The position numbers and the translations under genes are program-made. The notes below the pieces were generated by a model, which was not told the DNA's origin, did not search any database, and saw only the letters and a list, made by a program, of their open reading frames with translations. A stretch of 36,511 bases of DNA from Caldalkalibacillus uzonensis (GTDB taxonomy: Bacteria; Bacillota; Bacilli; Caldalkalibacillales; Caldalkalibacillaceae): contig NZ_JAUSUQ010000020.1 in NCBI RefSeq assembly GCF_030814135.1, positions 1-36,511 on the forward strand, written 5' to 3'. This document shows, piece after piece, positions 1 to 36,511 of the stretch (the stretch's first letter is position 1; the number at the start of each line of letters is the position of its first letter).

Positions 1-59
1 GCCTCCACATCCTTAAGTAAAAATAGGCATTTTCCCCATAAACAAAATAAAATGCATCA

Positions 60-269
60 TTATTTTTCCTGAAGATATTGAACACTAATCAACTTAGGGC
101 AGACTTCATAAACTGTTACCCCAAACGCATCAGCTATTAAATCCGCATTTTTTAAAGTCGGGATTTTCCCATCGATGTATGATTTTATCGTGTTCCTATG
201 GATACCTGTCTTTTTAAATAGCCAAGTAATAGGACGTCCATTAAGCAATTCCTTTATCTTTGTTCCCAC
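60..269 (-). CDS. Small HTH (XRE/Cro-like) protein
   Basis: A 69-residue protein that is essentially one helix-turn-helix: residues 12-45 contain the pattern 'TWLFKKTGIHRNTIKSYIDG' followed by 'TLKNADLIADAFGVTVYEV', typical of Cro/C1-type phage-like repressors where the second helix reads DNA. The start is a GTG with AAGG about eight bases upstream, so translation is plausible but not strong. It stands alone on the minus strand, upstream of nothing recognisable within the window edge. It is probably a DNA-binding regulator, phage-derived or a toxin-antitoxin type partner; no target can be assigned. The family call rests on the HTH pattern only. Confidence 0.5.
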   Translation of the reverse strand: MGTKIKELLNGRPITWLFKKTGIHRNTIKSYIDGKIPTLKNADLIADAFGVTVYEVCPKLISVQYLQEK

Positions 270-344
270 GGCGATACCTTCACTTGAAACATTCTAGCCT
301 TTCTTTTGTGGAATCCTTAGGAGAGGCAGCTCCTCTTTATCCTC

Positions 345-668
345 TTAACGGCTTGTTATACCTCCTCTATATCTATGGCTATGTGGAATAGCACCACTAA
401 CTGTAGTTACTCCGCTAAATTCATGATAATGTCCACCATTCGGGAGTGGAATCGCTGGTCCTGTTACTCCGCGAATGACATGTCTGTGTCCATCATAAAA
501 TGAAGTAAAAGTAAAATAACGATGCCTATGCCGAATACCACTCGGTGCCGGTTCTGTTGTCCCTGCATATCGGTGATTATGCCCTACATCAAATGAAGTC
601 ACACCTTTAAATTGATGGGTATGAACTGGCTTGCCATCCCATGAAGTGATATAAAAAACCCCCACCAC
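345..668 (-). CDS. YmaF-family His-rich repeat protein
   Basis: About 100 residues built from five imperfect repeats of the form (G)HxHxxxGxT (for example 'DVGHNHRYAGTT', 'YDGHRHVIRGVT', 'NGGHYHEFSGVT'). This is the pattern of the YmaF family of Bacillus, small proteins of unknown function found around sporulation genes; the histidine pairs suggest metal binding (inference). The start is uncertain: the only in-frame candidates are GTG codons that lie inside a hairpin with a U-tract (653-680) which looks like the terminator of the preceding small gene, and no clear ribosome binding site is present. The gene may have lost its 5' end or may be read through from upstream. Confidence 0.6.
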   Translation of the reverse strand: MVGVFYITSWDGKPVHTHQFKGVTSFDVGHNHRYAGTTEPAPSGIRHRHRYFTFTSFYDGHRHVIRGVTGPAIPLPNGGHYHEFSGVTTVSGAIPHSHRYRGGITSR

Positions 669-680
669 TATGGTGAGGGC
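653..680 (-). terminator. Rho-independent terminator after the YjcZ-like gene
   Basis: On the minus strand CCTCACCA pairs with TGGTGGGG (8 bp, one G-U) around a 3-base loop and is followed by TTTTTT. It lies about 50 bases after the stop of the YjcZ-like gene and overlaps the apparent start of the YmaF-like gene, so it could also act as an attenuator. Confidence 0.6.
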
Positions 681-730
681 TCAGTTTGTAGACAAAGTCT
701 CCTAAAGAGGAGGCAGATCTCCAAGTTTTT

Positions 731-820
731 TTAATAAGCGACCCCACGGCCAAGGAAGCATCCACATCCTACAATAATTAAAAGCACGAACAAAACAACA
801 ATTAACGCAAAGCTATCCAT
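731..820 (-). CDS. YjcZ-like small sporulation membrane peptide
   Basis: A 29-residue open frame starting ATG with AAAGGAG nine bases upstream. The product is one hydrophobic helix: 'MDSFALIVVLFVLLIIVGCG' then a short basic tail. The core FALIVVLFxLLIIVG is the hallmark of the YjcZ/SscA family of tiny sporulation proteins (SscA acts in spore coat assembly in B. subtilis), although the Gly/Tyr-rich N-terminus usual in that family is missing here. It probably sits in the forespore or mother-cell membrane late in sporulation. A terminator hairpin follows. The call is confident on sequence pattern, less so on function. Confidence 0.75.
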   Translation of the reverse strand: MDSFALIVVLFVLLIIVGCGCFLGRGVAY

Positions 821-955
821 ACTGATCTCTCCTTTCATGGATTGTTAACCATATATGATGGTCTACAACATTTTATTATGGCACTGCCAAAAGAGGAAAG
901 GCGGCCATCCCGTCACAAACAAAAATACACGGATCACCAAATTCAGACGTCCATA

Positions 956-999
956 CCCCTTTTGATTCAATGTCATACGATACATTGAATCAAAAGGGG
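956..999 (+). promoter_or_regulatory. 18-bp perfect hairpin sequestering a ribosome binding site
   Basis: CCCCTTTTGATTCAATGT (956-973) is followed, after an 8-base loop, by its exact complement (982-999). The right arm ends in AAAAGGGG, which together with the next bases forms the Shine-Dalgarno (AAGGGGGTG) of the gene starting at 1009. No T-run follows on either strand, so it is not a simple terminator. Folding would hide the ribosome binding site. Confidence 0.6.
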
Positions 1000-1008
1000 G
1001 TGAATGTG

Positions 1009-1572
1009 ATGCCACATCCCATGTACCACATTGCCAGACGTTATATGGGCATGCCTGTTGAAATTAGAATGGTGGATGGAGGCTTTGTAAGAGGGACCAT
1101 TTGCGGGGTCACTCCTTACTATGTAGATCTCATGCCATTAGGGAGGGGCGTATCTACCAGTTCCGATACTAAAGTGCAAACCGCAGATGGAGTAGCTAAA
1201 AAAGAAACAGGTACTGAAATACAGGTCCTCAGGATCCCTTTCAACGAATTCTCATTATTTTTTTACTTCTTGCTTTATTGCGTCGCCGCCGTGGATTTTA
1301 GCCATATCTTGACGGACGGACAAGTTCACTGTCATATTTACCAAGATTATCTGGATGAAGCAGAGTATTGGATAACCATGAGGGGGAAGAAGAATAACAC
1401 AGTGCAGTCTGTACTTGTTTTTGCTGCCATGAATTTGAAAAAGCTGGCTACATGGAAAGGAGAACAAACGGTTCTCTTATTTTTTGTCTTCATTCACAAC
1501 ACCCCCCCTTCTAAACCTTCGGTTCAAAAGAGGTTTGTCTTCAGTCTGTGGCTGGTCTATATGGACCAGTAG
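1009..1572 (+). CDS. Small LSm-like protein fused in frame to an IS1182 transposase remnant
   Basis: The start chosen is ATG at 1009, which follows AAGGGGGTG; an upstream ATG at 970 has no ribosome binding site. Residues 1-80 ('MPHPMYHIARRYMGMPVEIR...GTICGVTPYYVDLMPL') show a short beta-rich pattern of the type V-x-I-x-x-x-D-G-x-x-x-x-G-x-I, resembling LSm/YuzF-like Bacillus proteins; the function is unknown. From about position 1318 the reading frame becomes unmistakable transposase C-terminus ('IYQDYLDEAEYW', then 'VFAAMNLKKLATW'). The original C-terminus has therefore been replaced or extended by IS1182-type sequence. Translation may be limited by the hairpin at 956-999. The product may be non-functional; the LSm-like assignment is tentative. 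Confidence 0.4.
   Translation: MPHPMYHIARRYMGMPVEIRMVDGGFVRGTICGVTPYYVDLMPLGRGVSTSSDTKVQTADGVAKKETGTEIQVLRIPFNEFSLFFYFLLYCVAAVDFSHILTDGQVHCHIYQDYLDEAEYWITMRGKKNNTVQSVLVFAAMNLKKLATWKGEQTVLLFFVFIHNTPPSKPSVQKRFVFSLWLVYMDQ
1315..1572 (+). mobile_element. IS1182-family transposase C-terminal remnant
   Basis: The encoded segment 'HIYQDYLDEAEYW' matches the region just before the last catalytic Glu block of IS1182 transposases. 'VQSVLVFAAMNLKKLATWK' and 'RFVFSLW' match the extreme C-terminus. The intervening block that normally carries KRKETIERVFADAKEKHGMR is missing, so this copy has an internal deletion. A second, inverted IS1182 remnant lies at 34917-35448. Confidence 0.7.
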
Positions 1573-1624
1573 TTTACCCAATGCTGTCATGGCCTTTAAA
1601 ACTACAGAAAACGTTTCGAGTTGC

Positions 1625-1825
1625 TTAAACAGGGTTTCGTTGGCCGCCTTGTAGTTGAGCCATCAATTGAACGAATTGACGCTGATGCTGTTGCAACGTA
1701 TTTTGATGTTGAATCAATTTTTGTCTCAATTCTTCACTGCCGGCATCTGCCGCCATAATAGCGAAAGCACTAGCGGTTTGCTTTTCAAACTCAGCAGCGT
1801 CAAACAACATGTCTGTATCGTTCAT
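1625..1825 (-). CDS. Small helical coat-like protein
   Basis: A 66-residue acidic and Gln-rich protein ('MNDTDMLFDAAEFEKQTASA...RQKLIQHQNTLQQHQRQFVQLM') predicted to be two amphipathic helices. ATG start with GAAAGGAG nine bases upstream. It follows a second helical peptide gene (1864-2031) by 38 bases in the same direction, so the two are probably co-transcribed. The pattern resembles fragments of spore coat F/ferritin-like coat proteins, and the neighbourhood (YjcZ-like, YmaF-like) supports a sporulation role. No family can be named with certainty. Confidence 0.6.
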   Translation of the reverse strand: MNDTDMLFDAAEFEKQTASAFAIMAADAGSEELRQKLIQHQNTLQQHQRQFVQLMAQLQGGQRNPV

Positions 1826-1863
1826 ATGGTAGATCTCCTTTCTCTATTGAGGGAATTGGTTCA

Positions 1864-2031
1864 TCATTTGTTGAAACTCTTGAGCTGCTTTTGTTGAACC
1901 TGGCTGATTTGCGAAAATAGCTGTTGGACCTCGGGGTTGGTTGCGTTTTGAGCATAGAATTGATACTTTTTAGCAGCTAAGTCCTCCAGTTTGTATGCAT
2001 CACGGGCGATGTAATAGTCCTTGGCCACCAT
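1864..2031 (-). CDS. Small helical coat-like protein, operon partner
   Basis: A 55-residue open frame with a strong GGAGGTGAAC ribosome binding site before ATG. The product begins MVAKDYYIARDAYKLEDLAA and continues with helices rich in Gln and aromatic residues, ending before a double TGA. The periodic Tyr/Leu pattern suggests a helical hairpin that might pair with the following 66-residue protein. The tandem arrangement and small size fit spore coat or inner-coat peptides; this is inference from context. The gene is too short for many gene finders and is easily missed. Confidence 0.6.
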   Translation of the reverse strand: MVAKDYYIARDAYKLEDLAAKKYQFYAQNATNPEVQQLFSQISQVQQKQLKSFNK

Positions 2032-2042
2032 GTTCACCTCCT

Positions 2043-2570
2043 AATTGACATGGTTCGGTTGCATTAACATTGTTATCATTTCCTAGTCGGTATGGAGATA
2101 TTCACCAGCAAGTACGATTGAAAATGGCTTCTGCTAACGATCCGGCGAGATTTTATACCTTGGCTACCAATGCACCTAACCAGCCATCCATTACTGCGCC
2201 CAAGTAAGCGGCAAAAGGTAAATATCGGCCCCGGTACAGTTTGAGCGCCCCATATCCGGGTAGAAAGGCTTCGCTATCCACCCAGGCCTGCCAGAATAAT
2301 CACCAGCACCTGGGTAAAGCAGTTGGCCATAACAGGATTAGGATGACAGCGAGGATGGCAATGGTCTGTCGGTTTCGATCCATATATCCATTCGTATTAA
2401 TACATGTGAATGCGGCACATCCAATATCTGATAAACCTGATATCGTGCTTTGATTCCATAATCCTGAGAACATTCCCTAAGATGGGTATTTGAGTATCTA
2501 ATCAACCTGTTTTTCTGAATAAAGACAACAGTCATATGACACCTTAAAAGAGAATATATGACGAGGAGGA
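2043..2570. other. Intergenic region with a possible degraded membrane-protein gene
   Basis: No intact gene. On the minus strand from about 2381 down to 2158 a broken frame can be pieced together: MDRNRQTIAILAVILILL (one hydrophobic helix), then a frame change and 'GRYLPFAAYLGAVMDGWLGA' before a stop. It could be a decayed small membrane protein of the adjacent spore cluster. This is weak evidence; I see no promoter or RNA gene here. Confidence 0.25.
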
Positions 2571-2576
2571 CAAGTC

Positions 2577-3374
2577 ATGCGAAAAATATTCATCATATTG
2601 GGACTAGCATTATGTATATTGTTCGGAACGATCTCGCCTGCTCTAGCCGATCCTCATAATGGTTGGTCGCAAACCAACACACCAATCGTTGAAATCGGTC
2701 AAAATGCATATATAGAGTTGCTCTTTGGCAACCATTCGGATGATCATACCAGTTACCGGATTGATCGAAACTGGCGAATGGAAGACTCGGTTGTTAAAGT
2801 GATCACGCCTTCCGGTGAAACAATGGATATCACGGACCGTTTCTTTTATATGGGGGAATTGGCTGAAGTGGATGAAGAGCGTATCGGGGTGAATAACTAT
2901 TACGCTGGCTCCTTCCAAACCAAAGAACAGGGTGCATACATTATTGCTGCGGAAGGGAATTTTACTTACGGTGATCAAGAAAAACCGACTTTGCGCAGTG
3001 CCAAGTCGTTTGTTGCGACAAGCAAAGTACCGACCTTAAAAAAAGCGAAAAAAATAAAAAACTTCGACAAACAAGTAACACCTGAACGTGCTGAATTAAT
3101 ACCTTTATTTAATCCGGCAGCGGTTACACCGGGCACAGAAGTCTCAGCCCAGCTCCTCTTAAAAGGAGAGCCTGTATCAGGCGTTGAAGTCGCTGTTATT
3201 CGCCGAAGTGATTCGTCGGATATCCGCATGCAAACAGATCAAGAGGGTAAAATCACATGGCAAACCGGAGAAGCAGATTATTACTTGGTTCGGGCTGAAA
3301 TTAAAGCTGAGAATCATCAGAAAGATGATCAAGATTATGAAGCTACAATGACGTTTTTTGTGCAAAACAAATAA
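2577..3374 (+). CDS. Secreted DUF4198 (NikM-like) protein
   Basis: A 265-residue protein with a clear signal peptide (residues 1-24, cleavage after SPALA). Two beta-rich domains follow: residues 30-150, and 170-260 with the carboxypeptidase-regulatory-like pattern 'GVEVAVIRRSDSS...TDQEGKITWQ'. This arrangement is typical of DUF4198 proteins, several of which are thought to be periplasmic or surface substrate-binding components of nickel/cobalt uptake. A conserved His/Asp-rich N-terminus (DPHNGW, HSDDHTSYR) would fit metal binding. Ribosome binding site GAGGAGGAC lies before the ATG. It stands alone on the plus strand with its own terminator (3386-3420). No transporter gene is adjacent, so a metal-uptake role is only inferred. 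Confidence 0.7.
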   Translation: MRKIFIILGLALCILFGTISPALADPHNGWSQTNTPIVEIGQNAYIELLFGNHSDDHTSYRIDRNWRMEDSVVKVITPSGETMDITDRFFYMGELAEVDEERIGVNNYYAGSFQTKEQGAYIIAAEGNFTYGDQEKPTLRSAKSFVATSKVPTLKKAKKIKNFDKQVTPERAELIPLFNPAAVTPGTEVSAQLLLKGEPVSGVEVAVIRRSDSSDIRMQTDQEGKITWQTGEADYYLVRAEIKAENHQKDDQDYEATMTFFVQNK

Positions 3375-3385
3375 GGTTTGAATTG

Positions 3386-3420
3386 AAAAAGTGACAGATT
3401 CGTGAAGACTGTCACTTTTT
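3386..3420 (+). terminator. Rho-independent terminator of the DUF4198 gene
   Basis: AAAAAGTGACAG (3386-3397) pairs perfectly with CTGTCACTTTTT (3409-3420) around an 11-base loop, ending in a T-run twelve bases after the stop codon. Confidence 0.85.
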
Positions 3421-3540
3421 AACTTTACTTATTTTTATTCTTTTATTCCTATTCAGATTTTAATCTATTCAAAGCTTGTTAGCTAAACCGTAGTATCACA
3501 AGATCAAAGAAAGGATTGAGGATAGAGAGGGAATAGACGA

Positions 3541-3728
3541 CGTTGAATTGCCCCCACATGTGTTCAGACATACATTTGCAATGCATTCGTTATGTCTGGT
3601 GGGGATCCTCTGAGCTTGAAACGCATCCTGGGGCACTCCAGATTGGGTATATGACTATGCGATACGTACATATATGTGGGGACGACTTGGTTGGAAACAC
3701 AAAATACACGGGCCAACAATTGACGTAG
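3541..3728 (+). pseudogene. Tyrosine recombinase (phage integrase/XerD-like) C-terminal remnant
   Basis: Reading across frames gives PPHVFRHTFAMHSL, then MSGGDPLSLKRILGHSRLG, then MTMRYVHICGDDLVG. These are the HxxR box, the LxxxLGHS box and the catalytic Tyr region of tyrosine recombinases, in order and at the right spacing. At least two frameshifts (near 3595 and 3648) disrupt it, and everything upstream of the HxxR box is missing. It is a dead fragment of a phage or integrative element, or of a Xer-like gene. Confidence 0.7.
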
Positions 3729-4226
3729 AAATATGAAAAACCCCCATCATGTGATGTGACCCCTGTCAAGTAGACATTAATAAAAAACCTATTGGATGCA
3801 CTACGGATGCCTGTCTCCCAAAATAACGGCATTTCTTACGAGTTATGGATTGTGTTTTTATATCTTTCATTAAACTATATACACGTTTATGGTTAATTAT
3901 AATCCCCTGACGGTACGCCTTTCACCACTGTATACCACTATAGTGGTATACGTATACTGTCTATCCCTTAGGGTGTACCGGACAAACAAAAGTTCTATGT
4001 ATATGATACTCCATTTTTTTCGATGAATACAAGCACAAAAAAGCAAAAAAATGGGTAATCGGATTACCGTGGGAAGCCCATCAAATAACTTTTCTTATTG
4101 AGCTAACGTGGCAGGTTAGTTGAACAAGATAAGGTTATTTTTACAAAGTTTGTTCATAATTAGTTTTCGGCTAGAGTTAAAAAAGCCAAACATAAATTAG
4201 ATCATGAAAGCTTTATAAATAATTAA
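3729..4226. other. Non-coding region with a perfect palindrome
   Basis: No gene is recognisable. The stretch is AT-rich and contains a TGACCCCTGTCAAGTAGACA segment (3759-3778) that could be the end of an old insertion sequence, and the operator-like palindrome at 3930-3951. Nothing else is supported. Confidence 0.4.
3930..3951. repeat. Perfect 22-bp palindrome (operator-like)
   Basis: GTATACCACTA is followed directly by its exact reverse complement, with no spacer. Flanking bases add further GTATAC copies (3951-3956). Such symmetric GTATAC-containing sites are typical of operators for dimeric repressors such as GntR-family proteins, but no regulator gene or target promoter is evident beside it. 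Confidence 0.6.
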
Positions 4227-4967
4227 TCAAATTTTGAATATCTTTCCATCCTCTGCAAAATCGGATTCCAATTCTCCTACTCTTTTCAACATATCATCAC
4301 TCATATGAGTAAGAACTAACTTTTTAGGTTCAATTTCATTAAGGTGTGAAAATAGTGTTTGGTAATCCAAGTGGTATTTAACTTTCTTGTCAAAGAAATA
4401 ACATTCTGCAATAAGAAGATCAGCATTTTTTGAAAGAGGTATTAAATTATCCACCCATTCTGTATCTCCAGTATAGGCAATTATTTTATCTAAATGTTGT
4501 ATTTTTAAAGCTAAGGAGGGGTCTCCACTAGGGTGTTTAACTAAATAGGGTAGTACAGTTACATCGCTAAAGACATTTGTTTTTTCTATTTCAAATTCAA
4601 TAATCTCTATTTTGAATTTTTGTTGTATTCTTGATGAACCAGGGAACATTACTTCCATTGCTTGAAAAATTCGTTTTTTGATACCTGGTGGACCTGCAAT
4701 TGTTAGAGGTTTACTACGTTTATGTATTAATTGAGCATCAAGCACAAAAAATGGAATACCACCAAAATGATCACCGTGTAAATGGGTTATTAAAATTAAG
4801 TCTATATCATTAGGGTTTACATTGTATTTTTTTATACCAATCATGGCAGAAGCACCACAATCAATTAAAAATTGCCTTGTAGCTGTTTTTACAAGTATAC
4901 ATGTATGCATCTTCCCCCCACTACTAAAAGCATCACCACTTCCTAAAAATTGAACTTCAAAATCCAT
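4227..4967 (-). CDS. MBL-fold (RNase Z-like) metal-dependent hydrolase
   Basis: A 246-residue metallo-beta-lactamase fold protein. The zinc motif THLHGDHFGG is at residues 61-70. Further metal ligands are suggested by GDTEW (near 168) and a C-terminal THMSDDM. The N-terminus 'VQFLGSGDAFSSGGKMHTC' matches the RNase Z/ElaC-like and YycJ-like branch, but it lacks a recognisable tRNA exosite arm and is shorter than the usual 307-residue RNase Z. It is therefore a small-molecule or nucleotide hydrolase of unknown substrate rather than tRNase Z. ATG with AAGGAGAG ribosome binding site. Monocistronic, and more AT-rich than the catabolic genes to the right. Confidence 0.8.
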   Translation of the reverse strand: MDFEVQFLGSGDAFSSGGKMHTCILVKTATRQFLIDCGASAMIGIKKYNVNPNDIDLILITHLHGDHFGGIPFFVLDAQLIHKRSKPLTIAGPPGIKKRIFQAMEVMFPGSSRIQQKFKIEIIEFEIEKTNVFSDVTVLPYLVKHPSGDPSLALKIQHLDKIIAYTGDTEWVDNLIPLSKNADLLIAECYFFDKKVKYHLDYQTLFSHLNEIEPKKLVLTHMSDDMLKRVGELESDFAEDGKIFKI

Positions 4968-5324
4968 GATTGTTTTCTCTCCTTTATAAAAGTATCAAAG
5001 ATATTGTAACATTAAATGTTATTATTTTCTGAAAGTTAAAATAAATTATCATTGACAATACTTTTTATTACACTAAGCGAGTACAAGGGTGAAATAAGGG
5101 GATAGGGGATCTGTTACGATTACTTTTTTGTTATTGTGTTAACGGGGGCGTTCGTTGAATAAGGATTGCGATAAGAACATTTCCACACTTTTTTCCGAAT
5201 ACGCAAGATTGAACACTCCCACCACTTAGATTCTAATGAATCTTGAAGTGTTCCAATGCGAATGACTGCTGGACCGATTTTTCAATTCATTAATTATCGA
5301 TTCCCTTTTAGTTGAATATCTTAC
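4968..5324. other. AT-rich intergenic region, no gene seen
   Basis: It contains the leader of the MBL-fold gene and the downstream region of the GNAT gene. No RNA gene, repeat or convincing terminator is visible. Confidence 0.4.
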
Positions 5325-5759
5325 TTATTCTAAAGATGTTTTAAACACATAACTTACTTTTTCATAATTCATTTTATCCTCGTAAAAACGGTGTGCATCT
5401 ACACGCTGTAAACCCGAAGATAAGGCAACACTTTCATAATTATTTTCTTTTGCCCATTCATGAACATATGTAAGCAGTTTTTCACCGTACCCTTTTGAAC
5501 GCTTATTAGCATCTGTAATCAAATCACAAACCCAAACAAATCTACCATAATAAAGTGTTATCATTGGTTGAAAACCAACAACTGCAACAATTTCATCATC
5601 ATCGAGTAAAGCTAACATTTTGTATCCTTCTTTTTCTTGTGCCTCAATCACTAATTCAAGATAAGAACTTTCGTCAAGATGAGCTCGTAACTGCTTCATA
5701 ACTGGATATGCTTCAATAATTTCATTGCGGGTGTGAAGTTCTTTAATTGCTAAAGTCAT
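5325..5759 (-). CDS. GNAT-family N-acetyltransferase
   Basis: 144 residues starting [14 protein letters not shown]. This ATG is chosen because AAGGAG lies eight bases upstream; a longer upstream frame (to 5804) lacks a ribosome binding site. The GNAT fold is shown by beta4 '[22 protein letters not shown]' (acetyl-CoA pyrophosphate loop, R/Q-x-x-G-x-G/A form: KRSKGYG) followed by '[19 protein letters not shown]' and '[14 protein letters not shown]', the classic C-terminal motif. Members acetylate small molecules or protein N-termini; the substrate is not predictable here. It appears monocistronic. Confidence 0.85.
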
Positions 5760-6211
5760 AACAGAAACTCCTTTTTGAACTGTTGGGCAAATAAAGTTTA
5801 CCATATTTAATTATTCAATTAAACTGCCTGTTAGTTAATTAAATAATATGCTCCTAAACATAAGAACATAAGTTCGGTTAAACATTTAGAAAATATGGAC
5901 AGCCAGCTTCCTCCCATGCTGCCCATGCGGGCTTACCGTCCGTTCTAGTTTTGACACAGGAGTCAGTACAATCCCCAAATCTTTCAATTATTTTTTATTA
6001 TAGCAAATTTTCTGTGTTCTTGCAATACGAAATGGTTATTATTATCTCTTATGTTGTTATTTTCAATCTAAACGTCTTTTGTTTGCTCCTCTGTCTCTTC
6101 GTAGTATTCGGCCACCGTTTCGATCACAGATAATTCGCTTTAAGGTACTGAAAATCCTTTATTGTGTTAATTATTCCGCTCAAGTTAAAAAATAGGTTCC
6201 CATGTGATGCC
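5760..6211. other. Intergenic region with a short unassigned open segment
   Basis: No full gene. On the minus strand around 5870-5995 a short frame reads ERFGDCTDSCVKTRTDGKPA then WAAWEEAGCPYFLNV before a stop. Its composition is protein-like and it has three cysteines, but it has no start or ribosome binding site. It may be the tail of a lost gene. Nothing else is recognised. Confidence 0.3.
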
Positions 6212-6615
6212 CTAGGCCTTGTAGCAAATAAACTTGGCCCAACCTGATGCAACACTGGCTCCTTTCTGATTTCGGGCTTGCACATCAAAAGTATAAACGT
6301 CACCTTGCTCCTTCTCTTCTTTTTCAATCACCTTCCCGCTCACCGTAATGGTATCACCGACAAAAATCATGCCTACAAAACGGGTATGAAACTCCCCGAG
6401 ATAACCTTCATTTAAAACAGCCTGGCCATCTTGGCCATCGTTAGCATGCCGTGAGCAATAACGCCTGACAACCCGGCTTTCGCCGCTTCCTCATCAATGG
6501 TATGAATCGGATTGTAGTCTCCCGAAGCCCCCGCATATTTTATCAATTCCAATCGAGAGACAGGAGGTATTGTTAACGGGTCAAGTTCCTGGCCGATGTT
6601 CCACCGGACTGCCAT
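6212..6615 (-). pseudogene. MaoC-like hydratase, frameshifted
   Basis: The first frame (6615-6412) gives MAVRWNIGQELDPL, then 'GASGDYNPIHTIDEEAAKAG', then GVIAHGMLTMAKMARLF. These are the hot-dog fold hydratase-2 motif with its catalytic D-x-N-x-x-H. A one-base shift near 6413 continues as LNEGYLGEFHTRFVGMIFVG and VASGWAKFICYKA to a TAG at 6212. Together they restore a normal MaoC protein of about 135 residues, so this is one gene with a single frameshift. Enoyl-CoA/3-hydroxyacyl-CoA hydration would be the ancestral role. Ribosome binding site AAAGGGGGTG. It follows the MaoC N-type half-gene, the pairing usual for two-subunit hydratases. Confidence 0.75.
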
Positions 6616-6842
6616 GCTACCACCCCCTTTCGCACAATTTCGGTGACAATTATAGTTTCCCTGGTCATAAAAATACGTGTTCCATCGGGATTTCCCTTTT
6701 TCTCAAACACTTTCTTCAATTCTGTGTAACAATATACCTCCTCTCCCACCAGCAAAGGGCGCTCTCCTCAAGTTGCTGTTCTTGAATAATTCAAAAATCT
6801 GGGTGGCCCAGTTTTTTTCACTGTGATGGTTGCTAAACGCAT
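6573..6842 (-). pseudogene. MaoC N-domain (hydratase partner) remnant
   Basis: 'ERPLLVGEEVYCYTELKKVF' followed by 'TRETIIVTEIVRKG' is the C-terminal half of a MaoC_dehydrat_N type protein, the usual partner of the following MaoC gene. The expected first 60 or so residues, with the DxxPLYFD region, are absent. Instead an ATG at 6842 with a good ribosome binding site (AAGGAGG) leads 24 codons to an in-frame TGA just before the conserved part. The end overlaps the MaoC start by about 40 bases. Most likely decayed by deletion. Confidence 0.55.
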
Positions 6843-6922
6843 TTAAGGTGCCTCCTTAAGTATACTCGTCTGGATTTTCAGTTTGAGATATCATCATTAA
6901 GACAATCCCTGGACTAACTTGC

Positions 6923-8092
6923 TCATGGCACACGAGTAATGCAAAATAGTTCGTCATGTCCCAAAATTTCTGATTTGACCATCTTTCCGGAAGCGACGTC
7001 TAAAATTTCTTGGTAGATCTCTTCGCCTACTTCCTCTAGTGTTTTTTCTCCGGTGATAACTGTCCCCGCGTTGATATCGATGTTTTCATTCATTTTATTG
7101 TACGTTTTGGGATTCCCTGTAATCTTAACTACCGGTACACCCGGAAAGCCGGTAGGTGTGCCCCGGCCGGTGGGAAACAGGATCATTTGCGCTCCAGCAG
7201 CTACTTGACCGGTTGCCACTTCCCCATCATGACCTGGTGAATCCAGGAGAAACAGACCCTTTCCTTTCAACGGTTCACCGTAACGGATTACACCGCTAAC
7301 CGGTGCATTACCTCCTTTTTTCATGCTCCCTAACGATTTCTCCACCACACTGGACAGCCCTCCGTCATAATTCCCTTTAGAAATGAGGTGTTTTCTGTTA
7401 GGGTTACTCGAGTTTGCCGTTTGATTTTTCAATCTCTCTTCCATGCGATAGATTGCCTCTTTAATTTCACGAGCCACTTGATCATTAACGGCTCTTCTTG
7501 CTAGTATGTGTTCAGTTCCCAACAGTTCTGTCAGTTCACTCAGTATGGATGAACCACCTTGAGCCACCAGTTTGTCTGAAGCAATGCCAAGTGCTGGATT
7601 GGCCACCATTCCGGAAGTGGCATCGGCGCCTCCGCAATTGAGGGCAATGGTCAACTCACTTACATCTACTTCTTCTCTCTGCTGCCGGGAAGCGATTTGC
7701 TGCATTTCCCGGGCATAGCGAACGCCTTCCTCAATTGCCTTTAACGAATCCCCTGCTTCCTGAATTACCACTGTTTGGAGCATTTTACCGGTTGAAGAGA
7801 TCCCCTCGACTAATTCATATGGCGAAAAGCGTTCACACCCTAATCCAACCACCACGACACCGGCAAAGTTAGGATGCCGGCCAATCTGAATTAAAGTTTT
7901 GGCCGTAATTTCCAGATCTTCTCCTACTTGACTGCAGCCGACCGGATGACGGAAGTAAACCGTACCTGGCACTTGACAGGCAATACGTTCCACCACTTTA
8001 CTGGAACAAAAAACTGACGGGATGATGGCAATCAGATTTCTAATCCCCACTGAACCATCCTTACGGCGATACCCCATAAATGTATCTCCCAT
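6923..8092 (-). CDS. UxaA-family dehydratase large subunit (altronate dehydratase / sulfolactate sulfo-lyase beta type)
   Basis: 389 residues, the length of the stand-alone large subunit. It begins with GYRRKDGSVGIRN, the signature start of the UxaA/GarD/SuyB C-terminal domain. Other family marks are 'TVYFRHPVGCSQVGED', CGGADATSGMVANPALG and GRGTPTGFPGVPVVKITGNP. Members are iron-dependent lyases that dehydrate sugar acids such as altronate, or release sulfite from (R)-sulfolactate (SuyAB). The start overlaps the stop of the small-subunit gene (TGATG), so the two form an obligate pair. The neighbouring ComDE-like decarboxylase makes a sulfonate substrate conceivable, but sequence alone does not separate the possibilities. 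Confidence 0.85.
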   Translation of the reverse strand: MGDTFMGYRRKDGSVGIRNLIAIIPSVFCSSKVVERIACQVPGTVYFRHPVGCSQVGEDLEITAKTLIQIGRHPNFAGVVVVGLGCERFSPYELVEGISSTGKMLQTVVIQEAGDSLKAIEEGVRYAREMQQIASRQQREEVDVSELTIALNCGGADATSGMVANPALGIASDKLVAQGGSSILSELTELLGTEHILARRAVNDQVAREIKEAIYRMEERLKNQTANSSNPNRKHLISKGNYDGGLSSVVEKSLGSMKKGGNAPVSGVIRYGEPLKGKGLFLLDSPGHDGEVATGQVAAGAQMILFPTGRGTPTGFPGVPVVKITGNPKTYNKMNENIDINAGTVITGEKTLEEVGEEIYQEILDVASGKMVKSEILGHDELFCITRVP

Positions 8093-8403
8093 CAGCCCAT
8101 CCCCCTCTCACAATACATGTTATGGCTGTGTATCCAGCCTCCTCTTTTAATCCCCTCTTTCATTTTCCCTATCTCTTCGCCATATTTATAAACCGGCTCG
8201 TCTTTTTCAACGTTAGTCAGAGCGATTTTATGACCGAACGGAATATTATCTAATGCAGTCATCTGCTCTACAATATCCCCACGCCGGATGATACATGTAT
8301 CACCCTCCCTAATATCTGTTAAAGCAACCCCAACGTTATCTTTTGGGTCAATGACCAAAATAAGTTTTTCTTTCTGATTCATTATCAAGTGGACTTGACT
8401 CAT
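8092..8403 (-). CDS. UxaA-family dehydratase small subunit (SAF domain, SuyA-like)
   Basis: 103 residues forming one SAF domain, with the family pattern IPFGHKIAL, 'VYKYGEEIG' and 'GGWIHSHNM'. It corresponds to the N-terminal 100 residues of full-length altronate dehydratase, or to SuyA of sulfolactate sulfo-lyase. ATG with GAGGAGG ribosome binding site. It lies 38 bases after the LarA-like gene and overlaps the large subunit, so it is translationally coupled. Function follows the large subunit: removal of water or sulfite from a 2-hydroxy acid. Confidence 0.85.
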   Translation of the reverse strand: MSQVHLIMNQKEKLILVIDPKDNVGVALTDIREGDTCIIRRGDIVEQMTALDNIPFGHKIALTNVEKDEPVYKYGEEIGKMKEGIKRGGWIHSHNMYCERGMG

Positions 8404-8441
8404 GAGTAGTCCTCCTCTTAATGTGTTGTGCCTCCAGGTGG

Positions 8442-9704
8442 TTAGTTGTGCACCATTAATCGGTTAGTCAGCTCATTGTGCTCGTTAAAATCAAGGATGC
8501 ATGTTCGGATCATTTTATATCCTTTTCCGGTGCTCTCCATTTCTTTTAGGACAGGTTTGGAAACTAAAACGTGTTTGAGATGCAAGGTATTAGGAATCTG
8601 CACCACTTTTAGAGATGCATAATTTACCTCTGAACCTAAACTCTTAATAGCCGTCTCAATTGAATCTTTTTCTGTGGGATAAATAAGCGGGATCATTGCC
8701 CGCTGCAAGTTGGTGCTGGTCAAAGCATTTGTGTAAGTTGCGTGCAAATCAATCTTGTCAAACAGCTTGCGAGTAGTAAAATCAGCTAAGCCGACTCCCA
8801 TGGCATTCCCAAATGATTGATGGGCCAAGTCAAGAACGACAATGCGCTTAATATTTGGTACTTCAGGTTCCGGCAGGCCATTCATTCTCCATCGTCCGAT
8901 AATATTAGGGTCCATTCCTGTACCGCTATAGATTTTGCCCATTTCTTCAATGATGAGAAGATCAATATCATCTACAGGCAGACTAGGCATCATGGCTTTT
9001 GCTTGCTTTAACAATTCTTCTTCTTTGTCATGCCACTCATCCCTAGTTACACCAACAACATCAACAGTATCTTCATAGGCGTTTTCCACTATGGCCAATC
9101 CCATTAAAATTTTGGAGTTCTCTATAGCGCATTTGGATACCTTTTCAATGTTTCGTGCCATATGTACTGCACCATTGCTATGAACAAGACGGGCCCCTTT
9201 AATTTTGCCCAGCCCGATTGTCACCATTTTGCTCAGACCGCTTTCAACACGGCCCCGGAAAGAAGTGTGAGGCTTAACACGGTTAACCACCACAATTCCA
9301 TCAGCATGATAAGCATTCTTGTCCATATACACCGGTACCCCATCATCCGTGTGAGCAATCAGCTCCACATCCATCGAAGAACGTATTTCAGTTCCCACAG
9401 CTTCCTCTGTAACTCCCAGGTGTTTTAAAACCTCAACTTGCCCCTCCGCTGTTCCACCTCCATGACTGCCCATGGCCGGAACTAGAAACGGCTCGTATCC
9501 CATTCCTTTCAACGCAGAAACAGTTTCCCTCAAAATTTCAGCAATGTTAGCGATCCCTCTGCTGCCAGCGGTTACGGCAATTTCGGCTCCCTTGGCCAAA
9601 CGCTGCACTTCTGGATTTTTTCTTATTTCCTTATGCACTTTCCTCTTAATGTCCGTTAACCTCTTACCCGAAAAAATCTGCTCAATTTCAATCATCTCAA
9701 ACAA
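8442..9704 (-). CDS. LarA-like (DUF2088) protein
   Basis: 420 residues, start TTG at 9704 because AGGAGGG lies seven bases upstream. The N-terminal domain has 'AVTAGSRGIANIAEILRETV' and AMGSHGGGT (80-85). The next block 'VVVNRVKPHTSFRGRVESG' is followed by LSKMVTIGLGKIKGA. This is the DUF2088/lactate-racemase fold. His81 and His146 align with nickel-pincer histidines of LarA, and the Lys in 'GLSKM' may match the cofactor-bearing Lys (my alignment by eye). No larB, larC or larE pincer-synthesis genes are in the window. A role as 2-hydroxy-acid racemase or epimerase acting before the SDR or dehydratase is plausible. It sits mid-operon between the IclR regulator and the dehydratase genes. Confidence 0.75.
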   Translation of the reverse strand: MFEMIEIEQIFSGKRLTDIKRKVHKEIRKNPEVQRLAKGAEIAVTAGSRGIANIAEILRETVSALKGMGYEPFLVPAMGSHGGGTAEGQVEVLKHLGVTEEAVGTEIRSSMDVELIAHTDDGVPVYMDKNAYHADGIVVVNRVKPHTSFRGRVESGLSKMVTIGLGKIKGARLVHSNGAVHMARNIEKVSKCAIENSKILMGLAIVENAYEDTVDVVGVTRDEWHDKEEELLKQAKAMMPSLPVDDIDLLIIEEMGKIYSGTGMDPNIIGRWRMNGLPEPEVPNIKRIVVLDLAHQSFGNAMGVGLADFTTRKLFDKIDLHATYTNALTSTNLQRAMIPLIYPTEKDSIETAIKSLGSEVNYASLKVVQIPNTLHLKHVLVSKPVLKEMESTGKGYKMIRTCILDFNEHNELTNRLMVHN

Positions 9705-9746
9705 GAATATCCCTCCTTTAGCAGGCTACAGTAGTTTTTTCAGTTT

Positions 9747-10526
9747 CTATTTAACAGGTTGATAGCCAATTTTTTGGGAAATTTCATTACAACCTTCTTT
9801 GACCAAAGAGATAAGTTCCGAATGATTATAATCATCGCTTCGAGCTGTAGGTATTCCTAGCGATAAACCTGCTATAATTTGACCAGAACGATCGAAGATC
9901 GGCCCGCTGATTGTAAAGGCACCCTTAACACGTTCGCCATAGCTTATTGCATAGCCTTGTCGACGAATAGAGGCCAGTTCTTTACGAAGAAGAGCCTTAT
10001 TGGTAATTGTTTTTTCAGTCAGTTGTTTTAAAGCAACTGTCTGAAGGTAATTCTCGATCTCTTTTTCAGGTAAATAAGCGAATAGGATTTTTGCTGATGC
10101 TCCAGCATATAATGGTGACGTATGTCCAATGTAAGTGAATGTTGTCAGTTCATGTTTACCTTGGACATAACCAATACATTTCCGTTGGTTTTGGTGGATC
10201 ACATTGAGTGTAACCATTTCTCCAGTTTGATCCCGAATTCTTTCCATAACAGGAGTTGAAACAGAAAGGAGACTTGAATTTTTTTCCACAAGATGACCCA
10301 GAAAATATATTTCAATCCCTAACTGGTATGTTTTTGACTTTTCATCTTTATCTAAAAATCCTTCCATAACCAGTGTGGTTAAGATCCGTTGTAAAGTTGA
10401 TTTAGGCAGACCTGTGATACGGTGGAGATCGGCCATCGATAACCTCTTGTTTTCTACTGAAAAAGATTTTAAGATTTGGATGGTTCTCTGAATGGTTTGC
10501 ATGAGATAATTGGAATTAACAGACAT
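9747..10526 (-). CDS. IclR-family transcriptional regulator
   Basis: 259 residues. The N-terminal winged HTH (about 8-65) contains 'MADLHRITGLPKSTLQRILT', the IclR recognition motif. The C-terminal effector domain (75-255) has 'YAGASAKILFAYLPEKEIEN', 'ELASIRRQGYAISYGERVKG' and 'ISGPIFDRSGQIIAGLSLGI', all typical. IclR proteins sense aromatic or short carboxylic acids. It is embedded in the operon (37 bases after the SDR, 42 before the LarA-like gene), so it is probably an autoregulated local controller of the TRAP/dehydratase cluster. ATG with AGAGGTGA ribosome binding site. Confidence 0.9.
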   Translation of the reverse strand: MSVNSNYLMQTIQRTIQILKSFSVENKRLSMADLHRITGLPKSTLQRILTTLVMEGFLDKDEKSKTYQLGIEIYFLGHLVEKNSSLLSVSTPVMERIRDQTGEMVTLNVIHQNQRKCIGYVQGKHELTTFTYIGHTSPLYAGASAKILFAYLPEKEIENYLQTVALKQLTEKTITNKALLRKELASIRRQGYAISYGERVKGAFTISGPIFDRSGQIIAGLSLGIPTARSDDYNHSELISLVKEGCNEISQKIGYQPVK

Positions 10527-10563
10527 TTATTTCACCTCTGTTTCTTAACTGCAAACCCAAAAG

Positions 10564-11346
10564 TTAAAGTACAACGCTTTTGCCACCGTCTATATTTACG
10601 GATGTTCCAGTTACATAAGAAGCGGCATCGGAAGCGAGGAATGTAACAACGTTAGCAGCTTCTTGTGGTTCTCCAATGCGCCCCAAAGGAATGTTGTGAC
10701 GTTTATCTTTTGAATACTGTTCCCAACTTAAATCTCCAGCCTCACGTTTCCAACGCTGTTCAATCTGATTACTTCTAATTAATCCGATACAGACGGTATT
10801 CACGCGAATTTGATACCGGGCAAGGTCTCTGCTCATAGCTTTAGTCAAAGCCAAACCTGCCGCGCGACTAACTGACGTCGGCAGTGATGAAGATGGAGGG
10901 GCTTTTCCTATCACCGCAGTAACATTAACAATAGATCCGCCCCCTTCCTTACGCATATGGGGAATACTCGCTTTGGAACAATGAAGAGCGGCGAATAACT
11001 TTAAATCAAAATCATATCTCCAAAGATCGTCCGTAACCGATTCAAAAGGATTAGCAGCTGATGTACCAGCGTTATTGATTAATATATTCAATCTGCCGAA
11101 ATGTCCAGCTGTTTGATTGACGATTCGAAAACACTCGTCCCTTTTTGACACATCAGCGGTCATACCAAGAACTTCCTGTCCCGTTTCGTGCTGAATATTC
11201 TGGACTGCCTCTTGTAACCGTGTTTCGTTCCGAGCACATATGGCCACTTTTGCCCCTTCTCCGGCAAATTGAAGCGCAGTGTAATAACCGATTCCCAAGC
11301 TCCCCCCTGTAATGAGAACCACCTTGTCCTTGAGACTCAATTCCAT
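10564..11346 (-). CDS. SDR-family oxidoreductase with atypical active site
   Basis: 260 residues. The NAD(P)-binding motif is TGGSLGIG (14-21), with LINNAG downstream and the C-terminal 'VVTFLASDAASYVTGTSVNIDGG' of classical SDRs. The catalytic YxxxK is not present: the aligned segment reads LPTSVSRAAGLALTKA, giving T-x-x-x-R, and the upstream catalytic Ser region reads VNVTAVIG. It is thus either a member of a divergent SDR subgroup using another mechanism or a non-redox protein. Context (between a TRAP permease and an IclR regulator, with a LarA-like racemase) suggests handling of a 2-hydroxy acid. ATG start, modest ribosome binding site. Confidence 0.8.
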   Translation of the reverse strand: MELSLKDKVVLITGGSLGIGYYTALQFAGEGAKVAICARNETRLQEAVQNIQHETGQEVLGMTADVSKRDECFRIVNQTAGHFGRLNILINNAGTSAANPFESVTDDLWRYDFDLKLFAALHCSKASIPHMRKEGGGSIVNVTAVIGKAPPSSSLPTSVSRAAGLALTKAMSRDLARYQIRVNTVCIGLIRSNQIEQRWKREAGDLSWEQYSKDKRHNIPLGRIGEPQEAANVVTFLASDAASYVTGTSVNIDGGKSVVL

Positions 11347-11420
11347 TCTCTTTCAACCCCGCTTTCCGATCTTGTTTTTAAACTGATTCAAATTTAACCC
11401 TCTATTTTGAACTTTAAGGA

Positions 11421-11440
11421 AAGAGGGGAAGTCCCCTCTT
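11421..11440 (-). terminator. Intercistronic hairpin between TRAP permease and SDR
   Basis: AAGAGGGGA and TCCCCTCTT are exact complements two bases apart (effectively a 7-bp stem with a 6-base loop), followed on the minus strand by a short T-rich stretch. It lies 36 bases after the permease stop and may be a partial terminator or an mRNA-stabilising structure. Confidence 0.45.
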
Positions 11441-11475
11441 GCAAAAGTTCCTTTTCCACCTCCTCATTTGACTGC

Positions 11476-13470
11476 CTACATACCTTCTTTCATGTCCATT
11501 TGTACAACCTCTCGCCTTTTTTCTGTATTCTTGGTAGACAAGTACTGCCAAATGATAACTATGGCTAAGAGAGTAATCCCCATAACATCGTTAAGTAGTG
11601 AAGGTTCAATCATTAGTAAGGCAACAGTAATCAGCATCAGTCTTTGAATCCAGTTCATATTTGTGAGTAACCATCCTTGGACCGCTGCTGCCAAGGAGAC
11701 AACTCCTATGGTAGCAGTGGTGAGCGCCAGAAGACTTCCTAGTAGATTCTCTCCGTCGAAAAGAAGCACAGGATTAAAGATGAAGAAGAAAGGCATAATA
11801 AACCCGGTAATCCCCAATCGCACTGCTGTTAAAGCAACTTTGTTAGGCGGAGCCCCAGCAATCCCTGCTGCTGCATAGGAAGCCAAAGCAACCGGTGGAG
11901 TGATATTGGATAGAGCCGCGTAGAGGAACACAAACATATGTGCAGCCAAAGCACTTACCCCGAGCTGAACCAGCAGTGGAGCAGATATAGTTGCTACCAC
12001 AACGTAGGCAGCTGTGGCAGGGACACCCATTCCCATGATAATACTTACAATCATGGTTAGAACTACTGCAATCAGTATGCTTTCTCCTGCCAGTTTCAAA
12101 ATATTATTTCCTAATACCAGACCCATGCTAGTTAAGGATACGGTCCCAACAATAATGCCAACCACTGCACAGGCAATCCCCACACTAATAGCGGCACGGG
12201 CTCCTTCTTCAATTGATCTTACAATTGTGGAAAGGTCCATCCTCGTTGATTTACGGAGCCAACTGGATGCGATAGTTGCAATCAGAGACCATACTGCAGC
12301 ATAGAAGGGTGTATATCCTAACATCAAGATGGTTATAAGGATAATAAGAGGTATCAATAGATGCCAACCATTTTTTAAAACCTTAATCGCATCTGGAATG
12401 TTTTCCTTGGAAATTCCTTCTAAACCAATTCTTCTTGCTTCAAAATGGACAGCCATAAACACAGTAACGTAATATAAAAGTGCTGGAATAATAGCTGCAA
12501 GGAGTACTGTTCTGTAAGGGACACCGAGAAACTCAGCCATAATAAAGCCTGCAGCCCCCATTATCGGCGGGGCAAACAATCCCCCAGTTGAAGCAACAGC
12601 TTCAACTGCACCAGAAAAATGGGGCTTATACCCTATTTTTTTCATTAAGGGTATAGTGACTGCTCCGGTCGTGACCACGTTGGCAATGGCACTCCCATTA
12701 ATCATACCCATGAATCCACTACCGATTACGGCCACTTTAGCTGGACCGCCTGCTGAACGCCCGGCCAATGTTAAGGCCAAATCATTGATGAAGTCAGTAA
12801 AACCACTGTTTTTCAAAAACATTCCAAATAGAACGAAAACAAAGATATACGTAGCTGAGACTCCCAGTGCAATACCGAAGATGCCTTGACCTCCCCAAAA
12901 CATAAGGTCGATCACACGCTGAACACTGAAGCCTCCATGGTTAAACGGACCAGGAATATAGGGGCCAACGAAGTTATAGGCCAAAAACAAACCAGCAATA
13001 ATTGTTAGCACGTTACCAATGACTCGTCGACTTGCCTCGAAGACAAGGAAAACACCAATGGCCCCGAACCAGTAATCAGCTGGAACGTGGAGTCCACCAC
13101 GCACCCTGGCAAAATCATCGAAAGTAATTAACAAATAACCTATAGAGGCTACTGTTAGACTAATGCATGCAAAATCCCACCAAGTTGGAATTCTACGGAA
13201 CTTTTTGCTTCTCTTTGATGCAGGATATAGGATAATAGTCAAAATAAGAAGAAAGCCTAAATGCCATGCTCTTAATTTGATCGCATCTAATCCTCCATAG
13301 GTATTAACATAAAGTTGAAAAATTGACCAAATAATTGCGATCATTGTAATAATTCTGGCAAGAATACCTGCATACTCTCTTGTTCTGGATTCAACATCAT
13401 ATTTTTGCAATAATTCCTCTTCGGATATATCTGTCTGATTTGTTTGTTTTTTATTGTTAAGTTCGGACAT
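11476..13470 (-). CDS. TRAP transporter fused permease (TAXI type, 4TM-12TM)
   Basis: 664 residues with a cytoplasmic N-terminus and about 18 hydrophobic segments: the small DctQ-like part (about 30-180) fused to the large DctM-like part. Diagnostic DctM motifs include 'VASTGGLFAPPIMGAAGFIM' and 'ALSNITPPVALASYAAAGIA', as in TAXI-TRAP systems that pair with a lipoprotein receptor. It imports organic acids using an ion gradient. ATG with GGAGGG ribosome binding site. It is separated from its receptor gene (15550-16590) by the RraA-like and decarboxylase genes, unusual but all in the same transcription direction. Confidence 0.9.
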   Translation of the reverse strand: MSELNNKKQTNQTDISEEELLQKYDVESRTREYAGILARIITMIAIIWSIFQLYVNTYGGLDAIKLRAWHLGFLLILTIILYPASKRSKKFRRIPTWWDFACISLTVASIGYLLITFDDFARVRGGLHVPADYWFGAIGVFLVFEASRRVIGNVLTIIAGLFLAYNFVGPYIPGPFNHGGFSVQRVIDLMFWGGQGIFGIALGVSATYIFVFVLFGMFLKNSGFTDFINDLALTLAGRSAGGPAKVAVIGSGFMGMINGSAIANVVTTGAVTIPLMKKIGYKPHFSGAVEAVASTGGLFAPPIMGAAGFIMAEFLGVPYRTVLLAAIIPALLYYVTVFMAVHFEARRIGLEGISKENIPDAIKVLKNGWHLLIPLIILITILMLGYTPFYAAVWSLIATIASSWLRKSTRMDLSTIVRSIEEGARAAISVGIACAVVGIIVGTVSLTSMGLVLGNNILKLAGESILIAVVLTMIVSIIMGMGVPATAAYVVVATISAPLLVQLGVSALAAHMFVFLYAALSNITPPVALASYAAAGIAGAPPNKVALTAVRLGITGFIMPFFFIFNPVLLFDGENLLGSLLALTTATIGVVSLAAAVQGWLLTNMNWIQRLMLITVALLMIEPSLLNDVMGITLLAIVIIWQYLSTKNTEKRREVVQMDMKEGM

Positions 13471-13553
13471 CTTCGGCCCTCCTTTGTTGGAAGTACGATG
13501 TGGTCTTTATCAAAAAGCATATTACTTACTTAGTCAATGCCCTAAGGCTTTCA

Positions 13554-14135
13554 TTATACGCCCTCACATTTATTCACAATATATTTTGTAAATTCGGCTG
13601 CCATGACTGCCGGATTATCATTGATAAAGTCTACCTTTTCGTTATGTGATCCGATTTTTGCATGGATCACAACTGGTTCTTTTACTTTCAAAGCTTCTAT
13701 CAATGCCTGACGGAATTGTTCCGTATTTTCAGCCGTTAACGTTTTAACACCGTACCCGGATGCGACTGAACTGATATTTATCTTGGCAGCTAAAGACCTT
13801 TGCCCTCCTGTTGAGGCAAAGCACTCGTTATCCAAAACGATACACAACCATTTTTCAGGTTCCAAATAGGCCGCCGAAGCCAGTACATTAGGGTTCATCA
13901 GAATCCCGCCGTCTCCTTCCAAAACAATGCATTTGTCAATCGGCTTGTCTTCAATGGCCAAGCTGACACCAAGGGCAATAGAAGGTGATAAGCCCATTGA
14001 ATCAACGACATACAGATGATTTGGCTTTTTTCCCAGACTGGCCCACTCTCTGGAAGTAGCCCCACAAGTTGAAATAACTGGAAAATCATGTGCGTACTCA
14101 TATACAATGCGCAATGCGTCTATTCTATCCATCAT
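13554..14135 (-). CDS. ThDP-dependent decarboxylase beta subunit (ComE-like)
   Basis: 193 residues forming a ThDP pyrophosphate-binding domain. The ThDP motif runs from GDGG (74-77) to 'VLDNECFASTGGQRS', with the usual GDG-x(~25)-N spacing (N103). The closest match by motif is the beta subunit of sulfopyruvate decarboxylase (ComE) or phosphonopyruvate decarboxylase, where alpha and beta are separate chains. It overlaps the alpha gene by four bases. It decarboxylates a 2-oxo acid to an aldehyde; the true substrate (sulfopyruvate or another 3-substituted pyruvate) is not fixed by sequence. Confidence 0.8.
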   Translation of the reverse strand: MMDRIDALRIVYEYAHDFPVISTCGATSREWASLGKKPNHLYVVDSMGLSPSIALGVSLAIEDKPIDKCIVLEGDGGILMNPNVLASAAYLEPEKWLCIVLDNECFASTGGQRSLAAKINISSVASGYGVKTLTAENTEQFRQALIEALKVKEPVVIHAKIGSHNEKVDFINDNPAVMAAEFTKYIVNKCEGV

Positions 14136-14656
14136 TGTTCTGCTCCCCCCTTAATGTTAAACATGACAATAATCGGCCGGTGGGTGTCCTGAGCATATTT
14201 TTCAGCTTGCTCGATTGCAAGGGCCCATTCATGAAGAGGAACCCGGTAATCCAGTTTGAAAGCTTTAATAGAAACGTCATCCAATATGCGGGGTAATGGT
14301 TCTGAAAATAAATGAACAGCAGAATTAATCTCTCCAAGTCCTCCGCGTCTGGTGACTAAGATCAACATCGGTACATGATACGCCTGGACGAACGTTGTTA
14401 GTGTAAGAAGCGAATTGCCTATGCCCGTATCTTGAATTAAAACAACTGGTTTTTTGCCTCCAAGACTAATTCCGGCAGCGATACCGATACCATCTTCTTC
14501 TCTGCTCACCGGGAAGGATTTAATATGATCCGCTGTTTCGAAATGTTTGATAACAGGACCTACAGTGCTACACGGTATGGAAATAAAATAATTCGGTTGT
14601 ATAGCTTCAATACCTTTAATAATTTCTGCACATGCCAAATCTCTAAAAGTGGCCAA
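14132..14656 (-). CDS. ThDP-dependent decarboxylase alpha subunit (ComD-like)
   Basis: 174 residues starting TTG at 14656, chosen because AGGAGG lies nine bases upstream; a longer frame from an ATG at 14677 would place that site inside the coding region. 'FPVSREEDGIGIAAGISLGG' (catalytic Glu for ThDP activation), 'KKPVVLIQDTGIGNSL' and 'ILVTRRGGLGE' match the pyrimidine-binding domain of ComD-type sulfopyruvate/phosphonopyruvate decarboxylases, which are about 170 residues. It forms a heteromer with the overlapping beta gene. Confidence 0.8.
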   Translation of the reverse strand: MATFRDLACAEIIKGIEAIQPNYFISIPCSTVGPVIKHFETADHIKSFPVSREEDGIGIAAGISLGGKKPVVLIQDTGIGNSLLTLTTFVQAYHVPMLILVTRRGGLGEINSAVHLFSEPLPRILDDVSIKAFKLDYRVPLHEWALAIEQAEKYAQDTHRPIIVMFNIKGGAEQ

Positions 14657-14670
14657 TTTGTATATCCTCC

Positions 14671-15441
14671 TCACCATTTACTCGGCGGTAAAATTTTTGC
14701 TAACTCTTCTACAGATGCGCCTTTTTCCAACAACTCAACTACTCTTTGCTCCTTTTCTACCGCAGCAATCGTTTTTTCCAAAACCTCTTCCACTTTATTA
14801 ATTGGAATGATGACAACCCCGCTATCGTCTGCAATAACCAGATCTCCTGGATTGACCCGTATACCGGCAATTGAGACAGTTCCGTTAATCTCAATCGCCT
14901 CAACTCTGTATTTCCCTGTAATAGGTGTCTTTCCTGTGCTCCACACCGGATAGTCCAGCTTGTAAATCGTATCTATATCTCTTACGCCTCCATCTACAAT
15001 GTTACCTGCCATCCCCCACTTTTTGGCCACTAACGTTGACAACCCACCTTGAACAGATATATCCCCTAATCCGCCTGCATCAAAAACAGGAACATCCCCT
15101 TCTTCAGCAATGGCATACAGATCCCTGTCGGCCAGTTTGGCCCTCTCTGAATTCATGTAACCATAATCAGGAGTAATAGGTTCAGGTATATAACGAATAG
15201 TGACCGCAGGACCCACAATTTTTTTGCCAGGGATGATTGGGCTTAATCGGCTTGCTGGAATCACGCTTTTTATACCCAGCGAATCCATAATATCGGACAC
15301 CGTTGGAGTCAATCCATCAATAGCTTTGAATCTCTTAATGACTTCTTTAGAAGGTCGCGGAATTTCAACTCTTGATATTCTGTCGGGAGGGATTAGTCCC
15401 ATCAGACGATGTTTGTATTTCTCCAGTTCAACTTTGCGCAT
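14671..15441 (-). CDS. RraA-like aldolase/decarboxylase (HMG/CHA aldolase family)
   Basis: 256 residues. The family core is 'GLTPTVSDIMDSLGIKSVIP', 'IPGKKIVGPAVTIRYIPEP', 'NIVDGGVRDIDTI' (metal/substrate-binding R-D pair) and 'NPGDLVIADDSGVVIIP'. Such proteins cleave 4-hydroxy-4-methyl-2-oxoglutarate or 4-carboxy-4-hydroxy-2-oxoadipate, and most also decarboxylate oxaloacetate; others bind RNase E (RraA) in proteobacteria, not relevant here. N- and C-terminal extensions of about 35 and 20 residues are longer than RraA. It sits between the receptor and decarboxylase genes, suggesting it acts on the imported acid or its oxidised form. Confidence 0.8.
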   Translation of the reverse strand: MRKVELEKYKHRLMGLIPPDRISRVEIPRPSKEVIKRFKAIDGLTPTVSDIMDSLGIKSVIPASRLSPIIPGKKIVGPAVTIRYIPEPITPDYGYMNSERAKLADRDLYAIAEEGDVPVFDAGGLGDISVQGGLSTLVAKKWGMAGNIVDGGVRDIDTIYKLDYPVWSTGKTPITGKYRVEAIEINGTVSIAGIRVNPGDLVIADDSGVVIIPINKVEEVLEKTIAAVEKEQRVVELLEKGASVEELAKILPPSKW

Positions 15442-15469
15442 ATGTATACACCTCTTTTTTGGAAAGCAT

Positions 15470-15508
15470 GGCTTTCCCTTAAGAAGATAACCTTCTTAAG
15501 AGAAAGCC
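15470..15508 (-). promoter_or_regulatory. Strong intercistronic hairpin between receptor and RraA-like genes
   Basis: On the plus strand GGCTTTC-c-CTTAAGAAG (15470-15486) pairs with CTTCTTAAG-a-GAAAGCC (15492-15508): 16 pairs with one mismatch around a 5-base loop. No T-run follows on the minus strand. Its position just after the receptor gene fits an mRNA-stabilising element that lets binding protein exceed the other operon products. Confidence 0.65.
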
Positions 15509-15549
15509 TTTAAAATCCCCAGAGGGTTTGCTCCTAAAATAATAGACCT

Positions 15550-16590
15550 TTACTGTAGTACGCCGACTTCCTTATAATATTTTTCTGCTCCCGGATGGAG
15601 CGGTACATCAGCCAAGCCGGTTACAGCATTTTCAACATCAAACTGAGCAACAACTGCATGAGCATCCTGTAATTGATCTATCTTTTCCCAGAAAGTTTTT
15701 ACAAGATCATAGGCAACCTCTTCTGGCATAGATGCATCCACTACCAACATATTTAGCTGAGCAACTGTTTTTACATCTTCATCCTGGTTCTCATAGCTTT
15801 CCGCAGAGATAATGAACTCAATATACCAAGGATACTGTTCTTGCATCTTCGCAATGATATCATCATCATAACTCAGAAGCACCCCGTCGGCTGTGGCAGT
15901 CATTTCCGAAACAGCTGCTGCAGGTATACCAGCCATGATCATAGCAGCGTCAACTTGTCTGTTTCTCATTAAGTCCGTTGCTTCGGTAAAACCAACAAAG
16001 TTATGATTGACTGAGTCATAATCAACGCCATAGGCTTCCAAGGTTTGGCGTGATTCAATCTCGGTTGCACTACCTGTCGCACCAGGTGCAAAATTTCGCC
16101 CTTCAATATCTGCAATAGAAGTAAGTGCAGCATCTTTTCTAGCGACAAAGTGATTGACATTGGGATATAAAGCCGCCAAAATCCTGACATCTTCGTATGC
16201 GTTCCCCGAAAAAGGACCTTCCCCATTATATGCTTCCCAAAGGGTTCCAATCGGGGTTAGTGCCATGTTCGACTCACCTTGCTGCATAAAATTAAGGTTT
16301 TGAACACTTCCGTTAGTCGCTTGCGAAGAAGCTTGGATATAATCAATTTCCCTCGTAAAAAATTCAGTGAAAGCAGCACCCAAAGGATAATAAACACCTG
16401 TTGTTGTTCCAGTTGTCATTTGAATATTATAGGAGTCAGGACGTCCTTCATTGTTACCTTCATTATTATTACTTGCTTCTCCTTCAGAGCTCGACCCGTT
16501 CCCTTCTGCTGGAGCAGAAGTATCAGAAGAGCAGGCAACAAGTGCAAAGGCTAATACAATCAAAAATAAGGGGAACAAAGTCTTTCTCAT
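15550..16590 (-). CDS. TAXI-family TRAP transporter solute receptor (lipoprotein)
   Basis: 346 residues from ATG at 16590, which has GGGAGG eight bases upstream; an upstream in-frame extension to 16668 would bury the signal peptide. 'LAFALVAC' gives a lipobox with Cys20, followed by a Ser/Glu/Asn-rich linker to about residue 55. The TAXI fold follows with 'TTGTTTGVYYPLGAAFTEFF', 'GRNFAPGATGSATEIESRQT' and 'LMRNRQVDAAMIMAGIPAAA'. It is membrane-anchored outside the cell, captures an organic acid and passes it to the fused permease at 11476-13470. Ends with 'LHPGAEKYYKE', usual for the family. Confidence 0.9.
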   Translation of the reverse strand: MRKTLFPLFLIVLAFALVACSSDTSAPAEGNGSSSEGEASNNNEGNNEGRPDSYNIQMTTGTTTGVYYPLGAAFTEFFTREIDYIQASSQATNGSVQNLNFMQQGESNMALTPIGTLWEAYNGEGPFSGNAYEDVRILAALYPNVNHFVARKDAALTSIADIEGRNFAPGATGSATEIESRQTLEAYGVDYDSVNHNFVGFTEATDLMRNRQVDAAMIMAGIPAAAVSEMTATADGVLLSYDDDIIAKMQEQYPWYIEFIISAESYENQDEDVKTVAQLNMLVVDASMPEEVAYDLVKTFWEKIDQLQDAHAVVAQFDVENAVTGLADVPLHPGAEKYYKEVGVLQ

Positions 16591-16731
16591 AACTAATCCT
16601 CCCATCTCGCATCCTCTTTTTAATCGTCCTTTTAAATAATCCCTCTTACTCATCCCTTCTAAAGACACGTCTTAAAAAACAACTCTCTTGTCTATACCCC
16701 CCTTTCGAGCAAGGTAATTAGAACAAATCTA

Positions 16732-18162
16732 TCATTCCAAAATATTCATAATACTTATAACAGCTGAAAAAGAGATAACTACTATAACTATATATTTTAA
16801 GTTCCATTTTCCTAACTCAAACATTTTAAGATGAAGTAAATTTGTCGTAATCAAATTCAAGGCTGCCAACGGAGAGATTAGGGGGCTTATACCCCAGCTA
16901 ATAATTAGCGTCAAAGCAAATAACTCTGAGCTCAAGCCAATAACTTCGGGAGAAAGACTTGTCGCTAAAACCGTAATCGGCAAAACTTGATGAACAACAG
17001 TGGAACCGCTTACAACAATAACGATAATTGTGAGTACCATTAAAAAGGTAGACATGGAAGCGATTCTCTCAAAAAAGGATGACAAATAGCTTGTAAAGGG
17101 AGTCAGTTGTATCATCTGGGCAAAGAAAGCGCCTGAAATAAACATAATTGACTCATTATGAACACCTGGAAGAATATGAACAATATAATCATTTTTTATT
17201 GATCGTGCATATTCTTTTCCTTTTCTAATCGCTAACGACCAGATAATTGAGTAGAAAAACGCAATGACTGATATTAACAAAATTAAATTGTAATTAAGCC
17301 ACCTTTCCAAGAGAATCAATGTTACAAACAAGCCAATAAAAACTATAATAAGTTCCCATCCTTTTCTATGGGACATAAGTGGATATTGCTCTGAACTGAA
17401 ACCGGAAGCGAGGTCTGCTCCAGCAGAGACTTCCCTTATAATTGCGCGGCTTTTTTTAATTCCTTTATGAAACTCCCACGAAACTAAGAGAGTTGAGACC
17501 GTTAGTCCTAATGCGACAGTCAATAAACCATATAAGAAAAATGAAGTAAAAGGTACTTCTAGGAGATGCAAAATGATTGCTACTCCTGCAAAATATGGTG
17601 ACCACAAAGCAGCTAAGGAAAAACCTTGCGTGATACCACTCGTAAACAAACGCTTCATTTTGGTTACTTTATCGAAAAAGAGTTCATAAACAAACCTAGC
17701 TGCTCCCAAATTCAAAAAAGAACTTAACACACAAGTCAGAGTGGTGATAAACGTGACCTGAATCAGGTTGTTTTTCATATAGTTATTTACAAACTTGTAC
17801 ATATACTCTACGTATCCCCCATGTTTCAAGGGGTACGAAAGCAACGGAGCCGCCACAAAAAGCACAACCATTCCAAGATTATTGACGATAGAATCTTTCC
17901 AGTAATATAGGTCTCCTTCACAGAGAAAAAATAAAAGGTGACCTATGATGACGGACAAGAAACTCATAATCATCGGAAAAAGAGACATATATGGCAAACA
18001 TATAAAAAAGGTAACTACCGTCATTGTCACAAGAATATTTGATGAGGGGATTTTGAAAAATTCTTGTAAAACAAAAAGTACTGCAACAGCTAGCAAAAAG
18101 TAACCCCTTACAAGCGTAATATGCCTTGTACTCACAAAATAGTTTGAGATTTTTGAGATCAT
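16732..18162 (-). CDS. Multi-pass membrane permease, unassigned (IT-superfamily-like)
   Basis: 476 residues with about twelve hydrophobic segments and short loops. 'FLNLGAARFVYELFFDKVTK', 'PGVHNESIMFISGAFFAQMI' and 'TVVHQVLPITVLATSLSPEV' resemble ion-transporter superfamily carriers (organic-anion, citrate or arsenite types), though no subfamily is recognised. The start codon ATG has only a weak GGATGAG upstream. It leads the acid-catabolism gene string and is therefore likely an additional uptake or export system for the same class of anion. It is AT-richer than the TRAP genes. Confidence 0.6.
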   Translation of the reverse strand: MISKISNYFVSTRHITLVRGYFLLAVAVLFVLQEFFKIPSSNILVTMTVVTFFICLPYMSLFPMIMSFLSVIIGHLLFFLCEGDLYYWKDSIVNNLGMVVLFVAAPLLSYPLKHGGYVEYMYKFVNNYMKNNLIQVTFITTLTCVLSSFLNLGAARFVYELFFDKVTKMKRLFTSGITQGFSLAALWSPYFAGVAIILHLLEVPFTSFFLYGLLTVALGLTVSTLLVSWEFHKGIKKSRAIIREVSAGADLASGFSSEQYPLMSHRKGWELIIVFIGLFVTLILLERWLNYNLILLISVIAFFYSIIWSLAIRKGKEYARSIKNDYIVHILPGVHNESIMFISGAFFAQMIQLTPFTSYLSSFFERIASMSTFLMVLTIIVIVVSGSTVVHQVLPITVLATSLSPEVIGLSSELFALTLIISWGISPLISPLAALNLITTNLLHLKMFELGKWNLKYIVIVVISFSAVISIMNILE

Positions 18163-18479
18163 TACTCATCCAAGCTTTCTTATCATTTATTACGGCGAGA
18201 TGCTATAGTGATCATTAATAATGTGCGGGTTCTCTCCTGCAAAAACTGTTACTGTATTTCCTCGGCCCGAAAATTAAAGTCAATTGCAATGGTCCATTAA
18301 CCTAAATTGCCCTTCTTCCACTACATCTAGAAGTATTGGTGAACGATAAATATTTCATTATCCGGTATCGTCTATTTATAATCGGGATATATCTATATTC
18401 TAGATTCTAAATAATAATTCCTAACATTTCAACAATTAATTATATAAATTAAATAAATTATATAAATTTTATTTTAAAT
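18163..18479. other. AT-rich non-coding region
   Basis: A leader of about 300 bases before the permease gene. It holds a candidate promoter (18404-18432) and two direct copies of AATTATATAAATT (18438-18450 and 18456-18468), each nearly self-complementary. No gene is seen. Confidence 0.45.
18404..18432 (-). promoter_or_regulatory. Candidate vegetative promoter for the permease/acid operon
   Basis: TTGAAA at -35 and TAGAAT at -10 with a 17-base spacer on the minus strand. It lies in very AT-rich DNA where chance matches are likely, so confidence is low. Confidence 0.35.
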
Positions 18480-19961
18480 TTAATGTTTTGAATGTATACT
18501 ATAATCAACCACCGGAACATTTTTTAGCAAAGCCACATTATAGACCTCTTTTTTTCGCTCCCATTCCTCTAAAAATCGCTTGTATTGCTGCATTACTTGC
18601 AGAGACTTCACCGCTCTTTCAGGACTGGGGTAAAGTGGTACTTTGGCCTTTCTCAGTTTGTTCATTCCCTCCTTTGCTAGATTTTCAGCTATTGTCCAAG
18701 CGACAATAATTGGTTTATCGCTTAACTGTGAGAGTTCAATAATATCTTCGGCAACATGGGTAGCGACAGATCCTGCTAATATTGTTAACATGAGAATCAT
18801 AGCATCTATATTTGGATCATTGATAAGGACCTCCAAACCTTGTTTTAAATACTCAGGGTTGTTCAAAATTTGGGCTGTGGTGTCAAACGGGTTTTGAGGT
18901 GCTCCAAAGTCAGGGAGAATTGCTTTTAAACGTTCCTTACTCTCCTTGGTTAAATCAGGGACTTCCAGTCCCGAATCGATACATCTATCAGCTACAATGG
19001 TACAGGCACCTCCTGATGTAGAAACAACGCCAACCCGCTTTCCGTCCGGAAGAGATAAGTAATTTAGAGCCATGGCAAAATCAAATAAGTCATCCAGGCT
19101 TTCGGCCATGATCACACCATACTGTTTAAAAACAGCTTGATATACTTTATGATTACCGGCCAATAGACCTGTATGGGATTGAACCGACTTACGCCCCACT
19201 TCAGTGCGCCCATTTTTAAAAACAATCACAGGCTTCCGCTTATTAGCAGCCTTGACAAGCGATCGCTTTAGCTTCAGTCCGTCTTTAATCCCTTCCAAAA
19301 AAACACAGATAGTTCTAGTCGAGTCATCTTTTACCATATAATCAATATAATCAGCAGCGTCCAAATCAGCCTCATTTCCTGAACTGATCCATTTGTTAAT
19401 ACCAATGCTCTTATCCCACCCCTGGCTTAGCATCGCTCCTCCAATTGCCCCGCTTTGAGTAATGTAAGAAATACTCCCGTCGACAGGAATGTTCGTGGAA
19501 GTCATAGACATACTAAAACTGGCAAACACCTTATTTTTTACATTTGTTATCCCAATAGTATTGGGACCGCAAATACGAATGCCATTCGCTTTAGCATACT
19601 CAACCAATTGTTGTTGGAGTTTTGCTCCTTCTCTTCCGGTTTCAGCAAATCCTGAAGAATGAATCATCACCATTTTTATTTTTTTGTCAACGCACTCTTC
19701 CATCGTTTTTAACAAATACTTGGAAGAAATAAGTAGACAAGCTAGATCTACCGATTCTGGCAGGGCTTTAATTGATGGAAAGCAGGTTAAACCCTGTATA
19801 TTATCCGCTTTGGGATTAATTGGATAAATCTTTCCTGTATAACCATGCATGAGCAAATGATGGATAAGACGTCCTCCATGTTTATTTCTGTTAGTAGATG
19901 CACCAACAACCGCTATGGAGGACGGATTAAGCAAATATTCAATAGATTGGACCGGGTTCAA
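18480..19961 (-). CDS. ADP-forming acyl-CoA synthetase, alpha subunit
   Basis: 493 residues from a TTG at 19961, nine bases after AGGAGG; a GTG at 19970 would touch the ribosome binding site. The CoA-binding Rossmann domain is marked by 'PSSIAVVGASTNRNKHGG' and the succinyl-CoA synthetase-like domains by 'MIHSSGFAETGREG', 'ICGPNTIGI' and 'YITQSGAIGGAML'. The swinging catalytic His is in QSHTGLLAG. These enzymes interconvert acyl-CoA plus ADP and Pi with acid plus ATP. The ATP-grasp beta subunit is the preceding gene on the same strand, so this is a two-chain enzyme activating or releasing the acid of this cluster. Confidence 0.9.
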   Translation of the reverse strand: MNPVQSIEYLLNPSSIAVVGASTNRNKHGGRLIHHLLMHGYTGKIYPINPKADNIQGLTCFPSIKALPESVDLACLLISSKYLLKTMEECVDKKIKMVMIHSSGFAETGREGAKLQQQLVEYAKANGIRICGPNTIGITNVKNKVFASFSMSMTSTNIPVDGSISYITQSGAIGGAMLSQGWDKSIGINKWISSGNEADLDAADYIDYMVKDDSTRTICVFLEGIKDGLKLKRSLVKAANKRKPVIVFKNGRTEVGRKSVQSHTGLLAGNHKVYQAVFKQYGVIMAESLDDLFDFAMALNYLSLPDGKRVGVVSTSGGACTIVADRCIDSGLEVPDLTKESKERLKAILPDFGAPQNPFDTTAQILNNPEYLKQGLEVLINDPNIDAMILMLTILAGSVATHVAEDIIELSQLSDKPIIVAWTIAENLAKEGMNKLRKAKVPLYPSPERAVKSLQVMQQYKRFLEEWERKKEVYNVALLKNVPVVDYSIHSKH

Positions 19962-20020
19962 TATAACCACCCTCCTCTGAATTTGTATAAATCACTTCAA
20001 TGCACAACGTTGGACTATAC

Positions 20021-20731
20021 TTAATTGTCAACAAACATCCGAGCATCTACTGCACATGCTCCTTCCCCAGATGGATAGACAAACAAAGGGTTGATTTCCA
20101 TTTCTTTAACTTGCGGGTAATGCTCACAAAATTTAGCCAGCTTAAAAATAATATCCTTGACAAAATCCAAATCAGCAGGAGGGTTTTCCCGATAACCCCT
20201 TAGCAATGGACTTAATTTAATCTCCTTAAACATGTTATCAATATCTTCGTCGGCAACGGGCAAGGTTTTCAACGTTACATCTTCCAATACTTCCACAAAA
20301 ATCCCCCCCATGCCGAAAAGTAATACAGGGCCAAAAACAGGATCACGTTTAGTACCGATAATAACTTCTGTTCCTTTTTTAGCCATTTTTTGTACTGATA
20401 CCCCTACTATCTGTGCATCCGCTTTGTATTGACAAGCATTATGCATAATTTCCTTATAAGCCTGCTCTACTTCCCTTTCATTTTTTAGGTTAAGCATAAC
20501 ACCTTTAGCATCTGTTTTATGGGAAATATCAGGAGAAACAATTTTTAAAACGACCGGATATCCAATTTTCTGTGCATAATGAACGGCCTCTGCAGAGGAA
20601 ACAGCCATATAATATGGAGAAACAGGTATACCTATGGATTGTAAAATCTGTTTTGATTCTATCTCTGTTAAGACACTACGGCATTGTTGTTGTACAGACA
20701 TCAAAATACGATTAATTTCCTCCAAATTCAT
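20021..20731 (-). CDS. ADP-forming acyl-CoA synthetase, beta subunit (ATP-grasp)
   Basis: 236 residues. 'LTEIESKQILQSIGIPVSPY' starts the ATP-grasp domain; 'GYPVVLKIVSPDISHKTDAK' is the P-loop-like ATP site with the phosphorylated-His docking region. Later parts are 'VFGPVLLFGMGGIFVEVLED' and 'VKEMEINPLFVYPSGEGACA', the metal-binding end. ATG with AAAGGA ribosome binding site. It precedes the alpha gene by 59 bases. Its start overlaps the end of a dehydrogenase remnant (ATGA). Confidence 0.9.
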   Translation of the reverse strand: MNLEEINRILMSVQQQCRSVLTEIESKQILQSIGIPVSPYYMAVSSAEAVHYAQKIGYPVVLKIVSPDISHKTDAKGVMLNLKNEREVEQAYKEIMHNACQYKADAQIVGVSVQKMAKKGTEVIIGTKRDPVFGPVLLFGMGGIFVEVLEDVTLKTLPVADEDIDNMFKEIKLSPLLRGYRENPPADLDFVKDIIFKLAKFCEHYPQVKEMEINPLFVYPSGEGACAVDARMFVDN

Positions 20732-20928
20732 GGAAACAATCCTTTCTGTTTTGGATTATCATTTACATCAAGTGCAGCTCCTAGAATTTGACCACTTGTT
20801 AATGCATAGTAAAGATCTTCTTCAACCACAATACCGCCTCTCCTCTGGCCACATTTATTAATATCGCTGTGGATTTTCATTTGTGACAGCGCATCCTTAT
20901 TAATTAAACCTTTGGTTTCTGCGGACAT
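20728..20928 (-). pseudogene. D-2-hydroxyacid dehydrogenase C-terminal remnant
   Basis: 'SAETKGLINKDALSQMK' and 'GGIVVEEDLYYALTSGQI' with LGAALDV are the NAD-domain hallmark of D-isomer-specific 2-hydroxyacid dehydrogenases (SerA/LdhA-like). The stretch that should read INVARGGIV is present only after shifting frames, so small indels have damaged it. The N-terminal two-thirds and the final helix are gone. It begins straight after the acyl-CoA dehydrogenase stop without a ribosome binding site. Confidence 0.75.
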
Positions 20929-20937
20929 GGATATTAT

Positions 20938-22137
20938 TTATAAATCACTTTTTAATGAAAACTTTCTGTTGATGTGGTGTCGATTTGCATTTTTCCATCC
21001 CAGCGCATCCTGGGCAATTAAGATTCTTTGCACATTGGCCGACCCTTCCCCGACATGCAACATATTAGCATAACTCAGATATTTTAAGATAGGATACTCA
21101 TCCGTAAGAGCGTAACCCCCAAATATTTCAAAGGCGCTTCTACTCACTTTGGTCGCCACTTCTGCAGCATAATACTTTGCATGGGCACTTTCACGGGTGG
21201 CTGCCTCTCCTTTATCCTTTAAATAAGCACTTTTATACACAAGCATCCGGGCTGCTTCGGTCTCTACAACCATGTCAGCGATTAAGTGTTGAATCATCTG
21301 ATACTCTCCAATGCGGCGTCCGCCTACCACACGCTCGTTGCAATATTGAATGGCCGCATCGATACATCCTTGAGCAATGCCAACCAGACGGGCAGCAACA
21401 CTTAAACGTCCGTAATCTAACGCATTCATGGCTATTTTAAATCCTTCCCCTTCTTGACCCAGTCTGTTTTGTATTGGGATCCTATATTGATCTAGAAAAA
21501 CTTCACAACTTCTCATCATGTGCCCCAAAGAACTGATCTCGATTGGTTTGGCATCAAATCCGGGTCTGTCCGTTTCAATAATAAAAGCTGTAATTCCTTT
21601 CACGCCTGCAGCCGTATCGGTTTTTGCAAATAATACCCCTACATCTGCCTCATTGGCAAACGTAATAAACATTTTAGACCCATTAAGTTCGTAGCCTTCT
21701 CCTTTTAACCTGGCCGTCGTCTTCATAGATCCTGCCGCATCGGATCCGCCTCCCGATTCGGTCAAGGCAAACATCCCGATATAATCTGCTGCAATTAAAC
21801 GGGGAACATAATTTTCTATTTGTTCTTCCGTTCCCCAGTTGAGTATGGTAAGCGGACAGGTCATGGCTTGCATGTTGAAAGCGTAACCAAAAGCGGGGTG
21901 CGCACGTGAAATTTCTTCAGCAATGATGGCAAAGTTTAAAAATCCTAGTTCTGATCCACCGTATCTTTCAGGAAAACAAGCCCCGAACATTCCAGCCTGG
22001 CCCATTTTCTGCAGTATGTCCTTAGGAAACTTGCCATGATCTTCATAGCTTTTAACGTGAGGGATAATTTCCTTTTCAGCAAATTTGCGGGCCATGTTTT
22101 TAACCTGCACATTTTCTTCACTTAGATCAAAATTCAT
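20938..22137 (-). CDS. Acyl-CoA dehydrogenase
   Basis: 399 residues, start ATG 22137 (a TTG six bases upstream is possible; both have weak ribosome binding sites). It contains all acyl-CoA dehydrogenase blocks: 'FALTESGGGSDAAGSMKTTA' (FAD/substrate), 'LNGSKMFITFANEADVGVLF', 'LDYGRLSVAARLVGIAQGCI', and 'EIFGGYALTDEYPILKYL' before 'ILIAQDALG'. It oxidises an acyl-CoA to the 2-enoyl-CoA and passes electrons to ETF. It differs from the tandem pair at 25-27 kb by being full length and likely homotetrameric. It is followed by dead and live acyl-CoA synthetase genes. Confidence 0.9.
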   Translation of the reverse strand: MNFDLSEENVQVKNMARKFAEKEIIPHVKSYEDHGKFPKDILQKMGQAGMFGACFPERYGGSELGFLNFAIIAEEISRAHPAFGYAFNMQAMTCPLTILNWGTEEQIENYVPRLIAADYIGMFALTESGGGSDAAGSMKTTARLKGEGYELNGSKMFITFANEADVGVLFAKTDTAAGVKGITAFIIETDRPGFDAKPIEISSLGHMMRSCEVFLDQYRIPIQNRLGQEGEGFKIAMNALDYGRLSVAARLVGIAQGCIDAAIQYCNERVVGGRRIGEYQMIQHLIADMVVETEAARMLVYKSAYLKDKGEAATRESAHAKYYAAEVATKVSRSAFEIFGGYALTDEYPILKYLSYANMLHVGEGSANVQRILIAQDALGWKNANRHHINRKFSLKSDL

Positions 22138-22372
22138 ACTCAAGCCACTCTCACTTTCCTAAAAAGTAGATATCGTTATTATCAACATACATTTTCTAAA
22201 TTCGGTGTGATATGATATAAAGAAATATTCTCATTATTCCGAAATGAAACCTGCGAGTTAGAAGTTCAAATAAGGACTGAGGAAACAGTTTCTTGAAGTA
22301 GTCTACGCTACAGAAGGAAGCAGCCTTTCCACAAATGATCCCAAGATCTTTATCTATACAGGAGGTATATAA

Positions 22373-23571
22373 GTGTTAAAAATAATGAGTTACCCTAAAA
22401 TTAAAATTATTAATCCATTGCTAGCTCAAAGTATTTCAGCTTTTGGTGTTTTATTCCTTCCCCCGATAGCTCCTTTTATCGTCACAGAGTTCAGTATATC
22501 AGGACTTTTAACAGGTTTAACATTGTCTTCATTTTATTTTGGGGCAATCGTTTCTTCATTTTTGACCGGCAGTATTGTTTCCTATCTGGGAGTCCGAAAG
22601 TCGATAGTTATTTCTCTGTTGATCCTGGGGGTTTTTATTATACTCGCTTCTCTTACACAATCGTTGACACTTATGCTTCTTCTTTTTATTATGGCAGGGA
22701 CAGGTTACAGTCTAATCAATCCGGCTATTAACCAGTTAATTACACAAGATTTTAGCAGGGAAGTCAGGGGACTAGCTATGAGTATCAAACAGACCGGTGT
22801 CACTCTTGGAGGGGCAATAGCTGCATCGTTATTGCCTTTCTTAACCGCTGTATTTGATTGGAGAAGCTCTGTCTTTATCACTGGTCTTATCATCATTGGC
22901 ATTTCCTTTTATTTTTTGTTTATCCTGAGATCATACGAAGCACCAAAGCTTGCAAACCATTTCAGTCCAGGACAAATGTGGGGGGGAATAAATGTGATTT
23001 TCCACAATTTGGACCTAATGCGTTTGAGCATGGTTTCTTTCTTTTTAGTTGGTGCACAGTTCTCTTTTTTTATGTACTTTGTGTTATATCTCAATAACGA
23101 CGTCGGTTATTCTGTAGCTTTTGCCAGTACTTTACTTGCCTTTCCCAAGGTTCAGGCGCCGTTGGACGAGTGGTTTGGGGGATGCTGAGTGACCGTTTTT
23201 CGGAAAGAATCACCGTATTACAGATTATAGGATTCTCCTCATCTGTACTGTTGCTTTTCTTTTCTCTAGCATCTATCGTTAAAATACCTGCTTACTTGAT
23301 TATTGTTATCTCTATTTTACTTGGGTTCACTATAAGCGGTTGGAACGGTGTATATCAAGCGTCTATTATTGAAATCGGCGGGGAGAAAATGGCCGCTGTG
23401 TCCAGCAGTATAAGCTTTACCTTTACTTATACAGGCATCTTCATATTCCCGCTCTTTTTTGGCTGGCTCAATGATCTTATTTCTAATTATTTTGTTTCTT
23501 GGATTGTTTTGTCGTTTACAATGTTTTTTTCTGTATTTTTTATGATTCATAGACACAGAAATGTGACATAA
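22373..23571 (+). pseudogene. MFS transporter, frameshifted
   Basis: GTG start with AGGAGG seven bases upstream. The first part (to about 23147) encodes eight or so TM helices: 'ITEFSISGLLTGL'-like start, 'GYSLINPAINQLITQDF', 'RGLAMSIKQTGVTLGGAIAA'. Then one extra base in a C-run shifts the frame. The other frame continues 'QGSGAVGRVVWGMLSDRFSE', the conserved motif of MFS helix 8, and runs to TAA at 23571. It is the only transporter on the plus strand, divergent from the CoA genes. The restored protein would be about 400 residues, a carboxylate/cyanate-type MFS carrier. The frameshift may be real decay or a sequencing error. Confidence 0.8.
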
Positions 23572-23774
23572 ATAAAGCACTGTTAACCATTAAATGTTAC
23601 ATGATCATCAATGATGTGATAGCGGTTTTGAACGCCATAGATTAGACAATGCTCGATGTATTCACCCACCTGTACCCCGACCATGAATGGTAAGAAAATA
23701 AAAACTGGTGCATCAATGCTGCTTGGTTCAAACTGCATGCAGCCATTGTTTAAGGTACCAGCTTTATTTGTGAT

Positions 23775-24962
23775 TCAAATAACCTTCTTCTCTCTTAGTT
23801 CCTTAATTTTCTCATCATTCAAGCCAAGTACTTGTTTAAGAACTAACTCAGTGTGTTCACCTAAAATCGGGGGATGCTTGTGAATGGGAATCGACTGATT
23901 GTTAACTCGGATCGGGTTCTTTAACAAAGGAATCGATCCCAGACAAGGGTGCTCCACTTCCTGTGTCACTTCCCTTTCTTTGACCTGGGGATGCTCAAAG
24001 ACATCTTTAATATTGTTGACTGGACCGCATGGAACCCCGACAGTGTTAAGCCATTCAGTCCACTCACCGGCCGTTTTGGTTGCCAATTCTTTTTCAATCA
24101 ATTCTCTTAACAGCTTTCTGTTTTGCAGACGATCCGTATTTGTTTTTAATCTTTCATCTTCAGCCCACTCTGGATGTCCCAGAGCTATAGCCAGTTTTTT
24201 AAACAATCCGTCATTCCCGGCAGCAATCATAATTGGTCTATCTTTACAAAGAAAAACCTCGTAGGGGGTAATGTTGTTATGTTCATTTCCGACTCGTTTG
24301 GCAACATAACCGGTTAAGAGGTAGCTGCTTGCAATGTTAGCTAAAGAGCTTACCATAACGTCCAACAATGAGATATCCAAATGACACCCTTTGCCGGTTC
24401 GATCCCTTTCCCTAATGGCCCCCATGATGCCAATGGCCACATACTGAGCAGCCATAATATCTACAATCGGAATCCCGACTCGGGTTGGCTCGCCCTCAGG
24501 ATGCCCTGTAACTTCCATTAATCCTCCCACAGCTTGAATAACTGGATCGTAACCCGGCCTATCTCGGTAGGGGCCCGTTTGACCATATCCCGTAACAGAA
24601 CATAATATAATACTGGGATTAACTTTTTGTAATATTTTATACCCTAATCCTAAACGGTCAAGTGTTCCTGTTTTAAAATTCTCAAGGACAACGTCAGCCT
24701 TGGCTACAAATTGCTTAAAAAGGTCCTTTCCTTCTTCAGTTTTTAAATTAATTGTTATAGAACGTTTATTACGGTTGGTACATAAGTAATAGGTGCTTTC
24801 TCCGTTAGCAAAAGGCCACCAATTACGAATATCATCCGTTCCACCGGGTGCTTCCACACGGATAACATCTGCGCCCAAATCGCCCAGTAACATGGACCCC
24901 ATTGGTCCAGCAAGGACACGGGACAGATCCAAAATACGTATGTCGCCCAATGCATTTTCCAT
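23775..24962 (-). CDS. CaiB/BaiF family CoA transferase
   Basis: 395 residues, the family length. It starts 'MENALGDIRILDLSRVLAGP', with 'LLGDLGADVIRVEAPGG', 'NRNKRSITINLKTEEGK' and 'ADVVLENFKTGTLDRLGLGY' (catalytic Asp region), then 'PGYDPVIQAVGGLMEVTG'. These type III enzymes move CoA between carboxylic acids. ATG with AAGGAGG ribosome binding site, 45 bases after the acyl-CoA dehydrogenase gene. It probably activates the acid consumed by this operon or recycles CoA from its product. Confidence 0.92.
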   Translation of the reverse strand: MENALGDIRILDLSRVLAGPMGSMLLGDLGADVIRVEAPGGTDDIRNWWPFANGESTYYLCTNRNKRSITINLKTEEGKDLFKQFVAKADVVLENFKTGTLDRLGLGYKILQKVNPSIILCSVTGYGQTGPYRDRPGYDPVIQAVGGLMEVTGHPEGEPTRVGIPIVDIMAAQYVAIGIMGAIRERDRTGKGCHLDISLLDVMVSSLANIASSYLLTGYVAKRVGNEHNNITPYEVFLCKDRPIMIAAGNDGLFKKLAIALGHPEWAEDERLKTNTDRLQNRKLLRELIEKELATKTAGEWTEWLNTVGVPCGPVNNIKDVFEHPQVKEREVTQEVEHPCLGSIPLLKNPIRVNNQSIPIHKHPPILGEHTELVLKQVLGLNDEKIKELREKKVI

Positions 24963-25007
24963 GTCTTAAACCTCCTTGTAAGTGAAGATGGTTGGCTGTC
25001 ATAAACC

Positions 25008-26072
25008 TTAGGAACTAATAAATGACCACAAATGGTTGGGTCCAGCTTGCATCACATATTCTCCAAGTCGATCTGACCATTCATTTTCATGCCCAAACTC
25101 GTCTCGCCACGACCAAAGTCGGCGAGTACTGTGGTGCAGTGGGTGCTCATGGGTAAACCCGATGGCACCATGAACTTGATGGGCTATTGGGACAGCAGTT
25201 CCTACTGCTTCACTGACACGAGCTTTGGCCAACATAATTTGATTAAGTCCGTCTCCATCTTCAAAAGCCTCAATGGCATAATTGGCAGCTAAATTTGCTG
25301 CTACAACTTCCCCTGATAAAACCGCCAACTGGTGTTGAATCGCTTGAAACTTACCAATATGCTGTCCAAACTGTTTTCGCTCTTTAGAGTAGGTTACCGA
25401 GAGTTCAAGAATCCGTTCCAATGCCCCTGACATTAACACAATACGGGTCAATGCCCCTGTGAACCATATCCATTGACAAATCTCATTTAAGTTCGGAAAA
25501 GTTCTAACACTACCTTTTACCTGGGCACGATTAAAAATTAGTCTATCCCGTGCTTCTCCAGCGAGGTTCTGACCCGGGATCACAGTACAGTCTTGAGGGT
25601 AGACCACCCCTATAGCTGTTGTACCGCTCGTGGCTGTCCCAATGACTATGATTTCATTGGCAAAACGTGCCCAAGGAACATTTTGAGCTGATCCGGTCAC
25701 ATACCAACTATCTGCTGTCTGTTCGAACTGAATTGCCTCTAGATCACTCACTGATGTCAGCGTTAAAGACCCCTCCTTGATATCAAACTGCAGTTGATGC
25801 AATAGCCAGTTGGCGATTAACGTCTCGGCAAGGGGAATCGGTGCTGAATACTTTCCGGCAATTTTGAGTGCACTTAAAGCATCTCCGTAGCTCCCCCCGG
25901 CTCCTCCCTGTTCTTCAGGTATACCAATCATTGTCAGTCCCATCTCTTCTAAGATGTCCCACAATTCTCCCGGCCAAATTCCTTTCTCAGCGTTGTTAAC
26001 TGTTTCTTTGCTCACCAGATCCTTCATAATTCTCGCTGTTGTATCAACAATCATTTCACGGATATCATTCAT
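25008..26072 (-). CDS. Acyl-CoA dehydrogenase, small/short chain of a tandem pair
   Basis: 354 residues. The family fold is clear in 'EEMGLTMIGIPEEQGGAGGS', 'SVTYSKERKQFGQHIGKFQA' and 'VHGAIGFTHEHPLHHSTRRL', but the middle beta domain is divergent and lacks the usual SEPxxGSD flavin segment. The start ATG overlaps the preceding dehydrogenase stop (ATGA). Such adjacent, unequal pairs usually form alpha2-beta2 heterotetramers with one FAD site per heterodimer, as known for actinobacterial steroid side-chain enzymes. This suggests a bulky or branched acyl-CoA substrate. Confidence 0.88.
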   Translation of the reverse strand: MNDIREMIVDTTARIMKDLVSKETVNNAEKGIWPGELWDILEEMGLTMIGIPEEQGGAGGSYGDALSALKIAGKYSAPIPLAETLIANWLLHQLQFDIKEGSLTLTSVSDLEAIQFEQTADSWYVTGSAQNVPWARFANEIIVIGTATSGTTAIGVVYPQDCTVIPGQNLAGEARDRLIFNRAQVKGSVRTFPNLNEICQWIWFTGALTRIVLMSGALERILELSVTYSKERKQFGQHIGKFQAIQHQLAVLSGEVVAANLAANYAIEAFEDGDGLNQIMLAKARVSEAVGTAVPIAHQVHGAIGFTHEHPLHHSTRRLWSWRDEFGHENEWSDRLGEYVMQAGPNHLWSFISS

Positions 26073-27229
26073 CGTACCCCCAACCCCCTTGCAATAATGC
26101 CCCGTAGAATTTCTGTCGTACCCCCTCGTAGTGTAAAACCGGGTGAATGAAGGATGGCCTGAGCTAGGAGCACTTCAAAATGTTTAATGGAAGTCATCGA
26201 TGGAGACAAAGAGACAAGCAAGCGTACCTTTTCAGTTAATTCCCTTTCAAATTGTGTTCCCAGGTCTTTAACCAGAGAGGCCGGAATATTAGGCGTTATG
26301 CCTTCCTCCAATAACTTAGCAACTCCTAAGGACATGCGTCGTAATGTCCATAAATGAGCAACCAATCTCCCAATTTCAATTCTAGAATGTTTATCGTTTT
26401 GCCCGTTTTTCCTCAGAATCCGTACTAATTCCACCAAAAGTGGAAAGGTACTCAAAAATCTTTCCGGGCCGCTTCGTTCATATGCTAATTCGGTCATACT
26501 TTGTTTCCATCCGTTTCCGATTTCACCAACAACCATGTCATCAGAAACTTTGACGTCCTCGAAAATTACTTCATTAAAGTGATGCTCTCCAGTCATGAGA
26601 ATAATGGGTCTTACAATCACACCGGGCAAGGATAGATCGATAATAAACTGACTCATTCCGGCATGGCGGTTATCCGGATCGCGAGATGTTCGGCACAAGG
26701 CAATCATATACTGCGTCTTGTGGGCCCCGCTGGTCCATATTTTACTGCCATTGATTACCCAGCCGTCCCCTTCCCTACGGGCACTGGTGCTTATGGAGGC
26801 TAAATCCGATCCAGAATTAGGCTCACTTAATCCAATGGAGAAGTAACATTCACCCCTGGCAATTTTGGGTAAAAAGAATGTCCGTTGTTCTTCCGTCCCG
26901 TACCTAAGGAGCAACGGGCCGCTTTGACGGTCAGCTATCCAATGGGCCGCTACAGGAGCACCGGCCGCTAACAGTTCTTCTGTAATCACAAAACGGTCTA
27001 AAGCAGAGCGTTCTTGCCCGCCATATTTGCGAGGCCACGTAACCCCAATCCATCCTTTCTCACCCAATTTCCTGCTGAACTCTGGAGAAAAACCGGCTAA
27101 CCACGAATCACAATGCGGGGTAAAGGTACCTGCTTGCAGTTCTTCATCAATAAAGTTTCGTACCTCATCCCTCAATTTCTTTGTACATTCAGGCAATTTA
27201 ACAGTTGGTAAACTAAATCCTTTAAACAA
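26069..27229 (-). CDS. Acyl-CoA dehydrogenase, partner chain of the tandem pair
   Basis: 386 residues from TTG at 27229, eight bases after GGGGAGG; a GTG at 27238 would abut the ribosome binding site. It contains 'SIGLSEPNSGSDLASISTSA' (flavin/substrate), 'WVINGSKIWTSGAHKTQYMI', 'ELAYERSGPERFLSTFPLLV' and a C-terminal 'RGGTTEILRGIIARGLG'. It overlaps the shorter dehydrogenase gene by four bases, indicating translational coupling and equal production, consistent with a heteromeric enzyme. Confidence 0.9.
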   Translation of the reverse strand: MFKGFSLPTVKLPECTKKLRDEVRNFIDEELQAGTFTPHCDSWLAGFSPEFSRKLGEKGWIGVTWPRKYGGQERSALDRFVITEELLAAGAPVAAHWIADRQSGPLLLRYGTEEQRTFFLPKIARGECYFSIGLSEPNSGSDLASISTSARREGDGWVINGSKIWTSGAHKTQYMIALCRTSRDPDNRHAGMSQFIIDLSLPGVIVRPIILMTGEHHFNEVIFEDVKVSDDMVVGEIGNGWKQSMTELAYERSGPERFLSTFPLLVELVRILRKNGQNDKHSRIEIGRLVAHLWTLRRMSLGVAKLLEEGITPNIPASLVKDLGTQFERELTEKVRLLVSLSPSMTSIKHFEVLLAQAILHSPGFTLRGGTTEILRGIIARGLGVR

Positions 27230-27280
27230 TAAACTCACCTCCCCAACTCCTGATTTATAAAGCCCAGAACTCTAACTGCA

Positions 27281-28066
27281 TTATCTCCCCGTAAACTTGG
27301 GCTTCCTTTTTTCCAGAAAAGCATTAACCCCTTCCTTATGGTCTTCCGTTTCGGTAACGATAGCCATATGTGAAGAAATCAGATCAAGTGCTGTTTCTAA
27401 ATCGGTTTTCATAGATTGACGAACAGAGCGCTTGATCATACGTATTGCAATTTGCGGACCGGAGGCAATTTGCCTAGCTAGATCCATGGTCTGTTCCATA
27501 AATGTTTCTCGTGGAAAGACGTGATTGACTAAACCCATTTGTAACGCTTCTTCTGCGTCCACAAAGCGTCCTGTCCACAAGAGTTCGTAAGCTCTTGCTT
27601 CTCCCACAAGTCTTGGCAAAAAGTAGGCGCCCCCATCACCCGGTACCAAGCCCACCTTGACATAACCTTCACTCACTTTGGCTGTATCAGCCATAGTTCT
27701 TATATCTGCCATAAGAGCCATATCCAGTCCCGCCCCCACAGCAGGACCGTTAATGGCCGCGATGACCGGTTTATCCATTCGTTGCAACGTAAACGGAATA
27801 CGATGAATATCCTCCCAAAGCATATTTTTGGCATCCAACCGGGTCGGTTTACCTTCTTGCATATCTCCCACATCTCCGCCGGCACAGAACACATCTCCCG
27901 CTCCTGTCACAACAACCACATGGACATCCTTATTATTTTGAGCATCTTCCAAGGCCTGAACCCACTCACCGATCATTTGACTGTTAAAGGCATTTTTCTT
28001 TTCAGGACGATTTAACGTGATGGTCTGAATATGATCCTCAATATGAACATGAATCAATGCAGACAT
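27281..28066 (-). CDS. Enoyl-CoA hydratase/isomerase (crotonase family)
   Basis: 261 residues from ATG 28066 (GGGAG upstream); an in-frame extension to 28147 would run through the preceding gene remnant. The crotonase pattern is 'ITLNRPEKKNAFNSQMIGEW', 'VTGAGDVFCAGGDVGDMQEG' (oxyanion hole), 'AAINGPAVGAGLDMALMADI' (second oxyanion hole) and 'VGLVPGDGGAYFLPRLVGEA'. The product hydrates a 2-enoyl-CoA, following the acyl-CoA dehydrogenases encoded just downstream. Confidence 0.92.
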   Translation of the reverse strand: MSALIHVHIEDHIQTITLNRPEKKNAFNSQMIGEWVQALEDAQNNKDVHVVVVTGAGDVFCAGGDVGDMQEGKPTRLDAKNMLWEDIHRIPFTLQRMDKPVIAAINGPAVGAGLDMALMADIRTMADTAKVSEGYVKVGLVPGDGGAYFLPRLVGEARAYELLWTGRFVDAEEALQMGLVNHVFPRETFMEQTMDLARQIASGPQIAIRMIKRSVRQSMKTDLETALDLISSHMAIVTETEDHKEGVNAFLEKRKPKFTGR

Positions 28067-28073
28067 GATTATA

Positions 28074-28268
28074 TCAACTCCCTTTATGAATTGAACCCGC
28101 ACCATCGATGACAATGCATGCCCCGGAAACATAATCAGCGTAGTCACTGACTCGATATGAAGCAGGATTAGCCACCTCTTGGGGTACCAAACCGCTGACG
28201 CCTCCTGTAATGATGGACACTTTACCTGCTAATGTTCCTTCAGGTAACATTGGTTGTTGATATAGCAT
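28074..28268 (-). pseudogene. SDR gene with a large internal in-frame deletion
   Basis: 'LAGKVSIITGGVSG' is the start of an SDR Rossmann fold, and 'DYADYVSGACIVIDGAGS' its far C-terminus. They are joined directly after 'GVSG' by LVPQEVANPASYRV, so roughly 190 residues including the active site are missing. The remaining 64 codons keep one frame with a start and a ribosome binding site (AAAGGATGATC). It was probably a 2,4-dienoyl-CoA-reductase-like or 3-hydroxyacyl-CoA dehydrogenase of this operon. Confidence 0.75.
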
Positions 28269-28277
28269 ATTTGGTGA

Positions 28278-28727
28278 TCATCCTTTTAAATTAGATTTTA
28301 CTCTCTCTTCAAGAGAATCTCTGTACGGGCCCTCCCACTGGATTACTTGGAGCATAACGTTAAAAAAACTTTTGGGGTAGACAAATAATTCTCTCCTTAC
28401 TCCCTCTTTAACATGGGGACCAATGATCCCAATCCCTTTTGCTGTGAGCTCTTGGGCTGCCTTTTCTATATCCTTTACACTTAGGGCAATGTGGTGGATC
28501 CCTTCACCTTTTTTTTGTAGAAATCGTTTAAAGCTGCCCTCACTGATCGGGGTTTCCAAGCCAATCAAAACATCATTCACCAGATAAAAAACGGCCTTTA
28601 CACCATGTTCCTCCAGCACCATTTCCTTCAGTGGCTTAACACCAAACATCGTCTCAAACTTTTGTTTTGCCTCTTCCAGATTATTGACTGCCAGTGTAAT
28701 GTGATCAAGCCCCTCTACCTCTAACAA
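28278..28727 (-). CDS. VOC-family protein, methylmalonyl-CoA epimerase-like
   Basis: 149 residues from TTG 28727, eight bases after AGGAG; a GTG at 28736 would overlap that site. Two beta-alpha-beta-beta-beta modules: 'GLDHITLAVNNLEEAKQKFE' (metal His) and 'GIHHIALSVKDIEKAAQELT' (second metal His), with a likely third ligand Glu at 'IGLETPI'. This is the methylmalonyl-CoA epimerase layout, although the C-terminal 'QVIQWEGPYRDSLEERVKSN' is unlike standard epimerases. It may epimerise or isomerise a 2-substituted acyl-CoA in this operon. Confidence 0.8.
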   Translation of the reverse strand: MLEVEGLDHITLAVNNLEEAKQKFETMFGVKPLKEMVLEEHGVKAVFYLVNDVLIGLETPISEGSFKRFLQKKGEGIHHIALSVKDIEKAAQELTAKGIGIIGPHVKEGVRRELFVYPKSFFNVMLQVIQWEGPYRDSLEERVKSNLKG

Positions 28728-28768
28728 ACGAACCACTCCTATCGATAAACCTTGGAAACTCGCATCTA

Positions 28769-29797
28769 TCAGCCGATCGTGGCAGATGAGACAGCCGTAT
28801 CCCCAAAGTTGGGAACGATTGTAATATGGTACGGTTCCGGCCCTCCAACTACAACAATTAAAATATCTTCATAGTTTTGACACACAGGCACCTTTCCGTT
28901 TTCAACGATAATCTCCTTACGGCGCCATTCAAGTAAATCTCTTGGTATATCTTCAATATTGATTTTGGAATTTTCATAGAGGAATTCTTTTACTTTAGAT
29001 TTGGTCCAACCCGCTTTGCTCATCAATTGGGCATGCCCCGGAGGAAGTAAAATAACAGGATTACCACCCCCAAACAAATAATTGTTATTGCCCATTACCT
29101 TCAACCCATCGGCGACAACGGTTAAATTAGTCAAGACGTTTGTTGTTGCTGGCAAGACATTGTTCGTACCCTGGGCACCGACTACTGTCACAATGTTTTC
29201 TCCATGTTTGTAACCCAATTCTACTGAGAGGGGATCCCAAGGACTTTCTTCTTCATTTTCTCCCAGACAAAAGGTATACTTGCCCGGCATCCCCAAGGTC
29301 GCTTTATCAATTTTTCCGGGCACTGCCCCGCCTATGTTAAGTAAGATCAATCTTAAAGCCCTACCTAACGTGGCATTGGCCCTATTCCCGGGTCCTAATG
29401 CATTTCTACCCGTGTTCATCTGAATTTTTTTTCGAATCTCACCGTTAACAATGACCAAAGGACTAACCGGATTGGTGGTCGTTTGAATACCACCCAAATT
29501 AAACCCTGGTACAGAAATAGCTTTCACCATAGCAATAAGAACCGGCATATATTCAGGTAAACATCCGGCCATAACAGCATTAACTGCAATCTTCTCCACC
29601 GTTGCCAGTCCTTTTCGTGGTTCAACCTCAGCAACCACCTCTTCGGCCGCTAATCCCGAAGCTTCAATATACTTAGCCACCTGTTCAGGGACGGGAGGGA
29701 GTACTGGAAGACCATCAGTCCACCCCATTTCATAAGCTTCATCAAAAAATTCAAATATGGAATCACTCATTTTAACGGTATCTGACAGCTTTGTCAT
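28769..29797 (-). CDS. Conserved partner protein of the UGSC selenoprotein
   Basis: 342 residues, start ATG overlapping the stop of the UGSC gene (ATGA), so the two are translated together. Conserved-looking segments are 'YEMGWTDGLPVLPPVPEQVA', 'KIAVNAVMAGCLPEYMPVLI', 'GNRANATLGRALRLILLNIG' and 'YTFCLGENEEESPWDPLSVE'. From memory, this type of protein is commonly encoded beside UGSC proteins and has no assigned reaction; no known catalytic fold is recognised. There is no signal peptide or membrane segment, so it is cytoplasmic. Cysteines in AGCLPEY and TFCLGEN might engage the Sec/Cys of its partner. I propose it is the second subunit of the same enzyme. Confidence 0.75.
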   Translation of the reverse strand: MTKLSDTVKMSDSIFEFFDEAYEMGWTDGLPVLPPVPEQVAKYIEASGLAAEEVVAEVEPRKGLATVEKIAVNAVMAGCLPEYMPVLIAMVKAISVPGFNLGGIQTTTNPVSPLVIVNGEIRKKIQMNTGRNALGPGNRANATLGRALRLILLNIGGAVPGKIDKATLGMPGKYTFCLGENEEESPWDPLSVELGYKHGENIVTVVGAQGTNNVLPATTNVLTNLTVVADGLKVMGNNNYLFGGGNPVILLPPGHAQLMSKAGWTKSKVKEFLYENSKINIEDIPRDLLEWRRKEIIVENGKVPVCQNYEDILIVVVGGPEPYHITIVPNFGDTAVSSATIG

Positions 29798-30321
29798 TCT
29801 GACACTTTCTCCTTTGAAATTTGATCTAACGCTTCACTAATAATGTCGCCAGCGATCACTTTCAATTCCTCTGTGGGCAGCTCTTCCACCAAACGACTAA
29901 TCACCACTTTGGGAATGCTTGTAAACTCCCTTCCTGCAGCAATTGCATTAGCTAAATCAACAAACCGATCGGTGACCACCACAATGGATGGAATTCCTCT
30001 ATTGAACAAATCAATTGAATCGTGGATACTCCACGTAGTACATGATCCTCAATTTGCTAAACCGACGATAACAAAATCCGACTTTAAAGCTAGATCATCT
30101 AAAAATGACTTGGATGCAGCTGAAGTTAGAGGGATGTCATAAATTGCAACACTTTTAACTTGGTGGTTTTCAGAAAGCTGACGACTCATTTCAGCAATGA
30201 TCACTTCCCAACTTTTCCATCTGTTATTTAAAATTCCGATCCGCTTTCCTTCTAAGGAGTAAATCGGTTTCAATTTTTGATCCACTTCTTTAGGTCTGGA
30301 TTTTGGATTTAACACCAGCAT
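29794..30321 (-). CDS. UGSC-family selenoprotein (in-frame TGA read as Sec)
   Basis: Start ATG 30321 with GGAGG nine bases upstream; a TTG at 30330 has no spacing. Ninety codons lead to TGA at 30051-30049, and the same frame then continues 84 codons to the real stop at 29794. Across the TGA the protein reads KSDFVIVGLAN-U-GSCTTWSIHDSIDLFNRGIP, i.e. the U-G-S-C motif of the UGSC (seleno)protein family, where Sec or Cys occupies this place. The N-terminus 'KPIYSLEGKRIGILNNRWKS' also fits. Product 175 residues with Sec91, cytoplasmic. A perfect hairpin follows the TGA (30021-30035). Selenium insertion needs SelA, SelB and tRNA-Sec encoded elsewhere, which the window cannot show. Alternative: a Cys-to-stop mutation. 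Confidence 0.85.
30021..30035 (-). promoter_or_regulatory. Candidate bacterial SECIS hairpin
   Basis: On the minus strand CGTGG-AGTAT-CCACG, a perfect 5-bp stem with a 5-base loop whose second base is G. The loop begins 18 bases after the TGA Sec codon, within the spacing usual for bacterial SECIS elements, which sit inside the coding region and bind SelB. Confidence 0.6.
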
Positions 30322-30469
30322 TTTGAACAACCTCCATTCTTTTTTGACCGTTTTCTGTAATCACTGAGACGTTAACTATTTTTATTTGTTGCACACTTAC
30401 TCTTATGGGGTTTGAATTGATCTCAACCTTTCCTTCTAACTTAGAAGCTAAGTATGAAAACTCTGACAT
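30290..30469 (-). CDS. Possible small protein overlapping the UGSC start
   Basis: A 59-residue frame from ATG 30469, overlapping the selenoprotein start by 32 bases. The sequence 'SEFSYLASKLEGKVEINSNP' then 'SVQQIKIVNVSVITENGQKR' has an even, protein-like composition with alternating strands, but the ribosome binding site is weak (AGAAGTG) and no family is recognised. It lies within the transcript from the sigma-54 promoter. It could equally be chance coding downstream of the synthetase remnant. Confidence 0.3.
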   Translation of the reverse strand: MSEFSYLASKLEGKVEINSNPIRVSVQQIKIVNVSVITENGQKRMEVVQNAGVKSKIQT

Positions 30470-30635
30470 CACTTCTGCTAGCCAATGAGGTGTGAGACAA
30501 GGCAGCCTTTGCTCCAATTTCAGAAGCGCCCACTTTATAAATGACCACTAGCTTATGATTTTTTAGACCGACTTCTACCAATTCATACAGGCGTTCTGGA
30601 GACCTGAGCCTTTCCTGAACTCTAGTTTTATTCAC
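30441..30635 (-). pseudogene. Acyl-CoA synthetase (ADP-forming) alpha fragment
   Basis: 'RSPERLYELVEVGLKNHKLV' and 'KVGASEIGAKAALSHTSLAS' reproduce the segment before and around the catalytic His of ADP-forming acyl-CoA synthetases (compare QSHTGLLAG of the intact gene at 18480-19961). Only about 55 residues survive. It begins at the predicted transcription start of the sigma-54 promoter, so it now serves as untranslated or leader sequence of the selenoprotein operon. Confidence 0.7.
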
Positions 30636-30644
30636 ATCTTATAT

Positions 30645-30661
30645 TGCAAAAGTCATGCCAA
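30645..30661 (-). promoter_or_regulatory. Sigma-54 (-24/-12) promoter of the selenoprotein operon
   Basis: The minus strand reads TTGGCATGACTTTTGCA: GG at -24 and GC at -12 separated by exactly 10 bases, close to the consensus TGGCAC-N5-TTGCA. It lies between the sigma-54 activator gene and the UGSC operon and points into the operon. Confidence 0.8.
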
Positions 30662-30713
30662 AACAAAAGGTCAAGAGATTGTTAAGACTATTCTAAGAGC
30701 TGCGATACTAGTA

Positions 30714-30770
30714 TTTCAAAATGTTTTAAATAGTTTCAAATATAATCAACATTATGAAACATTTTAAACA
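30714..30770 (-). promoter_or_regulatory. Upstream activator binding region (inverted repeat)
   Basis: TGTTTTAAATAGTTTCA (30722-30738) and TGAAACATTTTAAACA (30755-30770) form an imperfect inverted repeat; a further TTTCAAAATG half-site begins at 30714. It sits about 60-125 bases upstream of the sigma-54 promoter, the usual place for enhancer sites of the adjacent activator. Confidence 0.65.
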
Positions 30771-30774
30771 GCAA

Positions 30775-30796
30775 CAAAAAAGAGCCGATTAACGGC
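30775..30796 (-). terminator. Weak terminator after the sigma-54 activator gene
   Basis: On the minus strand GCCG-TTAAT-CGGC is followed by TCTTTTTTG. The stem is only 4 bp but the T-run is good. It would separate the activator transcript from the selenoprotein operon. Confidence 0.4.
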
Positions 30797-30862
30797 AACT
30801 AATCTTAGACATCATATCGATATCCTATCCCATATGCATGTACTGTTATTAGGTCCGACCTT

Positions 30863-32734
30863 TTATTGAAGTTGGTATTGTTTTATTTTTCTCCATAATG
30901 TTGTTCGAGAAATCCCAAGCTTTTGAGCTGCCTTTATTTTATTTCCGTTTGAATCCAACAATGCTTGAATAATACGAACTTTCTCCGCTTCTTGATAAGA
31001 AGTATAGTGCTCACCAACACCATTATTTTTTCCTTTATCATATTGCTGAATTTGTTGGGCTTCAAACTTAAAATGTTCACTTAAAACATCTTTAAAAATT
31101 TCGATAAGATCATATGTTGTCGTGGAAACGGAAGTTAATGCGGTAAGTCTTTGTACGAAATTTTCTAGTTCACGAATATTACCACACCACTCATAGTCAA
31201 GTAGCCTTTCTCCAGCTAACTTTATAAGAAAGTGAACGTGATCTTCCTGCATCCCATGCTTAAACAACAAATGTTTAAAAATAGGAATGATATCATCCTG
31301 CCTCTCTCTTAGCGGTGGCACATTTATCTGCAAAACATTAATCCGATAATACAGATCTTCACGAAACATTCCCCTTTTAACAAGATCAATCAGTGACTTG
31401 TTTGTGGCTGTGATAATTCTGACATTTAACGGGATTACCTTTTTTCCGCCTAACCGGATAACTTCTCTTTCTTGCAGTACCCTTAACAGTTTTGTTTGAA
31501 TCTCTAAAGAGAGCTCGCCGATTTCATCCAAAAAAATCGTCCCTCCTTGTGCCATTTCAAAGAAACCCGGTTTCCCACCTCTTTTTGCACCAGTAAAAGC
31601 GCCTTCTTCATATCCAAACAGTTCACTCTCCAAAATATTTTGAGGGATGGCCGAACAATTGACCGGGAGAAAAGGACCGTGTCGTCTATCACTTTCTTGA
31701 TGAATACTATGGGCCAATAATTCTTTTCCAGTTCCAGACTCTCCGTACAACAGAATGGGTGCCGTTGAACGAGAGTACTGTTTTGCTTTTACAATTACTC
31801 TTTTCATAGCCAATGAATCAGCAATAATATTTTTGAATGTATACTTAGATTGAAAACTATTTGCATATCGTTCCACAGCCTCCTCATTAAAGTCACCTGG
31901 GAGGCGCAGTATCGAAACATAACCGTTCAGTTTTCCATTAATTTCTATACCTATTCGTTTTTCATCAAGTCTTTTTAATCCTTGATCCAAAACCTCAGTA
32001 ATATTTTGGCCCCTTACTTCATGTTTGACTTTTCTGTTAATTAGGCGTAAACCAGCTGCATTGACATCAGTAATAGATCCATGTGAGTCAGTGATAAAAA
32101 GAGGGTTAATCACCTGATCAAAAATTGCTTCTTTAAATTTAACATACTTCATCATTTTTTTCTTTGTTGCAGCAAATTGGTAAGCCTTTATCAAGTCTAG
32201 TCTCAGTGCATCATTAGAATAAACCAGGATGCTATTAATCCCCAAACTTTCAGCCAGCTTACAAATAGAACTGGTTCCGATTACAGTATCATATCCTTTC
32301 TTTTGATATCTTTCAAGTAAGTTTTCCGCCTCTTCTAGACTATTAATAATCAAATGTTTCACGTCAAGATTAAGTGTTCGTTTGTACTCTTCTAATGGAT
32401 ATGTTTCATAGTTAGAGTACATCAGCAATACTTTATTTCCTATTGCTTTTGCCTTGACTAAAGCTTTGACCACATCAGCTTCAGTAAAATGCAACGGATA
32501 TATTGGTATTAAATGTAATAGCTCACTAAATTCTCTTTTAAAGATTTCAAGATGGGCCCCACTTGTAATGACGAGGTCAAATGTGGTTACATAGTCCAGA
32601 TCTATACGTTTGCTAAACTCAGCAAAACCAACCTCTAATACTTCTAATTTAATGGGCAAGTTAACAGTTTTATAAACCTCATAACATAGTTGTGTAAAGT
32701 TTGGGTGGCTAATAATTAAGATTTTCGTCGTCAT
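30863..32734 (-). CDS. PrpR-type sigma-54-dependent transcriptional activator
   Basis: 623 residues. The N-terminal 185 residues resemble the PrpR sensor domain (type-1 periplasmic-binding-like fold: 'FDLVITSGAHLEIFKREFSE', 'KKGYDTVIGTSSICKLAESL'). A PAS domain covers about 200-260 ('NPLFITDSHGSITDVNAAGL'). The AAA+ domain follows with Walker A GESGTGKE (331-338), the sigma-54 contact loop GAFTGA (378-383) and Walker B 'IFLDEIGE'. A Fis-type HTH ends the protein ('NKIKAAQKLGISRTTLWRKI'). Such proteins respond to small acids or CoA-pathway intermediates. Its position beside a sigma-54 promoter and inverted repeats makes it the likely regulator of the selenoprotein/CoA operon. Confidence 0.92.
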   Translation of the reverse strand: MTTKILIISHPNFTQLCYEVYKTVNLPIKLEVLEVGFAEFSKRIDLDYVTTFDLVITSGAHLEIFKREFSELLHLIPIYPLHFTEADVVKALVKAKAIGNKVLLMYSNYETYPLEEYKRTLNLDVKHLIINSLEEAENLLERYQKKGYDTVIGTSSICKLAESLGINSILVYSNDALRLDLIKAYQFAATKKKMMKYVKFKEAIFDQVINPLFITDSHGSITDVNAAGLRLINRKVKHEVRGQNITEVLDQGLKRLDEKRIGIEINGKLNGYVSILRLPGDFNEEAVERYANSFQSKYTFKNIIADSLAMKRVIVKAKQYSRSTAPILLYGESGTGKELLAHSIHQESDRRHGPFLPVNCSAIPQNILESELFGYEEGAFTGAKRGGKPGFFEMAQGGTIFLDEIGELSLEIQTKLLRVLQEREVIRLGGKKVIPLNVRIITATNKSLIDLVKRGMFREDLYYRINVLQINVPPLRERQDDIIPIFKHLLFKHGMQEDHVHFLIKLAGERLLDYEWCGNIRELENFVQRLTALTSVSTTTYDLIEIFKDVLSEHFKFEAQQIQQYDKGKNNGVGEHYTSYQEAEKVRIIQALLDSNGNKIKAAQKLGISRTTLWRKIKQYQLQ

Positions 32735-32870
32735 TCTGTCTGACCTCCTTAAAGGGGCTTAAAGACCTATTTCGCTTCACAAACAAAAGCCCAAGTCATG
32801 TCGCCCTAACCATGACTATTTCGTTCACACCCTTCTTGTCGGTGATACTCTAAATTCTCACTTCCCAAGC

Positions 32871-33305
32871 CTAATAACCAACCGCCTCGGCAATATCCTC
32901 TTCTTCTATCAAGTCATGCCCGTTCAGATCGGCAATGGTGCGGGACACCTTTAAAATCTTGTGGTATCCCCGCATGCTTAACTGGAGGTGCTCAAAAATC
33001 TCCCGTATAAAGTCTTCCGCCTCTTTGGTTAATTGACAAATTGCTTTTACCTCTTAAGCAGTTAGCAATCCGTTCGGCTTGTCACTGTTGGTGCGCTCCT
33101 GTTTGAACAACAAAGCTTGTTCAACCCGCTGGCGAATATTTGATGTACTGTAATGGTCATTGTGTGGCGTAGCTGTACCAACAATCTCATCATAACTTAG
33201 TAATGGCACGTCCACCTGCAGGTCAATACGGTCGATGATCGGACCGGACAGTTTGGCCCTGTAGCGCTCGATTTGCGCAGCTGAACAGGGATACACCAGG
33301 AATAC
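32871..33305 (-). pseudogene. YifB/ComM-like Mg-chelatase family C-terminal remnant
   Basis: 'AQIERYRAKLSGPIIDRIDL' followed by 'QLTKEAEDFIREIFEHLQLS' and 'MRGYHKILKVSRTIADLNGH' is the C-terminal third of ComM/YifB AAA+ proteins. An in-frame TAA at 33054-33056 interrupts it, and the AAA core is missing beyond about 33305, where the DNA switches to an HTH gene on the opposite strand. It ends at TAG 32871. Confidence 0.8.
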
Positions 33306-33322
33306 GGCTTAGAAAGGCTCGA

Positions 33323-33694
33323 TTGGAGAAAAATTTATTTTTGCGTGAGTTGGCAGAACTAACCGGGCTAACCCCTCAAAATATTAGAAATATCGAAAAG
33401 GATGTATATGAGTGCAAAACGGGGTTGAAAGTTGCCACAGCTAAAAAGCTGGCCAAACCATTAGATAAATCCATATGGTATGTTGGATATTACGATAAAC
33501 TCACAGAAAAAACACTTGGCCAAAAGTTGAAAAAGGCTCGTCTGTATCATGGCCATACGCTGGAAGAAGCAGCAGAATATTTAGGTGTTGATGAGAAAAC
33601 CATTAGAAATTGGGAGAAAGATATACAGCTCCTAAGGACTGATATGTTAAAAAGGTTAAAGAAATATTTGGAGATTTTGTTAACAGAATATTGA
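33323..33694 (+). CDS. XRE-family HTH protein with two HTH units, 5' truncated
   Basis: About 123 residues. Two HTH units are visible: 'LRELAELTGLTPQNIRNIEK' near the start and 'LEEAAEYLGVDEKTIRNWEK' near residue 85. The usual first helix (LRKARLEKN) is present upstream of the proposed TTG and is in frame with YifB-remnant DNA, so the original start seems to have been lost at a recombination junction near 33300. There is no ribosome binding site. It is probably an inactive or poorly expressed regulator. Confidence 0.5.
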   Translation: MEKNLFLRELAELTGLTPQNIRNIEKDVYECKTGLKVATAKKLAKPLDKSIWYVGYYDKLTEKTLGQKLKKARLYHGHTLEEAAEYLGVDEKTIRNWEKDIQLLRTDMLKRLKKYLEILLTEY

Positions 33695-33725
33695 AGTTCT
33701 GGGGGTAACCATAGTTATGGTCTCT

Positions 33726-34923
33726 CCTATAGGGGCTGTCAATAATTTTGAGTAAACTCATTCACTCTTGTTAAGGAATGTATTTTCTCTATCCGTCCTG
33801 GTAAGTAAACGGATAGTTGGAGCAATATTTGGCCCCAGGTTTGAACGCGGCCAGTCCAGCGTCTGACGACATCCATGGTGGCCAAGCAAAGCATTTTCAA
33901 CAAGACCTCGTCCGTTGGAATAACGGCTTTTCCTTTTGTCACTTTTCTTAGCTGGCGGTGGTAGCTTTCAATCATTTTGGTGGTGTAAATGAGCTTACAT
34001 ATTTCTGGTGGATATTTAAAGGACGTGGCAATTTCGTTCCAGTTCTTACGCCAGGATTGAACCATGAGGGGGTACTTGGCTCCCCAGGTTTGCTCAAACT
34101 GATCCAATTCTTCCAAGGCCACTTCTTCAGTTGGGGCTTTATATATTGGCTTTAGTTCAGCTGTGATTTTTTTCATGTCTTTATAGGACACATATCGAAT
34201 GGATTTTCTAATCTGATGGATGATACATTTTTGGACTCCGTTTGCGGGAAGCTTGCTTCAATGGCTTCACTGAAGCCTTTCAAGTTGTCAACGCAAGTAA
34301 TTAAGCCGTCTTGTACACCACGGTTTTTCAGTTCATTCCAGATCAATGCCAATGGCCATATAGGCCGCTTTATTGACAATCTGGCCATCCTGTTTTACTT
34401 TGAAGTGGATGGCATCCAAGAACATCACCGCATAGACCGCCTGTAACGGACGATTTTGCCATCCCTTGTTTAAAGGCATGAGCTTATTGGTCACATTAGA
34501 AATGAGTGTAGGCGAGACGTCGATGCCGTATAATTGGTTTAGGTGATCCTGGGTATCTCGCGTACTCATTCCCTGCGTACATGGCAATAATCTGGTCTTC
34601 GATCCCGGTCACATTGGATTGGTGCTTCTTGACAATAGCCGGTTCAAATTCACCTTCACGGTCACGGGGCACTTTAATCTCAGATTCACCGTCATCCGAA
34701 CGTACTTTTTTCTTGCTATAGCCATTCCGTCTGTTAGAGGTGGCTTTGCTTTCTTGGTCATGCTTGGCATAACCTAAGCTATCTTCCAGCTCACCTTCTA
34801 ACATTTCTTGCAGCGTTTCGGCGAACAGATCTTTAAAGGTGGACTGTATATCCTAGGCAGATTTGATGTTATTCTCTTTAATCCATTGCGCCGAAGCTGG
34901 TCTTTTAACATGAGTCCTATAGG
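33726..34923 (-). mobile_element. Decayed IS256-family element
   Basis: Transposase pieces on the minus strand, from N to C: 'STFKDLFAETLQEMLEGELE' with a stop upstream, 'RRNGYSKKKVRSDDGESEIK', 'MFLDAIHFKVKQDGQIVNKA' (DDE core), 'GLITCVDNLKGFSEAIEASF', and 'IYTTKMIESYHRQLRKVTKG'. These are the Mutator/IS256 signatures, split by at least three frameshifts, so it cannot encode its own transposase. CCTATAGG occurs at both ends (33726-33733 and 34916-34923), which fits an 8-bp target duplication, although that sequence is also self-complementary. Confidence 0.8.
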
Positions 34924-35448
34924 AAACAACTCCCAACCTTATTTGTTTTATTATACCGCAAATCTATGAGGTTGTGAGTTTTCACAAAATATTTTATAGA
35001 CCTCACCTTCTCCAAGCCGCGTAAGGTCATCCAACGCATGCCATGCTTTTCCTTGGCATCGGCAAAAACGCGCTCAATGGTTTCTTTTCGCTTTTCATAC
35101 AACCGCTTGTTTTCTTAGTGATCCGCTTCTTCCATATAGTCCGCCCAAATATGGTGACTGATCCGTTTGGTATAATCTCTGCTTTGGGTGCACCTGGGAA
35201 GCCGGACAGTGTTGACAGGTGTCGGGATTGGACCGATAGAGCCGATACCCTTCTCGTGTGGTGGTTTCATAGTTTATGACTTGGTTTTGGGGACAGAGAT
35301 AGCAATCATAATATTCATAGTAGTTTATATTGTGGACATTCTTTGAGTCAGGAAATACATCTGTTTCCCCAATTCTGCATAAGAGGGAAGAGTTTGTTGG
35401 CATTCGTAAATGAAGACCACAAAAAATCCCCTCAAAAGCAATCTGCAA
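34924..35448 (-). mobile_element. IS1182-family transposase remnant, frameshifted
   Basis: The first piece reads 'INYYEYYDCYLCPQNQVINY' and 'TTREGYRLYRSNPDTCQHCP' (Cys-rich middle of IS1182 transposases). After a frameshift near 35100 comes 'YEKRKETIERVFADAKEKHG' with MRWMTLRGLEKV, the block containing the last catalytic Glu. The C-terminal tail (FAAMNLKKLATW) is lost, and the N-terminal half is absent. It adjoins the right end of the IS256 remnant. Confidence 0.8.
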
Positions 35449-35456
35449 TCATATTA

Positions 35457-35537
35457 GCACATTGTTGTAGAGAGGTTTAGAAGTTTTGACCTTTTGAATT
35501 TGAAAAATATCTCATTGTTTCTGCTACAATAATGTGC
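35457..35537. repeat. Imperfect inverted repeat, 14 bp arms
   Basis: GCACATTGTTGTAG (35457-35470) and CTACAATAATGTGC (35524-35537) are complementary at 13 of 14 positions with 53 bases between. They lie just outside the IS1182 remnant and may be an old element terminus or a stand-alone hairpin. Confidence 0.5.
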
Positions 35538-35638
35538 TTTTTACAACAATTGATTTTCTCCTTCTGTTATTCATTCCTCTCATTCTATGTTATATGTTTC
35601 TATAAAAATTGCTTCAACTAAGCCGCTTCAATAACGGA

Positions 35639-35658
35639 AGGAGGCCGATTTGCCTCCT
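35639..35658 (-). terminator. Terminator-like hairpin after the cyclase gene
   Basis: AGGAGGC and GCCTCCT pair around a 6-base loop (35639-35658), 46 bases after the cyclase stop. The following T-run is weak, so termination may be partial. Confidence 0.45.
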
Positions 35659-35704
35659 CAAACTATACAGGAATATTATCTTTTAATATCGTTATAGGTA
35701 GACC

Positions 35705-36472
35705 TTAACTTCGTGTAAAGTGGTTAGGGGAAGTTAAGAATGACGATTTCTCTTTAATAATTGCCACAGCCCTACACCAACCACCGCTACAACCTTCGAA
35801 TTTAACAGGCAAAGCACTTACTAAGAATCCATAAGGTTGAGGTATTTTACCCAAGTTGGCCATTTTTTCTATTTGAATATACTCCCGTTTTCGACCATGC
35901 ATATGTGTTGGCCACAGGTGGCTCTTATTTTTTGTTTTCTGATAAGACGCCACCATAGCGTGAATAGGTCTATCAAGTGTCCAAGCATCAATTCCAATAC
36001 AGCGAATTCCTTGATCAAGAAGCCAATCCAGACCAGCAACACCTAAACCAGATTGCATCCTAAGATACGTCTCCGTATCGGTACCCCAATACTCATCACA
36101 GCCAGTGTACAGTAACACAATATCTTTAGGTTTTAATTTGTAGTTAATTTTCTCAAGTGCTCTTTTCATGTCCTCTACAGTGATTTCCGTGCCAGGTTCC
36201 TTATGGCGCATGTCCAAAACGACCCCGGGGCCAAAACACCAGTCAAGTGGAATTTGATCAATAGTTCTGGCTGGTTTGCCTTCGCAAATGGGGCCATAAT
36301 GATAAGGTGCGTCAACATGTGTCCCTGAGTGAGCACTAGCCGTAATAATTTCTGTAGCAAGCGCCATTTTATCAGGAAAATCTTCGGCTTTGATATTCGC
36401 AAGCTTAGCCAATCTTTTAGACCTCCATGCCGCAAAAGCGGCACCAGCAGATGATGAAAATAGTTCGTCCAT
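35705..36472 (-). CDS. Cyclase-family (kynurenine formamidase-like) metal hydrolase
   Basis: 255 residues. The family metal motif is HSGTHVDAPYHY (His, His, Asp), followed by GKPARTIDQIPLDWCFGPG, 'LKPKDIVLLYTGCDEYWGT', and a C-terminal 'VKFEGCSGGWCRAVAI'. Members hydrolyse amide or cyclic substrates (arylformamides, lactams) with a divalent metal. The usual N-terminal beta strand with the 'DLSxPLxxG' start is not seen; an in-frame TAA lies just before the ATG and no clear ribosome binding site exists, so the 5' part may be lost or lie beyond a frameshift. Codon usage matches the catabolic genes. Confidence 0.8.
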   Translation of the reverse strand: MDELFSSSAGAAFAAWRSKRLAKLANIKAEDFPDKMALATEIITASAHSGTHVDAPYHYGPICEGKPARTIDQIPLDWCFGPGVVLDMRHKEPGTEITVEDMKRALEKINYKLKPKDIVLLYTGCDEYWGTDTETYLRMQSGLGVAGLDWLLDQGIRCIGIDAWTLDRPIHAMVASYQKTKNKSHLWPTHMHGRKREYIQIEKMANLGKIPQPYGFLVSALPVKFEGCSGGWCRAVAIIKEKSSFLTSPNHFTRS

Positions 36473-36511
36473 GTATACTTAATTTTAGGCTGGCCAGCGA
36501 GGTCGTCTTAC

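Follow-up and report, generated by a model that had tools for sequence, protein, structure and literature searches.

A bacterial reading frame interrupted by a single TGA may be a dead gene or a selenoprotein gene, and for the UGSC family the further question is what the product does. Both questions are raised by a gene in a 36,511-nucleotide stretch of the Caldalkalibacillus uzonensis genome, the whole of which is referred to here as the window. An initial annotation, made from the sequence alone, had proposed a selenocysteine (Sec)-containing UGSC protein hidden behind the TGA. We examined this proposal using the rest of the genome, related genomes, profile comparisons and structural models, and considered what reaction the protein may catalyze.

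The UGSC gene

The gene occupies positions 29794..30321; these coordinates were given correctly in the initial annotation, and the strand, which had been left unstated, is the minus strand. It comprises 175 codons. The ATG (30321-30319) is preceded by a ribosome-binding site GGAGG read from the sequence (30331..30335, minus strand, 9 nt 5’ of the ATG). The two same-frame segments that had been noticed around one TGA form one 175-residue frame, in which the TGA (30049..30051, minus strand) is codon 91 and encodes the U of the U-G-S-C motif. The observation that 84 intact codons follow the Sec codon and end in an ATGA overlap with the next gene was confirmed from the sequence: the UGSC stop codon TGA is at 29796-29794, and the ATG of the next gene, further referred to as the partner, at 29797-29795. 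The standard code splits the gene into ORFs of 71 and 93 aa. Splitting by automated annotation had been anticipated, and it is seen in a relative from Paracoccus ferrooxidans, annotated as two “hypothetical proteins” flanking its TGA.

The protein matches the Pfam UGSC family (PF24696) with 116 bits at a cut-off of 25, over profile positions 2–170 of 172. This match spans both sides of the TGA, covering residues 6–171 of a 179-letter reading that starts at TTG 30330 and has the stop TGA as its final letter. The window protein is thus like the members of PF24696 in having the U-G-S-C motif with Sec encoded by TGA. It differs from the NCBIfam equivalog NF041046 (“UGSC family (seleno)protein”) in that it scores 98.4 bits, below the cut-off of 125, and therefore falls short of that model.

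Selenocysteine decoding in the genome and its relatives

The selenocysteine machinery, the absence of which would have spoken against the selenoprotein reading, was sought in the genome and all of it is present. selA is located at C5:210781-211872 (589.5 bits vs. 267.9 for the equivalog model); selB scores 379.9 bits (cut-off 242.25), and selD, which has one in-frame TGA of its own, 420.5 bits (cut-off 125). The tRNA-Sec has the anticodon TCA. The genome has another UGSC gene, which likewise contains exactly one TGA. The genome also encodes two PrdB-like selenoprotein genes with the UPLC motif (G000 C17:55195-55602 and C9:116505-116939).

UGSC genes were found in three of 61 genomes (this one and 60 relatives), with one TGA in each of the six matches. 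A phylum sample of 398 genomes contained UGSC in 20; of the 40 matches in it 25 have one TGA and 15 have no stop, and none has a TAA, a TAG or a double stop. A set of 45 non-redundant domains was formed from 37 of 44 matches (22 genomes, with seven matches left out) and eight Chloroflexi places. The Sec column of their alignment, where U or C had been predicted, holds TGA in 34 domains, Cys codons in seven and ATG in four. Cys is found at +3 in all 34 TGA forms, and the four ATG forms (MGTS) have neither Sec/Cys nor the second Cys. A subfamily of UGSC-partner proteins in which MGTS replaces UxxC was observed at L049–L052 and L098; since Sec/Cys and the second Cys are both absent, the MGTS subfamily may be non-redox.

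Instead of the frame-disrupting mutations downstream of the TGA that a dead gene might have accumulated, the relatives have the frame kept. Of the 12 rows inspected (out of 44 relatives), 11 have a higher identity to the window protein after Sec than before it, and hence the part following the TGA is conserved; the exception is L027, with 31% identity before Sec and 29% after it. Of the 13 genomes that have a TGA form, 12 also have selA, compared with one of the nine that lack such a form (Fisher p 2.4e-4, kinship between the genomes being ignored). Two genomes count against the Sec reading: in G261 (310 contigs, 96% complete) there is one TGA form and selA was not found, and in G380 selA is present and the TGA form absent.

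The predicted SECIS hairpin

A bacterial SECIS hairpin of 6 bp with an apical GU is predicted at 30021..30035 (minus strand), 13 nt past the TGA. For its evaluation, 15 stand-alone TGA genes were taken from this genome, from others of the same phylum, and from Chloroflexi, Paracoccus and Acidovorax. The hairpin pairs fully in all 15, with 90 of 90 pair cells standard. Compensatory changes on both sides occur in 15 cells (shuffle mean 5.5), a covariation score of 0.492 was reached by none of 500 shuffles, and sliding the register abolishes the signal. Two of the five covariation measures fail to exceed the shuffles, namely the number of pairs with both-side change (3 vs. 2.6; 308/500) and the number of further pair types (6 vs. 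4.5; 65/500). The hairpin is kept despite differences in the encoded residues (WSIHD in the window vs. SSLLD in L030), and hence it is not a mere by-product of the protein motif.

The four stand-alone Cys homologues have five, three, two and four of the six pairs, and none has all six. When the same register was applied to all 36 TGA genes examined, five or six pairs were formed in 19; in fused UGSC forms the hairpin is mostly at a different placement. Taken alone, the window hairpin folds weakly (z from −0.6 to −1.9), so that the case for a SECIS rests on covariation. The energy contrast between TGA and non-TGA genes gave p 0.002 with related sequences counted as independent. A search of Rfam returned one chance-level U4 match and nothing else. 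Judged by these comparisons, the predicted hairpin behaves as expected of a bacterial SECIS.

The possibility that the TGA is a true stop and the gene is dead has on its side the two ORFs under the standard code. We regard it as very improbable in view of the Sec machinery, the presence of a TGA in the same motif of another gene, the covarying hairpin, the conserved downstream half and the ATGA coupling. As far as sequence can tell, the window gene is a genuine selenoprotein of an already known, uncharacterized family, because the sel genes and tRNA-Sec, the second TGA-containing UGSC gene, the PF24696 match and the covarying hairpin agree.

The partner gene

The partner (28769..29797, minus strand), which overlaps the UGSC gene by the ATGA, is a putative second subunit of 342 aa with a conserved Cys79. 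Searches of Pfam and NCBIfam (E 0.001) assigned it to no family, and a sequence search of PDB up to E 1 found no relative. Domains of this type accompany UGSC in 44 of the 45 cases, being fused to it in 32 and adjacent in 12. In the exception, L027, no partner was seen, but just 274 bases upstream of the match are covered. UGSC occurs in 20 genomes of the 398-genome sample, the partner in 21 and both in 20; in G394, which lacks UGSC, the partner gene is broken and contains a TAG. In plasmids, 24 records had a partner match, and the partner goes with UGSC in all seven plasmid loci examined; no relatives were found in viral contigs. E-values from the iterated search are inflated by inclusion and were used solely to locate domains. 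G29, P31, P35, G78, P81, G119 and E180 are invariant in the 44 partner domains, and Cys79 is present in 91% of them. Sequence supports both the decoding of UGA as Sec and the joint occurrence of UGSC and the partner.

At L068 (4948-18266, G361 C1), four fusions of UGSC and the partner are arrayed within 13 kb, and three of these were flagged as exported. The array also holds another frame with the partner and, between the fusions, a selB-like match.

The UGSC passages of a 2008 study of Global Ocean Sampling data (PMC2398784) describe UGSC fused to a conserved uncharacterized domain, Unknown_1. The window partner is probably Unknown_1: in both cases a UGSC domain goes with one conserved uncharacterized domain, whereas in the window the two are encoded by separate overlapping genes and not by a fusion. 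For the structural model of the partner (pLDDT 82.6), neither Foldseek nor VIA-align gave a convincing match to a solved structure. The best Foldseek match is the class I fumarase alpha subunit (E 7e-5, TM 0.25), followed by more fumarases and cyanuric acid hydrolases, and the best VIA-align Z is 5.0. The partner was also considered as a relative of GrdE, which was ruled out by the comparison of the two profiles (0.1% in hhalign).

Relationship to GrdB and PrdB

A profile built from UGSC domains only was run against 2603 ORFs. It finds 15 of 15 GrdB/PrdB-type proteins with E from 7e-11 to 5.5e-4, and outside the UGSC loci and GrdB/PrdB its sole other match is GrdE (E 0.022). The reciprocal GrdB/PrdB profile finds UGSC proteins alone outside its own family (best E 2.1e-8, hmmsearch); unlabelled rows in this search represent the same loci a second time. 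The window protein is absent from the GrdB-profile matches and does not match PF07355 up to E 10. The resemblance to GrdB is, at the level of profiles, a result for the family and not for the window protein alone.

The hhalign probability for UGSC vs. the GrdB/PrdB Sec domain is 97.0%, and 95.7% with the Sec/Cys columns masked; the match extends over about 85 columns around Sec. The GrdB/PrdB profile for this comparison was built from 14 of the 15 proteins, GrdB from L073 with its UGTS motif being left out. This protein (L073 3872-5203) is in itself unusual in that its Sec motif is UGTS and not UxxC. As controls, 22 clustered families were compared with UGSC. One of them was UGSC itself, 19 gave at most 2.1%, and the GrdE and GrdB-up-to-Sec families of glycine reductase gave 28 and 37%. 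The Asp/Glu racemases (PF01177), picked afterwards as a hard Rossmann-like control, gave 54.5% for one group (86 columns), 7.6% for the other and 20.7% for both together. Since they reach 54.5%, a part of the GrdB/PrdB signal may be due to the fold. The weak similarity of the UGSC profile to PF01177 remains far below that to GrdB/PrdB (hhalign scores 35.6 vs. 73.4). We read the relationship between UGSC and GrdB/PrdB, detected at the profile level, as real but distant, on a shared fold.

Common to UGSC and GrdB/PrdB (PF07355) are the UxxC Sec site, a similar stretch up to “E..GIPtV”, and association with Trx/TrxB. The systems differ in several respects. The PF07355 match is missing for the window protein; the partner does not correspond to the pyruvoyl-type GrdE/PrdA subunit (PF09338), the comparison having been made with GrdE and not PrdA; and at L073, the only locus where GrdA was searched for, separate GrdB and GrdA genes are found next to the UGSC gene.

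The racemase similarity permits another interpretation, that of an Asp/Glu-racemase-type (seleno)cysteine enzyme with Sec/Cys acting in acid-base catalysis or as a nucleophile, performing isomerization or a lyase reaction with no net reduction. Besides the 54.5% match over 86 columns to one PF01177 group, it would agree with the Rossmann-like order of elements. The values for the other group and for both groups together are against it, as is the alignment, which places the second Cys, and not Sec, on the racemase CTE cysteine; the fusion to TrxB described below and the joint loss of the U/C pair argue for redox turnover. We consider such an enzyme unlikely, slightly more so than the thiol oxidoreductase discussed below.

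Predicted fold of the UGSC protein

In the AlphaFold model of UGSC, built using eight sequences (mean pLDDT 84.5, pTM 0.81), strands and helices alternate, and Sec91 is located between the strand 83–89 and the helix 92–107. Thioredoxins have an order of elements different from an alternation of strands and helices with Sec following the third strand. No thioredoxin is among the 50 matches listed by Foldseek or by VIA-align for this model, although absence from such lists carries no weight against a thioredoxin fold. Its matches in PDB are general Rossmann-like folds; the best (Z 10.6) is a designed protein, the next (Z 10.4) is a chain of the methyl-coenzyme M reductase activation complex, and both are about 1 above the following rows. 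A thioredoxin-like fold was suggested for UGSC in 2008, in the passages of PMC2398784 devoted to this family. The predicted order of elements is Rossmann-like instead and, as far as a model can show, speaks against it. Queries with a GrdB and a PrdB-like protein found no relative in the PDB copy searched, and so the kinship with GrdB/PrdB stands at the sequence level.

Thioredoxin system and gene neighborhoods

A single 662-aa protein of G017 combines the partner with a thioredoxin reductase (it scores 389 bits against the TrxB equivalog, for which the cut-off is 343), and UGSC starts in an ATGA overlap with it. TrxB adjoins the UGSC-partner pair in Arthrobacter (with TrxA), in Roseovarius and in G261, where its score is below the equivalog cut-off, and is two genes away from the pair in Variovorax. 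G358 has on one strand a UGSC-partner fusion, the TRAP transporter genes DctP, DctQ and DctM, a UroD-like gene, GrdE and GrdB, as well as a TrxB-Trx fusion (two genes away), TrxA, GrdA and a DUF5940 protein. In total, TrxB is fused (one case) or within three genes (five cases) at six of 30 loci, that is, the window, seven plasmid loci and 22 others. In Paracoccus, trxB is about 9 kb from UGSC, beside selA. The window's contig has no trxB match. As for the background, seven of eight genomes have one or two trxB genes above the cut-off and G261 has none; the best match of G261, below the cut-off, is the one adjoining its UGSC gene.

Other neighbors of UGSC, labeled like the above from a hand-picked gene set, are CoA-transferases, enoyl-CoA hydratases, acyl-CoA dehydrogenases and TTT/TRAP/TAXI transporters. 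By a crude test, 15 of the 45 UGSC domains look exported; these forms need another reductant, because cytosolic TrxB could not serve there.

The TrxB/TrxA neighbors, together with the UxxC motif at the start of a helix in the model, would also suit a selenoprotein thiol oxidoreductase with a thioredoxin-like fold, in line with the 2008 suggestion, that reduces protein disulfides or peroxides. Thioredoxin differs from the model, in which strands and helices alternate and Sec follows the third strand, and neither a 342-aa partner nor the setting of a catabolic operon would be expected for a general thiol reductase. Such a function therefore appears unlikely.

The plasmid pFER4 of Paracoccus ferrooxidans (L092) carries selA, selB, trxB, a cysteine desulfurase gene and a UGSC gene. 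The proximity of this UGSC gene to selA, selB, the cysteine desulfurase, DsrE and TusA, and the selB match between UGSC genes at L068, could indicate a protein handling metals, metalloids or sulfur/selenium, with Sec as a ligand, for selenium/sulfur trafficking. Such genes are found at one of the seven plasmid loci, however, and selB at one of the 22 other loci, while many other UGSC loci are clusters of organic-acid/CoA genes, which makes a trafficking role improbable.

The operon in the window

The genes around UGSC in the window form a run on the minus strand. A sigma-54-dependent activator with the PrpR_N sensor, identified by profile match (30863..32734, minus strand), is upstream of UGSC and codirectional with it. 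The gap before UGSC contains a sigma-54 (−24/−12)-like site with one mismatch (30645..30660, minus strand), the sole one-mismatch site in the window, where 1.13 are expected by chance. The partner is followed by a VOC/glyoxalase-fold protein (28278..28736, minus strand), for which the nearest NCBIfam model is methylmalonyl-CoA epimerase, with a score below the cut-off of that model. Further downstream of UGSC, at 23775..28147 (minus strand), are genes for an enoyl-CoA hydratase, two acyl-CoA dehydrogenase-like proteins and a family III CoA-transferase. The run thus has the order: sigma-54 activator, UGSC, partner, VOC protein, enoyl-CoA hydratase, two acyl-CoA dehydrogenase-like proteins, CoA-transferase.

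Three other features of the window were observed. A short frame before the UGSC gene (30441-30635, minus strand) contains the motif KVGASEIGAKAALSHT and looks like an acyl-CoA ligase remnant. At 22373-23571 there is a transporter-like gene, by eye of the MFS type, in two overlapping frames and probably frameshifted. A fragment at 33739-34191 resembles, again by eye, an IS256-type transposase.

Proposed function

The comparisons suggest a two-part enzyme, with UGSC as its catalytic half, that works like the bacterial glycine and proline reductases. In our estimate it is somewhat probable that the UGSC gene encodes the Sec subunit of a two-subunit selenol/thiol-dependent reductase and the next gene its second subunit. 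The Sec gene, the SECIS-like hairpin and the constant partner are supported directly by the sequences; the kinship with GrdB/PrdB and the coupling to the thioredoxin system are supported more weakly.

In such a reductase, Sec at the helix start of the Rossmann-like, GrdB/PrdB-related domain would attack or reduce a small substrate, probably a carboxylate, held together with the partner. Selenium would end up as a selenenyl-sulfide with Cys94, three residues on, and thioredoxin reductase/thioredoxin or another reductant would reset Sec. The product may then pass to the steps catalyzed by the CoA-transferase, acyl-CoA dehydrogenase and hydratase encoded downstream. The sigma-54 activator probably turns the operon on.

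A broader proposal, which we put forward tentatively and regard as doubtful in its full extent, is that UGSC and the partner constitute a third class of Sec-dependent substrate reductases beside glycine and D-proline reductase. In this class a non-GrdE partner would replace the pyruvoyl subunit; it would occur in several bacterial phyla and haloarchaea, with some members exported, and would cleave or reduce a substituent of a small organic acid before its CoA-dependent breakdown.

Significance for the UGSC family

The UGSC family appeared in print in 2008 at the latest (PMC2398784), and so the window gene is not new in kind: it adds one member to a family already known. In Table 2 of that paper 255 Sec-containing UGSC sequences are given for 37 ocean metagenome samples, and in PMC9402790 UGSC makes up 8.2% of the selenoprotein genes. 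UGSC or its abundance is listed in PMC2398784, PMC13188914, PMC9312934, PMC5330540, PMC7539508, PMC9402790, PMC5029168 and PMC7435645. The UGSC passages of these papers, found by a search that most subscription journals lie outside of, mention neither a function nor kinship with GrdB/PrdB, which agrees with the statement of the initial annotation that the function of the family is undescribed. The partner, the covarying SECIS hairpin, the resemblance to GrdB/PrdB and the link to thioredoxin reductase are new beyond that annotation.

UGSC is among the commonest selenoprotein families of ocean metagenomes, and the passages cited above assign it no function. The links to a constant partner, a TrxB fusion and the glycine and proline reductases would turn this family into a concrete enzyme to express, with a short list of reactions to try.
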